From the NCBI RefSeq assembly GCF_000166135.1, contig NC_014666.1, positions 5,022,001 through 5,086,000 of the forward strand: a stretch of DNA of 64,000 bases, in the 5' to 3' direction. Origin of the DNA: Pseudofrankia inefficax. Lineage in GTDB: Bacteria > Actinomycetota > Actinomycetes > Frankiales > Frankiaceae. The notes under the pieces are model-generated. The model saw only the letters and a program-made list of their open reading frames with translations, ran no database searches and was not told the DNA's origin. The translations under genes and the position numbers were made by a program. Below are positions 1 to 64,000 of the stretch, piece by piece. Each line of letters starts with the position of its first letter. The stretch's first letter is position 1.

Positions 1-37
1 CGGCAGGTCCACGCGACCTGACAGGAGGGACGCACCG

Positions 38-721
38 ATGGTCCTGGCCAGTAATTCCCGCGTCAGGGCCAGCCCGGTGCGCTCGCATGCGGCGAGCGAC
101 AAGGCGCGGCTCCTCGACGCGACGCGGAGTCTCATCGTCGAAAAGGGCGTCACCGATTTCACCGTGCGGGACGTCCTCGACGCTTCGAGGCTGTCCTTCC
201 GCTGCTTCTACCAGCATTTCTCCGGCAGAGATGAACTGCTCATCACCCTGATGGACGAGACGGTGCGGGCCTGCGCGCAGCAGATCCTGGCGAGCGTTCC
301 AAACAGCTCCGGTCCGCTGGAACGGCTCAGGTCCGCCGTTCACGTTCTGTTCGAGCAGTCGGCGCCGGACGAGCGTGGACGGCCCGGGCTCCTCAGCCAT
401 TTCGCCCCACTGACGGTGTCGTCCCACCCGGCCAGCGGCCGGGTGGCGCTCCAGCCGCTTCTTCAGGTGTTCACCGAGATGATGGCCGACGCGGAACAGG
501 CCGGGCAGGTGCGCCCGCGCCTTCGGTCAGGCGCGGCCGCCACCGCCGTGGTGCACACCGCCCTGTTCCTCGCCGGCGTCGCCAGCGCGGGGTACGGTCA
601 CCCGCTGACGGCGGCCGAGGTCTGGGACTTCTGTACGGGCGGACTTATTCGCGGCTGGTCCCCGCGCGAGGGTTCCGTGCGCGCTTCCGAAGACGCCGAC
701 CAGAAGCCCTCTCGCGACTGA
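38..721 (+). CDS. TetR/AcrR-family transcriptional regulator
   Basis: 227-residue one-domain repressor. Residues about 20-65 form the TetR DNA-binding domain: the helix-turn-helix carries TVRDVLDASRLSFRCFYQHF, where the YxHF recognition-helix ending is diagnostic, followed by a helical ligand-binding region typical of the family. The start is well placed behind an AGGAGG ribosome binding site at about 22-27. The gene points towards the esterase at 909, and the 187-bp gap between them holds an inverted repeat that could be its operator. The ligand is unknown. The last 20 residues are charged and probably disordered. Upstream sequence is outside the window, so autoregulation cannot be judged. 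Confidence 0.92.
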   Translation: MVLASNSRVRASPVRSHAASDKARLLDATRSLIVEKGVTDFTVRDVLDASRLSFRCFYQHFSGRDELLITLMDETVRACAQQILASVPNSSGPLERLRSAVHVLFEQSAPDERGRPGLLSHFAPLTVSSHPASGRVALQPLLQVFTEMMADAEQAGQVRPRLRSGAAATAVVHTALFLAGVASAGYGHPLTAAEVWDFCTGGLIRGWSPREGSVRASEDADQKPSRD

Positions 722-776
722 AGGTCTGCCCGTGCGGAGGCGGTCGCCGTCTCGCCGTGGCCGGCGGCACGCACCC

Positions 777-800
777 TGTGCTAAACAGGTGGTCAGCACA
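777..800. promoter_or_regulatory. candidate TetR operator upstream of the esterase
   Basis: Inverted repeat TGTGCT-N12-AGCACA (777-782 and 795-800), perfect over 6-bp arms, in the gap between the TetR gene and the esterase. Size and position fit a TetR-type operator. Assignment to the regulator at 38-721 is inference. Confidence 0.35.
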
Positions 801-908
801 ACCGGCCACCGTTGAACCGACGGCCGAGACGATCTGGAACGGCAGGCGCACCCGCACACGCGGCGGCCCGACTGCCGGCCCAGATCTCGGCCCGCTGGGG
901 AGGATGTC

Positions 909-1889
909 ATGAGCGAGAACGACTCGCCGCCCGCCTTACGGGTCCCGGCGCGCGAGATCCCGGTTCCCACCTCGATCAGCCCGCAGGCGCAGGCGGTGCT
1001 GGCCCAGGGCGTGATCGGCGGTACGCCGCAGCCACCGCCCGACGACCTCGACGCCTGGCGGGTGATGATCGCCCAGACCAGCGAGCTGGTGCGCGGCATG
1101 CTCACCCAGGGCCCACCCCCGAACGCCGACGTCGAGGACACCGAGATCGCCGGCGTCCGCACCTTCACCATCACCCCGCACAGCACCGGAGCGGCGGACA
1201 GGCGGATCTACCTCGACATCCACGGCGGCGCGCTCGTCGGCGGCGGGGACGAGCTGTGCCGCGTCACCGGCATCGCGGCGGCCAACCGGTTCGGCATCCG
1301 GGTGTGGGCACCGGACTACCGGATGCCCCCCGACCATCCCTACCCCACGCCACTCGACGACTGCCTCGCCGTCTACCGACAGGTACTCGCGTCCTACGGC
1401 CCGGAGAACGTCGTCGTCGGCGGCGGCTCGGCCGGAGGCAACCTCGCCGCCGCGCTCATCCTGCGGGCCCGTGACGAAGGTCTGCCACTGCCCGCCGCCG
1501 CGGTGCTCATCAGCCCCGAGGTCGACCTCACCGAGTCCGGCGACACCTTCCACACGATGCTCGGCGTCGACACCGTCGGCGGCGGCCAGAGCCTGATGAA
1601 CGCCAACCTGCTCTACGCGGGCGGCCACGACCTGACCCATCCCTATCTGTCGCCCCTGTTCGGCGACTTCGCCAAGGGCTTCCCCCCGACCCTGCTCACC
1701 AGCGGCACGCGGGACTTCTTCCTGTCCAACACCGTCCGCATGCACCGCGCGCTGCGGGCGGCCGGCGTCGACGCCCAGCTCCATGTCCTGGAGGCGTGCC
1801 CCCACGGCGGCTTCATGGTCGACACACCCGAACAAAGCGAGCTCGACGCGGACATCCGCCAGTTCATCGACCAGCGGCTGAGCGGCTGA
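909..1889 (+). CDS. alpha/beta hydrolase, hormone-sensitive-lipase-type esterase
   Basis: 326-residue cytoplasmic carboxylesterase of the HSL (family IV) type. The oxyanion-hole motif HGGA sits in YLDIHGGALVGGG at about residue 105-115. The nucleophile elbow GGGSAGGNLAAAL follows at about 175. The acid and histidine of the triad are expected in the C-terminal third, where HGGFMVDTPE is visible. It should hydrolyse short acyl esters. The ATG at 909 has a GGGGAGG ribosome binding site about 8 bases upstream. It lies downstream of a TetR gene and a candidate operator, and upstream of an old-yellow-enzyme gene, suggesting a small inducible detoxification or catabolic unit. The 84-bp gap to the next gene allows co-transcription. 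Confidence 0.9.
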   Translation: MSENDSPPALRVPAREIPVPTSISPQAQAVLAQGVIGGTPQPPPDDLDAWRVMIAQTSELVRGMLTQGPPPNADVEDTEIAGVRTFTITPHSTGAADRRIYLDIHGGALVGGGDELCRVTGIAAANRFGIRVWAPDYRMPPDHPYPTPLDDCLAVYRQVLASYGPENVVVGGGSAGGNLAAALILRARDEGLPLPAAAVLISPEVDLTESGDTFHTMLGVDTVGGGQSLMNANLLYAGGHDLTHPYLSPLFGDFAKGFPPTLLTSGTRDFFLSNTVRMHRALRAAGVDAQLHVLEACPHGGFMVDTPEQSELDADIRQFIDQRLSG

Positions 1890-1973
1890 GCGGAGCGCCG
1901 GCTCGCCCCCGGCGCCAGCGGCGACACACCGGCCGGCTGGAACACCAGCCGGGCCGGCCGGATTGAACGCCAT

Positions 1974-3146
1974 GTGACTGTGTCTTCGAGTGCCGCGCCG
2001 ACGAGTGCCGCCACCACCGCGCCCGCCCTGAGCAACACGCACCTGCTGGACGGGGCGGACGTGACCCCGCTGTTCGCGCCGTTCTCGCTGTCCGGTGTCG
2101 AGCTGGCCAACCGGTTCGTGATGGCCCCGATGACCCGCCAGTTCTCCCCGGACGGGGTGCCGGGCGACGACGTCGCCGGCTACTACGCGCGGCGGGCGGC
2201 CCACGTCGGCCTGGTCGTCACCGAGGGCACCTACGTCGACCACGTGTCCGCCGGCTCCAGCGACCGGGTGCCGCGGTTCTACGGCGAGGACTCGCTGGCC
2301 GGCTGGCGCCGGGTCGCCGACGCGGTGCACGCGGCCGGCGGGCGGATCGTCCCCCAGCTGTGGCATCTCGGCGCCGGCCGCGCGGCGGGGGCCCCGCCCC
2401 ATCCGCAGGCGCCCGTGTTCTCGCCGTCGGGGCTGCGTCCCGATGGCACGGTGATCGGCGAACCCGCGACCACGGCCCAGATCGACGAGGTGGTCGCCTC
2501 CTTCGCGCGCGCCGCGGGCGACGCGCGCCGCGCCGGGTTCGACGGCGTCGAGCTGCACGGAGCCCACGGCTACCTGCTCGACCAGTTCTTCTGGACGCGG
2601 ACCAACCACCGCGCCGACGGCTACGGCGGAAGCCTCGCCAACCGCGCCCGGATCGGCGCCGAGGTCGTCGCAGCGGTCCGCGCCGAGGTCGGACCGGACT
2701 TCCCGGTGATCTACCGGTTCTCCCAGTGGAAGGGCGCCGACTTCCACGCGCGGATCGCGCAGACGCCCGACGAGCTCGCGGAGCTGCTCACGCCGCTCGC
2801 GGCGGCCGGGGCCACCGCGCTGCACGTCTCGACCCGCCGTTACTGGCTACCGGCGTTCGACGGCTCGCCGCGCACGCTGGCCGGCTGGGCGAAGAATCTC
2901 ACCGGCCTGCCCACCATCGCGATCGGCTCGGTCGGCGTGCCGGTCGCCTTCCACGGCGACGACGAGAGCCTGGCGCCGACGCTGAGCCTCGCCCCGCTGC
3001 TGGAGCTGTTCCACCGAGGCGAGTTCGACCTCGTCGCGCTCGCCCGCGTCCTGCTCTCCGACCCCGCCTGGACCACCAAGCTGCGCGAACGCCGCCTCGC
3101 CGAGATCCGGGCCTACGACGCCGCCGACACCGCGCGCCTGACCTGA
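1974..3146 (+). CDS. NADH:flavin oxidoreductase, old yellow enzyme family
   Basis: 390-residue FMN-dependent TIM-barrel ene-reductase. It begins with the typical LFAPFSLSGVELANRFVMAP segment (about 22-45). The active-site block GFDGVELHGAHGYLLDQFF carries the HGAHGYL signature, and RADGYGGSLANRARI follows. The C-terminal phosphate-binding region contains TIAIGSVG and LVALARVLLSDPAW. Reaction: NAD(P)H-dependent reduction of activated C=C bonds or related oxidative chemistry on electrophiles. The start used is GTG at 1974. It is the last gene of the plus-strand block and faces the cupin-like gene across a palindromic repeat. Confidence 0.93.
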   Translation: MTVSSSAAPTSAATTAPALSNTHLLDGADVTPLFAPFSLSGVELANRFVMAPMTRQFSPDGVPGDDVAGYYARRAAHVGLVVTEGTYVDHVSAGSSDRVPRFYGEDSLAGWRRVADAVHAAGGRIVPQLWHLGAGRAAGAPPHPQAPVFSPSGLRPDGTVIGEPATTAQIDEVVASFARAAGDARRAGFDGVELHGAHGYLLDQFFWTRTNHRADGYGGSLANRARIGAEVVAAVRAEVGPDFPVIYRFSQWKGADFHARIAQTPDELAELLTPLAAAGATALHVSTRRYWLPAFDGSPRTLAGWAKNLTGLPTIAIGSVGVPVAFHGDDESLAPTLSLAPLLELFHRGEFDLVALARVLLSDPAWTTKLRERRLAEIRAYDAADTARLT

Positions 3147-3169
3147 CAACCGACCGCCCCGACCGGCCA

Positions 3170-3245
3170 TGATCGCCGTTTGAGCCCTGAGGTGGTCGCA
3201 GAAACCGTCTCGGTTACGACCATCTCAGGGCCAATCCAGCGATCA
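3170..3245. repeat. dispersed 75-bp imperfect palindrome, copy 1
   Basis: Runs from TGATCGCCGTTTGAGCCCTG to a mirrored end CAGGGCCAATCCAGCGATCA, with GGTGGTCG and CGACCATC as inner arms. It sits between two converging genes, 24 bp after the old-yellow-enzyme stop. Four related copies occur at 21789, 41731, 47442 and, more diverged, 63158. It may act as a bidirectional terminator or be a small non-autonomous mobile element. Confidence 0.8.
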
Positions 3246-3305
3246 AGGCCACGCGAAGTGCCGACCTCGGCACTTCGCCGCGCGCAGGCCGGTGGGCGGC
3301 GGCGC

Positions 3306-3719
3306 CTAGCGCTGGTCGGGTGTCGCCTGCGCGGCGTAGTTGCGCGCCATTTTCTCGAAGTGGTCCATGAGGCGCTGCAGAGCGTCGGCCGGGTTGAGTT
3401 CGAGGGCCTCGGTCTCCTCCTCGTAGATGAGGACGTGGCCGGCCGGGAAGAAGTAGGCCTCGCCGGTCTGGGCGACCTCGTCCGGCATGTCGCTGCCCGG
3501 GAAGTGGGCGCGCAGGCGGCCCTTGAAGATGTAGCCATAGTGCGGGCAGGGGCAGACACCGCCGGGTAACCCCTGGTAGCCCGCCGTGTGGTCGCCGGCG
3601 ACCGTGGTGGTGTAGCCGACCTCGAGATCTCCCCACTGGACCGAGCGGAACCCGACCCCGCACAACGGCCAGCGGCCACCGCCGCCGACGGGCAGATCAC
3701 TGAGCTTGCTTACCGGCAT
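3306..3719 (-). CDS. small cupin-like protein of unknown function
   Basis: 137-residue soluble protein. The middle carries CPCPHYGYIFKGRLRAHF followed by GEAYFFPAGHVLIYEEETEA, a pattern of short beta strands with a conserved PAGH turn that looks like a single cupin barrel; metal-binding residues are not clear. The C-terminal 30 residues are helical (ALQRLMDHFEKMARNYAAQA). It is the last gene of the minus-strand module A, 63 bp after the acyl-CoA ligase, so probably co-transcribed with it. A good ribosome binding site (GGAGAG) precedes the ATG. Function not recognised. Confidence 0.75.
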   Translation of the reverse strand: MPVSKLSDLPVGGGGRWPLCGVGFRSVQWGDLEVGYTTTVAGDHTAGYQGLPGGVCPCPHYGYIFKGRLRAHFPGSDMPDEVAQTGEAYFFPAGHVLIYEEETEALELNPADALQRLMDHFEKMARNYAAQATPDQR

Positions 3720-3782
3720 GAATCCACTCTCCTTTGTTGTCCGCCACCGCTGGCCGATGGCGTCTGTCGCACGACTTGCCGA

Positions 3783-5429
3783 TTAGTTGGCCGTGGCCAC
3801 GGCGGCGATCCGCCGGCGGAGCTCGGCCTTGATGATCTTCGCCGTGGAGGTGCGCGGGAAGTCGTCGACCGCGTCGAGGCGTTCGGGAAGCTTCTGGCGG
3901 CCGAGCCCGGCCGTGGTGAGCCACCCGCGCACGTCCTCGAGGCTGGGCGCGGGCGTCCCGGGCGCCATCCGCAGCACGGCGCCGACCTTCTCGCCGAGCC
4001 GGGCGTCCGGGATCGAGATGACCGCGACCTCCAGGAGGCCGGGGACCACCTGCATCAGCAGTTCCTCGACCTCGGCCGCGCTGACGTTCTCGCCGCCGCG
4101 GATGATGATGTCCTTCTTGCGGTCGGTGATCGTCAGGCAGCCCTGGGCGTCCAGCACGCCGACGTCCTCGGTGCGGTACCAGCCGTCGGCGTCGAAGGCG
4201 CGCGCGGTGAGCTCCGGGTCGGTGTAGCCGATGCAGCAGTCCGGGCCGCGCGACCAGATCTCCCCGGGCACACCCACGGGGACGGGCTGGCCGTCGTCGT
4301 CGAGCAGCCTGATCTCGACAGCGGCCATCGGCCGGCCGTCGGTGCGCAGCCTGGACTGAGCGTCGTGCTCGTGCTTCGAGCCGGTGATCGACGGGTGTTC
4401 GGTCGCGCCGTAGCTGCGCAGCACCGAGATGCCGGCCGCGGTGGCCCGCTCCGCGACCGCCGCCGGCACGGCAGACCCGCCAAGGCCGACGCTGCGGATG
4501 AGGCGCAGGTGGTCGGCGGTGAAGTCGGGGTGGTCGAGCAGGCTCGTGAGGAAGAACGTCGAGCCTGATCCGGCCGACAGTCCCCAGGTCAGCATCGTGG
4601 AGAGCACCCGCGCGGGGTCCCAGACGTCGATGAGGTGCACGGGCATGTCGTGCACGGCTGGGAGCAGGAGCCCGCCGAGCATCCCCATGAAGTGGCCCAC
4701 CGGAGCGCCGATCAGCGAGGGCCGACCACTGCCCGCGTCCATGTCGTGGAGCTGGATGAGCTCGGCGGTGAGCGTGTTGTGAGAGTGCACGACCCCCTTC
4801 GGGTCGGCGGTCGTGCCCGAGGTGAAGGCGACGACGGCCGGCCCGTCGGGGTCGGTGTCGACCGGGCCGGTCAGCGCGGGGCCGGAGGTCAGCGCGTCGA
4901 ACGGAACGGCGCCCGCGGGCAGCGTGCCGTCAGCCGCGCCGACGACGGCGACGACCTTCAGGGCCGCGGCGCCGTCGATGAACTTCGGCAGATCCGCGAG
5001 GAAGTCACGCCGGCCGAACCGAGCGGCGGTGACGAACGCGACCGCGTCCGTGCGACGCAGGATGTAGGAGACCTCCTTGACGCCGTAGAAGTGCACGATC
5101 GGCACGACGACGGTGCCCAGGAACGAGGCGGCGTAGAAGACTACGGCGGCCTCGGCCCAGTTGGGCAGCTGGAAGGCGACCGCGTCGCCCGGCCGGACGC
5201 CGCGGGCGGACAGGTCTCCGGCCACCGCGAGCGCCCGCTCCCGCAGCTCGCCGTAGGTCCCCTTCCAGGGCCGTTCGAGCGAGTGGACGTGGAACTCCTG
5301 CTCGGCGTGGTCGCGCAGCGCCTTGTCGATCTTCACGCCGAGCGTCGTGTCGTCCCAGAGGCCGGCCGCCCGCCACTCGGCGGTGAGCTCGCTCGGCACG
5401 GGCCGGACCGGCCATCGGTGTGCTGACAT
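3783..5429 (-). CDS. AMP-dependent acyl-CoA ligase
   Basis: 548-residue ANL-superfamily enzyme that adenylates a carboxylic acid and transfers it to CoA. Core motifs are all present: the P-loop FTSGTTADPKGVVHSHNT (about 205-222), the A5 motif SYGATEH, the hinge and A8 region DGWYRTEDVGVLD and DRKKDIIIRGGENVSAAEVE, and the A10 lysine in TSTAKIIKAEL near the C-terminus. The overall type resembles cyclohexanecarboxylate or medium-chain acid ligases, but the substrate cannot be read from sequence. It follows a TetR gene in module A and would supply the CoA thioester for the thiolase-like and DUF35 proteins encoded upstream in the same strand run. Confidence 0.93.
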   Translation of the reverse strand: MSAHRWPVRPVPSELTAEWRAAGLWDDTTLGVKIDKALRDHAEQEFHVHSLERPWKGTYGELRERALAVAGDLSARGVRPGDAVAFQLPNWAEAAVVFYAASFLGTVVVPIVHFYGVKEVSYILRRTDAVAFVTAARFGRRDFLADLPKFIDGAAALKVVAVVGAADGTLPAGAVPFDALTSGPALTGPVDTDPDGPAVVAFTSGTTADPKGVVHSHNTLTAELIQLHDMDAGSGRPSLIGAPVGHFMGMLGGLLLPAVHDMPVHLIDVWDPARVLSTMLTWGLSAGSGSTFFLTSLLDHPDFTADHLRLIRSVGLGGSAVPAAVAERATAAGISVLRSYGATEHPSITGSKHEHDAQSRLRTDGRPMAAVEIRLLDDDGQPVPVGVPGEIWSRGPDCCIGYTDPELTARAFDADGWYRTEDVGVLDAQGCLTITDRKKDIIIRGGENVSAAEVEELLMQVVPGLLEVAVISIPDARLGEKVGAVLRMAPGTPAPSLEDVRGWLTTAGLGRQKLPERLDAVDDFPRTSTAKIIKAELRRRIAAVATAN

Positions 5430-5560
5430 GGGGTCTCCTTGGGGACCGGTGGCGTCGCGGACGACGGCCTGGCAGAAGCTCTGTGGGACGCGACGGAGCC
5501 GCGCGCATCCAACGGGAAGCGCCCCGTGAAGCGGGAACGAGCGGCCGAGGGACCGGGTGG

Positions 5561-6274
5561 CTAGTGGGTCGGGCTGTGTCGTTCGTCGGCCGCGTCTCCG
5601 GGTGTGCCGGTCGCGCCGTGGAGCATGGCGTTCAGCCGCGGGATGTCCGAGCGGCTGATGCCGCCCAGGCAGAACTCCCAGAGGTATTCGCCGAGGTCCT
5701 CGGGTGACCAGCCGCCGGGCGCGAACGCGTAGTGATGGAAGACCGACATCGCGACCCGGGCCACCATTCCGGCGTCGCGCGCGGTGTCGGTCGGTGGGAG
5801 CAGCCCGGCGTCCTGGGCTGCCCGCAGCTCACGTTCGATCAGGTCGACGAAGGGCTGGTCGGCGGTGACGATCTCGTCGGGGAAGCGCTCGCGCAGCCGC
5901 CAGTGCTCGGAGGTGACGAAACGGGCGCCGGACAGGTCGCCGGACAGCCCGGACACGATCGCGCCGAGGTAGTAGCGCAGCCGCGACAACGGGTCGGGCA
6001 GCTCGCTGGCGGCCTGCTCGTAACGCTCGGCGTTCTCCGCGACCATGTCCTCGATGACGGCGAGCAGCAGCTGGTCCTTCCCCGCGAAGTGCCGGTAGAA
6101 GGTCTGCATCGCCACGCCGGCTTCCTTGACGAGCTCCTGGGTCGTGAACGAGGAGCCCTTGGCGACGATCAGGCGGCGGGCGGCGTCCACCATGTCGCGC
6201 GTCTGCTGGATGCTGCGCGAGCGGCTGCGATGCACGACCGGGGAGCGGTCGGCGGCGCGTTCAGCCCAGGCCAT
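5561..6274 (-). CDS. TetR/AcrR-family transcriptional regulator
   Basis: 237-residue regulator. The N-terminal HTH is FTTQELVKEAGVAMQTFYRH with the following FAGKDQLLLAVIEDM. A TetR C-terminal ligand domain covers the remaining 170 residues. The frame stays open upstream, but the ATG at 6274 starts exactly where the protein resembles the family (MAWAERAADRSP), so longer starts were rejected. It lies 20 bp after the Ddn-like gene and 131 bp before the acyl-CoA ligase, on the same strand, suggesting it is embedded in and controls module A. Confidence 0.9.
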   Translation of the reverse strand: MAWAERAADRSPVVHRSRSRSIQQTRDMVDAARRLIVAKGSSFTTQELVKEAGVAMQTFYRHFAGKDQLLLAVIEDMVAENAERYEQAASELPDPLSRLRYYLGAIVSGLSGDLSGARFVTSEHWRLRERFPDEIVTADQPFVDLIERELRAAQDAGLLPPTDTARDAGMVARVAMSVFHHYAFAPGGWSPEDLGEYLWEFCLGGISRSDIPRLNAMLHGATGTPGDAADERHSPTH

Positions 6275-6294
6275 GGCAGGAACGTTACCCGTGC

Positions 6295-6729
6295 TCAGAC
6301 CGGCGACAGCACTACCACCGGGATGGGCCGCCGCGTTCGGGACTGGTAGGTGTCGTAGTTCGGCCAGACCTTGGTCACGATCTCCCATAGCCGTGGCTTC
6401 TCCGCCTCGGTCGCCGTCGTCGCGCGGACGGTCAGCCGCTCGGCCCGGACCTGGATTTCGGCCTCGGGCGTCGCGAGCAGGTTGTGGTACCAGTTGGGGT
6501 GCTGGGGTGCGCCGCCCTGAGAGGCCACGACCAGGTAGTCGTCGCCGTCCTGGGCGAAGATGAGCGCCGAGGTGCGGGGCTCGCCGGTCCTGCGCCCGGT
6601 GGTCGTCAGCAGCAGGATCCGGACGCCGTTCCATTCGTAGCCGACCTCGCCGTCGGTCTCCCGGTAGCGCCGCACGTGCTCCGGGCCGACGAGGACGAGA
6701 TCAGGGGCCTGGTAGCCCGGTGTGCTCAT
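6295..6729 (-). CDS. nitroreductase-family deazaflavin (F420)-type oxidoreductase, Ddn-like
   Basis: 144-residue split-barrel protein of the family that includes mycobacterial Ddn. Family hallmarks are TTTGRRTGEPRTSALIF, DGDDYLVVASQGGAPQHPNW and WYHNLLATPEAEIQV; the C-terminus ends with the typical WPNYDTYQSRTRRPIPVVVL. Such proteins bind cofactor F420 (or FMN/heme in relatives) and carry out reductions; F420 use here is inferred from family. A clear paralog lies in module B at 53589. A ribosome binding site (AGAGAGG) precedes the ATG, and the four 17-bp tandem repeats lie directly upstream, between it and the P450. Confidence 0.92.
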   Translation of the reverse strand: MSTPGYQAPDLVLVGPEHVRRYRETDGEVGYEWNGVRILLLTTTGRRTGEPRTSALIFAQDGDDYLVVASQGGAPQHPNWYHNLLATPEAEIQVRAERLTVRATTATEAEKPRLWEIVTKVWPNYDTYQSRTRRPIPVVVLSPV

Positions 6730-6756
6730 GGCTGGTGCCTCTCTGGTGGTCCGTGG

Positions 6757-6824
6757 CCGGGTCAGCCGAACAGCCGGGTCAGCCGAACAGCCGGGTCAGC
6801 CAAACAGCTGGGTCAGCCGAACAG
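6757..6824. repeat. four tandem 17-bp repeats next to the P450 3' end
   Basis: Unit CCGGGTCAGCCGAACAG repeated four times (6757, 6774, 6791, 6808; the third and fourth with one change each). Read on the minus strand each unit spells the last codons of the neighbouring P450 (Leu-Phe-Gly) plus a stop, and the true P450 end at 6831-6842 is a diverged fifth copy. It looks like slippage-amplified duplication of the P450 terminus. It lies in the leader of the Ddn-like gene. Confidence 0.9.
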
Positions 6825-6830
6825 CTTCGC

Positions 6831-8078
6831 CTAGCCGAACAGCACGGGAATCTCGGTCGCGCCCCGCTCGTACATCCCGATCAGCCGCGGCGCCGCGGCG
6901 TCCGGGTCGAGCCGCAGGTTCGGCAGCCGGTCGAGAATGGCCCCGATGCCGACCGTCATCTCCGCGCGCGCGACATGCATGCCCAGGCAGATGTGCATGC
7001 CGCCGCCGAAGCCGAGCGACCGCTGCATCGGCCGGTGGAGGTCGAACTCGTCCGGGCGCTCCCAGCGGGCCGGATCCCGGTTCGCCGCGGCGACGCACAG
7101 GTGCAGCACCGAGCCCTTCGGCAGGTGGGTGCCGTAGAAGTCGGTGTCCCTGACGACGAACCGGGAGAACATCGGGTCCGTCGGCGTCCACCGGATCGCC
7201 TCCTCGATCGCCGGTCGCAGCAGCCGGCGGTCAGCGCGCACGGCCGCGAGAAGCTCCGGGCGCTCCAGCAGCGCGGTCAGCACGATGCCCATCTGTTTCC
7301 AGGTGGTCCCGGAGCCCGCGAGCAGCAGCAGAATGGCGAACGAGTAGATCTCGACATCCGAGAGCCGGTGCGTGACGCCGTTCTCATCGGGCAGCTCGGC
7401 CTGGACCAGCACGCTGATCAGGTCGTCCTGCGGGGACTCGCGCCGGGCCGCGACGATGGGGGCGAGCATTCCGACGATCTTCGCCGGCTGCGACAGCCAC
7501 TCCCGGATGATGAGCGCCTGCTCGACCGGGATGCCGAAGCTGCTGGTGATCGTCAGGATGGGGATCGCCGCGCAGAAGTCGACGTTCAGCTCGGCCCGGC
7601 CGTCGGCGGCGAAACCGTCGATGAGCAGGTGGACCGTCTCCTCGATCCACCTGTCGATCCACCAGCCGCTTTTCGCGGGCAGGAACGACGGCTGGACGAG
7701 CGCGCGATAACGCCGGTGCTGCGCCCCGTTCATCGAGATGAGGCTGTTCTCGACGCCCGCGGACTGGCCGGTGGGGTCGACGGCCACGGGCGAGGAGGCG
7801 AAGGTCTCCTCGTCGCGGAAGGCGGCGTCGCACGCGGCGAAACCGAACGCGGAGAAGTGCGGCCGGTCCGGGAACGGAAGTCCCTGGAAGAACGCCTCGC
7901 CGGGATAGCCGGTCAGCTTGTGGACGGTGCCCTCGTGCACCGGCGCCTGCGCCCGCAGCCGTTCCCAGACGGGGTACGGGTCAGCCTCGAAATCGCCGCC
8001 CATTCCCGCGTTGTAGCTGCTGCGCAGGTCGAACAGCTCCTTGAGCCGGCCGCGGTCCAGGCTCTGTGTCTCGGTCAT
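6831..8078 (-). CDS. cytochrome P450 (module A)
   Basis: 415-residue soluble bacterial P450. The heme-binding loop FGGGMHICLGMHVARAE supplies the axial cysteine; the K-helix ExxR is EEAIRWTP; the I-helix reads LLAGSGTTWKQMG. The acidic residue that normally precedes the conserved threonine is a glycine here (SGTT). The ATG at 8078 overlaps the ferredoxin stop (ATGA), fixing the start and indicating translational coupling with its electron donor. Expected role: hydroxylation of the module substrate. The closest relative in the window is the P450 at 54132, with the same N-terminal GYxGEAFFQGLPFPD block. No ferredoxin reductase gene is nearby. Confidence 0.95.
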   Translation of the reverse strand: MTETQSLDRGRLKELFDLRSSYNAGMGGDFEADPYPVWERLRAQAPVHEGTVHKLTGYPGEAFFQGLPFPDRPHFSAFGFAACDAAFRDEETFASSPVAVDPTGQSAGVENSLISMNGAQHRRYRALVQPSFLPAKSGWWIDRWIEETVHLLIDGFAADGRAELNVDFCAAIPILTITSSFGIPVEQALIIREWLSQPAKIVGMLAPIVAARRESPQDDLISVLVQAELPDENGVTHRLSDVEIYSFAILLLLAGSGTTWKQMGIVLTALLERPELLAAVRADRRLLRPAIEEAIRWTPTDPMFSRFVVRDTDFYGTHLPKGSVLHLCVAAANRDPARWERPDEFDLHRPMQRSLGFGGGMHICLGMHVARAEMTVGIGAILDRLPNLRLDPDAAAPRLIGMYERGATEIPVLFG

Positions 8079-8293
8079 CCGCCCGCCTCGCCGGCCGTTA
8101 CGAGGGTCAGCGCGCCGGTCGGGCACGCCTCGACCGCGCTTTCGACCACCTCGGCCGGATCGCCGAGCGGATCGAGCACGACGACCTTGGCCTCCTCGTC
8201 ATGGGTGAAGGTGTCGGGGGCGTAGACGACGCACATCCCGCTGCCGACGCAGCGCGCCCGGTCGACCGCGATCGTCGCGGCACCGCCGGCCAT
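8075..8293 (-). CDS. single-cluster ferredoxin, probable P450 electron donor
   Basis: 72 residues. The cluster ligands are C-x5-C (CVGSGMC) and a distal CP in EACPTGAL. The central cysteine of a [4Fe-4S] motif is replaced, which is typical of the [3Fe-4S] ferredoxins that serve actinobacterial P450s. The start abuts the amidohydrolase stop with no gap, and the stop overlaps the P450 start, so the three genes are translated as a unit. The paralog in module B is at 53389. Confidence 0.94.
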   Translation of the reverse strand: MAGGAATIAVDRARCVGSGMCVVYAPDTFTHDEEAKVVVLDPLGDPAEVVESAVEACPTGALTLVTAGEAGG

Positions 8294-9502
8294 TCAGGTC
8301 CCCGCCAGCACGGGCGGGGCGGCCGGGGTGAAGCGGTAAAGCTTCTCGGCGTTGCCGCGCAGCAGCTTGTACTGGGTCTCGGCCGGCAGGTGGCTGATGA
8401 TGCTCTTTACGGTCTGGATGCAGTTCGGCCAGGTCGAGTCCGAATGCGGGTAGTCGGTCTCGCACATGATGTTGTCCTCACCGATCTCGGCGAGGCTGGC
8501 GATGCCGTGGTGGTCCTCGATGAAGCAGCCGAAGATGTGCTCGCGGAACGTGGCCCGGACGTCGAGGGTGTCCAGGTCGACGCCGGTGGAGCCGCCGTGG
8601 TCCATGAACGTCGCGCCGCGCTGGACCCAGTAGCGCTGCTTGTCCAGGACCTGCTCCGCGCGCTCCAGGTAGTACGGCATCCAGCCGATCTCACCCTCGG
8701 AAAGGGCGATCTTCAGCTTCGGGTAGCGCTGGAACATGCCGGAGAACAGCCAGGACAGCATCGCGCCGGAGGTGCGCATCGCGCCCCAGGTCAGGTTCGC
8801 CAGGAACGGGGCGTTCGACGCGATCTTCGGGACCTGCGACGACGAGCCGACGTGCATCGAGGCCACCATTTCCAGATCGTTGGCCGCGGCCATGACCGGG
8901 TCCCAGTAACCGGACGGGTCGTGAATGGTCGGCAGGCCCAGCGGCTCCGGGTTCTCCGAGAACGCGAACGTCGTCGCGCCCTTGGCCGCGCAGCGCTCCA
9001 GCTCGGCGACGGCGAGCTTCGGGTCCCACAGCGGGATCAGCACCAGCGGGATGTAGCGGCCGGGCGCGACCCCGCACCATTCCTCGATCATCCAGTCGTT
9101 GTAGGCCTTCAGGCAGACGAGGCCGAAGTCGCGGTCGGAGGCCTCCATGAACAGCTGCCCGCAGAACCGGGTGACGGTCGGGAAGCACAGGGACGCGAGA
9201 ATCCCGGCCTGGTTCATGTCCTCCAGCCGGGCCAGCGAGTCGTAGCAGCCGGGCCGCATCTCGCTGTAGGGCAGGGGCTCCGGGGAGAACTCCTCCTTGG
9301 ACTTGCCCGCGACGGCGGACAGTCCAGAGCTCGGGAACCGCTTGCCGTCATAGACCCAGTAGTCCATGCCCTTGTCGTCGAGCTCCATGTGCGGCGCCCG
9401 GTCGCGGTCCTTGGACGCGACCCGGTCGGTCCACAGGTTCGGCGGCTCCAGGACGTGGTCGTCGACCGAGATCAGCCAGTCGAGGTTCAGGTCCGCGGTC
9501 AT
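8294..9502 (-). CDS. amidohydrolase-2 (ACMSD-like) family metal enzyme
   Basis: 402-residue TIM-barrel protein of the amidohydrolase_2 family, whose members include ACMS decarboxylase and gamma-resorcylate decarboxylase. The N-terminal metal-site strand reads LISVDDHVLEPPNLW, and the C-terminal acid is in CETDYPHSDSTWPN. A GAAGGAGG ribosome binding site precedes the ATG at 9502. Reaction is probably C-C bond hydrolysis or decarboxylation of an acid rather than amide hydrolysis, as inferred from the family. It sits between the aldehyde dehydrogenase and the ferredoxin-P450 pair in module A. Three further members occur at 23309, 57839 and 59354. Confidence 0.92.
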   Translation of the reverse strand: MTADLNLDWLISVDDHVLEPPNLWTDRVASKDRDRAPHMELDDKGMDYWVYDGKRFPSSGLSAVAGKSKEEFSPEPLPYSEMRPGCYDSLARLEDMNQAGILASLCFPTVTRFCGQLFMEASDRDFGLVCLKAYNDWMIEEWCGVAPGRYIPLVLIPLWDPKLAVAELERCAAKGATTFAFSENPEPLGLPTIHDPSGYWDPVMAAANDLEMVASMHVGSSSQVPKIASNAPFLANLTWGAMRTSGAMLSWLFSGMFQRYPKLKIALSEGEIGWMPYYLERAEQVLDKQRYWVQRGATFMDHGGSTGVDLDTLDVRATFREHIFGCFIEDHHGIASLAEIGEDNIMCETDYPHSDSTWPNCIQTVKSIISHLPAETQYKLLRGNAEKLYRFTPAAPPVLAGT

Positions 9503-9543
9503 GCTTCCTCCTTCTTCGGTGCGGGTCGGCGGGCGCGCGGGTG

Positions 9544-11013
9544 TCAGCGCAGCTCGCCGATGGCGAGGTGCTTGACCTCCTGGAAGGCCCGGATGCCGTC
9601 GGGCCCGCGCTCGCGCCCGAGGCCGCTCTGCTTGTAGCCGCCGCTCGGGGCGTAGGCGCTGAACAGGCCGGTGTTGACGTTGACGGCACCGGTGCGCAGC
9701 CGGCGGGCGACCGCAGTCGCCGCGGCGGTATCGGCGCCGTAGACCTGGCCGGACAGGCCGTAGGGGCTGTCGTTGGCGATCCGGACCGCGTCGTCGAGGT
9801 CGCGGTAGCCGAGCACGCTGACGACCGGGCCGAAGATCTCCTCCTGGGCCGCCGGATTGCTGTTGTCCGGCAGGTCGAGCACGGTCGGCTCGACGTAGTA
9901 GCCACGGTCCAGCCCGGCCGGGCGGCCGCCGCCGAGGGCGACCTTTCCGCCGTGCCGCTCGGCGGCGGCGACGAAGTGGGCGCAGCGCGCGCGGGCGGCG
10001 TCGTTGATGAGCGGGCCCATGGTGGCCTTCGGGTCGGTCGGCGGGCCGACCACCAGGGCCGCGTAGGCACGGGAGACCGCCTCGACCACCTCGTCCTTGC
10101 GGTCGGCGGGCACGACGATGCGGGTCGCGGCGACACAGGCCTGGCCCGACGTCATCGCCACCACCGCGGCGGCACCGGCGGCGACCCGGTCCACCGCGTC
10201 GGGCAGGTAGATCTGCGCCGACTTCCCGCCGAGCTCCAGCGCGACCCGTTTCACGGTCGGTGCGGCCTGGGCGAGGATGCGCCGGCCGACGGCGGTGGAG
10301 CCGGTGAACGACACCATGTCGACGCCGGGATGGCTGGTGAGCAGCTCCGCGCCGGCCGAGCCCTCCTCGACGACGACGCTGAGCACGCCGGGCGGCAGGT
10401 CGGCGGCCTGCGCGGCGGCGCCGAAGACCAGCGAGGAGATCGGCGTCAGCGGGCTGGGCCGCAGCACGACCGAGTTGCCGGCCAGCAGCGCCGGGATCAC
10501 CTTCTGGAACGCCATGATGATCGCGCCGTTGTACGGAGTGATCGCCGAGACCACGCCGACCGGTTCGTGGCGGCGCACGCTGGCCTTGAGCCCGCCGCGG
10601 ACCAGGTCGTCGAGCGGGACGGGGCTGGCCTGCTCGTGCGGCATCGACAGGTAGAGGTCGATGGTGGCCCGAGCGAGCGCGATCCCGGCCTGGTACTGGG
10701 CGAACTCGGCGAAGAAGGTCGGCTGGCCGGCCTCGGCGACCATCGTGGCGACCAGCGGCGCGTGGCGGCTCTCGATGTGGTCGATCAGCGCGTGCAGGAC
10801 CCGGGCACGCTGCGCCGCCGGGGTGTCGGCCCACGTTCCGGCGTCGAAGCTGCTGCGCGCCGCGAGGATCGCCCGTTCGACGTCCGCCGGTGACGCCGCG
10901 GCGAGGCTCGCCACGGTCGTCTCGTCGGCGGGGTTCTCGACGTCGAACGTCTCGTCGGCGTCGACCCAGCCGCCCGCGACGTACGAGCGCCGCTCGGTGA
11001 GGATCTCCGTCAT
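9544..11013 (-). CDS. NAD(P)-dependent aldehyde dehydrogenase (module A)
   Basis: 489-residue ALDH-superfamily enzyme. The catalytic cysteine is in TSGQACVAATR; the general-base glutamate is in ALELGGKSAQIYLPDA; the cofactor loop reads SFTGSTAVGRRI. The C-terminal KQSGLGRERGPDGIRAF is the usual family ending. It converts an aldehyde to the acid, probably the product of P450 or alcohol oxidation in this module. The ATG at 11013 overlaps the stop of the thiolase-like gene (ATGA). It resembles the module B enzyme at 51885 more than the one at 60606. Confidence 0.95.
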   Translation of the reverse strand: MTEILTERRSYVAGGWVDADETFDVENPADETTVASLAAASPADVERAILAARSSFDAGTWADTPAAQRARVLHALIDHIESRHAPLVATMVAEAGQPTFFAEFAQYQAGIALARATIDLYLSMPHEQASPVPLDDLVRGGLKASVRRHEPVGVVSAITPYNGAIIMAFQKVIPALLAGNSVVLRPSPLTPISSLVFGAAAQAADLPPGVLSVVVEEGSAGAELLTSHPGVDMVSFTGSTAVGRRILAQAAPTVKRVALELGGKSAQIYLPDAVDRVAAGAAAVVAMTSGQACVAATRIVVPADRKDEVVEAVSRAYAALVVGPPTDPKATMGPLINDAARARCAHFVAAAERHGGKVALGGGRPAGLDRGYYVEPTVLDLPDNSNPAAQEEIFGPVVSVLGYRDLDDAVRIANDSPYGLSGQVYGADTAAATAVARRLRTGAVNVNTGLFSAYAPSGGYKQSGLGRERGPDGIRAFQEVKHLAIGELR

Positions 11014-12230
11014 CGGGCCCGGCTCCTTTCCCTGGTCGGCTCGGTGGTGTAGACGACCGCGCCGCCGAAGTGGGGCGAGGACTGGCAGGCGACACCGACC
11101 GTCGCCCGCTCCCGTTGGCGCTCCCCCGCGCGGCCGGACAGCTGCAGGTAGCACTCGATCATCTGCGGGAGGCCGTGCATCCGGCCGTTCCCCAGTGCCC
11201 CGCCGCCGGAGAGCACGGGCAGGCCGCCCGGCCGGTCGCTGTCGATCCGGCCGTCCTGGACGAAGCGGTGCGCCTCGCCGACCGGGCACAGCCCCAGCGC
11301 CTCGAGCCAGAAGTAGACGAACGGCGAGAAGCCGTCGTAAAGCTGGGGCAGGTCGACCTCGTCCGGCCCGACCCCGGCCGACGCCCACAGCCGGCCGGCC
11401 AGCCCGGTGCCGGCCGCCATGATGTCGTCGAGCGGCCAGTGCAGCGGCAGCCGCGGGCGGGGCGGCGCGGCGAACGCCAGCCCGGCGACGTGGACGGGCC
11501 GGTGCGGCAGGTCGCGGGCCCGCTCGGCGGACGTCAGGACGAACGCGGCCACGCCGTCGACCGGCAGGTCGCAGTCGTAGCGGCAGACCGGGTCGTTGAT
11601 CACCGGCGCGGACAGGTACTCGTCCCGGCTGAGCGGCTTCCCGTGCCAGTAGGACCACGGGATGCGCGCGCCGTTCTTGCGGGCCTCCGCGACGACGGTC
11701 GCCATCGCCTCCCGGCTGGCGCGATAGCGCTGGAGGTACTCGTTGTACGGCAGCGCGATCATCGCGAGCGGCCCGAAGAAGCCCTGCGGGGCGGTCCACT
11801 GCTGGGCGCCGGCGGCGGTCCGCATCGGGTTGGCGTGGTAGCGGCCCGGCGGGTTGTGCAGCGCCCGGTGCAACAGGACGTAGTCGGCGGCGCCGCTGGT
11901 GATGGCGCCGACCGCCAGTGCCACGGCGCCGGGCAGCTGCCCGATGCCCTGGAACCCGGCCGCGTACCGAGGCGTGACGCCGAGATGGTCGGCGAGCCAC
12001 TGCGCCGTGACCGTGCTGACCCCGTCCTCGACGGTGTGCGCCCCGGCGGTCGGGAACAGCGCGGCGGTGGCGAACCCGTCGATGTCGTCGGGCTTGAGAC
12101 CCGCGTCGGTGATCGCCGCGCGGGCCGTGTCGACGGCGACGGCGCCCAGCGGGCGGGGCGCGTGCCGCCACACCTGGCTGTGCGCGTAGCCGACGATCGC
12201 GACCTGGCCGCCGCCGGACGGGCGGCTCAC
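11010..12230 (-). CDS. thiolase-like (SCP2/lipid-transfer type) protein, probable aldolase subunit
   Basis: 406-residue thiolase-fold protein. It starts with VAIVGYAHSQV and ends with the GGGALGNGRMHGLPQMIECY block seen in SCP2-type thiolases. No CxS or CASG nucleophile motif is present where thiolases carry their reactive cysteine: that helix reads GQLPGAVALAVGAI. LPQLYDGFSPF is conserved with the paralog at 55927. Together with the adjacent DUF35 gene this matches the Ltp2-ChsH2 type of retro-aldolase from steroid side-chain catabolism, so CoA-ester aldol cleavage is the likely role. The GTG start overlaps the DUF35 stop (GTGA). Confidence 0.9.
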   Translation of the reverse strand: MSRPSGGGQVAIVGYAHSQVWRHAPRPLGAVAVDTARAAITDAGLKPDDIDGFATAALFPTAGAHTVEDGVSTVTAQWLADHLGVTPRYAAGFQGIGQLPGAVALAVGAITSGAADYVLLHRALHNPPGRYHANPMRTAAGAQQWTAPQGFFGPLAMIALPYNEYLQRYRASREAMATVVAEARKNGARIPWSYWHGKPLSRDEYLSAPVINDPVCRYDCDLPVDGVAAFVLTSAERARDLPHRPVHVAGLAFAAPPRPRLPLHWPLDDIMAAGTGLAGRLWASAGVGPDEVDLPQLYDGFSPFVYFWLEALGLCPVGEAHRFVQDGRIDSDRPGGLPVLSGGGALGNGRMHGLPQMIECYLQLSGRAGERQRERATVGVACQSSPHFGGAVVYTTEPTRERSRAR

Positions 12231-12670
12231 GAGGCCTCCACGAGCCGGAAGGCCGGGATGGCGACGCCGGGAGCGACGTCCTCGAACGCCGCCGCCACCC
12301 CGGCGCCGAGCCGGAGCCCGGCCCCGGGCCCGTCGAGAAGGCGGCCGATCAGGCGCAGCTCGGCCTGTTCGGCGAGCTCGACGTCGACGAGGACGAACGG
12401 CACGTCGCCCGCGAACCCGGGCAGGAACGACTGGCGGACCACCGTCCAGGACCGCACGACGCCGCTGCCGCTGACGGCCTCGAAGGCGAAGCCGGGGTCG
12501 GAGCTCCCGCAGGCCGGGCAGACCGGGTCGGGCGGGATCACGAACGTCCGGCAGCGCGCGCAGCGGGCCACGGTGAGCACGTGCCGGCCCGCCGCCTCCC
12601 AGTAGGCGGACGACAGCGCGTCCGGCACCGGAAGCGGCCGGCCCGGGAGCCCTTCGGCCGGGCTGGTCAC
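12227..12670 (-). CDS. DUF35 OB-fold protein with zinc ribbon, partner of the thiolase-like protein
   Basis: 147 residues. The rubredoxin-like zinc ribbon has four cysteines (CARC ... CPAC, in VARCARCRTFVIPPDPVCPA) and precedes an OB-fold with the usual VRSWTVVRQSFLPGF strand. Family members bind acyl-CoA and complex with thiolase-like proteins (ChsH2 C-domain with Ltp2). The GTG start at 12670 is fixed by overlap with the CoA-transferase stop, and the stop overlaps the thiolase-like start. A much longer open frame upstream is a shadow of the CoA-transferase. Confidence 0.93.
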   Translation of the reverse strand: MTSPAEGLPGRPLPVPDALSSAYWEAAGRHVLTVARCARCRTFVIPPDPVCPACGSSDPGFAFEAVSGSGVVRSWTVVRQSFLPGFAGDVPFVLVDVELAEQAELRLIGRLLDGPGAGLRLGAGVAAAFEDVAPGVAIPAFRLVEAS

Positions 12671-13878
12671 GGGATCGCTCCGGCGTCCTTGAGCTCGGCG
12701 ATCTGCTCCCAGGTATAGCCCAGGTCCAGCAGGACCGTCTCGGTATCCTCGCCGTGCTCCGGGGCGCGCCGCAGGTCCGCGGGCCGGCCGTTGAACTGCA
12801 CGGGCACGTTCGGCAGCGAGTAGGTCGGCCCGCCGTCCACCTCGACCTGGCCCAGGTAGTCGTTGGCGAGCACCTGCGGGTCGGTGAGCAGCTCCTCGAC
12901 GGCCTGCATCGGGGCCCACGGCGCGTCGATCCGGCCGAGCAGCTCCTTCCACTCGGCGAAGGTCCGGGTGGCGAACTCGGCCTCCAACGCGTCGACGCAG
13001 GCGTCGCGGTTCTCGGCGCGGGCGCGCAGGTCGGCGAAGCGCGGGTCGGCGGCCAGGTCGTCGCGGCCGACCAGGCGGCAGAAGCCGGCCCAGTAGCGGT
13101 CGGACTCCAGGAAGACGAGCTGGATGTGCCGCCCGTCGCTGGTCCGGTACGCCCCGACCAGCGGGTTGACGTAGGCCTCCCGCCCGGTCGCCGCCCGCGG
13201 CCGCCCGCCGGCCAGCGCCGACAGCACGTCCGAGGACAGCGTCCACATCGCGGTGGCGAGCAGCGAGACGTCGACGACGGAGCCCTCGCCGGTTCGCTCC
13301 CGCTGCAGCAGCGCGGTGGCGATCCCGAAGGCCAGGGCCATCGCGCCGTTGCGGTCGCCGATCGCGCCGCGCTGGCCGATCGGCGCGTCCCGGTCCGGCG
13401 GGGTCAGGACGTGCGCCATCCCGCCCTGCGCCCAGAAGGCCGACGAGTCGTAGCCGGGCCGGTCGGCGCCGGGCCCGCGGACGCCGAAGCCGTGCCCGCG
13501 GGCGTAGACGAGGCGGGGGTAGCGCGCGGCGAGCGTGTCCGCGTCGAGGCCGAGGCGCTCCAGGGCGCCGGGCCGGAAGCTGGTCAGGAAGACGTCGGCC
13601 GTGTCGAGCAGCCGGTCGAGGGCCGCGCGGCCGGCCTCGCTGCGCAGGTCCAGCGCGACGGAGCGCTTGCCCCGGTTGGCCAGCGCGACCGAGAGGTTCA
13701 CCCCGCCGCCGTCGGTGCCGATGCCCTGGGTGGCGAGCGCGCGGTACGGGTCGCCCTCGGGCCGCTCGACCCGGATCACGTCGGCTCCCCAGTCGGCCAG
13801 CAGCGCGCCGGCGACGGGCACGAACACCCACTGGGCGAGCTCGACGACGCGTAACCCGTCGAATGCACCCTTCGCCAC
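12667..13878 (-). CDS. CaiB/BaiF family III CoA-transferase
   Basis: 403-residue enzyme that moves CoA between carboxylic acids via an aspartyl intermediate. The N-terminus FDGLRVVELAQWVFVPVAGA and GADVIRVERPEGDPYR are typical, and the aspartate in IGDRNGAMALAFGIA fits the catalytic position. First gene of the module A operon. The GTG start at 13878 is preceded by GAGGAGGTG. It could activate the module substrate in parallel with the AMP-dependent ligase at 3783. A TTGATCAA palindrome lies 18 bases upstream of the start codon. Confidence 0.94.
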   Translation of the reverse strand: MAKGAFDGLRVVELAQWVFVPVAGALLADWGADVIRVERPEGDPYRALATQGIGTDGGGVNLSVALANRGKRSVALDLRSEAGRAALDRLLDTADVFLTSFRPGALERLGLDADTLAARYPRLVYARGHGFGVRGPGADRPGYDSSAFWAQGGMAHVLTPPDRDAPIGQRGAIGDRNGAMALAFGIATALLQRERTGEGSVVDVSLLATAMWTLSSDVLSALAGGRPRAATGREAYVNPLVGAYRTSDGRHIQLVFLESDRYWAGFCRLVGRDDLAADPRFADLRARAENRDACVDALEAEFATRTFAEWKELLGRIDAPWAPMQAVEELLTDPQVLANDYLGQVEVDGGPTYSLPNVPVQFNGRPADLRRAPEHGEDTETVLLDLGYTWEQIAELKDAGAIP

Positions 13879-14232
13879 GCGAGCACCTCCTCTTCTTGAT
13901 CAATTCAGCCTCGACCCAGCGGCCGGCACCCGAGACCCGGGCGTCGTGTCGGCCGGTGGAGGCGGACCGCGGTCGGCGTCGCGACACGACGGGCCGACTG
14001 TAGGACGCCAGCATCTGTTTTGGGAAGACCCAATTTCGTTTTAGGTAGAACGTTGACTTCTCACGAAGGTGTTGCGATCCTCCTCACAGCCAGCCAGGCA
14101 GCCTGCGTCCCAGGTCCCGGCACCGCCAGCCCGCCAGCCCGGGCGGCGGGAGCAGACGACTCACGCGTGATCACCGTGATTTTTCGATCTTGATTTCGTG
14201 ACGAACGAACCAGCGAAGCGAGGTACTCGCCC
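13879..14232. promoter_or_regulatory. divergent control region between module A and the Liv-type importer
   Basis: 354 bp without a gene, separating the CoA-transferase (minus) from the binding protein (plus). It is visibly AT-richer at 14015-14060. Visible elements: palindrome TTGATCAA at 13896-13903, and TTGGG-AAGA-CCCAA at 14020-14033, a 5-4-5 inverted repeat of TetR-operator shape. A TACAGT box on the minus strand near 14000 could be the module A -10. No promoter can be fixed with confidence. Confidence 0.4.
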
Positions 14233-15537
14233 ATGTGGCATGACGGTTCCTGTCCTGGCTCAGGACGGCGCAGGCGCGCGGCGGCACGCCCGGGCGCGGT
14301 CCGCTTAGGCGCCCTGGCCGGCGGGCTGGCCGCGAGCCTGCTGGTGGTGTCCGCCTGTGGCAGTGGCGGTTCCACCGGCTCGGCTGCGGGCGGCGCGGCC
14401 ACCAGCGCGGCCCCCGCGGCGAACGTGCTGGGCCCGGTGGCGAAGGCGGCCGGCGCCCCGGTCCGGATCGGGGTCATCTCGGACGGGAAGTCGCCGATCA
14501 TCGACCAGTCCGTCGAGTTCGACGTCGCCAAGGCCACCGTCGGCTACCTCAACGAGCACCGCTCCGGCATCGCCGGCCGGCCGATCGAGCTGGTGACCTG
14601 CGAGGCGCTCTCCGATCCGGCGAAGACCGCCGACTGCGCCAACCAGATGATCGAGCAGAACGCCGTCGCCGTGGTCGTCGGCGGCGTCGCCGCGCAGGAG
14701 AGCGCCTGGACCCCGCTGCACGACGCGGGCGTGCCGGTGGTCCTCTACTCGGCCAGCACCCCCGCGCTGCTGGGCGACGCCAAGAGCACGTACGTGCTCG
14801 CCGACCCGAACTTCGGGGTCATCGGGCTCCCGCTGGAGCTCGCCAAGAAGACGGGCTCCAAGAAGGTGACCGCGGTGGTGATCGACGTGCCGGCCGCGAA
14901 GGGCGTCCTGGAGGCCAGCGCGCCCGCGGCCTTCAAGAAGGCGGGCATCGACTTCAAGATGGTCGCCGTCGCGCCGGGTACGGCCGACATGACGCCCCAG
15001 ATGCAGCCGATCGCGGCCGGCGGTGGCGAGGTCTTCATCCTGGGCAACGACGCGTTCTGCATCAGCGCGCTCAACGGCCTGAAGGCGGTCGGGTTCACCG
15101 GCCCGATCTCCGCCATCGTGCAGTGCATCACCGACGCGACGCGTACCGCCGTCTCCGGCAGCGTGCTCAAGGGCATCAACATCGCCGCCACGGCCCCGCT
15201 CGGCACGGACAACCCGTCGACCACCCTGTTCAACACCGTCGCCGCCACGTACGGCAAGGGCATCGACACCAGCAAGATCGCCGGGCTCAACACCTTCATG
15301 GCGGTGGCCGGGCTGCAGGCAGCCCTCACCGGCCTCACCGGCGACGTCACGCCCGCGACGGTCAACGCCGCGATCAAGGCGATGAAGAAGACGGAGCTTC
15401 CCGGCTCGGGCGGCCAGCAGTTCCAGTGCGGTGGCACGGCGGTCCCGGCCTCGCCCGCGTCCTGCGTCAGCGGTGGCCTGATCACCACCCTCGATGGCAA
15501 GGGCCAGCCGACGGCGTACGCGGTCGCCGGCGCCTGA
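14233..15537 (+). CDS. Liv-type ABC importer substrate-binding lipoprotein
   Basis: 434-residue type I periplasmic binding protein. An arginine-rich n-region, a hydrophobic core LGALAGGLAASLLVV and the lipobox VSAC (Cys 42) give a lipoprotein signal peptide. A glycine/alanine linker follows, then the mature domain beginning VRIGVISDGKSP. The fold resembles branched-chain amino-acid binding proteins, but in catabolic clusters these often bind aromatic or aliphatic acids. It is followed by two strong hairpins and then the fused permease-ATPase gene. A shorter start is possible; no good ribosome binding site is seen at 14233. Confidence 0.9.
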   Translation: MWHDGSCPGSGRRRRAAARPGAVRLGALAGGLAASLLVVSACGSGGSTGSAAGGAATSAAPAANVLGPVAKAAGAPVRIGVISDGKSPIIDQSVEFDVAKATVGYLNEHRSGIAGRPIELVTCEALSDPAKTADCANQMIEQNAVAVVVGGVAAQESAWTPLHDAGVPVVLYSASTPALLGDAKSTYVLADPNFGVIGLPLELAKKTGSKKVTAVVIDVPAAKGVLEASAPAAFKKAGIDFKMVAVAPGTADMTPQMQPIAAGGGEVFILGNDAFCISALNGLKAVGFTGPISAIVQCITDATRTAVSGSVLKGINIAATAPLGTDNPSTTLFNTVAATYGKGIDTSKIAGLNTFMAVAGLQAALTGLTGDVTPATVNAAIKAMKKTELPGSGGQQFQCGGTAVPASPASCVSGGLITTLDGKGQPTAYAVAGA

Positions 15538-15561
15538 CCGGCCAGGGACCGACCTTGGCCC

Positions 15562-15637
15562 GGCCGTCGGTCCGGCACCCGCCGGACCGACGGCCCTCGG
15601 GGCGCGCCCAGCGCGGCAGGCCCCGGTCGCGCTGGGC
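15562..15637 (+). terminator. two GC-rich hairpins between binding protein and permease
   Basis: First hairpin: 15-bp perfect stem, 15562-15576 pairing with 15581-15595, loop of 4. Second: 10-bp stem, 15606-15615 with 15628-15637, loop of 12. No U-tract follows. As in other binding-protein operons, it could partially stop transcription or protect the upstream message, giving more binding protein than membrane components. Confidence 0.6.
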
Positions 15638-15694
15638 CCGCCACCGCGTCGACCCTCCGGGGCGCGGTGTTGACCTGGACCACGGGAGATCGTC

Positions 15695-18553
15695 ATGGCT
15701 CATGTCGGTGCGCTCCTGCTGGGGCTCGGTAACGGGGGTGTGTACGCGGCGCTCGCGCTGGCGCTCGTCCTGACCTACCGCAGCTCCGGCGTCATCAACT
15801 TCGCGACCGGAGCGGTCGCCCTGTACGTCGCCTACGCCTACGCCTTCCTCCGCCAGGGCGAGCTACTGATCATCATCCCCGGGCCGCCGACCTCGGTCGG
15901 CATCGGCGGGGATCCCGGGCTCGTCCCGGCGGTCCTGATCGCGCTCGTCTTCGGCGCGCTGTTGGGCGTCCTGCTGTATCTGCTGGTCTTCCGACCGCTG
16001 CGGGAGGCCCCGCCGCTGGCCCGAGCGGTGGCCTCGCTCGGCGTGCTGGTCGTCATCCAGTCGGCGATGGCGATCCGGCTCGGGACCGCCCCGGTCTCCG
16101 TCGACGCGATCTTCCCGGCCAGCCGGTGGCGGCTCGGCTCGGTGACGCTGCTGTCCGACCGGTTCTACCTGGCGGTGACGGTCGTCGCGCTCACGCTGGC
16201 GCTGACCGCCGTGTTCCGGTTCACCCGCTTCGGGCTCACCACCCGCGCCGCGGCCGAGTCCGCCACCGGCGCCTACGTCAGCGGCGCCTCACCGGACCGG
16301 ATCGCCCTGCTCAACTGGATGATCAGCGGCGTCGTCGCCGGTGCCGCCGGCATCCTCATCGCGCCGCTGAGCCCGCTCGCGCCGACCACCTACACCCTGT
16401 TCGTCGTCCCGGCCCTGGCCGCGGCCGTCGTCGGGGGCTTCCAGCACCTCGTCCCGACCGTCGGGGCGGGCCTCGCCATCGGCATGCTGCAGTCCGAGGC
16501 GCTCTCGCAGGCCGCCCAGCATTCCTGGCTGCCGTCGACCGGCTCGTCGGAGCTCGTCCCCCTGCTCGTCATCCTCGTGGCGCTGCTGGCCTCCGGCCGC
16601 TCGATCCCGGTGCGCGGTGGCCTCGTGCGCCAGCCGCTCGGGCACGCGCCCCGGCCCCGCTCGCTGACCGTCCCGACGCTCGTCGGCACGGCCGTCGGCG
16701 TCCTCGCCCTCGTCGGCACGCACGGCACCTGGCGCGCCGCCGTCATCAGCACCTTCATCGCCGCCGTCATCGGGCTGTCCCTCGTCGTGGTCACCGGCTA
16801 CGCGGGCCAGGTCTCGCTGGCCCAGCTCGCGCTGGCCGGTGCCGCCGCGTTCTCGCTGAGCGGCCTGACCCAGAGCTGGCACGTCCCGTTCCCGATCGCG
16901 CCGCTGCTCGCCGCCCTGGTCGCCACCGTCCTGGGCGTCCTGGTCGGGCTGCCGGCCCTGCGCCTGCGCGGGCTGACCCTCGGTGTCGTCACCCTCGCCC
17001 TGGCCTACGCGATCGAGGCGCTCTGGTTCCGCAACACCGACTTCGTCAGCAGCGCGGGGAACAAGGTCCGCCCGCCCAGGCTGTTCGGGCTCGACCTCGG
17101 GATCGGCACCGGTCACGCCTTCCCCCGAATCCAGTTCGGCCTGGTGTGCCTCGTCGTGCTGGTCGCCGTCGCGTGGGGCGTGGCCAGGCTGCGGACCAGC
17201 CGGCTCGGCTCCGCGATGCTGGCGGTCCGGGCCAACGAGCGCTCGGCCGCCGGGATCGGGATCAACGTCGTCCGCGTCAAGGTCGTCAGCTTCGCGCTGG
17301 CCTCGTTCATCGCCGGGCTGGGCGGCAGCCTGCTGGCCTACCGGCGCGGGGTCGTCACCTACGACTCGTTCACCGCGATCGGCGGCCTGAGCCTGCTGTC
17401 GACCGCCTACCTCGCCGGGGTCACCTCGGTCTTCGGCGGGGTCAACGCCGGCATCCTCGCGGGCTCCGGGATCGTCTTCGTCGCCACCGACCGCTGGATC
17501 CACCTCGGGGACTGGTTCCCGGTGCTCTCGGGCCTGGCCGTGATCGCGGTCCTCATCGGGCACCCCGAAGGAGTCGCCAGCGGCGGCCACGAGCTCGCCG
17601 ACAAGATCGCCGCCCGCCGGGCCGGCTGGAGACGGCGCCGGGGCCTGGTGCCCGCGCCGGCAACGGACGTGTCGGCACCCGTGGGCCTGGCCGAGCCGGC
17701 CGCCGAGTCCCCGTCCGGGGTCGCCGTGGCTCCCCCACGCTCGGGCAAGCTCCTGGAGGTCAGCGGGCTGACCGTGCGCTACGGCGGCGTCCTCGCGGTG
17801 TCGGACGTGTCGCTGCGGGTGTCCCCGGGAACGGTCGTCGGGCTCATCGGCCCCAACGGAGCCGGGAAGACCAGCGTGATCGACGCGATCACCGGCTTCG
17901 CCCGCGCGGCCGGGACGGTGGCGCTCGACGGCACGCCGATCGACGGGCTGGCGTCGCACGCCCGGGTCCATCGCGGCCTGGCCCGCACCTTCCAGTCGCT
18001 CGACCTCTATGACGACCTCACCGTCGCCGAGAACGTCGACGCCGCGATGGTCGGGCGCCACCGCGACCGGGGCCACGAGGCGCTCACCGGCGCGCTGGGG
18101 CTGCTCGGCATCGCGGACCGCGCCGAGCGGCCCGCCGGGGAGCTCAGCCACGGGGAACGCCAGCTCGTCTCGATCGCCCGCGGCTGCGCGACCGACCCGG
18201 CGGTGCTCCTGCTCGACGAGCCGGCCGCGGGCCTCGACACCCGGGAGTCCCGCTGGCTCGGCGCGCGCATCCGCGCCATCGCTGACACCGGCGTCGGGGT
18301 GCTCCTCGTCGACCACGACGTCGCCCTGGTGCTGGAGATCTGCGACTACATCTACGTGCTCGACTTCGGCCAGATCATCGCCGCGGGTACGCCTTCCGAG
18401 ATCCGCGGGAGCCGGGCCGTGGCCGACGCCTACCTCGGCGCCGTGCACGCCGCCGACGCCGCCGGCCCGCCGGCCACGGCCACCGCGCCGGCCGGGACCG
18501 GGGACGCGGACGGGACCTCTCAGCTTTCGGATGCCTCGGTGGTGACGTCATGA
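15695..18553 (+). CDS. fused Liv-type ABC importer: permease-permease-ATPase
   Basis: 952 residues in one chain. About 1-300 is a LivH-like permease (starts LLLGLGNGGVYAALALALVL). About 320-640 is a LivM-like permease (VVTGYAGQVSLAQLALAGAA, VRANERSAAGIGINVVRVK). A linker near 640-680 joins the LivG-like ATPase (about 684-930): Walker A GPNGAGKTS near 718, signature LSHGERQLV near 816, Walker B VLLLDEPAAGLD near 840, switch histidine in LLVDHDVAL. These parts are usually three proteins. With the second ATPase next door it should form the membrane complex for the binding protein upstream. The downstream gene overlaps its stop by 4 bp. Confidence 0.95.
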   Translation: MAHVGALLLGLGNGGVYAALALALVLTYRSSGVINFATGAVALYVAYAYAFLRQGELLIIIPGPPTSVGIGGDPGLVPAVLIALVFGALLGVLLYLLVFRPLREAPPLARAVASLGVLVVIQSAMAIRLGTAPVSVDAIFPASRWRLGSVTLLSDRFYLAVTVVALTLALTAVFRFTRFGLTTRAAAESATGAYVSGASPDRIALLNWMISGVVAGAAGILIAPLSPLAPTTYTLFVVPALAAAVVGGFQHLVPTVGAGLAIGMLQSEALSQAAQHSWLPSTGSSELVPLLVILVALLASGRSIPVRGGLVRQPLGHAPRPRSLTVPTLVGTAVGVLALVGTHGTWRAAVISTFIAAVIGLSLVVVTGYAGQVSLAQLALAGAAAFSLSGLTQSWHVPFPIAPLLAALVATVLGVLVGLPALRLRGLTLGVVTLALAYAIEALWFRNTDFVSSAGNKVRPPRLFGLDLGIGTGHAFPRIQFGLVCLVVLVAVAWGVARLRTSRLGSAMLAVRANERSAAGIGINVVRVKVVSFALASFIAGLGGSLLAYRRGVVTYDSFTAIGGLSLLSTAYLAGVTSVFGGVNAGILAGSGIVFVATDRWIHLGDWFPVLSGLAVIAVLIGHPEGVASGGHELADKIAARRAGWRRRRGLVPAPATDVSAPVGLAEPAAESPSGVAVAPPRSGKLLEVSGLTVRYGGVLAVSDVSLRVSPGTVVGLIGPNGAGKTSVIDAITGFARAAGTVALDGTPIDGLASHARVHRGLARTFQSLDLYDDLTVAENVDAAMVGRHRDRGHEALTGALGLLGIADRAERPAGELSHGERQLVSIARGCATDPAVLLLDEPAAGLDTRESRWLGARIRAIADTGVGVLLVDHDVALVLEICDYIYVLDFGQIIAAGTPSEIRGSRAVADAYLGAVHAADAAGPPATATAPAGTGDADGTSQLSDASVVTS

Positions 18554-19335
18554 CCAGCCCGACCACGACGACCGACCTGGCCGACGCGGCCACACCCGCC
18601 GCCGGGCCGAGGCTCGCCTGCCGTGGTCTGGCCGGTGGGCGCGGTTCGAGCGCGGTCTTCCGCGACGTCGACCTGACCGTCGGCGCCGGGGAGGTCCTGG
18701 CTCTGCTCGGGCCCAACGGCGCGGGCAAGAGCACCCTGCTGCTCACCCTCGCCGGACTGCTGCGCGCGCACTCAGGAGACATCGCCGTCGACGGCGAGCC
18801 ACTGCGTCCCGGGCGCGCGACCGCCGCCAACCGGGCCGGGATCGTCCTGGTCCCCGACAACCGGGCCCTGTTCACCAGCCTGACCGTCGAGGAGAACCTC
18901 CGGGTGGCGGCCGCCCGGAGCGGCCCGAAACCCCGGTCGATGCTGGAGACCTTCCCCGACCTGGAGAAACGCTGGCGGGTACCGGCCGGCGCGCTGTCCG
19001 GCGGCGAGCAGCAGATGCTCGCCCTGGCCCGCGCGCTGGTCCAGCGGCCGCGGGTGCTGCTCGTCGACGAGCTCAGCATGGGCCTGGCCCCGCTCATCGT
19101 CGAGTCGCTGTTCGCCGCGATCAGCCGGATCGCCTCCGGCCACGGGTGCGCCGTCGTCATCGTCGAGCAGCATGTCGGCCTCGCCCTGAAGGCCGCCGAC
19201 CACGCCGCGGTGCTCAACCGGGGCCGGATCGTCCTGCGCGACCGGGCCGCGGAGCTGGCCGCCCACCCCGACCGGCTGGAGGGCGCCTACCTCGGCACTC
19301 CCCCGCAGCCGGACCACACCCCCGAGCAGGCCTGA
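18550..19335 (+). CDS. Liv-type ABC importer ATPase (LivF-like)
   Basis: 261-residue ATPase. Walker A LLGPNGAGKSTLL near residue 55; signature LSGGEQQMLALARAL near 148; Walker B RVLLVDELSMGLAP near 170; switch histidine in VIVEQHVGLAL. The ATG at 18550 overlaps the permease-fusion stop (ATGA), implying coupled translation and fixed stoichiometry with the fused partner. A paralogous ATPase domain is part of the fusion, so the importer would use a heterodimer of ATPases as LivG/LivF do. Confidence 0.95.
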   Translation: MTSPTTTTDLADAATPAAGPRLACRGLAGGRGSSAVFRDVDLTVGAGEVLALLGPNGAGKSTLLLTLAGLLRAHSGDIAVDGEPLRPGRATAANRAGIVLVPDNRALFTSLTVEENLRVAAARSGPKPRSMLETFPDLEKRWRVPAGALSGGEQQMLALARALVQRPRVLLVDELSMGLAPLIVESLFAAISRIASGHGCAVVIVEQHVGLALKAADHAAVLNRGRIVLRDRAAELAAHPDRLEGAYLGTPPQPDHTPEQA

Positions 19336-19351
19336 CATGGGAGGACCGACC

Positions 19352-20434
19352 ATGCCCGACTTAGGCGTCCCCACCGAAGCGACCAGCAGCGGCGTCGCAT
19401 TGCCCGACGATCTCTCCGAGGTGCTTTCCCCGCGCTGGCTGAGCGAGGCGCTGGGTACCCGCTTCCCGGGGATCGAGGTCACCGCCGTCGTACCCGGCCC
19501 GGTGGTCAGCCGGGTCTCCACCAACGCCCGGTTCCGGGTCGAATGCGCCGGCGGGACGCCGGACGGCCTGTCGCCGTACCTGTGCGCCAAGGGCTACTTC
19601 GGCGACGTCGGGCGGCCCGCCCGCCCGGCGGGCGTGCCCGAGACCAGCTTCTACCGGGACCTGGCCGGCCGGACCGGCGTGCGCACCCTGCGCAGCGTCT
19701 TCGCGGACGTCGACACCCGGACCGGCCAGAACATCGTCATCACCGAGGACGTCGTCGCCGAGGGCGCGACCTTCCTCGACGGGCTGACCGACTGCACACC
19801 CGACCAGGTCGCCGACAGCCTCGACCAGCTCGCCACCCTGCACGCCGCGACCTGGGCTGATCCGTCCCTCGCCGACGCCGGCTGGCTGCGCAGCCGCCTG
19901 GAGACGTACCTGCTCGGCCGGGGCCTGCCCGAGATCGCCGGCAACTTCGGCTGCGCCATCGGCGCCCGGGTGCCCGACGAGACGCGTGACGCCGAGCGGC
20001 TCGTGGCCTCCTACCGCGCCCTGGCCGCGCAGACGCCCGGTGCCGCGCCGTGGACGGTCATCCACGGCGACCCGCACATCGGGAACGTCTACCGCGACGA
20101 CGCCGGCCGGCCCGCCTTCCTGGACTGGCAGCTGGTGCAGCGCGGGCCCTGGTACATCGACGTCGGCTATCACCTCGCGTCGGCGCTCACCGTGGCCGAC
20201 CGCAGGCGCTGCGAGCGGGACCTGCTGGCGCACTATCTCGACCGTCTGAAGGCCGGAGGCGTCGACGCTCCGCACCCGGACCAGGCCTGGAACGACATCC
20301 GGCGCGGCATTCTGCACGGTTTCTACCTCTGGGCCATCACGCTCAAGGTCGACCCGGCCATCACCACCGCGCTGCTGGAACGGCTCGGCACGGCCGCCGC
20401 CGACCACGACGTGTTCGCCTCGGTCGGCCAGTGA
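19352..20434 (+). CDS. aminoglycoside-phosphotransferase-like kinase family protein
   Basis: 360-residue protein with the APH/choline-kinase fold. Catalytic loop VIHGDPHIGNVYRDD, then the Mg-binding PAFLDWQLVQRGP. In catabolic clusters such proteins are related to the kinase domain of ACAD10 and may phosphorylate hydroxy-acyl substrates or simple alcohols; antibiotic resistance is unlikely. An in-frame ATG at 19337 was rejected because GGGAGG at 19339-19344 serves as the ribosome binding site for the ATG at 19352. It follows the LivF stop by 16 bases, so belongs to the importer operon. A second member is at 40645. Confidence 0.88.
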   Translation: MPDLGVPTEATSSGVALPDDLSEVLSPRWLSEALGTRFPGIEVTAVVPGPVVSRVSTNARFRVECAGGTPDGLSPYLCAKGYFGDVGRPARPAGVPETSFYRDLAGRTGVRTLRSVFADVDTRTGQNIVITEDVVAEGATFLDGLTDCTPDQVADSLDQLATLHAATWADPSLADAGWLRSRLETYLLGRGLPEIAGNFGCAIGARVPDETRDAERLVASYRALAAQTPGAAPWTVIHGDPHIGNVYRDDAGRPAFLDWQLVQRGPWYIDVGYHLASALTVADRRRCERDLLAHYLDRLKAGGVDAPHPDQAWNDIRRGILHGFYLWAITLKVDPAITTALLERLGTAAADHDVFASVGQ

Positions 20435-20488
20435 CCACCGCGAGGCCGCAACTCCGCCACTGATCGCCCGACCCGTCTGGAGCGAGCC

Positions 20489-20815
20489 ATGCCCAAGGGA
20501 ATTCTGCTGGTGCAGTCCACCCCCGCCAGCCCCGAACGCGAGGCCGAGTACAACCGCTGGTACGACGAGGAACACATCCCCGACGTCTGCGCCATCCCCG
20601 GATTCGTCGCCGCGCGCCGTTACCACGTCCGTGAGGCCGGATCGATGAAGGGCACGCCGGGGATTCCGCCGTACGTCATCCTGTACGAGGTCGAGGCCGA
20701 CGACTTCGCCGTGCCCATGGAAGAGCTGCGCATCAGGACCGAGGCGGGCAGCATCCGGCTGAGCGACGCGATCCGGCTTCCCTCGATCGTCGGCTTCTAC
20801 GAGCTCCTCGAATAA
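20489..20815 (+). CDS. small dimeric alpha/beta-barrel protein, EthD-like
   Basis: 108 residues. The opening KGILLVQSTPASPEREAEYN followed by RWYDEEHIPDVCAIPGFVAA is the typical first strand, helix and YDEEH turn of EthD-like and ferredoxin-fold barrels. EthD accompanies a P450 system for ether degradation; others in this fold are monooxygenase-like or scaffolding. It sits in the importer-SDR operon, 54 bp after the kinase-like gene. Precise role unknown. Confidence 0.8.
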   Translation: MPKGILLVQSTPASPEREAEYNRWYDEEHIPDVCAIPGFVAARRYHVREAGSMKGTPGIPPYVILYEVEADDFAVPMEELRIRTEAGSIRLSDAIRLPSIVGFYELLE

Positions 20816-20936
20816 CCGAGGCCCCGGGCTGGCCGGTCAGCGTGACAGCCCTTTCTCTTTCTCTTTCGGCTTTTGGCTCCGATTTCCAGACCGGTCGGCG
20901 ACGGCCGTCGCTCGACCTCGCGCAGAAAGGCACATC

Positions 20937-21782
20937 ATGACGCCGAGAAGCGGTCGCCTCCAGGGCAAGGTGGCGTTCATCACCGGCGCCGCCCGTGGCC
21001 AGGGACGCTCGCACGCCCTGGCACTCGCCCGGGAGGGCGCCGACATCGCGGCGCTCGACATCGCGGAGCAGATCGAGACCGTGCCCTATCCGATGTCCAC
21101 CCGCGCCGACCTGGACGAGACGGTCGCGCTGGTCCAGGAGGCGGGCGGCCGCTGCCTGCCGATCGTCGCCGACGTGCGCGACATCCACGCCATGGACGGC
21201 GCCGTCAAGGAGACGCTCGCCGAGCTCGGCCGCATCGACATCGTGCTCGCGAACGCCGGCATCCTCCACATCGCCCAGCAGGGCGAGGACCTCGACGGCG
21301 CGGCCCGCACCTGGGCCGACGCGGTCGGCGTGATGATGACCGGCGTCTTCAACACGATCCGCGTGACCGCGCAGCCGATGATCGACCAGGGTGACGGCGG
21401 TTCGATCGTCATCACCAGTTCGACCGCCGGCCTGTCCGGCATGCTCGACGGCACCGGCGGCATCGCCGGCTACACCGCGTCCAAGCACGGCGTGATCGGG
21501 CTGATGCGCGGCTACGCCAAGCTGCTCGGGCGCCACAGCATCCGGGTCAACTCCGTCCACCCGATGGGCGTCGCCACCCCGATGGTGATGAACGACCAGT
21601 TCGCCCAGCTCTACGCCGACCCCGAGAACGCCAAGATCCTCGACGTCGCGCCGCGGCTGTTGCCCATCAACATCCTCGACGCCGCCGACGTCAGCAACGC
21701 GATCGTCTGGCTCGTCTCCGACGACGCCCGCGCGATCACCGGCATCACCCTGCCCGTCGACGCCGGCGTCACCAGCCCCTGA
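20937..21782 (+). CDS. mycofactocin-type short-chain dehydrogenase/reductase
   Basis: 281-residue SDR. The cofactor motif TGAARGQGRSHA, the long insertion after the second beta strand (DIAEQIETVPYPMSTRADLD) and the NAG motif LANAGILHI match the mycofactocin-coupled SDR subfamily, whose members hold NAD(H) tightly and pass electrons to the peptide-derived cofactor mycofactocin. Catalytic residues are Ser in ITSSTAG and YTASKHG (Tyr, Lys). It likely oxidises a secondary alcohol in the importer-linked pathway. No mycofactocin biosynthesis genes are in the window. An AGAAAGG site precedes the ATG. It converges on the P450 at 21901 across a palindromic repeat. Confidence 0.93.
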   Translation: MTPRSGRLQGKVAFITGAARGQGRSHALALAREGADIAALDIAEQIETVPYPMSTRADLDETVALVQEAGGRCLPIVADVRDIHAMDGAVKETLAELGRIDIVLANAGILHIAQQGEDLDGAARTWADAVGVMMTGVFNTIRVTAQPMIDQGDGGSIVITSSTAGLSGMLDGTGGIAGYTASKHGVIGLMRGYAKLLGRHSIRVNSVHPMGVATPMVMNDQFAQLYADPENAKILDVAPRLLPINILDAADVSNAIVWLVSDDARAITGITLPVDAGVTSP

Positions 21783-21788
21783 TTCGAC

Positions 21789-21863
21789 TGATCGCGATTT
21801 CGGCCCTCCAGTGGTTGTCCCGAGTACCGAAAGACAACCACCAGAGGGCCGAAACGGCGATCA
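21789..21863. repeat. dispersed 75-bp imperfect palindrome, copy 2
   Basis: Runs from TGATCGCGATTTCGGCCCTC to a mirrored end GAGGGCCGAAACGGCGATCA, with inner arms GTGGTTGTC and GACAACCAC. It lies in the 118-bp space between a converging SDR and P450, starting 6 bp after the SDR stop. Same family as the copies at 3170, 41731, 47442 and 63158. Confidence 0.85.
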
Positions 21864-21900
21864 AGGCATCAGCGAACGCCGGAACTCAGCGGCCGCGCGG

Positions 21901-23190
21901 CTAATGCTCGCGGTCGGTCGGAGTGAACTCCAGGTGCAGTTCGGTGAGGCCTCGCAGCAGCCAGGTTGGTTCGTACTTGAAGCGGCGGTTGTCCGCCGGA
22001 CCGTGGTGTTCCTCGGAGAGCCGGATGTCGCGGGTGCGGGCGAGGATGCGCTCGAGGCTGATGCGGCCCTCGACGCGGGCGAGCGGGCCGCCGGGGCAGG
22101 AGTGGACGCCGCGGCCGAACGCGATGTGCTGGCGGACGTTGTCGCGGTCGGGGTGGAACTCGGCCGGGCACTCGAACCGGCGCGGGTCGCGGTTGGCGGC
22201 GCCGTTCAGCAGCATGACCGGAGTTCCGGCGGCCACCTCGACGCCGCCGATGGTCGTGGTGCGCCTCGCCAGCCGGAAGTCGGCCTTGACGGGGCTCTCG
22301 ATGCGCAGTGTCTCCTCGATCAGGTCGGGAATGCCGTCGGGATGGGCTCGAAGCTCGTCCTGCACACCCGGATTCTCGGCGAGGTACTTCAACGCTGACG
22401 CGAGCAGCCGGGCGGTCGTCTCCTGGCCGGCGGCGAACAGGAAGGTCGCGGCCCGGACGACCGACACGACGTCCGGGACGGCGCCGTCGGGATAGGTCGC
22501 CAGCGCCATCTTGGTCAGCGCGTCGTCGCGTGGCGAGCGGCGGCGGTCCTCGATGTACTGGGTGAACCAGGCGTCCAGCCAGCCGAGGGCGTCGTCCCGG
22601 CCCTTCTTGCCGTGCTTCTCGTTGCCGATCTGGGCCGGCTTGGGACTGAGGCCGAAACCCTCACGGAACCGCTGGTGGTCGGCCTCGGGCACCCCGAGCA
22701 CGTCGGCGACGGCGAGCATCGCGAACGGCTGGGAGTACTCCCGGACGAACTCGCACCGGCCGCGGGCGAGGATCTCGTCGAACTGCCGATCCGCCAGGCC
22801 CAGGATGAACGCCTCGTTCTCCTTGAGCCGCGCCGGCGTGAGCAGCCGCATCAGCAGCGCTCGCTCCCGGGTGTGGTCGGGCGGGTCCATCGTGACCATG
22901 TGCTCGTTCAGCGGAAGCTGGTCGCGGTAGCGGTCGACGAGGTCGCTGACGTCGTCGCCTTCGAGCGGGACCGGGAACGCCGCGAACGGGCCCGCGAAGG
23001 AGTTGCACGACGAGAAGGTCTCGACGTTGCGGTACACCTCGGTGGCCTCGTCGTAGCCGGACACCGCCACCACTCCGAGGTGCGGCAGCGGCAGCACCGG
23101 GCACTCCGCCCGCAGCGACTCGAAGTACGGGTACGGGTCCTCGACGAGCGACGCGTCGTTGAAGAAGTCGATCGTCTTCCAGTCAGGCAT
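21901..23190 (-). CDS. cytochrome P450
   Basis: 429-residue soluble P450 with standard motifs: I-helix LFAAGQETTARLL with the normal acid-threonine pair, K-helix EETLRIE, heme loop FGRGVHSCPGGPLARVEG. It differs clearly from the two module P450s, which lack the acid. The ATG at 23190 follows a GGAAAG site; an upstream in-frame ATG at 23220 has no site and was rejected. It is downstream of an amidohydrolase on the same strand, separated by a 13-bp hairpin. No ferredoxin gene is adjacent, so its electron donor must come from elsewhere. Confidence 0.94.
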   Translation of the reverse strand: MPDWKTIDFFNDASLVEDPYPYFESLRAECPVLPLPHLGVVAVSGYDEATEVYRNVETFSSCNSFAGPFAAFPVPLEGDDVSDLVDRYRDQLPLNEHMVTMDPPDHTRERALLMRLLTPARLKENEAFILGLADRQFDEILARGRCEFVREYSQPFAMLAVADVLGVPEADHQRFREGFGLSPKPAQIGNEKHGKKGRDDALGWLDAWFTQYIEDRRRSPRDDALTKMALATYPDGAVPDVVSVVRAATFLFAAGQETTARLLASALKYLAENPGVQDELRAHPDGIPDLIEETLRIESPVKADFRLARRTTTIGGVEVAAGTPVMLLNGAANRDPRRFECPAEFHPDRDNVRQHIAFGRGVHSCPGGPLARVEGRISLERILARTRDIRLSEEHHGPADNRRFKYEPTWLLRGLTELHLEFTPTDREH

Positions 23191-23249
23191 CACGCTTTCC
23201 TTCCAGCATGCGGTGTGCACAGGATCCGGGCGTTCCTACATCTGGGTGC

Positions 23250-23284
23250 TCCCTTTGCCGGCGAGGATCATGCCGGCAAAGGGA
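23250..23284 (-). terminator. hairpin between amidohydrolase and P450
   Basis: Perfect 13-bp stem: 23250-23262 (TCCCTTTGCCGGC) pairs with 23272-23284 (GCCGGCAAAGGGA), loop of 9. It starts 24 bp after the amidohydrolase stop and ends 60 bp before the P450 start. Probably a terminator or partial terminator. Confidence 0.65.
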
Positions 23285-23308
23285 CGTGTCATGCTGGCTG
23301 GGCGGTAC

Positions 23309-24472
23309 TCAGAGCCGGTAGAGCTTCCTGGCGTTCTCGCCGAGGATCTTCGCGCGCGCGTCCTGGGACAGGGTCGCCATCTTCGCCTCGACGCTCTGCA
23401 GCGGTCCCGGGTAGAGGCAGGTCGGGTGCGGGAAGTCGGTCTCGAACAGGATCCGGTCCTCGCCGACCGCCTCGATGAGGTCGGGCAGCTTGTTGCGGTT
23501 GTTCTCGAACCAGAACGTCGCGTAGATGTTGCTGCGGAAGTAGTCCGACGGCATCTTCCTCAGCTGGGCGAGCTCCTCCGGGGCGTTCTCCGCCATCTCG
23601 TAGTCGAGCGTCTCGAGGATGAACGGGATCCAGCCGATGCCACTTTCCACCGACACCGTCTGCAGGTCGGGGTGGCGGTCGAAGATGCCGGACAGGATCA
23701 GGTTCGTCACCACCCGAGCGTTGCCGATGAACAGCAGTGTGCCGCCGATCGCGAGCTTGGTGTTGGCGCCGTGGGACTCCCACGGGTACTTGCCGTAGAA
23801 GGTCATGCCGGTGACGCTGGCGCCGATGTGGAAGTGCACCGGCAGCCGCAGCTCGCTGCAGGCCTCCCAGAACGGGTCCCAGGCCCGGTTCGCCAGGTCG
23901 GGCGAGCCCAGGTCCTGCGGGTCCGACGTCATGTTGATACCGCGCGCGCCCAGCGCCGCGACCCGCCGCGCCTCGCTGACGCACAGGTCGATGTCCCACG
24001 CCGGCATCAGCGGCAGCGGCAGCAGCCGGTTGCCCGACTCGCTCTGGATCTCGGCCATCGCGTCGTTGTAGATCTCGATCGACAGCCGCGTCAGGGCCGG
24101 ATCATCCGAGAGCCCGAGGTCCTGGCCGCCGAGTCCGATGGTGCTCGGAAAGATGATCTGGGCGTCGATGCCGCACTCGTCGAGAACCTGGAGCCGGACC
24201 TTCGGGTCGTAGGCGCCGACGTGGATCTCGTCGATCGTCCACTCGAATAACGCCTTGTTGGCGCTCTCCTTCTTGCCGTCACGGCCGATGACGCCGCCGG
24301 CGCTGTAGGCTCCGACCGGTTTTCCGTCGAACACCCACATCTGCTGTCCGTCGATGGTCTCCACCCGGGGAACCCGGTCGCGGAACTGGGCCGGCGCGCG
24401 CTTCGTGAAAAGATCGGCTGGTTCTGACCAGTGAGAGTCGGAGTCGACGATGAAGAGGCCGTTATCCGTCAT
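23309..24472 (-). CDS. amidohydrolase-2 (ACMSD-like) family metal enzyme
   Basis: 387-residue TIM-barrel enzyme. The N-terminal metal strand is FIVDSDSHWSEPADLF; an internal histidine is in PVHFHIGASVTG; the C-terminal acid is in FETDFPHPTCLYPG. Decarboxylase or C-C hydrolase activity is inferred from the family. A candidate promoter with its -10 box 8 bases from the ATG suggests a leaderless message. It lies between an alpha/beta hydrolase and a P450 on the same strand. Confidence 0.92.
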   Translation of the reverse strand: MTDNGLFIVDSDSHWSEPADLFTKRAPAQFRDRVPRVETIDGQQMWVFDGKPVGAYSAGGVIGRDGKKESANKALFEWTIDEIHVGAYDPKVRLQVLDECGIDAQIIFPSTIGLGGQDLGLSDDPALTRLSIEIYNDAMAEIQSESGNRLLPLPLMPAWDIDLCVSEARRVAALGARGINMTSDPQDLGSPDLANRAWDPFWEACSELRLPVHFHIGASVTGMTFYGKYPWESHGANTKLAIGGTLLFIGNARVVTNLILSGIFDRHPDLQTVSVESGIGWIPFILETLDYEMAENAPEELAQLRKMPSDYFRSNIYATFWFENNRNKLPDLIEAVGEDRILFETDFPHPTCLYPGPLQSVEAKMATLSQDARAKILGENARKLYRL

Positions 24473-24480
24473 GGTGGCCG

Positions 24481-24509
24481 ATGCTAATCTCCCACCGAGT
24501 CACGCGCAA
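24481..24509 (-). promoter_or_regulatory. candidate promoter of the amidohydrolase, leaderless type
   Basis: On the minus strand: -35 TTGCGC (24509-24504), 17-base spacer, -10 TAGCAT (24486-24481). The start codon at 24472 begins 8 bases after the -10, so transcription would start at or next to the ATG. Confidence 0.4.
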
Positions 24510-24658
24510 TAGTCGCAAAGGCCTCGCGCACAATGAGTCTGCCGCCGCCGGACTTAGCCACAACCGATAAGTAAATGGCCGCTATTCGGGCGCGCGAACA
24601 CCGTGCGCAGCCGCATCGCGCGCCGGGCAAACAAACCACGAGCGGTTCGCTCGACGTG

Positions 24659-25540
24659 TCATTTCTCGTCGAAGAACTCCAGCAGGACGGGCGCGGCCAG
24701 CACCCAGGGGTCGAAAAGCGCGCCAGTACCCGCCTGCGCCGCGGCGACCGCGCGCTCCCAGGCGTCCTCGGGCCACGGAGGCTCGACCAGGCGGGATCCC
24801 TCGATGAGCGCGTGCACCTCCAGCGAGGTCCGCTTCGGGTGGTCGTAGTCCTTCTCGCCGCCCCGGATGATCAGCGTCGGTACCTTGATCTGCTCGAACT
24901 CCCAGTCGCTGACCCCGGGGATGGGCTCGTTGGGCTTCGGCACGAAGGCGTCCAGCCAGCGGTTCATGACCCGTTCGAACCGCTCGGCGCCCAGGGCGAG
25001 CAGCCGGTCCTTGTTGCGCGGGTTCGCCGCGATGGCGTCGGCCCAGCCGCCCGCGGCGCCCGACATCTCGAGGACGCCCTCGATGCCCTTGGCCCGGACC
25101 ACCCGCAGCTCGTCGATGACGTACACCTGCGCGAGCGACATCGTGCTGAAGGTGCCGCCGACGATCGACCAGACGGCCAGCTTCCGGACCAGCTCGGGCC
25201 ACATCATGGCGAAGATGATCGAGTCCCGGGCGCCGCCGGAACCGCCGGCCACGAGGACCTGCCTCACTCCGAGCGCCTGCAGCATCAGCCCGAGCGTCTC
25301 GGCGCGCAGGTGGGACTCCGACCGCCCGTAGAGCTGCACGTCGGACTTCCCGCAGTTCGGCCGGTCCCACAGCAGGACCCGCTTGCCACCCGCGGCCAGC
25401 GCGTCGGCGAACTCGTGCAGGCCGCCGACGTCCTTGCCGAACCGGCCACCCGGGGTGAGGACGACGGTCTCACCGTCAGGTGGACCGACGAACTCGTAGA
25501 CGACGACACCGCCGTTGATCTCGATCTCCTGATCCGGCAT
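24659..25540 (-). CDS. alpha/beta hydrolase
   Basis: 293 residues. The core fold is evident: VVLTPGGRFGKDV (oxyanion region), RVLLWDRPNCGKSDV (strand 4 turn) and the nucleophile elbow VAGGSGGARDSI. A metacleavage-product hydrolase or esterase role is possible; the substrate is unknown. It is transcribed away from the GntR-type regulator at 25691, with 150 bp between them, a typical regulator-target arrangement. The 186 bp downstream, before the amidohydrolase, holds only that gene's candidate promoter. Confidence 0.88.
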   Translation of the reverse strand: MPDQEIEINGGVVVYEFVGPPDGETVVLTPGGRFGKDVGGLHEFADALAAGGKRVLLWDRPNCGKSDVQLYGRSESHLRAETLGLMLQALGVRQVLVAGGSGGARDSIIFAMMWPELVRKLAVWSIVGGTFSTMSLAQVYVIDELRVVRAKGIEGVLEMSGAAGGWADAIAANPRNKDRLLALGAERFERVMNRWLDAFVPKPNEPIPGVSDWEFEQIKVPTLIIRGGEKDYDHPKRTSLEVHALIEGSRLVEPPWPEDAWERAVAAAQAGTGALFDPWVLAAPVLLEFFDEK

Positions 25541-25690
25541 ACCCCTCCTCCGACCCCGCCCGAACCGCCACCGGACGCGCCGCCCGGGTGGGCGACCATA
25601 ACAGCCTAATCATATATATTGATCAACTGGCGTCGTCAACATCTCTATGATTCGGATGAAGCGGTCGGGCGCTGCTACAGTCGGGGGTCT
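25541..25690. promoter_or_regulatory. divergent regulatory region of hydrolase and GntR regulator
   Basis: 150 bp with an AT-rich centre (25608-25626) ending in the perfect palindrome TTGATCAA at 25619-25626, the same octamer that occurs upstream of module A at 13896. A TACAGT box at 25676-25681 lies 9 bases before the regulator ATG. The GntR protein probably binds here; that is inference. Confidence 0.4.
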
Positions 25691-26539
25691 ATGGGCCACG
25701 CCGAGCAGCAGCTAGCCGGTGATCCGCGCGCGCCGCAGGTCCACGTGCCGAAGGTGGCGGAGCTCGTCGCCGCCGAGTTCCGGCGGCGGATCGTCGGGGG
25801 CGAGCTCGGTGAGGGCGACGAGCTCCCGCGCGAGTCGGACATGCAGGAAGAGTTCCGCGTGAGCAGGCCCAGCCTCCGCGAAGCCCTGCGGATCCTGGAG
25901 ACCGAGGGCCTCGTGCGGATCCGCCGCGGCAAGGTCGGCGGCGGCGTCGTGCGGCGGCCGACCGTCACCACCGCCGCGTATCACCTGGCCCTCACGCTGA
26001 AGGCCAACGAGGTCACCCACCAGGACCTGGCCACCGCTCGGCTGGCGATCGAGCCGAGCTGCGCCTCGCTGGCGGCCGAGCTTCCGGACCGACGCGCCGT
26101 CGTCGACGAGCTCACCCGCCTCGTCGACGAGAGCGAGGAATGCGCCACGACCGCGGCGTTCACCGAGGCCGCGCACGCGTTCCACCTGCGGCTCACCGAA
26201 CTGTGCGGCAACACGACGATGACGCTGCTCGCGGGCACGCTCGAGGCCGTCTGGAGTTTCCAGGAGTCACGGGTCGCCCGCGTCGTCCTCGACGCCGAGG
26301 ACCATCCCGACAACCTGAAGACCAGACAGCGCTCGATCGCGTCCCATCGGCGTCTCGTCGCGGCGATCGCCGACGGCAACAGTGATCGAGCAAGCCGCGA
26401 GATGCGCAGACATATCGTCGACATGCAGCAGGAAGTGATCGGAACCTACGGGTCCACCGTCATCGACCTCGCGACGACGCCGACAGCGGGCGCACAGCGT
26501 CCTCCGGGCCGATCGACCGCTCCCACTCCGTCCTCGTAG
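25691..26539 (+). CDS. FadR/GntR-family transcriptional regulator
   Basis: 282 residues. The N-terminal winged helix-turn-helix is AELVAAEFRRRIVGGELGEG followed by LPRESDMQEEFRVSRPSLRE and RILETEGLVRIRRG. The C-terminal FCD-type helical domain holds the likely ligand and metal site. A longer reading from TTG at 25619 would overlap the putative operator and has no ribosome binding site; ATG 25691 was preferred. FadR-subfamily proteins usually respond to organic acids or acyl-CoAs, which fits the neighbouring hydrolase, amidohydrolase and P450. Confidence 0.9.
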   Translation: MGHAEQQLAGDPRAPQVHVPKVAELVAAEFRRRIVGGELGEGDELPRESDMQEEFRVSRPSLREALRILETEGLVRIRRGKVGGGVVRRPTVTTAAYHLALTLKANEVTHQDLATARLAIEPSCASLAAELPDRRAVVDELTRLVDESEECATTAAFTEAAHAFHLRLTELCGNTTMTLLAGTLEAVWSFQESRVARVVLDAEDHPDNLKTRQRSIASHRRLVAAIADGNSDRASREMRRHIVDMQQEVIGTYGSTVIDLATTPTAGAQRPPGRSTAPTPSS

Positions 26540-26573
26540 CGAGCCCGTCGCCCAGCGGCCAGGCCGCCGAACC

Positions 26574-28118
26574 TCAGAGCCGGGCCCGCGGGACCGGCTG
26601 TCCGACGGCGACGCCCACGTCGGCCCCGGGCCCGGCGCGCCGAACGGAACGGCTGACGGCGACCGCGAGCACGATGGCCGCGGCCACGGCGTAGGCACCG
26701 ACCCGCAGTGTCCAGGCGTCGCCGGGCAGGTTGACGAACAGGGAGATGTAGAGCGGGTAGGCCGCCGCGGTCACGGCGAGCCACTCCAGCCGGCCAGCGA
26801 GAACGGCGAGAGCGGCCAGCAGGATGCCGTACCAGGGCTGCGCCGGGGTGGCCGTCAGGAAGGCCGCGCCGACGAGCCACAGCGCGGCCCGCTCGACGGG
26901 CACCCGGTCGGGATCGCGGCACAGCACCGCGGCCGTGACCGCCGCGAGCACGGCGACCGCGACGGCCTTGGCCGCGGTGCCGCGCAGGCCGAGGCCGGCC
27001 AGCAGCAGGAACCGGCTGCCCTGGTCGTAGCCCTCGACGTTCAGGTACTGCGGGAGGAAGCCCAGCACGCCGGTGCCCACCGCCAGAACATGCGGCAGGT
27101 ACGACAGCCCGATCACCGCGCCGGTCCCGCACAGCACGCTGACGGGCCGGGACCGCCGTCCCCGCCAGGCCAGCGCCGGGATGAGCAACGCCGGGTACAG
27201 CTTGACCGCGACGGCGGCTCCGAGGAGCGCGCCGGCCAGCCACCGCCGTCCACGGGACGGGACAGCGCCGGTCGGCGGCGGCAGGCCGCCGGCCCGGGAG
27301 ACGGGTGGCGCCAGCACGGCGATGGCCCCGAGCGCCAGGAGCACGCCGACGACGTCCACGTGCGCGTCGGAGCCGGCGTCGATACCGGCGAGCGGCGTCA
27401 GCGCGTAGAACGCGGCGTGACGCGGGTCCCGGCCACGGACCGCCAGCAGGCGCATGAGCATGCCGACCAGGGCGAGCGAGGCGAGCGAGGCGTAGAGCTG
27501 CGGCTTGTGCTCGCGGGGCGGCCCGGGCAGGACGTGCACCGCCGTGAAGTAGGCCTGGGCGACCGGCGGGTAGATGGTGTGCGCCCGCGGATAGTTCAGC
27601 CGGGTGCAGTGTGGCCGCGGGTGGTCCGCGGTGCAGCCGGCCGAGTCGGGGAACAGCCAGGCGTCGCGCTCCCCCGCGAGCTCGGGCGCGAGCGGGCCGT
27701 AGCGGTAGGGGTCGATGCCGGCGGCCTGCACCCGGCCGTCCCAGGCGTACCGGTAGAGGTCATCGGACAGCCGAGGCCCGTGGGTCAGTGCCAGGGCGGG
27801 GATCGCGACCGTCCCGGCGAGCATCAGCGCGAGGGCCAGCCGGCGGGGAGCCGCGAGGACGAGCAGCGCCGCCGTGAGCAGCCCGAGCGCCCACCAGGCC
27901 ATGGTCAGGTACAGCAGGGCGGCTCGGCTGACGAGATAGCCCGGCTGCTGGAGCACCGCCACCTGGATGGCGAGCACCCCGGCGAGCCCGAGGCCGGCGC
28001 CGATGAGCGCCGCCAGGCGGCCCCCGCCTGGCCGGTCCGCCCGCCCGGTCGCCGGCATGGTCGTACCCTGGCCGCCGGCGTCGGCCTCGGCGCCGCCCAG
28101 GACGCTCGGCAGGTTCAC
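26574..28118 (-). CDS. GT87-type polytopic membrane mannosyltransferase
   Basis: About 514 residues with some ten hydrophobic segments. The signature DDLYRYAWDGRVQAAGIDPY in the first extracytoplasmic loop and the following PYRYGPLAPEL are typical of the DUF2029/GT87 polyprenyl-phosphate-mannose-dependent transferases. The GTG at 28118 overlaps the methyltransferase stop (GTGA); an ATG at 28058 is an alternative start giving 494 residues. Last gene of a four-gene minus-strand operon (GT2, DUF2064, methyltransferase, GT87). Role: adding sugar to an envelope glycan or lipid; acceptor unknown. Confidence 0.87.
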   Translation of the reverse strand: MNLPSVLGGAEADAGGQGTTMPATGRADRPGGGRLAALIGAGLGLAGVLAIQVAVLQQPGYLVSRAALLYLTMAWWALGLLTAALLVLAAPRRLALALMLAGTVAIPALALTHGPRLSDDLYRYAWDGRVQAAGIDPYRYGPLAPELAGERDAWLFPDSAGCTADHPRPHCTRLNYPRAHTIYPPVAQAYFTAVHVLPGPPREHKPQLYASLASLALVGMLMRLLAVRGRDPRHAAFYALTPLAGIDAGSDAHVDVVGVLLALGAIAVLAPPVSRAGGLPPPTGAVPSRGRRWLAGALLGAAVAVKLYPALLIPALAWRGRRSRPVSVLCGTGAVIGLSYLPHVLAVGTGVLGFLPQYLNVEGYDQGSRFLLLAGLGLRGTAAKAVAVAVLAAVTAAVLCRDPDRVPVERAALWLVGAAFLTATPAQPWYGILLAALAVLAGRLEWLAVTAAAYPLYISLFVNLPGDAWTLRVGAYAVAAAIVLAVAVSRSVRRAGPGADVGVAVGQPVPRARL

Positions 28119-28831
28119 GCCCGGCTCAGGGCCGCGAAGTGCCGCCCCGCGCTCGACCAGGTCTCCGCGACGCGGAGCCCGGCGGCCGAGGCGTGGTGGT
28201 GGATCTCCCCAGGTCCGACGAACGCCCAGGGGAAGGACCGTGACACGCGGCCATCCGGCCCTTCGAGGCGGACGAGCAGTCGACCGGACGGCACCGCCGG
28301 CGGCTGGAGCTCGACGAGCGCCTGACCGGTCGCGCTGAGGATCTCGGCGGCCCGGGCGAGCAGGCGGCCGGGGTCGCCGCCGATGCCGATGTTGCCGTCG
28401 GCGAGCAGCAGCCTCGACCAGCGTCCCTGCCCGGGCAGCCGGTCGAACACGTCGCGGCACAGTGCGGGCGCGCCCGCCCGTCGGGCCAGGCGCACGGCGT
28501 ACGGCGCCACGTCGATGCCCAGCGTGAGGACGCCACGGGTGGCCAGGGCGGCGACCAGCCGGCCCGGGCCGCAGCCGACGTCCAGGGTCGGCGCGGCGCA
28601 GCGCCGCAGCAGGGACGCGTCGCCGGGGACGAGCCCACCACGCCAGGACGGCACGGGCAGCAGGTCGCGCTGGCCGTCGGAGTGGCTCACCCACAGCCGG
28701 CCGTCCGCCGAACGCAGCGCCTCCTCGTACAGCGCGGTCGGCGAGGCGTCGAGCGCGACCGCGGTGCCTGCGCCGACGGGCCGGCCGCGCATGGCGGCGG
28801 CCGCCCGGCGCCCGGTCGTGACGGCCGTCAT
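28115..28831 (-). CDS. class I SAM-dependent methyltransferase
   Basis: 238 residues. The SAM-binding motif I is TLDVGCGPGRLVAAL, followed by LGIDVAPYAVRLA (motif II) and the motif LLADGNIGIGGD. Start fixed by ATGA overlap with the DUF2064 gene; stop overlaps the GT87 GTG. Such methyltransferases are common in this conserved glycosyl block; the substrate is probably a lipid-linked intermediate, by inference. Confidence 0.9.
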   Translation of the reverse strand: MTAVTTGRRAAAAMRGRPVGAGTAVALDASPTALYEEALRSADGRLWVSHSDGQRDLLPVPSWRGGLVPGDASLLRRCAAPTLDVGCGPGRLVAALATRGVLTLGIDVAPYAVRLARRAGAPALCRDVFDRLPGQGRWSRLLLADGNIGIGGDPGRLLARAAEILSATGQALVELQPPAVPSGRLLVRLEGPDGRVSRSFPWAFVGPGEIHHHASAAGLRVAETWSSAGRHFAALSRA

Positions 28832-29529
28832 CGGGTGACCAGGGCCTGGGTCGCGGCCGTCGCGCCGCCGGTCACGCCGCGCACGGCGGCGGCGAAACGG
28901 CCGTGCGGGACGAGCCGGGCGACCGCGTCGGCGTCGGCGCAGGTGTCGACGTCGCGCAGAACCGGCAGCGTCGCCACGCGTAGGCCGGCCCGGGTCAGCC
29001 GGTCTCGCTGGCGGGCCCCGGTGTCCGGCCGGGAGGTCGCGACCCCGCGCAGCAGGCCGCCGTCGGGGCGGCGCAGGCCGAGCGCCCACCAGCCACCGTC
29101 GGCGGCCGGTCCGAACACCGCGTCTGCGCGGCCCAGCGCCCGGCAGGCGTCGGCGAGCAGTGCGGGCGTCACCTGCGGGGTATCCATGCCGATCAGGAGC
29201 GCCGGGCCGGAGACGGCGTCGAAGGCGGCGGCGAGCCGAACGTCGAACGGTCCCGCGGCCTGCGGAACCACCTCGACGGGCACCCGCAGCCACGGGCCGG
29301 CGGCGCCGTCCAGGACCAGGACCGGCCGGACCGCTCCGAGGCCGGGAATCCGGGCCAGACCGCTGACCGCCGTCAACGTGTCGGCGATGGCCGCCTCGGC
29401 CACGGCGGCGGCCTGCGCCGGGGTGAACGGCGGCGTCAGCCGGGTCTTCACCCGGCCGGGGACCGGCTCCTTCGCGACCACCAGCACGGTCACCGCCGGC
29501 CTGGCCTCCGCCGGCCGTCGCGTCGTCAT
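28828..29529 (-). CDS. DUF2064 / TIGR04282-type nucleotidyl-glycosyltransferase-like protein
   Basis: 233 residues with a GT-A Rossmann fold. The N-terminal VTVLVVAKEPVPGRVKTRLT is the family hallmark and resembles CofC and MobA nucleotidyltransferases; ALLIGMDTPQVTP and DAVFGPAADGGWWALGLR complete the nucleotide-binding site. The start overlaps the GT2 stop (ATGA) and the stop overlaps the methyltransferase start. Function in the family is unproven. Confidence 0.88.
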   Translation of the reverse strand: MTTRRPAEARPAVTVLVVAKEPVPGRVKTRLTPPFTPAQAAAVAEAAIADTLTAVSGLARIPGLGAVRPVLVLDGAAGPWLRVPVEVVPQAAGPFDVRLAAAFDAVSGPALLIGMDTPQVTPALLADACRALGRADAVFGPAADGGWWALGLRRPDGGLLRGVATSRPDTGARQRDRLTRAGLRVATLPVLRDVDTCADADAVARLVPHGRFAAAVRGVTGGATAATQALVTR

Positions 29530-30206
29530 CGCAGGCTCGCCAGCGCGGCGGTCATGTCCCGCACCGTGCGGGCCGTCCCGAGCGGCGTCCCGGTCACCTT
29601 GGAGCGCCCGACCCTGGGGTGGTAGTCGACGTCCGTCTCGGCGATGCGCCAGCCCGCCTGCGCGGCGCGCAGCAGCAGTTCCAGCGGGTAGCCGAAGCGG
29701 CGGTCCGCCACCGGCAGGCCGAGCAGCTCCGCGCGGCGGGCGGCCCGCATCGGGCCGAGGTCGCGGACCGGGACGCCGCGGCGGCGCAGCCGCTGGGCGA
29801 CCACGGCGTTACCCAGCCGGGCATGCGGCGGCCAGGCGCGCGCGGACGTGGGCCGGCGCCGGCCCAGGACGAGGTCCGCGCGCCCGCTGGTCAGCTCGGC
29901 GACGAGCCCGGGCAACTGCCCGGGATCGAGGGAGGCGTCGGCGTCGCAGACACAGACCACGTCAGCGTCCGCCGCGAGCAGGCCGGCCTGGACGGCCGCC
30001 CCGTAGCCGCGCCGCGGCACGTCGACGACGAGGGCGCCCCGCGCGCGGGCCAGCCCGGCCGAGCCGTCGCTGGACCCGTTGTCCGCGACGATGGCTCGGT
30101 AGCCGGGAGGTATCCGGTCAAGAACCCAGGGCAACGCCTCGGCCTCGTTCAGGCAGGGCAGCACGACGTCCACCGACCCGGCCACCTGGTGACATTGCGT
30201 GATCAT
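29526..30206 (-). CDS. family 2 glycosyltransferase
   Basis: 226 residues of GT-A type. VDVVLPCLNEAEALPWVLD starts the nucleotide-binding domain, VADNGSSDGSAG follows, and DVVCVCDADASLDPGQLP provides the DxD-like metal site. YHPRVGRSKVTGTPLGT resembles dolichyl-phosphate-glucose synthase-like enzymes, so transfer of a sugar to a polyprenyl phosphate is likely. The ATG at 30206 was chosen over one 26 codons upstream because a minus-strand TAGAGT box lies 7 bases before it, as in a leaderless promoter. First gene of the operon running to 26574. Confidence 0.9.
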   Translation of the reverse strand: MITQCHQVAGSVDVVLPCLNEAEALPWVLDRIPPGYRAIVADNGSSDGSAGLARARGALVVDVPRRGYGAAVQAGLLAADADVVCVCDADASLDPGQLPGLVAELTSGRADLVLGRRRPTSARAWPPHARLGNAVVAQRLRRRGVPVRDLGPMRAARRAELLGLPVADRRFGYPLELLLRAAQAGWRIAETDVDYHPRVGRSKVTGTPLGTARTVRDMTAALASLR

Positions 30207-30478
30207 GAGCGCGACTCTAGTGACGGTCCGCCAACATCGACCCTTACCGAATGGAGAACTCCGGCCGGCGCCGAGCCGCCGCACCCGAACTGACGCGGGC
30301 GTTCTTACGAACCTGTGACGGCTCGCCCGGCACCGGCCGGGTCGGGCAGCGGCGGCCTATCGTGGCGGTGGGCCATCGTCGGCCATGGCGGCCGCACGGG
30401 GCCTCCCGGATCGTGCGGGGCTGGCCCCGGGCCGTTCGCGGGCAGAGCCAACGGCCCGGTCGGAGGGGAGACATCGGC

Positions 30479-31660
30479 ATGAGCCCGGACCTGCAGGTCG
30501 TGGCGATCGCCCTGGCCTGCTCCGCGGTGGCCGCGCTGACCGGCGTTCCGTTGCTTCGGCTGCTGCGCGCCCGCCCGCTCTGGGCGACGGCCGCCGTGCT
30601 GTGCGTCGTTCCCGTCCTGGCGGTCGCGGCCGGGGTAATCGGTACGGCGCGCGCCATGTTCCTCTCGCACCACGACCTGCGGGTCGTGCTGATCGTCGTC
30701 GCCGTGTCCGCCGTGGTCGCCGCGGCCGTGGCGGTCGGTCTCGGCCGTCCGCTCGTCGCGGCCACCAGTCTGCTGACCCGCTCGGCGGACACGCTGGGCG
30801 AGCCGGTGTACCGGCACGCCGGGCGGCTCCCGACCGCCGAGCTGACCACCCTCGCGGACACGCTCGACGCGACGCACCTGCGGCTGGTGGAGTCGCGGGG
30901 CCGCGAGCGCGCGCTGGAGGCCAGTCGACGCGAGCTGGTGGCCTGGATCAGCCACGATCTGCGGACTCCGCTCGCCGGCATCAGGGCCACCGCGGAGGCG
31001 CTGGCGGACGGCCTGGTCTCGGACGTCGAGACGACGGAGCGCTACCACCGGCAGATGCTCGCCGACGCCGAACGGCTGACCGGCATGGTCGACGACCTGT
31101 TCGAGCTCGCCCGCCTCCAGGCCGGAGCTCTCGAACTGGCGCTGGAGAAGGTCTGCCTCGCCGACATCGTGTCCGACGCCGTCGCGACGGTCGACCCGAT
31201 CGCCCGCGCCAGGAGGGTCACCGTCACCGGCGACACGGACGACGCGGTCTACGTCGACGCGGACGCGGCCCAGGTCAGCCGGGCACTGATCAACCTGCTG
31301 GTCAACGCCGTCCGGCACACCCCGGACGACGGCACCGTCGAGGTCAGGGTCGGGTGGGAGCACGGAGTGCCGGGCGGCGGCCCGCCGGGCCAGCTCGACG
31401 CCAGCCGGGCGATCGTCGCGGTCGCGGACCGGTGCGGCGGGATCCCCGCCGAGGACCTGCCCCGGCTGTTCGACCTCGGCTTCCGCGGGGAGACCGCGCG
31501 CACCCCCGGCGACGGGGGCGATCACCCGCACCAGCCCAGGGTGCGGTCCGGCATCGGGCTGGCGATCGTCCGGGGCATCGTGGAGGCGCACGGCGGCGAT
31601 GTCACCGTCCACAACCAGCACGGCGGCTGCCGGTTCGTCGTCGCCCTCCCCGCGGCCTGA
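30479..31660 (+). CDS. membrane sensor histidine kinase
   Basis: 393 residues. Three hydrophobic segments (about 6-26, 36-56, 69-91), a short HAMP-like stretch, the dimerisation/phosphoacceptor helix with His159 in WISHDLRTPLAGI, and the ATPase domain with N-box LINLLVNAVRHTPDDG, G1 VADRCGGIPAEDLPRLF and G2 GIGLAIVRGIVEAHGG. GGAGGGGAG precedes the ATG. No response regulator follows directly; the likely partner is the OmpR-type regulator at 34214, on the opposite strand beyond three genes. The signal is unknown; there is almost no extracellular domain, so it probably senses the membrane or a partner protein. Confidence 0.93.
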   Translation: MSPDLQVVAIALACSAVAALTGVPLLRLLRARPLWATAAVLCVVPVLAVAAGVIGTARAMFLSHHDLRVVLIVVAVSAVVAAAVAVGLGRPLVAATSLLTRSADTLGEPVYRHAGRLPTAELTTLADTLDATHLRLVESRGRERALEASRRELVAWISHDLRTPLAGIRATAEALADGLVSDVETTERYHRQMLADAERLTGMVDDLFELARLQAGALELALEKVCLADIVSDAVATVDPIARARRVTVTGDTDDAVYVDADAAQVSRALINLLVNAVRHTPDDGTVEVRVGWEHGVPGGGPPGQLDASRAIVAVADRCGGIPAEDLPRLFDLGFRGETARTPGDGGDHPHQPRVRSGIGLAIVRGIVEAHGGDVTVHNQHGGCRFVVALPAA

Positions 31661-31752
31661 GCCGTCCCGGCCGCGGCAGGCTCCTGTCTCCCTGAGCAGG
31701 CTTCCGCGGCTCGTAAGATCCAGCGCGCCCGCGGGCCACTAGCGTCGCGGAC

Positions 31753-32796
31753 ATGCAGGTCCTCGTCACCGGCGGCGCCGGCTTCATCGGTTCCCACATC
31801 GTCGACGCGCTGGTCGAAGCGGGTCATCAGGTCCGGGTGCTCGACGCGCTGCTGCCGGCCGTCCACCGGGTGAGACCCGAGGTCAACGACGCGGCGGAGT
31901 TCCGCGCGGGCGACGTGACCGACCGGTCCGCCGTGGAGGCCGCGCTCGACGGGGTGGACGCGGTCTGCCACCAGGCGGCCATGGTCGGCCTCGGGGTGGA
32001 TCTGGACGACCTTCCGCTCTACGCCACCCACAACGATCTCGGTACCGCGGTCCTGCTCGCGGCGATGGCCCGCCGGGGCGTCGGGCGCCTCGTGCTCGCC
32101 AGCTCGATGGTCGTCTACGGCGAAGGCGGCTTCCGCTGCGCGACCGACGGCCCGGTGCGCCCCGGTGCGCGCCGGCGGACGGACCTGGACAACGGGCGGT
32201 TCGAGCCGCCCTGCCCGCGGTGCGGCGCGCCGCTGCGGTCGACCCCCGTCACCGAGGGCGCGCCGCTCGACCCGAGAAACGTCTACGCGGCCACCAAGGT
32301 CGCGCAGGAACACCTCGCCGCCGCCTGGGCGGCGGCCTGCGGCGGCACGGCCGTGGCGCTGCGCTACCACAACGTCTACGGGCCGCGGATGCCGCGGAAC
32401 ACCCCCTACGCCGGGGTCGCCTCGCTGTTCCGCAGCGCCCTGGAGCGAGGCGAGGCGCCCCGGGTCTTCGAGGACGGCGGCCAGCTGCGCGACTTCGTCC
32501 ATGTCCACGACGTCGCGGCCGCCAACCTGGCGGCGCTGGAGCACAGCCCCGAGCCCGGCCGGCTCGTCCCGGTCAACGTCGGCTCGGGGCAGGCTCACAC
32601 CGTGGGCGAGATGGCGGGTGCGCTGGCCGGCGCCTTCGGCGGGCCGCTCCCCCGCGTCACCGGGCAGTACCGCATCGGCGACGTCCGGCACATCGTCGCC
32701 TCCAGCGACCGGGCCCGCGCCCTGCTCGGCTACCAGCCGGCGACGACCTTCGAGGCGGGGATGACCGCCTTCGCCCGCGACCCGCTACGCGCCTGA
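31753..32796 (+). CDS. NAD-dependent nucleotide-sugar epimerase, dTDP-L-rhamnose 4-epimerase-like
   Basis: 347-residue extended SDR. NAD motif VTGGAGFIGSHIVDAL at the N-terminus; catalytic YAATK; RYHNVYGPRMPRNTPYAG for the sugar nucleotide. A short insertion with a CPRCG pair (about residues 155-160) before the YxxxK motif is known in the dTDP-L-rhamnose 4-epimerase group. A TAGCGT box 7 bases from the ATG suggests a leaderless message. Its 3' end overlaps the converging histidine-kinase-like gene by 12 bp. It probably supplies an activated sugar for the glycosyltransferases next door. Confidence 0.9.
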   Translation: MQVLVTGGAGFIGSHIVDALVEAGHQVRVLDALLPAVHRVRPEVNDAAEFRAGDVTDRSAVEAALDGVDAVCHQAAMVGLGVDLDDLPLYATHNDLGTAVLLAAMARRGVGRLVLASSMVVYGEGGFRCATDGPVRPGARRRTDLDNGRFEPPCPRCGAPLRSTPVTEGAPLDPRNVYAATKVAQEHLAAAWAAACGGTAVALRYHNVYGPRMPRNTPYAGVASLFRSALERGEAPRVFEDGGQLRDFVHVHDVAAANLAALEHSPEPGRLVPVNVGSGQAHTVGEMAGALAGAFGGPLPRVTGQYRIGDVRHIVASSDRARALLGYQPATTFEAGMTAFARDPLRA

Positions 32797-33252
32797 GTCC
32801 AGCGACCTGCAGCTGGCCTCCAGCAGCACGTCGACGAGGCCGGCGAGGTCGGCGGCCGCGGCGGCCACCCGTTCGTAGCCACAGGGCGCCGGCGCCGGCG
32901 CCGGCCCGTCGGCGGCGGCAGCCGTCACGGCGAAGACCGCCGCCCGCAGCGTGTCCAGGCGAACGCGCAGGTCGCGCCCGGCACGGGTGACCTCACGCCG
33001 GTGCCGTCGATCGGCGTCCGCCTTCCGCGCGACCGCGTCGAGGGTCCGCAGATGCGCGGTGTCGAGAGCCTCGGCGAGCCGGGCCAGCTCGGTGCTCGTC
33101 CGGGACCGCAGGAGCCGGTAGCCGGGCTGGCCGACGACGCGGGCCCCGTCGTGGACGAGGCGCAGCTCCGCGCCACGACGGCGCAGAGTCCGGGCGGCCA
33201 CCACGACTCCGGCCGCGCCGAGCAGGAGGACGGCGGCGGTCAGCACGTTCAT
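32785..33252 (-). CDS. histidine-kinase-like protein lacking histidine and ATPase domain
   Basis: 155 residues with one N-terminal membrane helix (about 3-22). Residues 40-108 line up with the HAMP and dimerisation helices of the kinase at 30479: GQPGYR against GEPVYR, TELARLAEALDTAHLR against AELTTLADTLDATHLR, and RDLRVRLDTLRA against HDLRTPLAGIRA. The phosphoacceptor histidine is replaced by Arg93 and no ATP-binding domain follows. It could dimerise with the kinase and modulate it, or be a degenerating duplicate. Overlaps the epimerase 3' end by 12 bp. The alignment is by eye. Confidence 0.75.
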   Translation of the reverse strand: MNVLTAAVLLLGAAGVVVAARTLRRRGAELRLVHDGARVVGQPGYRLLRSRTSTELARLAEALDTAHLRTLDAVARKADADRRHRREVTRAGRDLRVRLDTLRAAVFAVTAAAADGPAPAPAPCGYERVAAAAADLAGLVDVLLEASCRSLDSGA

Positions 33253-33381
33253 GCGGCTGCTCCCAACGGTCCCGCGTCGCGGCCGTCCGTCGGTGGCCGC
33301 CTGGAGGTCCTCCGCGACGGGGGCGAGGCGCCGGGTTCGTCGGCCCGCCCCCGCGGCGCGAGGTGGTGTCGTGCGGGAAGG

Positions 33382-34035
33382 TCAGCTCGCGGTGATGTGC
33401 GCGATGCCGATCAGCATGCCGGCCTCGAACGCGGTGACGCCGAACGTCGAGTTCAGCGCGCCGGCGGCCGTGCTGGTGAGCTCGACCTTCGTCCCGTCGA
33501 GCTTCGCCCGGCCCTGCGCGTCCTTCGTGATGGACAGGTCGGTGCCGTCCAGGTTGAACAGCGGGACCCGCGCGTTGTTCATCTGCACGACCTCGGCGGT
33601 CAGCAGCGACGTGCCCGGATTGACGTCGAAATTGTCGACCGTGAGGGTCTTGCCGTTTCCGGTGAACGTCAGGCCGCTGCCGTCGTGGTGAAGAATCCCC
33701 TGGACGTAGGGCGAGACCTGCCCCTTGGGATAGATCGTCACGTTGCCGCCGGTGATCGGGAAGACCAGGGTCGGTCCGTACTGGGAGGTGAGAGTGCCGG
33801 TTCCGGACGGAGCTACCGCCACGCCGAGACTCTTCAGCGCGGCCAGCGTCGCCGGCTCGACGGCGACCGCCGTGTCGACCCCGTTGACGCTGGCGATCGT
33901 CGCCGCCGGGGTCGGACTCGACGAGGTGGCCCGGGCGGGGGACGCCCCGGAACCGCTGCTGCTACCGCAGGCCGCGAGGCCGACCGTGAGGGAACCGGCG
34001 AGGACCGCGGAGGTGGCCAGGTATCGCACGCGCAT
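33382..34035 (-). CDS. secreted lipoprotein of unknown function
   Basis: 217 residues. Signal peptide with lipobox LAAC (Cys23), a Ser/Ala/Pro linker, then an all-beta domain with repeated short strands (GTLTSQYGPTLVFPITGGNV, LTFTGNGKTLTVDNFDVNPG). The pattern is like HtaA-type or similar surface beta domains, without heme motifs I can point to. GAGGAGAG precedes the ATG. It lies between the histidine-kinase-like gene and the response regulator on the same strand and may be a target of that system. No function recognised. Confidence 0.82.
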   Translation of the reverse strand: MRVRYLATSAVLAGSLTVGLAACGSSSGSGASPARATSSSPTPAATIASVNGVDTAVAVEPATLAALKSLGVAVAPSGTGTLTSQYGPTLVFPITGGNVTIYPKGQVSPYVQGILHHDGSGLTFTGNGKTLTVDNFDVNPGTSLLTAEVVQMNNARVPLFNLDGTDLSITKDAQGRAKLDGTKVELTSTAAGALNSTFGVTAFEAGMLIGIAHITAS

Positions 34036-34190
34036 TTCTCTCTCCTCATCGTGGGACTACGAGAGAGATTCGGAACCCACACCCAGCGGGATGGGTGGCC
34101 CGTCCATAATTTCGAGAATTTCCCGCCGCGCGTCCGCGAGTATCCGCGCGGGCGGAGATCTGTGGACGTCTGATCAGTAGAGAATTCTTA

Positions 34191-34207
34191 AACCAGTTGA
34201 GCTGGTT
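34191..34207 (-). terminator. probable terminator after the response regulator
   Basis: Minus-strand hairpin AACCAG-CTCAA-CTGGTT 6 bases after the stop codon at 34214, followed by TAAGAATTCT, an AT-rich tail. The stem is short (6 bp) but the tail is unusual for this genome. Confidence 0.4.
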
Positions 34208-34213
34208 ACGCGG

Positions 34214-34915
34214 TCACGCCGCCGTCACCGGACCGGGCGGCTCGTAGCGGTAACCGACGCCCCAGACGGTCACCAGGATCGACGGCGACGAGGGATCGGC
34301 CTCCAGCTTCTCCCGCAGCCGGCGGATGTGGACGGTGACCGTCGACTGGTCGCCGTAGGACCAGCCCCAGACCGCCTCCATCAGCTCAGGCCGGGAGAAC
34401 GCCCGGCGCGGATGGCGGACCAGGTAGGCCAGCAGGTCGAACTCGCGGACCGTCAGCGAGATCGTGCCGTTCTCACCCCGCACCTCCCGGGCCGGGAGAT
34501 CGACGGTGAACGGGCCGACGTCGATCACTCCACCGGCCGTGGAGGTGGGCGGCCCGGCGGCCCGGCGCAGCACCGACTGGACCCGCAACGTGAGCTCCCG
34601 GGGGGAGAACGGCTTGGTCACGTAGTCGTCCGCGCCGTGCTCCAGTCCGACGATGCGGTCATGCTCGGCGCCCAGCGCGGTCAGCATCACCACCGGAACC
34701 GACCCTGTCTCCCGCAGCCGCCGGCACACCTCCAGGCCGTTCAGTCCGGGCAGCATCAGGTCGAGGACCACCAGGTCAGGCCGGGTGGCGGCCGCGGTGG
34801 CGAGGGCGGCGTGGCCGTCGGCGGCCAGGTCGACCTCGTAGCCGGCCCGTTGCAGGTAGCGGCTCAGCACGTCGGCGACCGTCGGATCGTCGTCGACAAT
34901 CAGCACCCGCGCCAT
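34214..34915 (-). CDS. OmpR/PhoB-family response regulator
   Basis: 233 residues. Receiver domain (1-115): acid pocket VDDD, phospho-acceptor Asp52 in VVLDLMLPG, Thr and Lys in MLTAL and VTKPFSPREL. The C-terminal winged-helix domain (about 130-225) has LTVREFDLLAYLVRHP and TVTVHIRRLREKLE. Probable partner of the kinase at 30479; if so the pair is split by the epimerase, the kinase-like protein and the lipoprotein. Confidence 0.95.
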   Translation of the reverse strand: MARVLIVDDDPTVADVLSRYLQRAGYEVDLAADGHAALATAAATRPDLVVLDLMLPGLNGLEVCRRLRETGSVPVVMLTALGAEHDRIVGLEHGADDYVTKPFSPRELTLRVQSVLRRAAGPPTSTAGGVIDVGPFTVDLPAREVRGENGTISLTVREFDLLAYLVRHPRRAFSRPELMEAVWGWSYGDQSTVTVHIRRLREKLEADPSSPSILVTVWGVGYRYEPPGPVTAA

Positions 34916-35007
34916 CGGTCCAGGTTAGGCCGCCATCGGGCGGGCGCGGCGATCGTTCACCGCCCCGTAAGGACCTCCGGCCGGCGGCCGGTTCGGATGG
35001 CCGCCGG

Positions 35008-35535
35008 TCACGCCGTCGGGCCGTCCTGCTCCGGTTCCGTGGCCGATTCCGGCGCGCGCCGGCGAGCCAGGACGACCATGGCGGCCGCGGCGGCGACCCA
35101 GACGGCCGCGAGGACGATCAACAGGTTGCGGCCGTAGGGCAGCGGATCGACGGTCGGGTTGCCCGGATCGCTGGTGTAGCCCCGCCAGAGCGGGAGCGAC
35201 ATCAACGCCACGCTGCCGCTGACGAACAGGGCGGCCTGCGTGACGGCCCGGTAGGGCGCGGGTAGGAGCCGCGCGAGCAGCCAGCCGATGACCGCGAGCG
35301 CAGGGATGAGGACGGCGTCGTGGAGCACGATCGCGACCATCGCCCATTTCAGCGAGTAGGACGGGTTGCTGAGCCGATGGGCCCCGAGCGCGCCGTGCAC
35401 GCCGTAGACCAGTCCGGCCAGGCCGATCAGGACGAACGCCGCCTGCGCCGTCCGCACCGCCCGGCCGGGGGAACCGCGCCCGGTGACGGCACTGCTGGGG
35501 CCCGGCTGGTCGGTCGACGGCTCCGGGGCGCTCAC
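35008..35535 (-). CDS. four-helix membrane protein coupled to the molybdopterin oxidoreductase
   Basis: 175 residues with four hydrophobic segments (about 30-50, 60-85, 95-110, 130-155). No catalytic motif was recognised. The GTG at 35535 overlaps the oxidoreductase stop (GTGA), so the two are translated together and it may be a membrane partner or anchor for that enzyme. The C-terminal tail is acidic. Confidence 0.85.
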   Translation of the reverse strand: MSAPEPSTDQPGPSSAVTGRGSPGRAVRTAQAAFVLIGLAGLVYGVHGALGAHRLSNPSYSLKWAMVAIVLHDAVLIPALAVIGWLLARLLPAPYRAVTQAALFVSGSVALMSLPLWRGYTSDPGNPTVDPLPYGRNLLIVLAAVWVAAAAAMVVLARRRAPESATEPEQDGPTA

Positions 35536-36752
35536 GGCAGCATCACGATGCGGTGGATCCACTTGGTCTGCAGGACGCCGGGCCTGTTGGGGGCGATCAG
35601 CCGGGCCGGGTAGCCGTGGTCGAGCGCGAGCGGCTCGCCGTGCAGGCCTGTCGCGATCAGAGTGAGCGGATCGCGGGCGTGGGACGGGTTCACCTCGCTG
35701 AGCCGGTATGGCCCGCCGGACTCCAGCGACTCCACCTGGACGCTGCGCCCGTGCGGGATCTCCGCCTGGTCCAGCAGGGCTCGCAACGGCACTCCCGTCC
35801 AGGTGCCGTCCGCCGACCAGCCCTCCACACAGGTGATGGGCAGGTGCGAGGTGACGTGCGGCAGCGCCAGCAGGGCGGCGAGGCTCAGGGTGAACGGGCG
35901 GGGCCCGACGACCTCCAGCGTGTACGCCGGGTCACGGGCCGCCGTCAGCACCCGGGCGGCGGCCGCCGTCTTGTTGACCGGGAGGCGCTGCGGGCCGAGG
36001 TCGGGCCTGCGCGGGGCGAGCACCGCCAGGTCGGACAGCCCGGGGACCGACTGGCCGACCGTGACGACGGTGATGACCCCCGACGCGGCGGTCACGGCCG
36101 CCAACAGCCCGCGACGAGACAGGCCGCCGCCGGGTGGCTCGGGGGTGCTGATCCGGTCGGTCGTCCCGGCACGGAGCGCCTGCGCCGCGCGGGCCTCCCG
36201 GCCCGGACCGACGTTGGCCCGGACGACCACGATCTTCGCGCCGACGTGGAGGAACAGCGCGCCCATCGTCACCCACGCGCCCCAGTAATGAGCGACCGTG
36301 AAAAAGAACCGGAACGGGTACCACTGCGCGATGTTCGCGATCCCGGTCGAGAGCTGGAAGAGCGCTCCCCCGATCAGCGGGACGATGGACAGCCGTTCCA
36401 GGGCGCCGGCCACACTGCGCAGCGGCGGCCATTTCCAGAACAACGGCGCGACGGTCCACAGCTTCGCCAGCAGCAGCGGCACCGTCGCCAGGCCCGTCGC
36501 GACGTGCAGCCCCTGCGTGAACCGGTACAGGTTGACCGGACGCGACGGCCATCGCAGCCACGGCGCCGGATGCTGCATGAAATGTGAGACGAGCCCGGTG
36601 ACGAAGCAGGTCGTGAAAGCGACCCCCAGCCAGATGCCCAGCAGCGAGGCGACCCGAGGATCGTGCAGCCTGCTGGGGAAGGCGCCCTCCCGCAGCGGGC
36701 CGCGCCGCAGGGTCTCCGGTGGTGGCGGCAACGGCCTGGTCAACGGGTTCAC
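35532..36752 (-). CDS. membrane-anchored molybdopterin-dependent oxidoreductase, sulfite-oxidase fold
   Basis: 406 residues. About 30-190: an integral domain of four or five helices with conserved histidines (VSHFMQHP, GLHVATG, VAHYWG), resembling a cytochrome b-type unit. A twin-arginine-like SRRGLLAAVTAASGV follows near residue 215. The catalytic domain (about 265-406) has the molybdenum-ligand cysteine near 309 in ITCVEGWSADGTWTGVPL and ends PNRPGVLQTKWIHRI. So heme and Moco modules appear fused in one chain. GTG start. It is placed between the two-component system and an epoxide hydrolase; the electron path probably runs to the quinone pool, by inference. Confidence 0.9.
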   Translation of the reverse strand: MNPLTRPLPPPPETLRRGPLREGAFPSRLHDPRVASLLGIWLGVAFTTCFVTGLVSHFMQHPAPWLRWPSRPVNLYRFTQGLHVATGLATVPLLLAKLWTVAPLFWKWPPLRSVAGALERLSIVPLIGGALFQLSTGIANIAQWYPFRFFFTVAHYWGAWVTMGALFLHVGAKIVVVRANVGPGREARAAQALRAGTTDRISTPEPPGGGLSRRGLLAAVTAASGVITVVTVGQSVPGLSDLAVLAPRRPDLGPQRLPVNKTAAAARVLTAARDPAYTLEVVGPRPFTLSLAALLALPHVTSHLPITCVEGWSADGTWTGVPLRALLDQAEIPHGRSVQVESLESGGPYRLSEVNPSHARDPLTLIATGLHGEPLALDHGYPARLIAPNRPGVLQTKWIHRIVMLP

Positions 36753-36982
36753 GTCGAATCACGCTAGGTCGCTCCTGGCCGTGAACGGCCCGGGCCGCAC
36801 CTTACGGACCGAGGAAGTTCCGCCCCGCGGCTCCGGACGGTGCGCCGCGGCTGTCCGGGGCCGGAAACACGAATCTCGGCGGCGTGCATCGCCCTGGCGC
36901 GCGGAGCCAATTCTCAGCCGGACCGGGAATCGCCCGGGAGAGGGATGCGCGAGCGCGGGTCGTTGACCTATCGTTCGGGCCC

Positions 36983-37960
36983 GTGAGGCATCAGGTCGTC
37001 GACGCCCGCGGGACGCGGATCCACTGCGTCGAGGAAGGCTCCGGCCCGTTGGTGCTCTTCGTCCACGGGTTCCCCGAGTCGTGGTACTCGTGGCGTCACC
37101 AGTTGCCGGCGGTCGCCGAGGCCGGCTTCCGGGCCGTGGCGATCGACGTCCGAGGGTACGGGCGGTCCTCCGCTCCCCTCGAGGTCGAGGCGTACGGGAT
37201 GCTCCAGCACGTCAACGACAACCTCGGGGTGGTCGAGGGGCTCGCCGGCCGGGGCTCGCCGGCGGTCATCGTCGGCCACGACTGGGGAGCGCCGATCGCC
37301 GCCCACTCGGCCCTGTTGCGACCGGACATCTTCACCGCCGTAGCGCTGCTCAGCGTCCCGTACAGCCCCCCGGGCGGGCGGCGGCCCACCGAGGCCTTCG
37401 CCGAGATGGGAAGGCTGGCCGGCCCGGACCACGAGTTCTACATAAACTACTTCCAGGAGCCGGGACGGGCCGAGCGGGAGATCGAGCTCGACGTGCGGTC
37501 CTGGCTGCTCGGCGGCTATGTCGCGTCGTCGGCTGACGGGTTCACGTCGACGCCCGACGGGCACACGGCCGGCACCGTCGCGCCCGGAGGAATGCTGCGG
37601 GACAGTTTTCCCGTTCCCCACCGGCTCCCGGACTGGCTCACCGAGGACGACCTCGCGTTCTACGTCGAGGAGTTCGAGCGGACCGGATTCCGGGGGGCCC
37701 TCAACCGCTACCGCAACGTGGACCGGGACTGGCGGGACCTTCAGCCGTGGCGAGGCGCGCCCATCCGGGTGCCGTCGCTGTTCATCGCCGGGGAGAAGGA
37801 TGCCCCGGCCCTGTGGGGAAGCCGGGCCATCGCCCGCTTCCCCGACACCCTGCCCGGCCTGCGCGGCAGTCACATTCTCCCCGGCTGCGGCCACTGGCTT
37901 CAGCAGGAACGAGCCGACGAGGTCAACCGGCTCCTCGTGGACTGGCTGACAACGCTGTAA
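36983..37960 (+). CDS. epoxide hydrolase, alpha/beta fold
   Basis: 325 residues. Oxyanion motif VHGFPESWYSWRHQ; nucleophile Asp100 in VGHDWGAPIAAH; the final histidine in GCGHWLQQERADEVN. These fit soluble epoxide hydrolases that open an oxirane to a diol. The GTG at 36983 is where family similarity begins (VRHQVVDARGTRIHCVEEG); the longer in-frame ATG at 36884 was rejected. It converges with the NmrA-like gene, only 15 bp apart. Confidence 0.92.
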   Translation: MRHQVVDARGTRIHCVEEGSGPLVLFVHGFPESWYSWRHQLPAVAEAGFRAVAIDVRGYGRSSAPLEVEAYGMLQHVNDNLGVVEGLAGRGSPAVIVGHDWGAPIAAHSALLRPDIFTAVALLSVPYSPPGGRRPTEAFAEMGRLAGPDHEFYINYFQEPGRAEREIELDVRSWLLGGYVASSADGFTSTPDGHTAGTVAPGGMLRDSFPVPHRLPDWLTEDDLAFYVEEFERTGFRGALNRYRNVDRDWRDLQPWRGAPIRVPSLFIAGEKDAPALWGSRAIARFPDTLPGLRGSHILPGCGHWLQQERADEVNRLLVDWLTTL

Positions 37961-37975
37961 CGCCGCTGACGCGTC

Positions 37976-38860
37976 CTAAGGACGCCAGCCGGTCGAGCGC
38001 AGCCACGCAGCCAGCGTCCTGACCTCGGGGTGCAGTGCGCGCAGGGCAGGCAGGTCGGGGCTTTCCATCTCGCCGGAATCGAACCAGTCGAACATCTTCG
38101 CGACCTCCTGGTCGAAGGCGCGCAGCTGCTCGATCGGCGTCTGGCGGAAACGCGCCGGAATCCCGGCCGCCTCGCCGAACCGTTCGGCCATCGCCGCCGC
38201 GGACAGCCGGTCACCCGCGATCACGAGGGTCTGCCCGAGAAACGTATCGGGACGCTCGAACGCCAGGGCCGCGAACTCGCCGATGTCGGGGATCGAGATC
38301 AGCGGCAGCTCGCTGGTCGGGCGCAGGGCCAGCGCGACGACCAGCCCGCCGTCGGCCAGCACCGGTCGGGTGACGGTGGTGAAGTTCTCCATGAAGAACA
38401 CCGGCCGAAGGACGGTCGCCGGCAGGCCCAGCTTCCGGATGTGCGTCTCGATCTGTCCCTTGCTCTCCAGGTGAGGGATTCCCGTGTTCTGGTCCGCGCC
38501 GGCGACCGAGCTGTACACGAGGTGCGTGACGCCGGCCTCCGCCGCCAGGTCGGCGACGGCCTTTCCGCGCCGCACCTCGGCCTCGACGTCGGCCAGGTTC
38601 ACCGTTCCCGAGGTCACGCTGGTCAGCATCAGGAAGACGCGGCCGACGCCGGTCACCGCCGCGCGCACCGACGCCAGGTCGTCCAGATCCCCCACGACCA
38701 ACCGAGCCCCCGCCGCCTGAAGCTCCCGCGCGCCGGTTCGGTCGGGGTCACGGACCAACGCGTGCACCGTGCGCCCGCGGGCCAGCAGCGCCCGAGCGAC
38801 CGCCCCGCCCTGCTGGCCGGTCGCGCCGATGACGAGTACCGATTCCTTGTGATCATCCAT
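37976..38860 (-). CDS. NmrA/HSCARG-like NAD(P)-binding protein
   Basis: 294 residues. Rossmann motif VLVIGATGQQGGAVARALL at the N-terminus, then VYSSVAGADQNTGIPHLESK with YxxxK absent, as is usual for this group of atypical SDRs. These proteins sense NADPH or act as reductases of quinone-like substrates. It is divergent from the XRE-type regulator at 38949, with 88 bp between, which suggests control by it. Confidence 0.9.
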   Translation of the reverse strand: MDDHKESVLVIGATGQQGGAVARALLARGRTVHALVRDPDRTGARELQAAGARLVVGDLDDLASVRAAVTGVGRVFLMLTSVTSGTVNLADVEAEVRRGKAVADLAAEAGVTHLVYSSVAGADQNTGIPHLESKGQIETHIRKLGLPATVLRPVFFMENFTTVTRPVLADGGLVVALALRPTSELPLISIPDIGEFAALAFERPDTFLGQTLVIAGDRLSAAAMAERFGEAAGIPARFRQTPIEQLRAFDQEVAKMFDWFDSGEMESPDLPALRALHPEVRTLAAWLRSTGWRP

Positions 38861-38948
38861 GGGGCGTCACGCTAGCCACGGGCACGGCCGACAACCTGGT
38901 GGGAATGCTGCTACTCAGCTCCCCTGGACAGTGAGGGAACGAGGATCT

Positions 38949-39764
38949 ATGGACCGCGCCGAACTGGCCACCTTCCTGCGCGCGCGGCGGGCGAGCCTGC
39001 GGCCCGGGGACGTCGGCCTGCCGGACGGCCTGGGCCACCGGCGGATACCCGGCCTGCGCCGCGAGGAGGTCGCCGAGCTGGCCGGGCTCTCGATCACCTG
39101 GTACACCTGGCTGGAGCAGGGCCGCCCGATCGCGGCCTCCGCGCAGGTCGTGGACGCGCTGGCCCGCGCGCTGCTCCTCGACGTCGACCAGCACCGCCAC
39201 CTGCGCGTCCTGGCCGGCCTGCCGGTGCCGCCGGCACGGACCGCGATCGACGCCATCGAGCCCAGGGTCCAGCGCCTCGTCGACTCGACCGCGCCGAACG
39301 CGTCCGTCATGTTCGACCGCTATTTCGACTTCATCGCCTGGAACTCGCCCTACGTTCGGATCAGGCACGACCCCGCCGCGATGCCGGACGACCGGCGCAA
39401 CCTGCTGTGGATGATGTTCACCGACCAGGAGAACCGCGCCCGGATGCCGTCCTGGGAAGCAGCCGCCCGCGCCGTGCTGAGCCAGTTCCGCGCGGCCGTG
39501 GGGCGAAGCCCGGGCGACCCCCGGTTCGTGGAGTTGGTCGGCGCGCTGACCAGCGAAAGTCCGGAGTTCGCCCAGTGGTGGAGCGGCTATCCGATCCGCG
39601 ATTTCAGGCCGGCGACCATTCTCGTCGACCACCCCGCCGCCGGCCGGATCGCCCTGGACGTCTACCAGCTGCGGCCCGTCGAATACCCGGACCTTCTGCT
39701 GGTCATGCAGGTCCCGGCGACGCCGGAGGACCTCCGCCGCGCCGCCTCACTGGCCGACGCCTGA
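38949..39764 (+). CDS. XRE-type regulator with MmyB-like ligand domain
   Basis: 271 residues. HTH_3-type DNA-binding region at about 12-70 (IPGLRREEVAELAGLSITWY, WLEQGRPIAASAQVVDALAR). The C-terminal MmyB-like domain has FDFIAWNSPY and PDLLLVMQVPATPEDL. An in-frame ATG at 38859 was rejected because that stretch is the promoter of the divergent NmrA gene. Members usually sit beside an oxidoreductase they control, as here. Confidence 0.92.
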   Translation: MDRAELATFLRARRASLRPGDVGLPDGLGHRRIPGLRREEVAELAGLSITWYTWLEQGRPIAASAQVVDALARALLLDVDQHRHLRVLAGLPVPPARTAIDAIEPRVQRLVDSTAPNASVMFDRYFDFIAWNSPYVRIRHDPAAMPDDRRNLLWMMFTDQENRARMPSWEAAARAVLSQFRAAVGRSPGDPRFVELVGALTSESPEFAQWWSGYPIRDFRPATILVDHPAAGRIALDVYQLRPVEYPDLLLVMQVPATPEDLRRAASLADA

Positions 39765-39832
39765 CGGGGCACTACGTGCAGGTCCTCTGGTGCACGCGGC
39801 GGCCAGGGAGTCCGGGGCCGTAGCCTCGCGCC

Positions 39833-40438
39833 ATGACTGACCCCGGTCGGCCGCGGCGCGCCTACGACAGCAGCCGGCGGCGTGAAGGCGCCGCTGAGAC
39901 ACGGGAGCGCATTCTCGCGGCCGGTGTGGAACTGCTCCACCGCTATCCGATCTGGAACTGGCAGCCGCTGACCGTCCCCGCCGTCGCCCATCGGGCGGAG
40001 GTGACCGAGCGCACGGTCTACCGGCACTTCCCGACCGAGCGTGCGCTGCGGGATGCCGTGCTGGCACGCACCGCCGAGGACGTGGATGTCGACCTCGACG
40101 CGATGACGCTGGACACGGTGGAAGGCTTCACCGCCAGGGTCCTCGAGTACGTCGCGTCGTTCCCGGTGAAGGAACGGCAGCAACGTGACCCGACGGTCGT
40201 CGCCGCCCGGGAGCGGCAACGAGAGGCGCTGCTGCGCGCGGTCGCCGCCTCGGCCGCCTGGGCCGAGCCCGAGGTGCGGGCGGCGGCGGCGATGCTCGAC
40301 GTGCTCTGGAGCGTGGTGTCGTTCGAGCAGCTGGTGACCGAGTGGGGCATGCAGCCGCAGGACGCCATCGCCGCGATTACCTGGGTCATCCGCGTCCTGC
40401 GTGACGCGATCCGTGAGGACCGGGGTCCCCGGAGCTGA
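39833..40438 (+). CDS. TetR-family transcriptional regulator
   Basis: 201 residues. HTH: WQPLTVPAVAHRAEVTERTV followed by YRHFPTERALRDAVLART. The rest is the helical sensor domain. A TAGCCT box about 8 bases before the ATG suggests a leaderless message. No obvious divergent target: the preceding gene is on the same strand and the following kinase-like gene begins 206 bp later. Confidence 0.9.
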   Translation: MTDPGRPRRAYDSSRRREGAAETRERILAAGVELLHRYPIWNWQPLTVPAVAHRAEVTERTVYRHFPTERALRDAVLARTAEDVDVDLDAMTLDTVEGFTARVLEYVASFPVKERQQRDPTVVAARERQREALLRAVAASAAWAEPEVRAAAAMLDVLWSVVSFEQLVTEWGMQPQDAIAAITWVIRVLRDAIREDRGPRS

Positions 40439-40476
40439 CGCTGGACAGTCAGACCCATTCATGTCAGGGTCTCGGC

Positions 40477-40518
40477 TGACATGAAATCGGGTGCGCTTGA
40501 CATGAAATCGGGTGCGCT
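40477..40518. repeat. perfect 21-bp tandem duplication
   Basis: TGACATGAAATCGGGTGCGCT occurs at 40477-40497 and, with no spacer, at 40498-40518. It lies in the 206-bp gap between the TetR gene and the phosphotransferase-like gene. Confidence 0.95.
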
Positions 40519-40644
40519 GACCGTGCGCGGCGCCGACCGGCCGGCCCGAGATCGCCTCGTGGCTGCCGCGGCGGTCGGCCTGTGTCCTGTGGCATCCGGC
40601 GGCATGTCGATAGTGATCGCATTCCGCGCCTGAGGGGATAGCCC

Positions 40645-41709
40645 ATGAACGACGCGCCCACCCCGGATCTTCGGATACCTCCGGACTGGGACGGGGTCAC
40701 CGCGGAGTGGATGACCGCCGTGCTCGCGACCGCCTTCCCCGGCGTGAAGGTGCGTTCGGTGGACCTCGTGACCCGTGACGACGGGACCAACCGGCGGGCC
40801 CGCTTCGCCCTGTCCTACGCCGGTGACGGCGGCCCGCCCGCCGTGTTCGTGAAGGCGGCCGACCCGGCCCATGCCGAGCTCAACGCGCTGACCGGCGGGG
40901 TCTTCAACGAGGCACGGCTGTTCGGCGGCACCGTGTCGCTACCGGTCGAGCACCCCGCCGTCTACCACGCGGCCATGGACGAACCGACGCTCAACTTCAT
41001 CCTCGTCATGGAGGACATCACCCTGCGCGGTGCGCGACCGCGGGACGCGACGACGCCGATGACTCCCGAGCAGGCCGCCGACGGCGTCCGCAGCCTCGCC
41101 CACTTACACGGCGCCTTCTGGGGCCACCGTCTCGATCCCCTGGACCTGGACTGGGTCGCGCCCTTCACCGCGTGGAAGGGCATGAGAGGCATCGAGGCCG
41201 GCCTGCGGCGGGTGGCCGACACCGTCCCCGCCGAGATCAGGTCGCTCACCGCCGCCGAGATCGAACAGGTGTGGGCGCGCTACATCGGCACGCTCACGGC
41301 CGGATCCCAGACGTTGCTCCACGGCGACGCCCACATCGGCAACACCTACACGCTTCCAGGGAACCGCGCCGGATTCCTCGACTGGCAGGTACTGCGCCGA
41401 GGAAACCACGTCATCGACCTGGGCTACTTCCTCCAAAGCGCGTTGACGTCCGAGGACCGCCGCACCCACGAGGCCACCCTCATCGACGAGTACCACCAGG
41501 CCCTCCAGCTTCCGGCCGACGAACGGCCGACGCGTGACGACATCTGGCTGCGCTACCGGGCCTCGGCCGCCCACGGCCTCGCCATCTGGCTGGCAACCGC
41601 GTCCGCCGACACCTGGCAGCGCCCCGAGGTCTCCATCCCGCTGGCCCAGCGCTACGCCGCCGCCTACGTCGACCTCGACACCGCCGACGCAGTCACCCGC
41701 CTCTCCTAG
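40645..41709 (+). CDS. aminoglycoside-phosphotransferase-like kinase family protein
   Basis: 354 residues, APH/choline-kinase fold. Catalytic loop LLHGDAHIGNTYTLPG and Mg-binding AGFLDWQVLRRGNH. N-terminal WDGVTAEWMTAVLATAFPG matches the ecdysteroid-kinase-like and ACAD10-kinase group. A close relative of the gene at 19352. GAGGGGAT precedes the ATG. Substrate unknown. It converges with the globin across a palindromic repeat. Confidence 0.88.
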   Translation: MNDAPTPDLRIPPDWDGVTAEWMTAVLATAFPGVKVRSVDLVTRDDGTNRRARFALSYAGDGGPPAVFVKAADPAHAELNALTGGVFNEARLFGGTVSLPVEHPAVYHAAMDEPTLNFILVMEDITLRGARPRDATTPMTPEQAADGVRSLAHLHGAFWGHRLDPLDLDWVAPFTAWKGMRGIEAGLRRVADTVPAEIRSLTAAEIEQVWARYIGTLTAGSQTLLHGDAHIGNTYTLPGNRAGFLDWQVLRRGNHVIDLGYFLQSALTSEDRRTHEATLIDEYHQALQLPADERPTRDDIWLRYRASAAHGLAIWLATASADTWQRPEVSIPLAQRYAAAYVDLDTADAVTRLS

Positions 41710-41730
41710 GACCTTCCCGAGGGCAAACCT

Positions 41731-41805
41731 TGATCGCCGTTTCCGCCCTCTGGTGGTCGCGAAACAGACCTGGTTACGACCGCTGGAGGGCCGAAACGGC
41801 GATCA
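41731..41805. repeat. dispersed 75-bp imperfect palindrome, copy 3
   Basis: From TGATCGCCGTTTCCGCCCTC to GAGGGCCGAAACGGCGATCA with GGTGGTCG and CGACCGCT as inner arms; it sits between the converging kinase-like and globin genes. Closest in sequence to copies 2 and 4. Confidence 0.88.
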
Positions 41806-41818
41806 CTGGGACGGGTTG

Positions 41819-42277
41819 TCAGTCCTTCGGCCAGTTCCAGGCCGGGACCTCGCGGATGGGGTGCAGCTCGGCATCGGTGACGGCGTGGGAGTTCTGCTGC
41901 GCGACGTGGGCTCCGAATTCGACATGCTCGCGGAACGCCCGCCGGAACGGCGCGTCGTCTGGCATCCCGGCCTCGTCCAGCGCCTCGAGATAGGTGGCGA
42001 CGAACCTTTCCCGCTGCTCGTCACTGATCTTCAGGCCGCGATGCACGTCGATGAGGTACCGGAAGCCGAGCTGCCTGGTGAAACGATCAGCTCCGCCGAA
42101 CGACTCCGCGGTGAACCACGTCAGATGGTCGACGTGGGTCGGCACCCGCTCGGTAAACAGCGCCCGCAGCACCGGGTCGGCCAGTGCCTTCGCGTAGAAC
42201 AGCTCCTCCAGCCGGTGCAGGCCCTCGTCCCCGCCCGCGTGCTCGTACAACGACTCTGTTACAGGAGACTCTGTCAC
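41819..42277 (-). CDS. group II truncated hemoglobin
   Basis: 152 residues of the trHbO type. SLYEHAGGDEGLHRLEELFY opens the fold. The distal and proximal regions HVDHLTWFTAESFGG and LGFRYLIDVHRGLKI are typical, the latter containing the proximal histidine (VHRGL), followed by FREHVEFGAHVAQQNSHA. The GTG at 42277 has a CGGAGG site; the open frame before it is not globin-like. Probable O2/NO chemistry. Single gene, divergent from the WD40 gene. Confidence 0.92.
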   Translation of the reverse strand: MTESPVTESLYEHAGGDEGLHRLEELFYAKALADPVLRALFTERVPTHVDHLTWFTAESFGGADRFTRQLGFRYLIDVHRGLKISDEQRERFVATYLEALDEAGMPDDAPFRRAFREHVEFGAHVAQQNSHAVTDAELHPIREVPAWNWPKD

Positions 42278-42532
42278 TGGACGCCTCCGGGCGTGCCACG
42301 AACCCCGTACGCCGATCCTAGGGCGCATTCACCCGCCATCGCGGCGGAAGCGCGGGTCCGACGAGCACCGTCGGCACGGCCGTTGGTCGCCTGCTGCTCC
42401 GCGAGGACGTCGGCCTCCCCGATCCCTCGGAAACTCACCGGCTCGGCCAGACGCCTCCATCAACACATCGGGTGTTATACGGTCCCGCACAGATCCGTCG
42501 CCTCCAGGCGGGAACCACACGGTCGCGTCGTC

Positions 42533-44215
42533 ATGACGGAGGAGCTGTGGTCGGAATACCAACGGCCCGCCGCCTACGACGGATCACCGCTGTCGCGATC
42601 GCCGTCACCGCGGCCTGCACCACGTCGTCCGCCTATCGGAACGCGCCCCCCCGCGAACGCACCGGGGGTGCAAGCGGTGGAGTTCTCCCCGGCCGGCGCC
42701 ACCGACAACGTGACCTCGGTGGCGTTCTCGCCGAACGGTCACACTCTCGCCGCGGGCGGCGGCAACAACACGGTTCGGCTGTGGAACGTCAGCAACCCGG
42801 CCGGCCCGACCCCGCTCGGCCAACCCCTCGTCGGCCCCGCCAACCCCACGCCCTTCGGCCAACCGCGCGCAGGCCCGACCGATGCCGTGAACTCGGTGGC
42901 GTTCTCCCCCAACGGCCACACCCTCGCCGCCGGCGGCCTTGATGCCACGGTCCAACTCTGGGACGTCACCGAAGCCGCCCGCGCCAGGCCCCTCGGCACA
43001 CCCCTCACCGGCCCCGTCCACAGCGTGACCTCGGTAGCGTTCGCTCCGGACGGCAGGACTCTCGCCGCCGGCAGCGCCGACACCCGAGTCTGGCGGTGGA
43101 ACGTCACCAACCCGGCCCGCCCCACACCCCTCAACCCGCTCGACGGCCCCGCCGGTGCCGTGACCTCGGTGGCGTTCTCGCCGAACGGACACACCCTCGC
43201 CCTCGGTGGCTCGGACGACGCCGTCTGGCTGTGGAGCGTCACCAACCCAACCAGCCCCACGCCTCTCGGCACCCCGCTGATCGGCCCGAGCGATGCCGTT
43301 GCCTCGGTGGCGTTCTCCCCGGACGGGCACACCCTCGCCGCCGGCAGCTCCGACGACAAGGTCTGGCTCTGGAACGTCAGCAACCCGGCCAACCCCACCG
43401 CCCTCGACCCGCTCGCCGGCCACACCGGCTCAGCGTTCTCGGTGGCATTCTCCCCGGATGGCCACGCCCTCGCCGCCGCCGGCCTCTCCACCGTCCGGCT
43501 CTGGCAGTCGCCACTCCCCACCAACGCACCGCCGCGGTCGGTGGCGTCCACCCAGGTCCCCCTCGGCCAACCGCTGACCGGCCCGACCAGGGACGTGTAT
43601 TCAGTAGCGTTCTCCCCGGACGGCCACACCCTCGCCGGCGGCAGCGCGGACGGCACGGTCTGGCTGTGCGACGTGACCAACCCGGCCCGCCCCGCGCCCC
43701 TCGGCCAGCCCCTCCCCAATGGAGTGGTGTTCTCGGTGGCGTTCTCCCCAGACGGCCGCACCCTCGCCGCAGGTTCGCAGGACACGGTCGGCCTGTGGAA
43801 TGTCACCAACCCGGCAAGCCCCACGCCCCTCGGCCGGCCCCTCACCGGCCCGACCGGTCAGGTGCGCTCGGTGGCATTCTCCCCGGACGGCCAGAGGCTC
43901 GCCGCTGGCTCAGGCGCCAGCGTCTGGCTCTGGAACGTCGCCGACCCCACCCGCCCCATTTCGCTCCGTGTGCCTTCCTACGCTCCGACCGTGAACTCGG
44001 TGGCATTCTCCCCCGACGGCCACACCCTTGCCGCCGGCAGCGGCGACGACGAAGTCTGGCTGTGGAACGTCACCGACCCGGCAAGCCTCACGCCCCTCGG
44101 CCAACCCGTCACCGGCCCCCACAGCGGCGTCAACTCGGTGGCGTTCTCCCCGGACGGCCACACCCTCGCCGCCGGCAGCACGGACGACACGGTCTCGCTC
44201 TGGACACTGCGTTAG
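42533..44215 (+). CDS. WD40 beta-propeller protein, signal peptide out of frame
   Basis: About 520 residues carrying eleven WD40-type repeats, each built on SVAFSPDGHTLAAG and VWLWNV, from about residue 55 to the end. Repeat 6 lacks the tryptophan-aspartate ending. In this frame the N-terminus (about 1-50) is low-complexity and not a signal peptide. In the next frame, a GTG at 42547 behind GGAGGAG gives RRLRRITAVAIAVTAACTTS, a probable secretion/lipoprotein signal. The frames would join if the run of seven C at 42646-42652 had one base fewer, so the gene is either frameshifted, slip-variable or misread. Downstream of a divergent globin. Confidence 0.8.
   Translation: MTEELWSEYQRPAAYDGSPLSRSPSPRPAPRRPPIGTRPPANAPGVQAVEFSPAGATDNVTSVAFSPNGHTLAAGGGNNTVRLWNVSNPAGPTPLGQPLVGPANPTPFGQPRAGPTDAVNSVAFSPNGHTLAAGGLDATVQLWDVTEAARARPLGTPLTGPVHSVTSVAFAPDGRTLAAGSADTRVWRWNVTNPARPTPLNPLDGPAGAVTSVAFSPNGHTLALGGSDDAVWLWSVTNPTSPTPLGTPLIGPSDAVASVAFSPDGHTLAAGSSDDKVWLWNVSNPANPTALDPLAGHTGSAFSVAFSPDGHALAAAGLSTVRLWQSPLPTNAPPRSVASTQVPLGQPLTGPTRDVYSVAFSPDGHTLAGGSADGTVWLCDVTNPARPAPLGQPLPNGVVFSVAFSPDGRTLAAGSQDTVGLWNVTNPASPTPLGRPLTGPTGQVRSVAFSPDGQRLAAGSGASVWLWNVADPTRPISLRVPSYAPTVNSVAFSPDGHTLAAGSGDDEVWLWNVTDPASLTPLGQPVTGPHSGVNSVAFSPDGHTLAAGSTDDTVSLWTLR
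42547..42652 (+). other. out-of-frame N-terminal signal-peptide segment of the WD40 protein
   Basis: Reading from GTG 42547, this frame codes for an Arg-rich n-region, a hydrophobic stretch and a TAAC lipobox-like end, then reaches the seven-C run and leaves the WD40 frame. A ribosome binding site GGAGGAG (42538-42544) is close to the GTG (2-base gap, shorter than usual). See the WD40 entry for the frame relation. Confidence 0.55.
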
Positions 44216-44347
44216 GCAGGCCGATGACCGTCGGTGTCCGAGGCGCGGGACTGCCCGCGGTGGCGAGATCATGTTCCGCAAGCCGCCACTTCAGGGCCTG
44301 TTTCGAACAGGAAATCGGACGCCCGAGATGTCGGAACGATCGTCAGC

Positions 44348-44806
44348 TCAGAGCCGCCACTCGCCGTTCGACGATCCGCGGGAAACCCCCTCCTCACCAT
44401 AGGCCATGACGCATATCAACATTTCTTTCGTATGGTTTCTTATGATTCTATCCCGAAGCGGGATGCGAATGTCGTCCTCGAACGAGACAAAGTCGCCAAC
44501 CTCCAGGTTGGCAGCCCCAAGGATCCTGGATCCTCGCGCCTCATAGGAAATATCGCCCTTCGCCCACCACTCATGTGGCCCACGCGAGATCCACTCAAGA
44601 CTGAGCCACAGAGCGCCGTCTTCGACTTGAAAAGACTTGATCCTGCCGTAGATTCTGGACACCTCGACTTCTGGCCGGCGAACCTCGAGGTGGGCGACGT
44701 CCCGAGCCATGTCGATGTCTTGCTGTCTATCAATTGCCTGCTGAGTATTGAGCCGTTCAATATCCGGAGGTCGACCCTGCGATGTCCCTCCCGCAAAAAT
44801 GTCCAC
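44348..44806 (-). CDS. hypothetical protein in a lower-GC island
   Basis: 152 residues. A polar N-terminus with many Gln and Asp (NTQQAIDRQQDIDMARDVAH) is followed by a beta-rich part: SRIYGRIKSFQVEDGALWLS, ANLEVGDFVSFEDDIRIPLR. This resembles a small SH3- or OB-like barrel but no family was recognised. GC is clearly lower than its surroundings. The GTG at 44806 has a GGAGG site 11 bases before it. The next gene on the same strand starts upstream, 40 bp away, so the two probably form an operon. Confidence 0.55.
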   Translation of the reverse strand: MDIFAGGTSQGRPPDIERLNTQQAIDRQQDIDMARDVAHLEVRRPEVEVSRIYGRIKSFQVEDGALWLSLEWISRGPHEWWAKGDISYEARGSRILGAANLEVGDFVSFEDDIRIPLRDRIIRNHTKEMLICVMAYGEEGVSRGSSNGEWRL

Positions 44807-44846
44807 CGGCCCTAAATCCTCCCCCTGGTAGGTCTCGAAGAAGAGA

Positions 44847-45395
44847 TCACGCTATTACGGATGATACGTCGATAACCGTTGTCGCGGTCCAGCGGAATCC
44901 TTTCTTCGACCAGATCTCACTCCTCAGCTTGACGGCACCCGAATCTCGCACGGAGTCCAGGCAGTGATTCGGAATGGGAAGTAGCTCCTCTTCTTTGACA
45001 ACCTCCTGCCCCTCCAACCAGTCGTGACCCGTCAGCGTCTGAGTCAGGAGCACCTGGCGCCACTGCAAGTTTGCTCCGTCGACCGCCGGCCGGCTCGCGA
45101 CTGACAGCGTCACTATCCGCATACCCAGCGGCAGACGCACGAGGCCCACATTGTTGAGTTCCACTACGGCGCGAACAGCGTAGCCGCCGGCAGTCTCGAT
45201 GACCGATCCGTCGATTGAAACTCTTGTACGACTGGAGAATGTTCTTCCTCGGATGAACTTGAAGTAACCCCAGAATCCGCCGACAGAAATAGCCAAAACC
45301 TGTACGATCTGACTCGCGAAACTCGCAACCGAATTCAATGTTGCCAGCGTGTCATTCGAGGCGGCTATTATCATGGGAGGCACCGCGGCCCACAT
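44847..45395 (-). CDS. membrane-anchored hypothetical protein
   Basis: About 182 residues from the ATG at 45395 (45371 is an alternative). One membrane helix near the N-terminus (SQIVQVLAISVGGFWGYFKF) followed by a short RGRTFSSRTRVSIDGSVIE link and a beta-rich outer or cytoplasmic domain (VVELNNVGLVRLPLGMRIVT). The YFKFIRGR junction recurs in small conserved hypothetical membrane proteins of bacteria; function unknown. Lower GC than neighbours. Likely operon with the gene at 44348. Confidence 0.6.
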   Translation of the reverse strand: MWAAVPPMIIAASNDTLATLNSVASFASQIVQVLAISVGGFWGYFKFIRGRTFSSRTRVSIDGSVIETAGGYAVRAVVELNNVGLVRLPLGMRIVTLSVASRPAVDGANLQWRQVLLTQTLTGHDWLEGQEVVKEEELLPIPNHCLDSVRDSGAVKLRSEIWSKKGFRWTATTVIDVSSVIA

Positions 45396-45592
45396 CCTCG
45401 ACCGAGAAAAGCAGAACGACTGACCTCGCTTCGAGACGGGGTCGTTCCCGCTCTGGGCGTCGCCCTGATCAACATTCGATACCGAAAGCCATGGCCGTCC
45501 CCCGCATTGCAAGCAGCGCCGATCATCGGCATCGGACAAGATACTCCAGGTACACGCACCCGCCGATCACTTCCGCGTGTCAGCCTGCCGAC

Positions 45593-45865
45593 GTGACATC
45601 GCGAGGTCCTCGGGAGGATGGAGCGGCCAGCTGCTTCCAGCGCATCGACGGCGTCGCGGACACCCCAGCGGGTGTCGCCGTCGAGATCGCCTCGACGCTC
45701 CAGGACCACGTCATGGACGATCTCAACACCACTTGGCCCGACGTGCTCGTCAACGGGCGGACGGTCGTTCTCGAGCCGCGGCTCGGCCCTGACGGGATGC
45801 CGCGCCGGGAAGGCCGCGAGGTCGAGCCCTGCCCGTTCGGCCAACTCGCCGAGCGTCTCACGTAG
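45593..45865 (+). CDS. possible small hypothetical protein
   Basis: About 90 residues from GTG 45593: FQRIDGVADTPAGVAVEIAS, then DHVMDDLNTTWPDVLVNGRT and VLEPRLGPDGMPRREGREVE. Composition is protein-like, with codon positions as expected for high-GC coding, in contrast with the other frames here. No family recognised, no clear ribosome binding site; it may be a fragment of a longer gene. Confidence 0.4.
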   Translation: MTSRGPREDGAASCFQRIDGVADTPAGVAVEIASTLQDHVMDDLNTTWPDVLVNGRTVVLEPRLGPDGMPRREGREVEPCPFGQLAERLT

Positions 45866-46124
45866 CGGCCTGCCGTTCCCCGCGCGGGGTAGACCTGCCC
45901 CGGTCAGGCGCCGCTAGCAGCCGGCCGGCAGAGCTCGCAGCGGTCGTTGCCGTCCCAACTGTCCCAGCCGAAGACCATAGGCGACCGTCGCGGTGGCGTC
46001 GATGAACAGCCGCTCGCGCACGTCGTGGATGCCCGCGTCGGCCACGCAGCTGATCGGCCAGGACGGTGCCGGCGATCGCGATGACCGCACCGCTGGCGGT
46101 CGCGACCAGTGTGCCCCAGTCCAC
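45858..46124 (-). pseudogene. truncated membrane hypothetical gene
   Basis: GTG 46124 with a good AAGGAACGAG site begins VDWGTLVATASGAVIAIAGT followed by VLADQLR, the usual start of a family of small actinobacterial membrane proteins. After about 28 residues the reading turns into low-complexity Arg/Ala-rich sequence and ends early, while other frames carry protein-like pieces (RERLFIDATATVAYGLRL), suggesting frameshift decay. Interpretation is moderate. Confidence 0.45.
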
Positions 46125-46354
46125 CTCGTTCCTTCCTTGCGAGCATCCAAGATAGAGCGATCGATGCCGGCCACGCATCCACCGCGTGCGGTGGCAAACC
46201 TCCCAACGTCAGATACGACGGACTCACCCCGGTTCTCCAGCACTAATGTCAGGGCGAAATGCGGGGTCGCTGGCAGCCGCGCTGACCAGGGCCAGGAGCT
46301 GGCCGTTTGCCTCGGTAGTTAGCCAGTCCGCGGGTGGAGCAGGGTGGTGGACCG
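46125..46354. other. gene-free spacer
   Basis: 230 bp upstream of the truncated gene and downstream of the mycothiol-enzyme gene. No hairpin, repeat or recognisable coding was seen. Confidence 0.4.
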
Positions 46355-47098
46355 TTAGTAGGCGGTGTTCGCGAGCCAGGTCGTCCAGTGCTCCCGCTCG
46401 CCTGCGATCACCAGCCGGCCGTCATCGCCAGGGATCCGGCGCATCACCGCGAGCAGCAGGTCCGCGGCATTACCACTCAGCGCGACGTCACCAACGCCGT
46501 GACCATGCTCCCATTCGATTCGGGACAGACCGCCGCGGATCGTCCATTCCCCGTCGGCGCCGAGGCCGACGTCGGTGGCGTGCAGGCGCATCGTCGACCC
46601 GTCTCGCAGCATCGCGGTGCCGGAAAGCCCGACCATCAGGTCGAGCCACTCCGAAATTCCGTCGGCGGCGAGTACCGGCTCGATCGGATGGTCGACACCC
46701 AGCGCGATCGCGGCGTCGACTCGGTGGATGACCGCCTCGTGCAACATCCGTCGGACCCACCAGCGCGCCGGCTGTAGCCCGGCGGCCGTCGTCCAGACCC
46801 GCGCATCCGGGTCGTCGGCCACGGCCTCCAGGAGCAGCCGCGGGCCCTGCTGAAACCAGGCGAGCGCACCGTCGCGGTCCCCCGGTGGCCTGCCACCCTC
46901 GGCCCCGCGAGGGTCGACGACCTCCTGGGCCCGGGCCCGGACAATCGTGGCCGCCCACCGCGGCGCGCGTCCAACGTGGCGCATGACCTGGGTGAGGGTC
47001 CAGCCCGGGCAGGTCGGGACCGGCGTGGACCAGTCGGCCTCGCCGAGCAGGTCAGCGAGAAGACGATTCTGCTCTAACAGGAGAGCACCATAGTCCAC
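46355..47098 (-). CDS. maleylpyruvate-isomerase-family mycothiol-dependent enzyme
   Basis: 247 residues, two domains. The N-terminal DinB-like four-helix bundle (about 1-150) carries PVPTCPGWTLTQVMRHVGRA and RMLHEAVIHRVDAAIALG, which hold the metal histidine and glutamate typical of MDMPI-type proteins. The C-terminal domain ends SGNAADLLLAVMRRI. Such enzymes transfer or isomerise substrates using mycothiol, the actinobacterial thiol; the specific reaction is unknown. The ATG at 47098 stands alone with 673 bp upstream lacking an intact gene. Confidence 0.88.
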   Translation of the reverse strand: MDYGALLLEQNRLLADLLGEADWSTPVPTCPGWTLTQVMRHVGRAPRWAATIVRARAQEVVDPRGAEGGRPPGDRDGALAWFQQGPRLLLEAVADDPDARVWTTAAGLQPARWWVRRMLHEAVIHRVDAAIALGVDHPIEPVLAADGISEWLDLMVGLSGTAMLRDGSTMRLHATDVGLGADGEWTIRGGLSRIEWEHGHGVGDVALSGNAADLLLAVMRRIPGDDGRLVIAGEREHWTTWLANTAY

Positions 47099-47164
47099 AC
47101 CTGAAACCGTAGCCGTCGGGGCGTTCTCGCGCAGCGGGTCACCGATCGGTTTGAGCGCGAGGGC

Positions 47165-47330
47165 GGGTGCTGGGTTCCTTTACCGGCCACACCGGCATGG
47201 CGCGGTGGGGAGGGATTTCCCGACGGCGCCCTGATCGTCACCATCTCCGTCGATGGGACGGTTCGGCTGTGGGACGTGGCCACTGGCCGCGAACGCACGC
47301 TCGAATGCTCCGGAAGGCCCCACTGTCGCC
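47165..47330 (+). pseudogene. WD40-repeat gene remnant
   Basis: Pieces of one WD40 repeat remain: SFTGHTG in one frame, then after a shift GFPDGALIVTISVDGTVRLW and DVATGRERTLEC in another. No start or full repeat set is present. It may derive from a propeller gene like that at 42533, or from an unrelated WD40 kinase or NACHT-type gene. Confidence 0.6.
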
Positions 47331-47441
47331 CCTCCGCCGCGCCCGACCCCAGCAATGTGACCATGCATCCACAGGAGCGCTGTGCCGTCGCCGACGTGAC
47401 GGGTCGCCAATGGCGTGACCGCGAAGGTCGGCCCGGCGGAG

Positions 47442-47516
47442 TGGTCGCCGTTTTCGCCCTCCGGTGGTCGTGAATCGAGCCTGGTCGCAACCGCTTGAGG
47501 GCCAAGACGGCGATCA
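47442..47516. repeat. dispersed 75-bp imperfect palindrome, copy 4
   Basis: From TGGTCGCCGTTTTCGCCCTC to GAGGGCCAAGACGGCGATCA with inner arms GGTGGTCG and CGCAACCGC. It lies between the WD40 remnant and the arsenate-reductase-like remnant, so it may mark a rearrangement junction. Confidence 0.85.
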
Positions 47517-47549
47517 TGTCGCCGGTTGGCCGCCGCACTGGTCGGCGGC

Positions 47550-47714
47550 ATGGGATGCGGCGACGCCTGCCCGATCCTCCCGGGCAAGCGCCACGAGACC
47601 TGGACGCTGGACGACCCCGCCGGCCAGAGCCTCACCACCGTCCGGGCCATCGGCGACGACATCCGCGCCCACGTCGAATCCCTGCTCACCACCCTTGGAA
47701 ACCCACAGGCCTGA
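47550..47714 (+). pseudogene. C-terminal fragment of an ArsC-type low-molecular-weight phosphatase
   Basis: Reads MGCGDACPILPGKRHETWTL followed by DDPAGQSLTTVRAIGDDIRA and ends normally with a stop. This is the last third of arsenate-mycothiol transferase/LMW phosphatase-like proteins (typical MGCGDxCP, PGKRYEDW, LDDPAGQ, RDDIR). The N-terminal CX5R loop is missing: sequence upstream is the palindromic repeat and the WD40 remnant. Likely a truncated pseudogene. Confidence 0.65.
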
Positions 47715-47771
47715 CGGACGCGAACGTGCGGGCGTCCGTCAGGCCCGGGAGTGTTCGGGGAAGGCGCCCGG

Positions 47772-49016
47772 TCAGGAGACCGTGACGCCCTTGACCTCGG
47801 CCCCGCAGACCGGGTCGGCGCCCGCGACCAGGCGGAAGGCGCTGCCCTCGAACTGCGTGATCCAGACGCAGTTGTCGACCCCGGCGATGATGTTCTCGCG
47901 GTCGTTGATGTCGATCTTCCGGCCGCCGAGCAGGCCCAGGGCTCCCCAGTCGTGGACCTTGGACAGGGCGGTGATCAGGGTCGCCGAGCTCGGGGCGCCG
48001 CCGGCGTCCTTGAGGCCTCGGACGAGCAGGCCGATCGAGGCGTAGCCGTTGTACTCCGCGTAGGTCGGGGCGCCGGTCGTCCCGGTGGCACGCAGGTCCG
48101 AGACGAACTGCTTCGTGGCCGCGGTCTGCATCTCGACCGGCTCGTACGCCAACGAGAAGTAGACGTTCTGGGCCGCGGCCGCCGCGCCCGGCCCGGCCGC
48201 GAGAAGGTCGCCGCCGTAGCCGACCGGGAGCAGCGCGGCCCTGAGGTCGACGCCCTGCTGGCGCAGCGCCGTGATCAGGGCGAAGGAGGTGTTGGGGGCC
48301 GTCGCCGAGGTGACACCGTTGACGCCGGCATCCTTCATGGCGAGCGAGACGGGGCCGACGTCGGTGCTGCCCAGCGGGAACTGGGCGTTGACGTAGCCGA
48401 CCTTCAGCCCGGCCGCCTGGGCGGAGGCCGCCGAGGACCTGGCGCCGGCGGCGGACTGCGGCGAGGCGCCGTAGCCGATCGTTCCCACCGTGGTGACGCC
48501 CCGCGCCTTGAAGAACTGTCCGACGGTGGTGGCCACCTTCGTCTGATGCAGTGCGCCGAGGACCGGGAACATGCTCGGGGTCGTCGACCACTCCGGCCCG
48601 TCCGACCCGGAGCCGATCACGGGAACGTTGTGCGCCGCGAGATAGGGCGCGGCGATGAACGTCAACGCCGACTGGGCGACGACCGCCGTCACATGGTCCT
48701 GGGTGACGAGTTTCTGCGCGGCGCTCAGCGCGGTCGTCGGGGAGGTCTGGGTGTCAGCCAGCACGTATTTGATGGTGTAGCCGTTGCGGGCCGCGTACTG
48801 AATACCGGCTTTCATCCCGTTGATCGCGGTCTTGTTCGTCGACGCCGCCGCACCGGTGTCGTCGACTAAGACCCCGATGGTCAGTTTCTGGCTGGCGGAG
48901 CTCGCGCCGCCGGCTGGAGTCGTCGGGCTCCCCGACGAGCTTCCGCACCCAGCGGCCGTCAGCGTGGCTGCCGCCACGGCGGCCGCCGCCGTCAGCGCCT
49001 TCCGTCCGGAAAACAT
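47772..49016 (-). CDS. Liv-type ABC importer substrate-binding lipoprotein
   Basis: 414 residues. Signal peptide with lipobox LTAAGC (Cys24), Ser/Gly-rich linker, then type I binding domain: LTIGVLVDDTGAAASTNKTA, VPVIGSGSDGPEW, PTYAEYNGYASIGLLVRGLK. A GTG at 49043 extends it by 9 residues, but ATG 49016 has a GAGGCGG site and was preferred. No permease or ATPase genes are adjacent, so it must work with components encoded elsewhere or be an orphan receptor. Divergent from the LysR regulator at 49210. Confidence 0.9.
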   Translation of the reverse strand: MFSGRKALTAAAAVAAATLTAAGCGSSSGSPTTPAGGASSASQKLTIGVLVDDTGAAASTNKTAINGMKAGIQYAARNGYTIKYVLADTQTSPTTALSAAQKLVTQDHVTAVVAQSALTFIAAPYLAAHNVPVIGSGSDGPEWSTTPSMFPVLGALHQTKVATTVGQFFKARGVTTVGTIGYGASPQSAAGARSSAASAQAAGLKVGYVNAQFPLGSTDVGPVSLAMKDAGVNGVTSATAPNTSFALITALRQQGVDLRAALLPVGYGGDLLAAGPGAAAAAQNVYFSLAYEPVEMQTAATKQFVSDLRATGTTGAPTYAEYNGYASIGLLVRGLKDAGGAPSSATLITALSKVHDWGALGLLGGRKIDINDRENIIAGVDNCVWITQFEGSAFRLVAGADPVCGAEVKGVTVS

Positions 49017-49127
49017 CTGCTTCCGCCTCACTCTCGTCGTCACCAGCTGAGGCCCATGACCAGCTCTCGGCGGCCATCGCTCGCTCGCCAGGCGGACTCG
49101 GCTCTCCAGGCGGATTCGGTCCTCGCG

Positions 49128-49200
49128 GCATAGTGGATGCTGCGTTGCGTCCGTTATGCACCAGTCGACGCGCTGGTAGCGAACCGAGGCCGACTAGATT
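49128..49200. promoter_or_regulatory. LysR / binding-protein divergent control region
   Basis: Contains inverted repeat GCATA-N22-TATGC (49128-49132, 49155-49159) and, for the LysR gene, a TAGATT box (49195-49200) 9 bases before its ATG with no ribosome binding site, as in leaderless messages. Confidence 0.35.
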
Positions 49201-49209
49201 CATGCAGCG

Positions 49210-50124
49210 ATGAATGAGAAGACAGCGGCCGCCGCGCTCGTGCCGGAGCTCGCCCAGCTCGCCGCGCTCGGGGTGGAGCGCTCCATCACACGGGCGGCGG
49301 CCCGGTCAGGTACGAGCCAGCCCACGCTCAGCCGCGCGGTCCGGCGCTGGGAGGAGGCGCTCGGCGTCCGCCTGGTCGAACCGCACGGCCGTGGCGTCCG
49401 GCTCACCCCGGAAGGCGGCCTGCTGACCGCCGCGGCAGGCGAGGCCTTCCGCCTGATGGAGACCGCCGTGCGCCGGGCCCGCGGCGAGGCACCCGGGCCC
49501 ACGCTCACGATCGCGTTCCTGCGCTCGCTCGGCCCGCCGGTGGTGGGCGAGCTCGTCTCGTCGTTCCTGCGGGAGCATCCGGGAGTCCTGATCGCGCACC
49601 TGGAGGCCTCCACCGCGGCGGTGCTCGACGGCATCGACGCACGCCAGATCGACCTCGCGGTGACCGCGCCCCGCCCGCCCGGGCGATTCGGCTGGCTCCA
49701 CCTGGGCGACCAGGCGATCGTGCTGATGATGCCGGCCACGCATCGCCTGGCCGGCCGGAGCGCCGTCGGGCTGCGGGAGGTGGCCGACGAGGCCTTCCTG
49801 TCCCTCGACCACCGCTTCCACACCCGGCAGGTCACCGACGCGCTGTGGGCGGCCGCCGGCCTCTCGCCGCGGATCACGATGGAGGCCGACGACCTGCGCA
49901 CGATCGCGAACTACGTGTCCGCCGGGCTCGGGCTGGCCCTCGTGCCCGCCGACTCCGCGGCGCACCCGCGCACGGCGAACCTGCCGCTGGCGGAGGCCGG
50001 AGCGCGCCGGGAGTTCGGCCTCGCCTGGCGCGCAGCGGACGACCGGCCGCTCACCCGGTCGTTCGTCGACCACGCCCGCCAGCTCAACGAGCGCTACCCC
50101 GGGTGGGCGGACATCGACCTCTGA
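49210..50124 (+). CDS. LysR-family transcriptional regulator
   Basis: 304 residues. N-terminal HTH (about 5-65): SITRAAARSGTSQPTLSRAV then RRWEEALGVRLVEPHGRGVR. The effector domain (about 90-300) begins LTIAFLRSLGPPVVGELVSS and includes IANYVSAGLGLALVPAD. Divergent from the Liv-type binding protein, which it probably controls in response to the transported compound. Confidence 0.93.
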   Translation: MNEKTAAAALVPELAQLAALGVERSITRAAARSGTSQPTLSRAVRRWEEALGVRLVEPHGRGVRLTPEGGLLTAAAGEAFRLMETAVRRARGEAPGPTLTIAFLRSLGPPVVGELVSSFLREHPGVLIAHLEASTAAVLDGIDARQIDLAVTAPRPPGRFGWLHLGDQAIVLMMPATHRLAGRSAVGLREVADEAFLSLDHRFHTRQVTDALWAAAGLSPRITMEADDLRTIANYVSAGLGLALVPADSAAHPRTANLPLAEAGARREFGLAWRAADDRPLTRSFVDHARQLNERYPGWADIDL

Positions 50125-50157
50125 CGCCGGGCGCGGCCTGTCAGCCGAAGGGCCCGC

Positions 50158-50955
50158 TCAGGCGAGCAGCTCCGCCAGAGCGCCAGCGATCGCGGTCATT
50201 CCCGCCAGGTTCGGGTGAAACGAGGCCCCGGTGCGTTCGACCTCCGGGATGAAGCCGAAAACCCACGGGTCCTGCGCGGCGCCGCCCAGCTCGTGCCCCT
50301 CGCTGAGCACGGACGCCGCCAGCAGCTCGGCGCCGGAGCGCTTCGCGGCCCGCTCGTTGGCGTCCCGCAGCGCCGACTGGACGCGCAGCAACGCCGTCAG
50401 CTCCTCGGCCGCGAAAGGCACGTCGACGCCCGGTCGAGTGTCAGCCCCGAGGGGGGCCAGATAGTCCACGATGATCACACGGCCGCGCGGGGCACGCCGG
50501 CGCGCCTCGGCCACGATGCCGGCCAGCCCGTCCGCGACCTGCTCCACCTCGGCGTCCGTCGGGTCCGGGATGCCGGTGGCGCCCAGCATCTCCTCCAGCA
50601 TCGTCGCCATCACGCCGCCCGGGTCGTGGGTGCGCCACGCGGCGGCCAGCACCGAGCCCACGAACCGCAGGTCGTTGCCACCGGCCGTGACCGTGACGAG
50701 GTTTGCGTCGGCGGGGAGCCCGTCGATCTGCGGCGCGAACCGGGCACCTCGCATCGTCGTCTGCGGGCAGCGCAGGATCGTCTCGGTGGTCGCGCCCGAG
50801 ACGGTGAGGTCCACCAGCCGCGCGCCGAGCCGCGCCGCGCACAGGTGCGCGTAGTTGCGGGCCGACCGCATCGCGTCGGAGTCCTCCACCGGCTCGATGC
50901 CGGGGCCCGCGGCGTAGGAGCTTCCGAGCGCGGCGATGACCTTCGGCGCAGCCAT
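50158..50955 (-). CDS. SGNH/GDSL-family hydrolase
   Basis: 265 residues. Block I ALGSSYAAGPGI has the nucleophile serine, block III VTAGGNDLRF has the GxND turn, block V ASFHPNLAGM has the catalytic histidine. No signal peptide is visible, so it is probably cytoplasmic. Esterase, thioesterase or lipase chemistry expected. It converges with the LysR gene and is followed upstream, 102 bp away, by the TetR gene on the same strand. Confidence 0.9.
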   Translation of the reverse strand: MAAPKVIAALGSSYAAGPGIEPVEDSDAMRSARNYAHLCAARLGARLVDLTVSGATTETILRCPQTTMRGARFAPQIDGLPADANLVTVTAGGNDLRFVGSVLAAAWRTHDPGGVMATMLEEMLGATGIPDPTDAEVEQVADGLAGIVAEARRRAPRGRVIIVDYLAPLGADTRPGVDVPFAAEELTALLRVQSALRDANERAAKRSGAELLAASVLSEGHELGGAAQDPWVFGFIPEVERTGASFHPNLAGMTAIAGALAELLA

Positions 50956-51057
50956 GGGCCGATCCTGCCAACACGCGCTCGCCCGGCGCTTGGCCAGGCG
51001 GTGTTCTCATGCACGCCTGCATGATTCGCCGTCGGTCGCGATCTCGGCATTCCAGCG

Positions 51058-51723
51058 TCAGGCGGGGGACTCCTTGGCGTCCTGCTCGCCGCGCACGACC
51101 GTGTCGGCGAGCAGGTGCAGCCATTTGGTGACGAGCGCGTCGGCGTCGACGGCGGTCGCGTCGACGTCCGCGATGGACAGGCCGATGGGGCGAAACAGCC
51201 GCCAGCCGAGCGCCACCAGCTGCAGGAAGGCGGCGAAGACCCGCGCCTCCTCGTCCGGCACCTCGTTGCCATGGGCGCGGGCGTCGCGGGCGACGATTCC
51301 CGCGACCTGGCTGAGCGCGGGCGACGGGCCGAAGACGTCCGCCGAATAGCCGCCCTCCAGCGCGACCCAGCCCATGATCCGGCCGATGCTGTCGTCCGCG
51401 ATCGTCAGAAAGATGTCCACGACGTCGGTGAGTGCCTCGACCTGTTCGAAACGGCCGGCGGAGCGGGCGGCGACACGCTGGTAGACCTCGTGCAGAAGGT
51501 CTTCCTTGGTGCCGAGGTACTGATAGACGAGGCCGAAGTTCACCCGGGCGGCGTCCGCGACCTCGCGCAGCCGCACATTCGCCGGGCCCTGCTCGGCGAT
51601 CAGGCGCTGAGCCGCCTCCAGCAGCGCCTCCCGCACCTCCTGGCGGCCGCGGGGCCGCCGCGCGGCGGCGTCCGGCACGGGCGGCGTACCCGAGGGCTCT
51701 GAGGTGTTGCCGCGAACTGCCAC
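51058..51723 (-). CDS. TetR-family transcriptional regulator (module B)
   Basis: 221 residues. HTH: VRLREVADAARVNFGLVYQY followed by LGTKEDLLHEVYQRV. The sensor domain fills the rest. It is divergent from the module B operon. The 161 bp between holds a well-formed promoter for that operon overlapped by two inverted repeats, a typical repressor arrangement. The ligand is probably a module B substrate or CoA ester, by inference. Confidence 0.92.
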   Translation of the reverse strand: MAVRGNTSEPSGTPPVPDAAARRPRGRQEVREALLEAAQRLIAEQGPANVRLREVADAARVNFGLVYQYLGTKEDLLHEVYQRVAARSAGRFEQVEALTDVVDIFLTIADDSIGRIMGWVALEGGYSADVFGPSPALSQVAGIVARDARAHGNEVPDEEARVFAAFLQLVALGWRLFRPIGLSIADVDATAVDADALVTKWLHLLADTVVRGEQDAKESPA

Positions 51724-51776
51724 TCCTGGATCCTAGGCCGGTCCCCGCGGGCCGGGCGCTCAGCCTGAGCAGGCGG

Positions 51777-51816
51777 TTGCGTGGGTCTAGTCACATGGCT
51801 ATAGTCGTCTGACTAG
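51777..51816 (+). promoter_or_regulatory. module B promoter with overlapping TetR-type operator
   Basis: -35 TTGCGT (51777-51782), 17-bp spacer, -10 TATAGT (51800-51805). Overlapping it are the inverted repeats CTAGTCA-N16-TGACTAG (51787-51793, 51810-51816) and TAGTC-GTCT-GACTA (51802-51815). A repressor bound there would cover the -10 box. Confidence 0.6.
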
Positions 51817-51884
51817 CAAGGGTGCGCGGGCCCGAGAGCCCTCGTCCTCGCGTCGGATACACGTTCAGGGACCGGAGTCCGTCA

Positions 51885-53372
51885 GTGGCTGACACCCTCA
51901 GTTTCACGCAGCTGTACATCGACGGATGGGCCGTCGACGGAGGATCCGAGCCGCTCGAGGTCGAGGACCCCGCGACCGAGGAGGTCTTCACGACCGTGCC
52001 CACCGCGTCGCCCGCCCAGGTCGACGCGGCGATCGAGGCGGCCCGGCGCGCGTTCGACCGGGGCCAGTGGAGCCGTCAGCCGGTCAGCGAGCGGGTGTCC
52101 ACCCTCGCCCGGATGGCGCGGGTGCTCGCTGCGCGTCGCGCCGAGCTGATCGAGACGGTGATCCGCGAGACCGGCGCGACCCAGCTCGTAGCCCAGTGGG
52201 CCCAGGTCGACATGTCGCTCGACCAGGCCCGCCAGCTGCCCGAGCTGTTCGCCACGCTGCCCGAGTGGGAGCACAACGAGGTGCCGCTCGCCGAGTCGTT
52301 CGACCCGGCCGGCCGCGACGTGGTCATGAGCATCCGGCGGTACGAGCCCTGCGGCGTCGTCGCCGCGATCACGCCGTACAACTTCCCCCTGCAGACCGGC
52401 GTGTGGAAGGTCTTCTCCGCGCTCGCCGCCGGCTGCTCGGTCATCCTGCGGCCGAGCCCGCTCACGCCCCTGACCGCGCTGGCGCTCGGTGCCGCCGCCC
52501 AGGAGGCCGGGCTTCCGCCGGGCGTGCTCAACGTCGTGGTCGAGGCCGGTTCTGCCGGTGCCGAGCTGCTCACCAGCGACCGCCGGGTCGACTGCGTCTC
52601 CTTCACCGGGTCGACGGAGGTCGGCCGGCGCATCGCCGCGCAGGCCGCGCCGACGGTGAAGCGCCTGCTTCTCGAACTGGGCGGCAAGTCGGTGCAGCTC
52701 TACCTTCCCGACGCGCTCGGCCCGGGGGCCATCGAGGCCGGCGTGGCCACGGTCTTCGGGTCGCAGGCCGGCCAGGGCTGTGCTTTGCAGACGCGGATGC
52801 TGGTGCCGCGCGACCGCCTCGACGAATGCGTCGAGCGGGCCGGGGCCATGGCGCGGTCGCTGCGGGTGGGCAATCCGCGTGACCCGGAGACCGCGGTCGG
52901 GCCGGTCATCTCCGCCGCGCAGCGCGGCCGCGTCGAGCGGCTCGTCGCGGCCGGCGTCGAGGCGGGCGGGACGCTGGTCGCCGGCGGCGAGCGGCCGGCC
53001 CACCTCCCGGTCGGCTACTACGTCGCCCCGACGGTCGTGCGGGTCGAGGACAACCGCAACCCGCTCGCCCAGCACGAGGTCTTCGGCCCCGTCGTCACCA
53101 TCCAGGGCTACGACGACCTCGACCAGGCCGTCGAGATCACGAACGACTCGGAGTACGGCCTGGCGGCCGGCGTCTACACGGCCGACCTGAAGCTCGGCCT
53201 GAGTCTCTCGGACCGGATCCGTACCGGCACGGTCCAGATCAACCGGGGCGCGGCCAGCGCCTACACGCCCATGGGCGGCGTGAAGCAGAGCGGGATCGGC
53301 CGTGAACGCGGCGTCGCGGGTTTCCGGGAGTACCAGGAGCTCAAGCACGTCGTTCTCGCCGGCGCCCGCTGA
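51885..53372 (+). CDS. NAD(P)-dependent aldehyde dehydrogenase (module B)
   Basis: 495 residues. Glutamate in LLLELGGKSVQLYLPDALG, catalytic Cys in QAGQGCALQTRM, cofactor loop SFTGSTEVGRRIAAQ, C-terminal KQSGIGRERGVAGF. Shares long identical stretches with the module A enzyme (RPSPLTP, GSAGAELLTS). The GTG at 51885 has GGAG seven bases upstream; an earlier in-frame ATG at 51822 overlaps the promoter and was rejected. First gene of the plus-strand module B operon. Confidence 0.95.
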   Translation: MADTLSFTQLYIDGWAVDGGSEPLEVEDPATEEVFTTVPTASPAQVDAAIEAARRAFDRGQWSRQPVSERVSTLARMARVLAARRAELIETVIRETGATQLVAQWAQVDMSLDQARQLPELFATLPEWEHNEVPLAESFDPAGRDVVMSIRRYEPCGVVAAITPYNFPLQTGVWKVFSALAAGCSVILRPSPLTPLTALALGAAAQEAGLPPGVLNVVVEAGSAGAELLTSDRRVDCVSFTGSTEVGRRIAAQAAPTVKRLLLELGGKSVQLYLPDALGPGAIEAGVATVFGSQAGQGCALQTRMLVPRDRLDECVERAGAMARSLRVGNPRDPETAVGPVISAAQRGRVERLVAAGVEAGGTLVAGGERPAHLPVGYYVAPTVVRVEDNRNPLAQHEVFGPVVTIQGYDDLDQAVEITNDSEYGLAAGVYTADLKLGLSLSDRIRTGTVQINRGAASAYTPMGGVKQSGIGRERGVAGFREYQELKHVVLAGAR

Positions 53373-53388
53373 CGATCGGAACGGGGAC

Positions 53389-53592
53389 ATGGAGAAATCG
53401 GGCCTGGCCTTCTCGGTGGACCGGGAGTCGTGCCTGGGGTCGGGTTCCTGCGCCTTCCACGCGCCGGGGACCTTCGATCTCGACGACGACCTGAAGGTCG
53501 TCGTGCTGGCCGACGGCGACCCGGACGCCGCCGTCGCCGCCGCCATCGACTCCTGCCCGTCGGGAGCACTCAGACGCAAGGAGACGGGATGA
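53389..53592 (+). CDS. single-cluster ferredoxin, probable P450 donor (module B)
   Basis: 67 residues with C-x5-C (CLGSGSC) and distal CP (DSCPSGAL), a [3Fe-4S]-type pattern. ATG at 53389, 16 bases after the aldehyde dehydrogenase stop. Its stop overlaps the Ddn-like start (ATGA). Paralog of 8075-8293. The order differs from module A: here the Ddn-like gene separates ferredoxin and P450. Confidence 0.93.
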   Translation: MEKSGLAFSVDRESCLGSGSCAFHAPGTFDLDDDLKVVVLADGDPDAAVAAAIDSCPSGALRRKETG

Positions 53593-54053
53593 CCAGCGAC
53601 GACACGAGCACCAGCGAAGCCGGCGCCGCGGGGTACACCGCCCCCGACCTGGCGCTCTTCGGCGACGGGCACGTCGAGCGCTACCTCCAGACGGACGGCG
53701 CCGTCGGGCACGCCTGGAACGGCGTCACCTGCCTGCTGCTGTGGACGGTCGGCCGGCGGACCGGCCAGCGGCGGGTGAACCCGCTCATCTACGGCCGCGA
53801 CGGCGACGACTACCTGGTGATCGCCTCCCAGGGCGGCGCGCCGAACCATCCCGGCTGGTACCACAACCTGCTCGCCCAGCCCGAGGTCGAGGTGCAGGTG
53901 GAGGCGGACCGGTTCACCGCGCGGGCCCGCACCGCCGAGGGCGAGGAGCGCGACCGGCTCTGGACGCTGATGGCGGCCCGCTGGCCGAACTACGACGAGT
54001 ACACGAAGCGGACGACCCGGCGGATTCCCGTGGTCGTCCTGGAACGCGTCTGA
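53589..54053 (+). CDS. nitroreductase-family deazaflavin (F420)-type oxidoreductase, Ddn-like (module B)
   Basis: 154 residues, paralog of 6295-6729. Hallmarks: LWTVGRRTGQRRVNPLIYG, DGDDYLVIASQGGAPNHPGW, WYHNLLAQPEVEVQV, and the terminal NYDEYTKRTTRRIPVVVLE. The ATG at 53589 overlaps the ferredoxin stop, so the pair is translationally coupled, which suggests a shared role in electron transfer or substrate reduction. F420 binding is inferred from the family. Confidence 0.92.
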   Translation: MTSDDTSTSEAGAAGYTAPDLALFGDGHVERYLQTDGAVGHAWNGVTCLLLWTVGRRTGQRRVNPLIYGRDGDDYLVIASQGGAPNHPGWYHNLLAQPEVEVQVEADRFTARARTAEGEERDRLWTLMAARWPNYDEYTKRTTRRIPVVVLERV

Positions 54054-54131
54054 TGCCCGGCGCGAAACCGAACACGGGACTCGCAGAACCGGGCAGCGGC
54101 CGTGCCCGGACACGACAGGGGCTGGACTGAC

Positions 54132-55391
54132 ATGAGCGACATCGCGACCCTGGACCCGCGGCGCATCCGCGAGCTGTTCGACCTGCGCAGCGACGTCTAC
54201 GCGAACCGCGGCGGTGGCTTCGACCTCGACTTCTACCCGGAGCTGCACCGGCTACGCGAGACCGGCCCCGTGCACGCCGGCGTCGTCGGGCCGCTGGTCG
54301 GCTATCACGGCGAGGCCTTCTTCCAGGGCCTTCCCTTCCCCGACCTGCCGCACTTCTCGGTGTTCGACTTCGCCACCTGCCAGGACGTGCTGCGTGACGG
54401 CGACACCTTCGGGTCCAAGCCGACCGCGCCGGGCCCGGAGCTCGACCTGAGTGACAGCGTGATGCTCTACTTCGACGGCGACCGGCACCGGCGGTACCGC
54501 GCGCTGGTCCAGTCGTCCTTCGTCCCGAAGCGCGGTGCGTGGTGGTCCGAGCGCTGGATCGAGAGCACCGTCCAGGGCCTCATCGACACGTTCGAGCGCA
54601 ACGGCCGCGCGGACCTCAACGTCGAGTTCTGCGCCCCGATCCCGCTGCTGACGATCTGCGGCAGCTTCGGGATCGGGGTCGCCGACGCGCTGCGGGTCCG
54701 CGAGGCCGCGACGTCGGACGGCGGTGACCGCGCGCTGCTCGCCAGCATCCTGATGCCCATCATCAGCGAACGGCGCAAGGAGCCGCGGGACGACATCATC
54801 AGCGTGCTCGTCCGGGCCGAGGTCGCCGACGGCGACGGGCCACGCGAGGTCCTCTCCGACGTCGACATCCTGGGCTTCGCGCTGCTGCTGCTGGCCGCCG
54901 GCTCGGGCACCACCTGGAAGCAGATGGGCATCACCCTGCTCGCGCTGCTGCGTCATCCACGCTGGCTGGAGGCCGTCCGCGCCGACCGGACGCTGCTGCG
55001 CCCGGCGATCGAGGAGTCGCTGCGCTGGATGCCGACCGACCCGATGTTCACCCGGTACGCCCTGCGGGACACCGAGCTCGGCGGGGTCGCGATCCCGGCT
55101 CGGTCCGTGGTGCACCTGTGCTTCGCGGCGGCGAACCGGGACCCGGCCCGCTGGGAGCGGCCCGACGAGTTCGACCCGTCCCGCCCGCCGGGGGCCCACC
55201 TCGGCTTCGGCGGAGGCCCGCACATCTGCCTGGGCATGCACGTCGCGCGGGCCGAGATCCACACCGCCATCGACGCGCTGCTCGACCGCCTGCCGGGCCT
55301 TCGCCTCGATGAGGACGCCGAGGCCCCGCAGATCATCGGGATGTACGAGCGCGGCCCGACCTCGGTGCCGGTGGTCTGGGACACGCCGTGA
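54132..55391 (+). CDS. cytochrome P450 (module B)
   Basis: 419 residues. Heme loop FGGGPHICLGMHVARAE, ExxR EESLRWMP, I-helix LLAAGSGTTWKQMG. As in the module A P450, the acid of the acid-alcohol pair is glycine. N-terminal block GYHGEAFFQGLPFPDLPHFS is shared almost exactly with 6831-8078. Start ATG at 54132; an in-frame ATG at 54102 has no site. The GTG of the DUF35 gene overlaps its stop (GTGA). Confidence 0.95.
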   Translation: MSDIATLDPRRIRELFDLRSDVYANRGGGFDLDFYPELHRLRETGPVHAGVVGPLVGYHGEAFFQGLPFPDLPHFSVFDFATCQDVLRDGDTFGSKPTAPGPELDLSDSVMLYFDGDRHRRYRALVQSSFVPKRGAWWSERWIESTVQGLIDTFERNGRADLNVEFCAPIPLLTICGSFGIGVADALRVREAATSDGGDRALLASILMPIISERRKEPRDDIISVLVRAEVADGDGPREVLSDVDILGFALLLLAAGSGTTWKQMGITLLALLRHPRWLEAVRADRTLLRPAIEESLRWMPTDPMFTRYALRDTELGGVAIPARSVVHLCFAAANRDPARWERPDEFDPSRPPGAHLGFGGGPHICLGMHVARAEIHTAIDALLDRLPGLRLDEDAEAPQIIGMYERGPTSVPVVWDTP

Positions 55392-55930
55392 CCGGCCCGG
55401 GTATCGAGGGCGGTGCGCTGGTCGTCGAGGACTTCGAACGGGTGGCGCCGCCGCTGACCGACCGGACCGCGGCCTTCTGGACCTCGGGCGCCGACGGCCT
55501 GCTGCGGATCGCCCGCTGCCAGGACTGCGGCCGCTACCTGCACCCGCCGCGCCCGGTCTGCTCGGCCTGCCAGGGGCGCGGCGTCGCGTTCACCCCGGTG
55601 TCCGGGCGGGGCACCGTCTGGTCCTGGACGGTCAACCGGTACGGCTGGGTGCCGTCCATGCCACCGCCGTACCTGGTGGCCGACGTCGAGCTGGTCGAGC
55701 AGCCCGGTCTGCGGCTGCTGACCAACCTCGTCGACTGCCCGGCGGCCGAGGTGTACGTCGGCCTGCCCGTCCAGGTGTGCTTCGCCAGGGCCGGTGAGGC
55801 GTATATCCCGCTCTTCCGGCCGGAGGCCGGCAATGCACAGGGCCGGCCGGAGGCCGGCAATGCACAGGGCCGGCCGGAGGCCGGCAATGCACAGGGCCGG
55901 CCGGAGGCCGGAGGTGGGGATCAGCGATGA
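55388..55930 (+). CDS. DUF35 OB-fold zinc-ribbon protein with repetitive tail (module B)
   Basis: 180 residues. Zinc ribbon with four cysteines (CQDC ... CSAC), OB-fold strand VWSWTVNRYGW. The last 35 residues are a nine-residue repeat RPEAGNAQG, three full and one partial copy, coded by perfect 27-bp DNA repeats; this tail is absent from the module A protein and probably disordered. Start overlaps the P450 stop; stop overlaps the thiolase-like start. Probable partner of the thiolase-like protein. Confidence 0.93.
   Translation: MTGPGIEGGALVVEDFERVAPPLTDRTAAFWTSGADGLLRIARCQDCGRYLHPPRPVCSACQGRGVAFTPVSGRGTVWSWTVNRYGWVPSMPPPYLVADVELVEQPGLRLLTNLVDCPAAEVYVGLPVQVCFARAGEAYIPLFRPEAGNAQGRPEAGNAQGRPEAGNAQGRPEAGGGDQR
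55817..55912 (+). repeat. 27-bp tandem repeats coding the DUF35 tail
   Basis: Three identical 27-bp units (55817, 55844, 55871) and a 15-bp partial unit (55898-55912), all in frame, coding RPEAGNAQG. Expansion or contraction by slippage would keep the frame. Confidence 0.95.
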
Positions 55931-57087
55931 CCCGGGCTGAGGATCTGGCGGTGATCAGCGGGGCCGGGCGGTCACGGATCGGGCGGCGGCTCGGGATCGA
56001 CCCCTGGGTGCTGACCGCGGACGCCGCGCTGGCCGCGATCGCCGACGCCGGGCTGACGACGGCGGACATCGACGGGGTCTCGACCTACCCGGGCGCGTTC
56101 TGGTCGACGCCCGGGATCACCGGCGCCGGCGTGGACGACGTCCGGTCGATGCTCGGGCTGCGGCTGCGCTGGCACAACGGCGGCGGCGAGACCGCGGGTC
56201 AGCTCGGCTCGGTCATCAACGCGGTCCTGGCCGTGGCCGCCGGGTTCGCGACCCATGTCCTGTGCTTCCGCACAGTCTGGGAGTCCACCGCGCAGCAGGG
56301 CTACGCGGGCCGGGCGGCCACGCTGCTCGACGGCGGTGGCACGGCCGGGCAGCCGGTCCGCTTCGGCCGGGAGCTCACCCAGTGGACCACGCCGTTCGGG
56401 ATCGGCTACCCGTCGCACGCCGCCCTGGACATGCGGCGGCGCGTCGAGCTCGCCGGCGCCACCCGGGAGCAGTTCGCCCAGGTCGCGCTGGTCAGCCGGG
56501 CTCATGCCGCGCGCAACGAGGCGGCGGTCTACCGCGACCCGCTCACCCTGGAGACCTACCTGAACGCGCGGATGATCTCCGATCCGCTCTGCCTGTACGA
56601 CTGCGACGTCCCGGTGGACGGCTCGGTGGCGTTCGTCGTCTCGCGTGCCGGGAGCGTGCCGGATCCCGGCCGGGCGGTGAGCTTCGAGGGCCTGGGCAGC
56701 GCCTCCGGTTTCGACGAGGCAGCGGCGATGATGTGGACGCGCACCGACCTGAAGCCGATGGACGTCGACGTGGCGCAGGTCTACGACGGGTTCACGGTCT
56801 ACGCCCTGCGCTGGCTGGAGGCCCTCGGCTTCTGCGGCCGCTACGAGGCCACGGACTTCGTCGACGGCGGCACCCGCATCCGCGCCGGTGGCGAGCTGCC
56901 GCTCAACACCGGAGGCGGGCAGCTCTCCGCCGGGCGGATGCACGGGTACGGCGGCCTGCTCGAGGCCTGCCTCCAGCTGCGCGGCGAGGCGGGCGGCCAC
57001 CAGCTCGCCGACCGCCCCCAGGTCGCCGCCGTGACCAGCGGCGCCGAGAACTTCACCTCGTCGCTGCTGCTCGGCGCACCCCAATGA
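55927..57087 (+). CDS. thiolase-like (SCP2/lipid-transfer type) protein, probable aldolase subunit (module B)
   Basis: 386 residues, paralog of 11010-12230. AVISGAGRSRIGRRL opens the fold; the nucleophile helix reads GQLGSVINAVLAVAAGF without the reactive cysteine; VAQVYDGFTVYALRWLEALG and NTGGGQLSAGRMHGYGGLLE are conserved. DUF35 plus cysteine-less thiolase is the layout of Ltp2-ChsH2-type retro-aldolases. Overlaps the DUF35 stop by 4 bp (ATGA). Last gene of the module B operon. Confidence 0.9.
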   Translation: MTRAEDLAVISGAGRSRIGRRLGIDPWVLTADAALAAIADAGLTTADIDGVSTYPGAFWSTPGITGAGVDDVRSMLGLRLRWHNGGGETAGQLGSVINAVLAVAAGFATHVLCFRTVWESTAQQGYAGRAATLLDGGGTAGQPVRFGRELTQWTTPFGIGYPSHAALDMRRRVELAGATREQFAQVALVSRAHAARNEAAVYRDPLTLETYLNARMISDPLCLYDCDVPVDGSVAFVVSRAGSVPDPGRAVSFEGLGSASGFDEAAAMMWTRTDLKPMDVDVAQVYDGFTVYALRWLEALGFCGRYEATDFVDGGTRIRAGGELPLNTGGGQLSAGRMHGYGGLLEACLQLRGEAGGHQLADRPQVAAVTSGAENFTSSLLLGAPQ

Positions 57088-57185
57088 CCGTCCCACCACG
57101 CTGACCACCCACTCCCCCACCATCTCTTCGGCCGTGGCAGCGGCACCGTCCCTGGTGATCACGGCGGACGGCCTGGGGGCGGCCG

Positions 57186-57920
57186 GTGGGTAGCATCCGG
57201 ATCGTGCGAGACCCCCTCACCCCGGACCGGGTGATCGACGCCGCGAGATCGCTGCTGGAGCGCGACGGCGTCCGGGAGTTCTCCATGCGCAGGCTCGCCG
57301 CGGACCTCGGGGTGGCGCCCACCGCGATCTACTGGCACGTCGGCAACCGGGATCAGCTGATCGACGCCGTCGTCGACCAGACCTCGGATGTACTGGGCCA
57401 GGTGAGCACGGTCGGCCGGGCTCCGATGGACCGTGTCCTGTCGACCGCCTCGTCCCTGCTCGCGAACATCAACCAGCATCTCTGGCTGGTCGAGCTGGCT
57501 CATCAGCGCGGAATCCTGCTGGCGCTGCTCGGGCCGGCCAGGCGGTCGATCGCGGCGGAGTTCGCCGCCGCGGGCCTGCGCGGCCCGGGGATCGCCGACG
57601 CGACCAACGCGGTCGTCCAGCTCGTCGGTGACCACGTGACGGTCGGGTACTTCGCCAGGACCTGGCGCGCGCAGGCCGTCGGCGACGATCTTCAGGATTG
57701 TGCCGGCCCGGCCCTCGAGGAGGCCGCCGCCGCCGCGCTCTCCCGCATCCCGGACCGGGACCGGACCTTCGCCGTCATGCTGCGGGCGCTGGTCGCGGGG
57801 CTGTTGGCGGACTCGTCGGGGCCGGACGGCACCGACGATCAACCCGCCGCGAGGATCTCCGCGGGCGCTGGCCCGATCCTGGACGCCGTGGACGTCAGCA
57901 GGTCCGGGTCGAAGCCGTAG
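57186..57920 (+). CDS. TetR-family transcriptional regulator
   Basis: 244 residues (GTG at 57186; GTG 57204 is an alternative start). HTH: SMRRLAADLGVAPTAIYWHV followed by GNRDQLIDAVVDQTSD. The sensor domain is of TetR_C type. The 3' end overlaps the converging amidohydrolase by 82 bp, so the last 27 residues are coded on the strand opposite a real gene; the tail (ISAGAGPILDAV) may be an extension gained by loss of an earlier stop. It may act on the mirrored sites at 59076-59304, by inference. Confidence 0.88.
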   Translation: MGSIRIVRDPLTPDRVIDAARSLLERDGVREFSMRRLAADLGVAPTAIYWHVGNRDQLIDAVVDQTSDVLGQVSTVGRAPMDRVLSTASSLLANINQHLWLVELAHQRGILLALLGPARRSIAAEFAAAGLRGPGIADATNAVVQLVGDHVTVGYFARTWRAQAVGDDLQDCAGPALEEAAAAALSRIPDRDRTFAVMLRALVAGLLADSSGPDGTDDQPAARISAGAGPILDAVDVSRSGSKP

Positions 57921-59014
57921 AACTCGATCGCGTTGAGGCCGAGAATGCGCCGAGCCTCCTCGGCCGGCACGCCCGCGACCGCGGCGGAGATGGATTTCCT
58001 GCTGTCCGGCCACGTGCTTTCCGTGTGCGGGTAGTCGCTGCCCCACATCATCCGGCCCACGCCGGCCTCATGACGGCGACCCGCCTCGGCCGCGCCCATG
58101 AAGCTCACCCCGAACCAGATGTTCTGCCGCAGGTAGTCGCTCGGGCGCCGGCCCAGGTCCTGGATGAATGCCGGGCCGACGAGCTCCCGCATGGCGGCCG
58201 CCGACTCGTACTCGGCCGCGCCGGTGAGGATGGCGTGCAGCCCGTCATGCTTCACGGCGTCGTCGAGCACGCCGGCGAAGCTCTGCTCGGTGACGACGTA
58301 GCGCAGTGATGGATGGCGCTCGAAGGTCCCGGCCCAGATGAGCAGCCAGAGGTTGCGGTGCGAGTAGAAGGTGAACTCCTGCAGGTAGACGAGACGGGCC
58401 ATGCCCGGCTTGCCGCCGTAGTCCGGCGAGCCGCTGCCGCCGTGGTGGTTGATCGGCACGTCGAGGTCGGCGCAGGCGGCCCAGATCCGGTCGTAGCTCT
58501 CGTCCCAGATCGGCGGGATCGTGGCGCCCGGCGGGATCGACGGCAGCAGGATGCCGCCGGTCAGGCCGTTCTCCCGGGCCCAGGTGATCTCCGCGACGGC
58601 GGCGTCCGGGTCGTTGAACAGGATCTGCGCGATCCCGGCCCGCCGGCCCGGCGTCTCCTGGCAGAAGTCGGCGAGCCAGCGGTTGTGTGCCTGCAGCCCG
58701 GCCCAGCGGCGCTGGTAGTCCGCGGCCGACGGGGGCCCGGCGACGAGGCTGGTCTGCGGGCAGAACGGCGGCGCGGTGTTCGGGAAGATGACCTCCGCGA
58801 CGATGCCGTCCTCCTCCAGGTGGCGTAACCGCTTCGCGCTGTCCCAGTTCCGGTCCGCGTACACGTCGTCGAGATCGCTCCACGGGTTGACGAACTCACG
58901 CGCCCACCGGTCGAAATCGTCGCGCCATTCGGCGGCGAGATAGTCGCGGTATCCGAGAATCGGCGCGCCGGCATGACAGTCCGCCGACACGATCACCACT
59001 GGTTCGCTGGCCAT
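57839..59014 (-). CDS. amidohydrolase-2 (ACMSD-like) family metal enzyme
   Basis: 391 residues. N-terminal metal strand VVIVSADCHAGAPILGYRDY; internal histidines in PINHHGGSGSPDYGG; C-terminal acid in MMWGSDYPHTESTWPDS. ATG at 59014 starts with the conserved core; an in-frame ATG at 59104 lies within the regulatory repeats and was rejected. Divergent from a second family member at 59354 and overlapping the TetR gene at its 3' end. Confidence 0.92.
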   Translation of the reverse strand: MASEPVVIVSADCHAGAPILGYRDYLAAEWRDDFDRWAREFVNPWSDLDDVYADRNWDSAKRLRHLEEDGIVAEVIFPNTAPPFCPQTSLVAGPPSAADYQRRWAGLQAHNRWLADFCQETPGRRAGIAQILFNDPDAAVAEITWARENGLTGGILLPSIPPGATIPPIWDESYDRIWAACADLDVPINHHGGSGSPDYGGKPGMARLVYLQEFTFYSHRNLWLLIWAGTFERHPSLRYVVTEQSFAGVLDDAVKHDGLHAILTGAAEYESAAAMRELVGPAFIQDLGRRPSDYLRQNIWFGVSFMGAAEAGRRHEAGVGRMMWGSDYPHTESTWPDSRKSISAAVAGVPAEEARRILGLNAIEFYGFDPDLLTSTASRIGPAPAEILAAG

Positions 59015-59075
59015 CCGTGCGTCGAGTTCCACGACACCCTCCAGGAGCCCCTTCGCGCCGCCGCGGTCGGCGGCA

Positions 59076-59304
59076 CTGTAACGGGTGTAACATAGCAAGT
59101 ACATGAAGTCTTTGCTATGCCTCCGCGAAGCCAGCGGGATCGCCCGGCGCGGCGGCCGCGATCACGCCTGCAACCAAGGGCTCCGCCCAGGCGGGCGGCC
59201 ATCAGCCCTGGCACGGCGCCAACCGTGCACGCACCGTCACTCAGCCACACCCGGTCCGTACATAGCATCCGCCATCCTCGCATGCTATGTTACGCGTGTT
59301 ACAG
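59076..59304. promoter_or_regulatory. mirror-image pair of composite sites controlling two divergent amidohydrolases
   Basis: Left site 59076-59119: CTGTAAC-N5-TAACATAGCA, continuing as CATAGCAA-N13-TTGCTATG (59091-59098, 59112-59119). Right site 59261-59304: CATAGCAT-N13-ATGCTATG (59261-59268, 59282-59289), then the reverse complement of CTGTAAC-N5-TAACATAGCA (59283-59304). The two sites are inverted copies with the same arm length and the same spacer, each about 50-60 bp from its gene start. Both genes should answer to one regulator. Confidence 0.75.
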
Positions 59305-59353
59305 CCTGGGGACGGCCGAATCGCGCTGGCGACTGGATGGAACGGAGAGACCT

Positions 59354-60502
59354 GTGATCTTCGATGTCGACTGCCACTTAGAGGTCGCCTTCACGCTCGA
59401 AGAACATCCACTCAGGCGTTTCGCCGACCGTTTCCCGACGACCGACGACTACATCACCTTTGCCATCGCCGGCGAGTTGTACCGGGCCACTCCCGAGGAC
59501 TCCCGCCCGCCAGCCTCCGTCATCCAGGCATTTCTTCCCGACGCCAACCGGTCGGCGTCGGAGCAGGCGACGACGCCCGGCACCCGCGAACCGCGCTTCG
59601 TCGTGTCGAGCGCGGCCGAGCGGCTCGCCTGGATGGACCGGATCGGTATCGACAAGGCCCTCGTGAACCCGGGCCTGTACTTCGCCCTCTGCGACCTGCT
59701 GGGCGACGATCGCCCGACGGCCGTGGCACTGTGCAACGACTTCCTGGCAGAACGCCTGCAGGACGGCGGCGATCGGCTCTACCCGGTCAGCCTCGTCGAC
59801 TTCCGCGATCTCGACGGAGCCGTCCGCGAGCTGCGGCGGATGCGCGCGCGGGGCAGCCGGGCGTTCTGGATCCGCGCGGACGCGCCCGGCGGCGTCAGCC
59901 CCGCGCACCCGGACTGGGACAAGGTCTGGTCGGCGGCCACGAGCCTCGGCATGGTCGCGATCCTGCACGTGGGCAACGCCCCGGCGAACTTCGACGGCGG
60001 CTGGGGCAACGCCGGCTGGCTCGACCCGACCAGCACCGGTGCGGGCGGCTTCTTCGCGTTCGCCAACTCGGTGCGCCACCACGCGGCGGAGAAGATGCTC
60101 GCCGCGATGCTCTTCGGTGGCGTGTTCGGCCGCCACCCGAATCTCACGGTCCTCTGCGAGGAACTGCAGAACTCGTGGTTCCCGTCCTTCGTCGACCGGA
60201 TCACCGGGCTCGGCCACAGGACGCCAGGTTGGCCCTTCGGCCGGTCGGCTGGCGAGATGCTGCGGCACAACGTCCGCTCGGCGCCGCTGGTCGGGATGGG
60301 TGACCTCAATATCGCGCAGCTTCTGGCCTCCTACCCCGAAATGATGGTTTTCTCGTCCGACTACCCGCACGGAGAAGGGAACGCGGACCCCATCACGCTC
60401 ATCTCCGACGAACTCCAGGAATTCCCCGAGGACGTGCGATCGCGCTTCCTCGGCGAGAACATCGCCGAGGTCTTCACCCGGATGGGTGACCCGGTGACGT
60501 AG
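59354..60502 (+). CDS. amidohydrolase-2 (ACMSD-like) family metal enzyme
   Basis: 382 residues. N-terminal IFDVDCHLEVAF, histidines in AILHVGNAPANFDGG and NSVRHHAAEKMLAA, C-terminal acid in MVFSSDYPHGEGNADP. The GTG at 59354 has a GGAGAG site. Shares its control region with the divergent amidohydrolase at 57839. Followed by an aldehyde dehydrogenase 103 bp later on the same strand, possibly acting on related intermediates. Confidence 0.9.
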   Translation: MIFDVDCHLEVAFTLEEHPLRRFADRFPTTDDYITFAIAGELYRATPEDSRPPASVIQAFLPDANRSASEQATTPGTREPRFVVSSAAERLAWMDRIGIDKALVNPGLYFALCDLLGDDRPTAVALCNDFLAERLQDGGDRLYPVSLVDFRDLDGAVRELRRMRARGSRAFWIRADAPGGVSPAHPDWDKVWSAATSLGMVAILHVGNAPANFDGGWGNAGWLDPTSTGAGGFFAFANSVRHHAAEKMLAAMLFGGVFGRHPNLTVLCEELQNSWFPSFVDRITGLGHRTPGWPFGRSAGEMLRHNVRSAPLVGMGDLNIAQLLASYPEMMVFSSDYPHGEGNADPITLISDELQEFPEDVRSRFLGENIAEVFTRMGDPVT

Positions 60503-60605
60503 GCCGGTCTCCACATCACTGGCAGGTCCGACGGCCAGGAAACTCCTGCACGATTCAGCGCTTTACCTTTCATCTATGACCGACTGTTTGGGAGTACGGG
60601 ACGGA

Positions 60606-62012
60606 ATGAGCCTTCAGGAGACGGTCGACGGACTCGGCCAGCTGATCAACGGTGAACTGGTGACCAGCGGGGAGACGATCGCGGTCGTGAACCCGGCCAC
60701 CGGCGAGGTCGCCGCGCAGTGCCCGGCGGCCACCACCGCGATGGTCGACGACGCGATGGCGGCGGCAGCGGCGGCGTTCCCGGCGTGGTCCACCACGCCG
60801 GAGGCGCAGCGGCAGGCGGTGATCCGCCAGCTCGCGGACGCGATCGAGGCGGTCTATCCCGAGCTGGAGACGCTCGCGGCCGTCGAGAAGGGCAACGCGG
60901 GGGGCGCCGCCGAGGGGTTCGCCGCGATCTGGTTCGGCCGGCACATCGCCGAGCAGAACCTCGCGGTCGACGTCATCGAGGACACCCCGGACCGTCAGGT
61001 CACGGTCGTGCGGGCGCCCGTCGGGGTCGTCACCGCGATCGCGCCCTGGAACGCGCCCATGCTGATCATCGTCGAGAAGATCCTGACGGCGCTGCTCGTC
61101 GGCAACACGGTGGTGGCGAAGACCTCGCCGTTCACACCGCTGGCGACGCTGCGGATCGCGAAGGCGTGGAAGGACATCGCCCCGCCCGGGGTGGTCAACA
61201 TCCTGGCCGGCGGCGACGAGGTCGGGAAGGCCATGGTCGCCCACCCCACGGCGCGGATGATCAGCTTCACCGGCAGTGCCGCCGCCGGCCGGAGCATCGC
61301 CGCGACGGCGGCGACCACCCTCAAGAACGTCCTGCTGGAGCTCGGCGGCAACGACGCCGCGATCGTGCTCGGCGACGTGGACGTCACCAAGGTCGCCGAG
61401 GGGATCTTCGCGTCGGCGTTCCTGATGAGCGGGCAGGCCTGCGCGCTGGTCAAGCGGGTCTACGCGCACGACTCGATCTACGACGCCCTGGTCGCGGAGC
61501 TCGCCGAGCTCGCGCGGAAGAAGGCGGCCGAGCTTCCCCCGCTCACGACCAAGCCCCAGTTCGAGCGGGTCAAGATGCTGGTCGACGACGCCATCGCCCA
61601 CGGCGGCAAGGCCGTCACCGGCGGCGCGCCGACCGGGACCGGCTACTTCTACCCACCGACGATCATGACGGGCGTCGGCCCCGGGGTGCGGGTCGTGGAC
61701 GAGGAGCAGTTCGGCCCCGTGCTCCCGATCGTCCCCTTCAGCGACGTGGACTGGGCCATCGAGCAGGCCAACGGCACCGAGTACGGCCTGTGCGGATCGA
61801 TCTGGACCGCGGACGTGGCCCTCGGCGAGCAGCTCGCCACCCGCCTGGTCTGCGGCACCGTCTGGCTGAACCAGCACACGGAGATCGACCCGAAGATTCC
61901 GTTCGGCGGGGTGAAGTCCAGCGGCATCGGGCGCAACAACGGCCAGGTCGGCACCGACGCCTATGCGGAGCTCCAGACCCGGATCTTCTACAAGAAGTCC
62001 GACCGGGTCTAG
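60606..62012 (+). CDS. NAD(P)-dependent aldehyde dehydrogenase
   Basis: 468 residues. ELGGNDAAIVLGD carries the glutamate, LMSGQACALVKRV the catalytic Cys, and SFTGSAAAGRSIAA the cofactor loop. The C-terminus IPFGGVKSSGIGRNNG is typical. Less similar to the module A and B enzymes than they are to each other. ATG 60606 was preferred over 60576, which has no ribosome binding site. A shadow open frame fills its opposite strand. Confidence 0.94.
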   Translation: MSLQETVDGLGQLINGELVTSGETIAVVNPATGEVAAQCPAATTAMVDDAMAAAAAAFPAWSTTPEAQRQAVIRQLADAIEAVYPELETLAAVEKGNAGGAAEGFAAIWFGRHIAEQNLAVDVIEDTPDRQVTVVRAPVGVVTAIAPWNAPMLIIVEKILTALLVGNTVVAKTSPFTPLATLRIAKAWKDIAPPGVVNILAGGDEVGKAMVAHPTARMISFTGSAAAGRSIAATAATTLKNVLLELGGNDAAIVLGDVDVTKVAEGIFASAFLMSGQACALVKRVYAHDSIYDALVAELAELARKKAAELPPLTTKPQFERVKMLVDDAIAHGGKAVTGGAPTGTGYFYPPTIMTGVGPGVRVVDEEQFGPVLPIVPFSDVDWAIEQANGTEYGLCGSIWTADVALGEQLATRLVCGTVWLNQHTEIDPKIPFGGVKSSGIGRNNGQVGTDAYAELQTRIFYKKSDRV

Positions 62013-62080
62013 CACCGCGCGGGCGCCTCGCCCCATTCACCGCGGATACGCGCGGTCATCTCAGACGAGAGGGAAAGTTC

Positions 62081-62956
62081 GTGGAAGACCTCGATGGCAA
62101 GATTGCGGTCGTCACCGGCAGCGGCGGCCCGCACGGCATCGGCCGCGCGACCGCGAAGCTGCTCGCCGAGCAGGGCTGCACGGTCGTCCTGTCCGACGTC
62201 GACACCGCCGCGCTGGAGGCCACCGTCGGCGACCTCGCCGCGCTCGGTCTCAAGGTCGCCGGCGTGCCTGCCGACGTCGCCAGCCTCAGCTCGGTCCAGA
62301 ACCTGGCCGACACCGTCTTCTCCACCTACGGGCGGGTGGACATCGCCTTCCTGAACGCCGGGATCAGCGGCGGCGGAAGCCTGTTCGACGACAAGATCGA
62401 CGACTGGCACAAGGTGATCGACGTCAACTTCTACGGCATCCTGCACGGCATCAAGTCCTTCGTGCCGAGGATGGTCGCGCAGGGCACGCCAGGGCACGTG
62501 CTCGGCACGTCCTCCGGAGCCGGCGCCGTCGGGGTCATGTACCAGACGCCGGCCTACTCCGCCTCCAAGGCCGCCGTCTGCACCCTGCTCGAAGCGCTGT
62601 ACGGGCAGCTGCGGGACATGAACGCGCAGATCAAGGCACACGTCGTGCTGCCACCGCTGACCAGGACGAACCTGGCCGGCGACCCGCAGCTGATGGGTTT
62701 CGTCCAGCAGGGCCTCGAGGCCGGCGGCGCGACGGCCGTCCTGGCCGAGCCCCAGGACGTCGCGGTGACCGTCCTGGAGGCGATCCGCTCCGGGAACTTC
62801 TGGGCCCACCACGACCACGAGGCCGACAAGCGGCTGAGTGAGGGCAGGTTCGCCGCCGACATCGACTGGCAGGACGAGATCATCCGGGCTCGGGCGACGG
62901 CCATCATCGACCGGTCGGCGCCCGACCCGTACCTGTGGGGCATGAAGTCGGGCTGA
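62081..62956 (+). CDS. short-chain dehydrogenase/reductase
   Basis: 291 residues. Cofactor motif VTGSGGPHGIGRATAKLLAE (a GxxxGIG variant with an inserted Gly-Pro-His), FLNAGISGGG (NAG), Ser in GTSSGAGA, YSASKAA (Tyr, Lys). The GTG at 62081 has an AGGGAAAG site. Classical SDR, not of the mycofactocin type. It follows the aldehyde dehydrogenase by 68 bp; a strong hairpin 50 bp downstream ends the unit. An alcohol-aldehyde-acid pair of steps is plausible. Confidence 0.93.
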   Translation: MEDLDGKIAVVTGSGGPHGIGRATAKLLAEQGCTVVLSDVDTAALEATVGDLAALGLKVAGVPADVASLSSVQNLADTVFSTYGRVDIAFLNAGISGGGSLFDDKIDDWHKVIDVNFYGILHGIKSFVPRMVAQGTPGHVLGTSSGAGAVGVMYQTPAYSASKAAVCTLLEALYGQLRDMNAQIKAHVVLPPLTRTNLAGDPQLMGFVQQGLEAGGATAVLAEPQDVAVTVLEAIRSGNFWAHHDHEADKRLSEGRFAADIDWQDEIIRARATAIIDRSAPDPYLWGMKSG

Positions 62957-63006
62957 CCGCCTCCCCCGCACCATGCGGCGCATCGACGCCGCACGGCACG
63001 CACCCT

Positions 63007-63040
63007 GGTGCTGCCCGGCCCTGACCGGCCGGGCAGCACC
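63007..63040 (+). terminator. strong hairpin terminator after the SDR
   Basis: Perfect 14-bp stem GGTGCTGCCCGGCC (63007-63020) with GGCCGGGCAGCACC (63027-63040), loop of 6; no U-tract, as is common in GC-rich actinobacteria. Confidence 0.7.
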
Positions 63041-63124
63041 CGCCGCCACGCGGCCGCACAGCTGACCCGGGTCCGGGAGCCTGCCGTCCATCCGACCGGC
63101 AGGTGACCCGAGCCATGCCCATTG

Positions 63125-63155
63125 ATAGTTTCTACTATGTGGCGACTACCATAGA
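63125..63155. promoter_or_regulatory. operator-like repeats upstream of the last binding protein
   Basis: ATAGT-TTCT-ACTAT (63125-63138), a 5-4-5 inverted repeat, and CTATG-N10-CATAG (63135-63154) overlap in an AT-rich patch about 150 bp before the ATG at 63300. A TACTAT box within could be a -10; no convincing -35 was found. Confidence 0.4.
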
Positions 63156-63157
63156 GC

Positions 63158-63231
63158 GATCGTCCCGCCGGCCCTCGCTGGGCCCGCCGCATCGTCGCGG
63201 CCAGCCCAGCGAGGGCCGAAATCGTTGATCT
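63158..63231. repeat. dispersed palindrome, diverged copy 5, in the leader of the binding-protein gene
   Basis: A 14-bp perfect stem (63169-63182 with 63205-63218) whose outer parts GATCG at 63158 and GAGGGCCGAAATCGTTGATC at 63211 match the ends of the other four copies; total length again about 75 bp. Unlike three of the others it lies upstream of a gene and could form a 5' UTR hairpin. Membership is less certain than for copies 1-4. Confidence 0.55.
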
Positions 63232-63299
63232 CGCCCTAGCAGCCGCCACGTCGAGAAACCATCCCGACCTCCTTTGGTCGGCAAGAGAAGGAGACAGCT

Positions 63300-64000
63300 A
63301 TGCGGCGACCTCACCGGGTTGCTTTAGTCGTGACGGTGGCCTGCGCCGTAGGCCTCGCCGGTTGCGGCGGCAGCAGTGGCGGCGGCAGCGCCGCCCCGGT
63401 CACGGTGGACCCGGCGCTGACGAAGCTGGGCCCGGATCACGGCTGGAGCCAGACCAACGTCACCGCCGACGCCGCCTCGCTCAAATGCAACACGGCGGCC
63501 TCAGATCCGAACCGCGGCATCACCGCGACGTCCATCAAGATCGGCGGGCTGGTCTCTGTTACCAGCCCCGCCGGCGCCGCGATGGGTGACACGACCGCCG
63601 GCGCCGCGGCGCGGTTCGGCCGCGCCAACGCGGACGGCGGCGTCAACGGCCGAAAGATCGATTTTCTGGACGTGCGTGACGACGGCAGCGACGCGGCCCG
63701 CGACGCCGACCAGGCCAAGGCGATCGTCGAGAAGGACAAGCCCTTCGCGTCGATCGTGGCGACCACCAACGGGAACTACCTCGACTCGTTCTGCTCGGGC
63801 GACATGCCGTTCTTCGGCTGGGGCAACAACACCGGCTTCTGCGGCAACGTGATCGGCTTCGGCATCACGGGCTGCCAGACGCCGGCGACCGGCAGCCAGC
63901 GCGCGGTCGACACCACCGGTGGCCTGCTGGTGGGCAAGTCCGTCCCCGCCGGCGCCGCCAAGACCCTCGCGCTCATCGGGCTGGACAACGACGCGGCTCG
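63300..64000 (+). CDS. ABC importer substrate-binding lipoprotein, cut by window end
   Basis: Opens at ATG 63300 behind AAGGAG and runs past the window end, 233 complete residues visible. Signal peptide with lipobox LAGC (Cys22), Ser/Gly linker, then the type I binding domain: ITATSIKIGGLVSVTSPAGA, VNGRKIDFLDVRDDGSD, PFFGWGNNTGFCGNVIGF. Several cysteines in the mature part (CNTAAS, FCSGD, GFCGN, GCQTP) may form disulfides. Permease and ATPase genes may lie beyond the window. Confidence 0.9.
   Translation, partial: MRRPHRVALVVTVACAVGLAGCGGSSGGGSAAPVTVDPALTKLGPDHGWSQTNVTADAASLKCNTAASDPNRGITATSIKIGGLVSVTSPAGAAMGDTTAGAAARFGRANADGGVNGRKIDFLDVRDDGSDAARDADQAKAIVEKDKPFASIVATTNGNYLDSFCSGDMPFFGWGNNTGFCGNVIGFGITGCQTPATGSQRAVDTTGGLLVGKSVPAGAAKTLALIGLDNDAA

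Follow-up and report, generated by a model that had tools for sequence, protein, structure and literature searches.

Genomic context of the two amidohydrolase genes

The element under study lies within the window, i.e., the whole 64-kb stretch of DNA that was analyzed, between two divergent genes encoding Amidohydro_2 proteins, designated here as amidohydrolase 1 and amidohydrolase 2 (Table 1). The GTG starts of both genes were picked by us from the sequence, and the reading frames were checked. TetR-A, the TetR-like protein encoded tail-to-tail with amidohydrolase 1, carries a TetR_N helix-turn-helix domain (PF00440) that scored 40.5 bits against a cut-off of 24. The same domain was found in TetR-D, encoded beyond the end of the window (E 5.6e-10, 39.3 bits, cut-off 24). 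None of the NCBIfam models listed for the TetR proteins at 57186 and 51058 reached its cut-off. The gene starting at 63300 is lipoprotein-like and is 47% homologous to a Pfam Peripla_BP_6 protein of G002, another genome of the genus.

Positions 51822-63998 of the window, together with the next 39 kb (L021, L022), make up a catabolic island. Its Pfam content comprises aldehyde dehydrogenase, P450, thiolase C-terminal and ChsH2-like proteins, acyl-CoA dehydrogenases, enoyl-CoA hydratase, short-chain dehydrogenase and a periplasmic binding protein. Many island genes have orthologues in two other genomes of the genus (G006 and G002), where their order is changed.

Table 1. Genes and sequence elements at the amidohydrolase locus (window positions, except for TetR-D)
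Feature	Position	Strand	Remark
TetR-A, tail-to-tail with amidohydrolase 1; proposed module 1 repressor	57186..57920	+	TetR_N E 2.4e-10
Amidohydrolase 1 (Pfam Amidohydro_2), GTG start after GGAGGG	57839..59032	-	E 1.4e-23 (57839-59014)
Left composite, toward amidohydrolase 1: CATAGC-N20-ATGTTAC-N4-GTTACAG	59076..59119	-	0 mismatches
Module 1 left, 16-bp palindrome TGTWAC-N4-GTWACA, proposed TetR-A operator	59077..59092	-	exact copy
Candidate -10 TATGTT, TGC before; left promoter	59089..59094	-	by eye; no recognizable -35
Module 2 left, CATAGC arm in the -35 region	59114..59119	-	same register in 6/6 composites
Right composite, toward amidohydrolase 2: CATAGC-N20-ATGTTAC-N4-GTTACAG	59261..59304	+	0 mismatches
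Module 2 right, CATAGC arm in the -35 region	59261..59266	+	same register in 6/6 composites
CATAGCATCCGCCATC, degenerate compact TetR-D-type site from right CATAGC arm	59261..59276	+	1 mismatch to SATAGYRNNYRCTATS
Candidate -10 TATGTT, TGC before; right promoter	59286..59291	+	by eye; no recognizable -35
Module 1 right, 16-bp palindrome TGTWAC-N4-GTWACA, proposed TetR-A operator	59288..59303	+	exact copy
Amidohydrolase 2 (Pfam Amidohydro_2), GTG start	59354..60502	+	Pfam E 1.1e-16
Aldehyde dehydrogenase, downstream of amidohydrolase 2	60576..62012	+	Pfam E 1.3e-129
Compact TetR-D-type operator CATAGTAGAAACTATC (minus strand), upstream of gene at 63300	63124..63139	.	1 mismatch
TetR-D, 3.7 kb past window end; proposed module 2 repressor	C1:5089744-5090379		TetR_N

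A composite element at both promoters

An earlier note on this DNA had described composite sites in mirror orientation in front of the two genes, and this description was borne out, with both motifs exact. CTGTAAC-N5-TAACATAGCA is present at 59076-59097 (+) and 59283-59304 (-) with 0 mismatches and, at up to 3 mismatches, these are its only 2 sites in the 64 kb (expected 0.00 from 100 shuffles). The 29-bp palindrome CATAGCA-N15-TGCTATG, given in the note as CATAGCAW-N13-WTGCTATG, is found at 59091-59119 and 59261-59289 (expected 0.00 in shuffled sequence). In a scan of the window's own genome (G000; one contig of 8,815,781 bases), the 20-bp part, TGCTATGTTAC-N4-GTTAC, was matched exactly by these 2 copies and with 3 mismatches by a single further place. 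When the left and right copies of the composite are compared, 20/20 specified positions are identical and just 2/15 spacer positions agree.

What looks like a direct repeat inside the element, GTTAC-N4-GTTAC, also fits an inverted repeat, TGTWAC-N4-GTWACA (module 1), which is perfect in one relative (TGTAAC-GCCC-GTTACA); the CATAGC arm is termed module 2. The distance from the inner 16-bp palindrome to the GTG start is 44 nt for amidohydrolase 1 and 50 nt for amidohydrolase 2. A sigma-70 scan of 58950-59420 returned 0 promoters, so the promoter that we place here is one that we infer. A search of Rfam with 58900-59500 gave 0 matches at E ≤ 1 to the cis-acting RNA elements of that collection. 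The 29-bp palindrome may be partly fortuitous, its right arm being perhaps just an extended -10, because G014, a genome of another genus, has TGCTATGTTAC with no left arm beside it.

Conservation of the element through rearrangement

Relatives were searched in a genus set of 8 genomes, a family set of 35 and a class set of 393; the order-level search covered the same 35 genomes as the family set. At up to 2 mismatches, the composite gave 6 sites in the 393 class genomes, all of them in three species of the genus. The genomes that carry it, 3/8 in the genus set (G000, G002 and G006), have two copies apiece. No composite was found in the remaining 32/35 family genomes at up to 3 mismatches, or in the remaining 390/393 class genomes at up to 2. 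In pairwise comparisons of the 6 sites, 19 to 20 of the 20 specified positions were alike and 2 to 13 of the 15 spacer positions, with the top spacer agreement between orthologous promoters. The two copies within one genome agree at 9/15 spacer and 20/20 motif positions in G002, and at 2/15 and 19/20 in G006. The spacing between the modules is the same in 6/6 composites.

The composites precede orthologous genes whose neighbors are rearranged. In G002 the two sites are 19.5 kb apart, and the upstream neighbors are a periplasmic-binding-protein gene and an SMP-30-like gene, while in G006 the two sites are on separate contigs. What is left of amidohydrolase 2 in G006 is part of the leader and the C-terminal end; the element is intact and the aldehyde dehydrogenase gene comes next. 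At this place (G006:C178:3801-4250; L005) the gene is internally deleted, and the ribosome-binding region runs into the C-terminal part. In the loci of three distant amidohydrolase 2 relatives from outside the family (44-48% identical; L024-L026), neither an exact module 1 nor ATAG-N(0-22)-CTAT was found.

The composite element is real and well conserved, being kept before the orthologous genes in G002 and G006. Because the motif positions agree while the spacers differ across 6 sites in 3 species, and because the element follows its genes through rearrangement, the comparison supports selection on the element, as the earlier note had proposed.

Module 1 and TetR-A

Module 1 has the form of a TetR-type operator, a palindrome of about 15 to 20 bp at the promoter of a gene linked to TetR-A. 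Its only exact copies in the whole of G000 are the 2 described here, and at up to 2 mismatches it was found nowhere but in the 6 composites across the 10 contig sets scanned. TetR-A is present in 3/8 genus genomes, identical to the 3 with the composite, and 3/3 of its orthologue loci in the genus have module 1. The class search for TetR-A, in which the best 9 candidates per genome were scored, gave at least 11/296 genomes at E ≤ 1e-30 and added orthologues of 62-64% identity in G026, G014 and G013.

Six family genomes were seen to have TetR-A at ≥62% identity, and 5/6 of them have module 1 just 5' of the amidohydrolase 1 orthologue. In the sixth, G013, no amidohydrolase 1 is present on the 7.1-kb contig, which is cut off at the TetR-A end. 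Of the 5, two belong to other genera, with module 1 exact in G026 and at 1 mismatch in G014, and with amidohydrolase 1 orthologues that are 80-81% and 69-74% identical, respectively. The CATAGC arm is absent from its expected place in both. TetR-A adjoins amidohydrolase 1 in G000, G006 and G014, and its recognition helix, APTAIYWHVGNR, is invariant in 5/5 aligned proteins and also in G013.

Outside this set of orthologues the association was not seen. Amidohydrolase 1 paralogues in the genus gave 23 matches, and the 12 loci examined (43-50% identity) were all without either motif at up to 1 mismatch. Likewise, six TetR-A homologues (38-42%) from outside the family had no module 1 at up to 1 mismatch within 1.5 kb. 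TetR proteins often autoregulate; module 1 was not found before TetR-A itself at up to 2 mismatches in the scanned contig sets, which gives no sign of autoregulation through this motif. At up to 1 mismatch, the genus genomes showed no enrichment of module 1 beyond 5 places against 4 for the reversed motif in G000, and in the other 7 the count fell below that of the reversed motif.

That TetR-A binds module 1 is probable, by a modest margin over an even chance. The arguments from distribution rest on 8 and 6 genomes, and since TetR-A, amidohydrolase 1 and module 1 are found as a set, some other gene that travels with them could be the regulator.

Palindromes of the module 1 form were also found beside genes of another kind. 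Two of the 8 exact matches to module 1 in the genus fall outside the composites, at G004:C1:6122456 and G006:C111:42635. Each precedes a gene with a ChrB_N domain, and the DNA around the two is homologous (89% over 2.1 kb); G004 is without TetR-A. In G000, 1 of 3 places with one mismatch (6378584) is 178 nt from another ChrB_N gene. The sites are at 1956-1971 of L090 (G004), 2035-2050 of L091 (G006) and 1784-1799 of L093 (own genome). TGTAAC-N4-GTTACA beside ChrB_N genes is therefore a candidate operator of a ChrB-type regulator, and the module 1 form may serve this other regulator too instead of being exclusive to TetR-A promoters. These palindromes lower the odds both for TetR-A on module 1 and for the whole model proposed below.

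The CATAGC arm and a candidate compact operator of the island

CATAGC/GCTATG is a half-site of a compact operator with the consensus SATAGYR-NN-YRCTATS. ATAG-N(g)-CTAT was counted at every g from 0 to 60 over 238 kb, from four contig sets that were chosen for the composite when the compact operator had yet to be noticed. It occurred 14 times at g = 6 and 5 times at g = 19, where every case is a composite; the only other gaps represented were g = 9 and g = 45, with one case apiece. The full consensus at up to 1 mismatch had 19 sites outside composites in the 238 kb versus 1 for the reversed pattern. For the 373 kb in all, the g = 6 count was 31 and the compact pattern gave 36 versus 1 reversed, totals that are biased upward, as the added contigs were chosen because they hold compact sites. 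For this larger set, resampled sequence gave 0.0 occurrences at g = 6 (20 rounds). In the gap control with permuted 4-mers, counts went up to 9 at one gap or another, and at gap 19 there were 5 for TGAA. From 120 nt inside to 450 nt before a called gene start lay 30/36 compact sites, versus 41% of random positions, the calls being those of a simple GC-position caller that overlooked two of the genes discussed here, TetR-D of G000 and TetR-A of G002.

Genome-wide, compact places versus control were 11/1 in G002, 6/3 in G005, 5/0 in G007 and 4/2 in both G000 and G006, where the excess is small; G001, G003 and G004 showed no excess (1/3, 2/2 and 2/3). TetR-D is present in 5/8 genus genomes, which are the 5 with the compact excess, and at E ≤ 1e-15 it is absent from G001, G003 and G004. 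The other-genus genome G014 encodes a relative of TetR-D (68%), and compact sites are found 1.6 and 6.2 kb from it. Compact sites are also found in genomes without a TetR-A match (G005 and G007). In G002 and G005 the aldehyde dehydrogenase gene carries a compact site, and in G006 the composite. An operator that stands before many island genes and co-occurs with TetR-D points to a TetR-D regulon, with binding predicted.

Through its CATAGC arm, the composite includes a compact site with 1 mismatch in 4/6 cases, 3 of them orthologous promoters. The arm is a lone half-site in the 2/6 others, the left composite of G000 and that of amidohydrolase 1 in G006. On these grounds the chances that TetR-D binds module 2 appear evenly balanced.

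Several further observations were made on the compact operator. Two copies, 23 bp apart from start to start, lie upstream of one Amidohydro_2 gene in G007 (C65:1702-1740; L045). The compact operator GATAGCATTCACTATG is found far from the island at G000:C1:6816998 and G006:C99:72444; the G000 site coincides with the called start of a gene for a family III CoA-transferase, and the homologues of this gene in G005 and G002 belong to the island. In G026 (L087, about 17.71 kb), GGTAGCAGCCACTATT, downstream of module 1, resembles a compact site with two mismatches, possibly a second arrangement of the two modules. A further island TetR (G000 75278-76297; G002 orthologue 80%) was not adopted as the reader of the compact operator, as blastp gave no orthologue among the called genes of the G006 stretches examined; it may act at other sites.

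A proposed two-module repressor operator and the alternatives to it

From the sequences, their conservation, their distribution and their co-occurrence, we propose that each amidohydrolase promoter is a two-module repressor operator, with TetR-A acting on module 1 and the CATAGC arm tied to the TetR-D regulon. This is the best model overall, and we give it a probability of roughly 0.55. The end of the candidate -10 and the expected start point would both lie under module 1, which is a usual place for a TetR repressor. A TetR-A dimer on module 1 would then block RNA polymerase at both divergent promoters, and a pathway metabolite would release it. The CATAGC arm, 20 bp upstream of ATGTTAC, would act as a half-site of SATAGYR-NN-YRCTATS bound by TetR-D, and would thereby tie both promoters to the TetR-D regulon of the catabolic island.

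The earlier note had attributed both kinds of half-site to one shared regulator, possibly the TetR protein at 57186. That protein, TetR-A, stands as a good candidate for module 1, not for both kinds of half-site, and the idea of a single reader is probably wrong. It would have one protein or oligomer contact CATAGC, GCTATG and both GTTAC boxes of the 44-bp element, which is in keeping with the identical spacing between the parts in 6/6 composites and with the presence of TetR-A in the same 3/8 genus genomes as the composite. Since the modules are separable, however, this is distinctly unlikely: module 1 occurs without CATAGC in two other genera that share the TetR recognition helix, and the CATAGC half-sites form an operator family of their own that tracks TetR-D, even where no TetR-A match is present (G005 and G007). 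It is similarly improbable that module 1 is read by another regulator of TGTAAC-N4-GTTACA, such as a ChrB-type protein, instead of TetR-A. The exact palindromes of G004 and G006, each in front of a ChrB_N gene, would fit such a reader, as would the one-mismatch copy in G000, yet TetR-A, module 1 and amidohydrolase 1 are found together in 5/5 genomes with a visible promoter, across three genera, and TetR-A is the direct neighbor of amidohydrolase 1 in three of these genomes (the ChrB_N genes examined are from G000, G004 and G006). That the two copies are a recent promoter duplication devoid of special regulatory meaning is hardly credible; the same layout at two neighboring genes of one protein family would be expected from it, but not spacers that agree at 2/15 positions when the motif agrees at 20/20, nor 9/15 with 20/20 within G002 and 2/15 with 19/20 within G006.

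Other readings concern the CATAGC arm. TetR-D or a relative may bind CATAGCA-N15-TGCTATG as a pair of dimers, each on an outer half-site and a degenerate inner one. Such binding is described for QacR and CprB (PMC4150764). The outer half-sites fit the TetR-D consensus in 6/6 (left) and 5/6 (right) composites, and the inner half-site completes a one-mismatch compact site in 4/6. Nonetheless, the left inner half-site is missing in two composites, TGCTATG is found without a partner in G014, and TGGAATG replaces the right arm at the amidohydrolase 2 site of G002, all of which makes this arrangement doubtful. The arm may instead be an activator site or a non-standard -35, leaving module 1 as the sole repressor operator. 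Its location in the -35 region, where its distance to the candidate -10 is constant, agrees with this, as does the lack of a promoter in the sigma-70 scan, but the arm has the sequence of a half-site from an operator family concentrated in the same islands, and we consider such a role unlikely. A joint complex of TetR-A and TetR-D on the composite is a more speculative variant of the two-module operator: the half-sites with a 19-bp gap, instead of the usual 6-bp one, would be readable only beside bound TetR-A, giving an AND-type switch for which both inducers are needed. We hold this to be quite improbable.

Comparison with known systems and implications

The proposed role of TetR-A is similar to that of TetR on tetO, in that a TetR-like gene lies beside a controlled gene and a short inverted repeat spans the core promoter. 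The N-terminal region of TetR-A matches ActR, SimR and Tet repressors, and its helix PTAIYWHV is akin to that of the Tet repressor. The sequence TGTWAC-N4-GTWACA differs from tetO. Unlike in that type of system, module 1 is present at two divergent amidohydrolase promoters and not at an efflux pump, and TetR-A is tail-to-tail, not divergent, with no operator seen at its own promoter.

KstR and KstR2 are TetR-family repressors of actinobacterial catabolic regulons. The island is similar to those systems in that one compact palindrome recurs in front of genes for acyl-CoA dehydrogenase, thiolase-like and dehydrogenase proteins, with a TetR gene in the island itself. SATAGYR-NN-YRCTATS is not known as a KstR or KstR2 motif.

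The composite also shares with the operators of QacR and CprB, which bind as pairs of dimers, a length and a number of half-sites beyond what one dimer uses (PMC4150764). It differs from them in that four half-sites are not seen in every composite copy. Judged by title and abstract, none of the papers listed in the literature searches treats this operator. Its parts are of known kind, and their combination appears to be new.

A motif that was once spotted by eye has been resolved into modules by comparing related genera. This provides a testable wiring for a Frankia-type catabolic island: about 40 sites, for which two operators and as many TetR proteins are predicted. Should the split arrangement of half-sites be real, a local repressor would have been grafted onto promoters of an existing regulon, and TetR half-sites would be usable at an unusual spacing.
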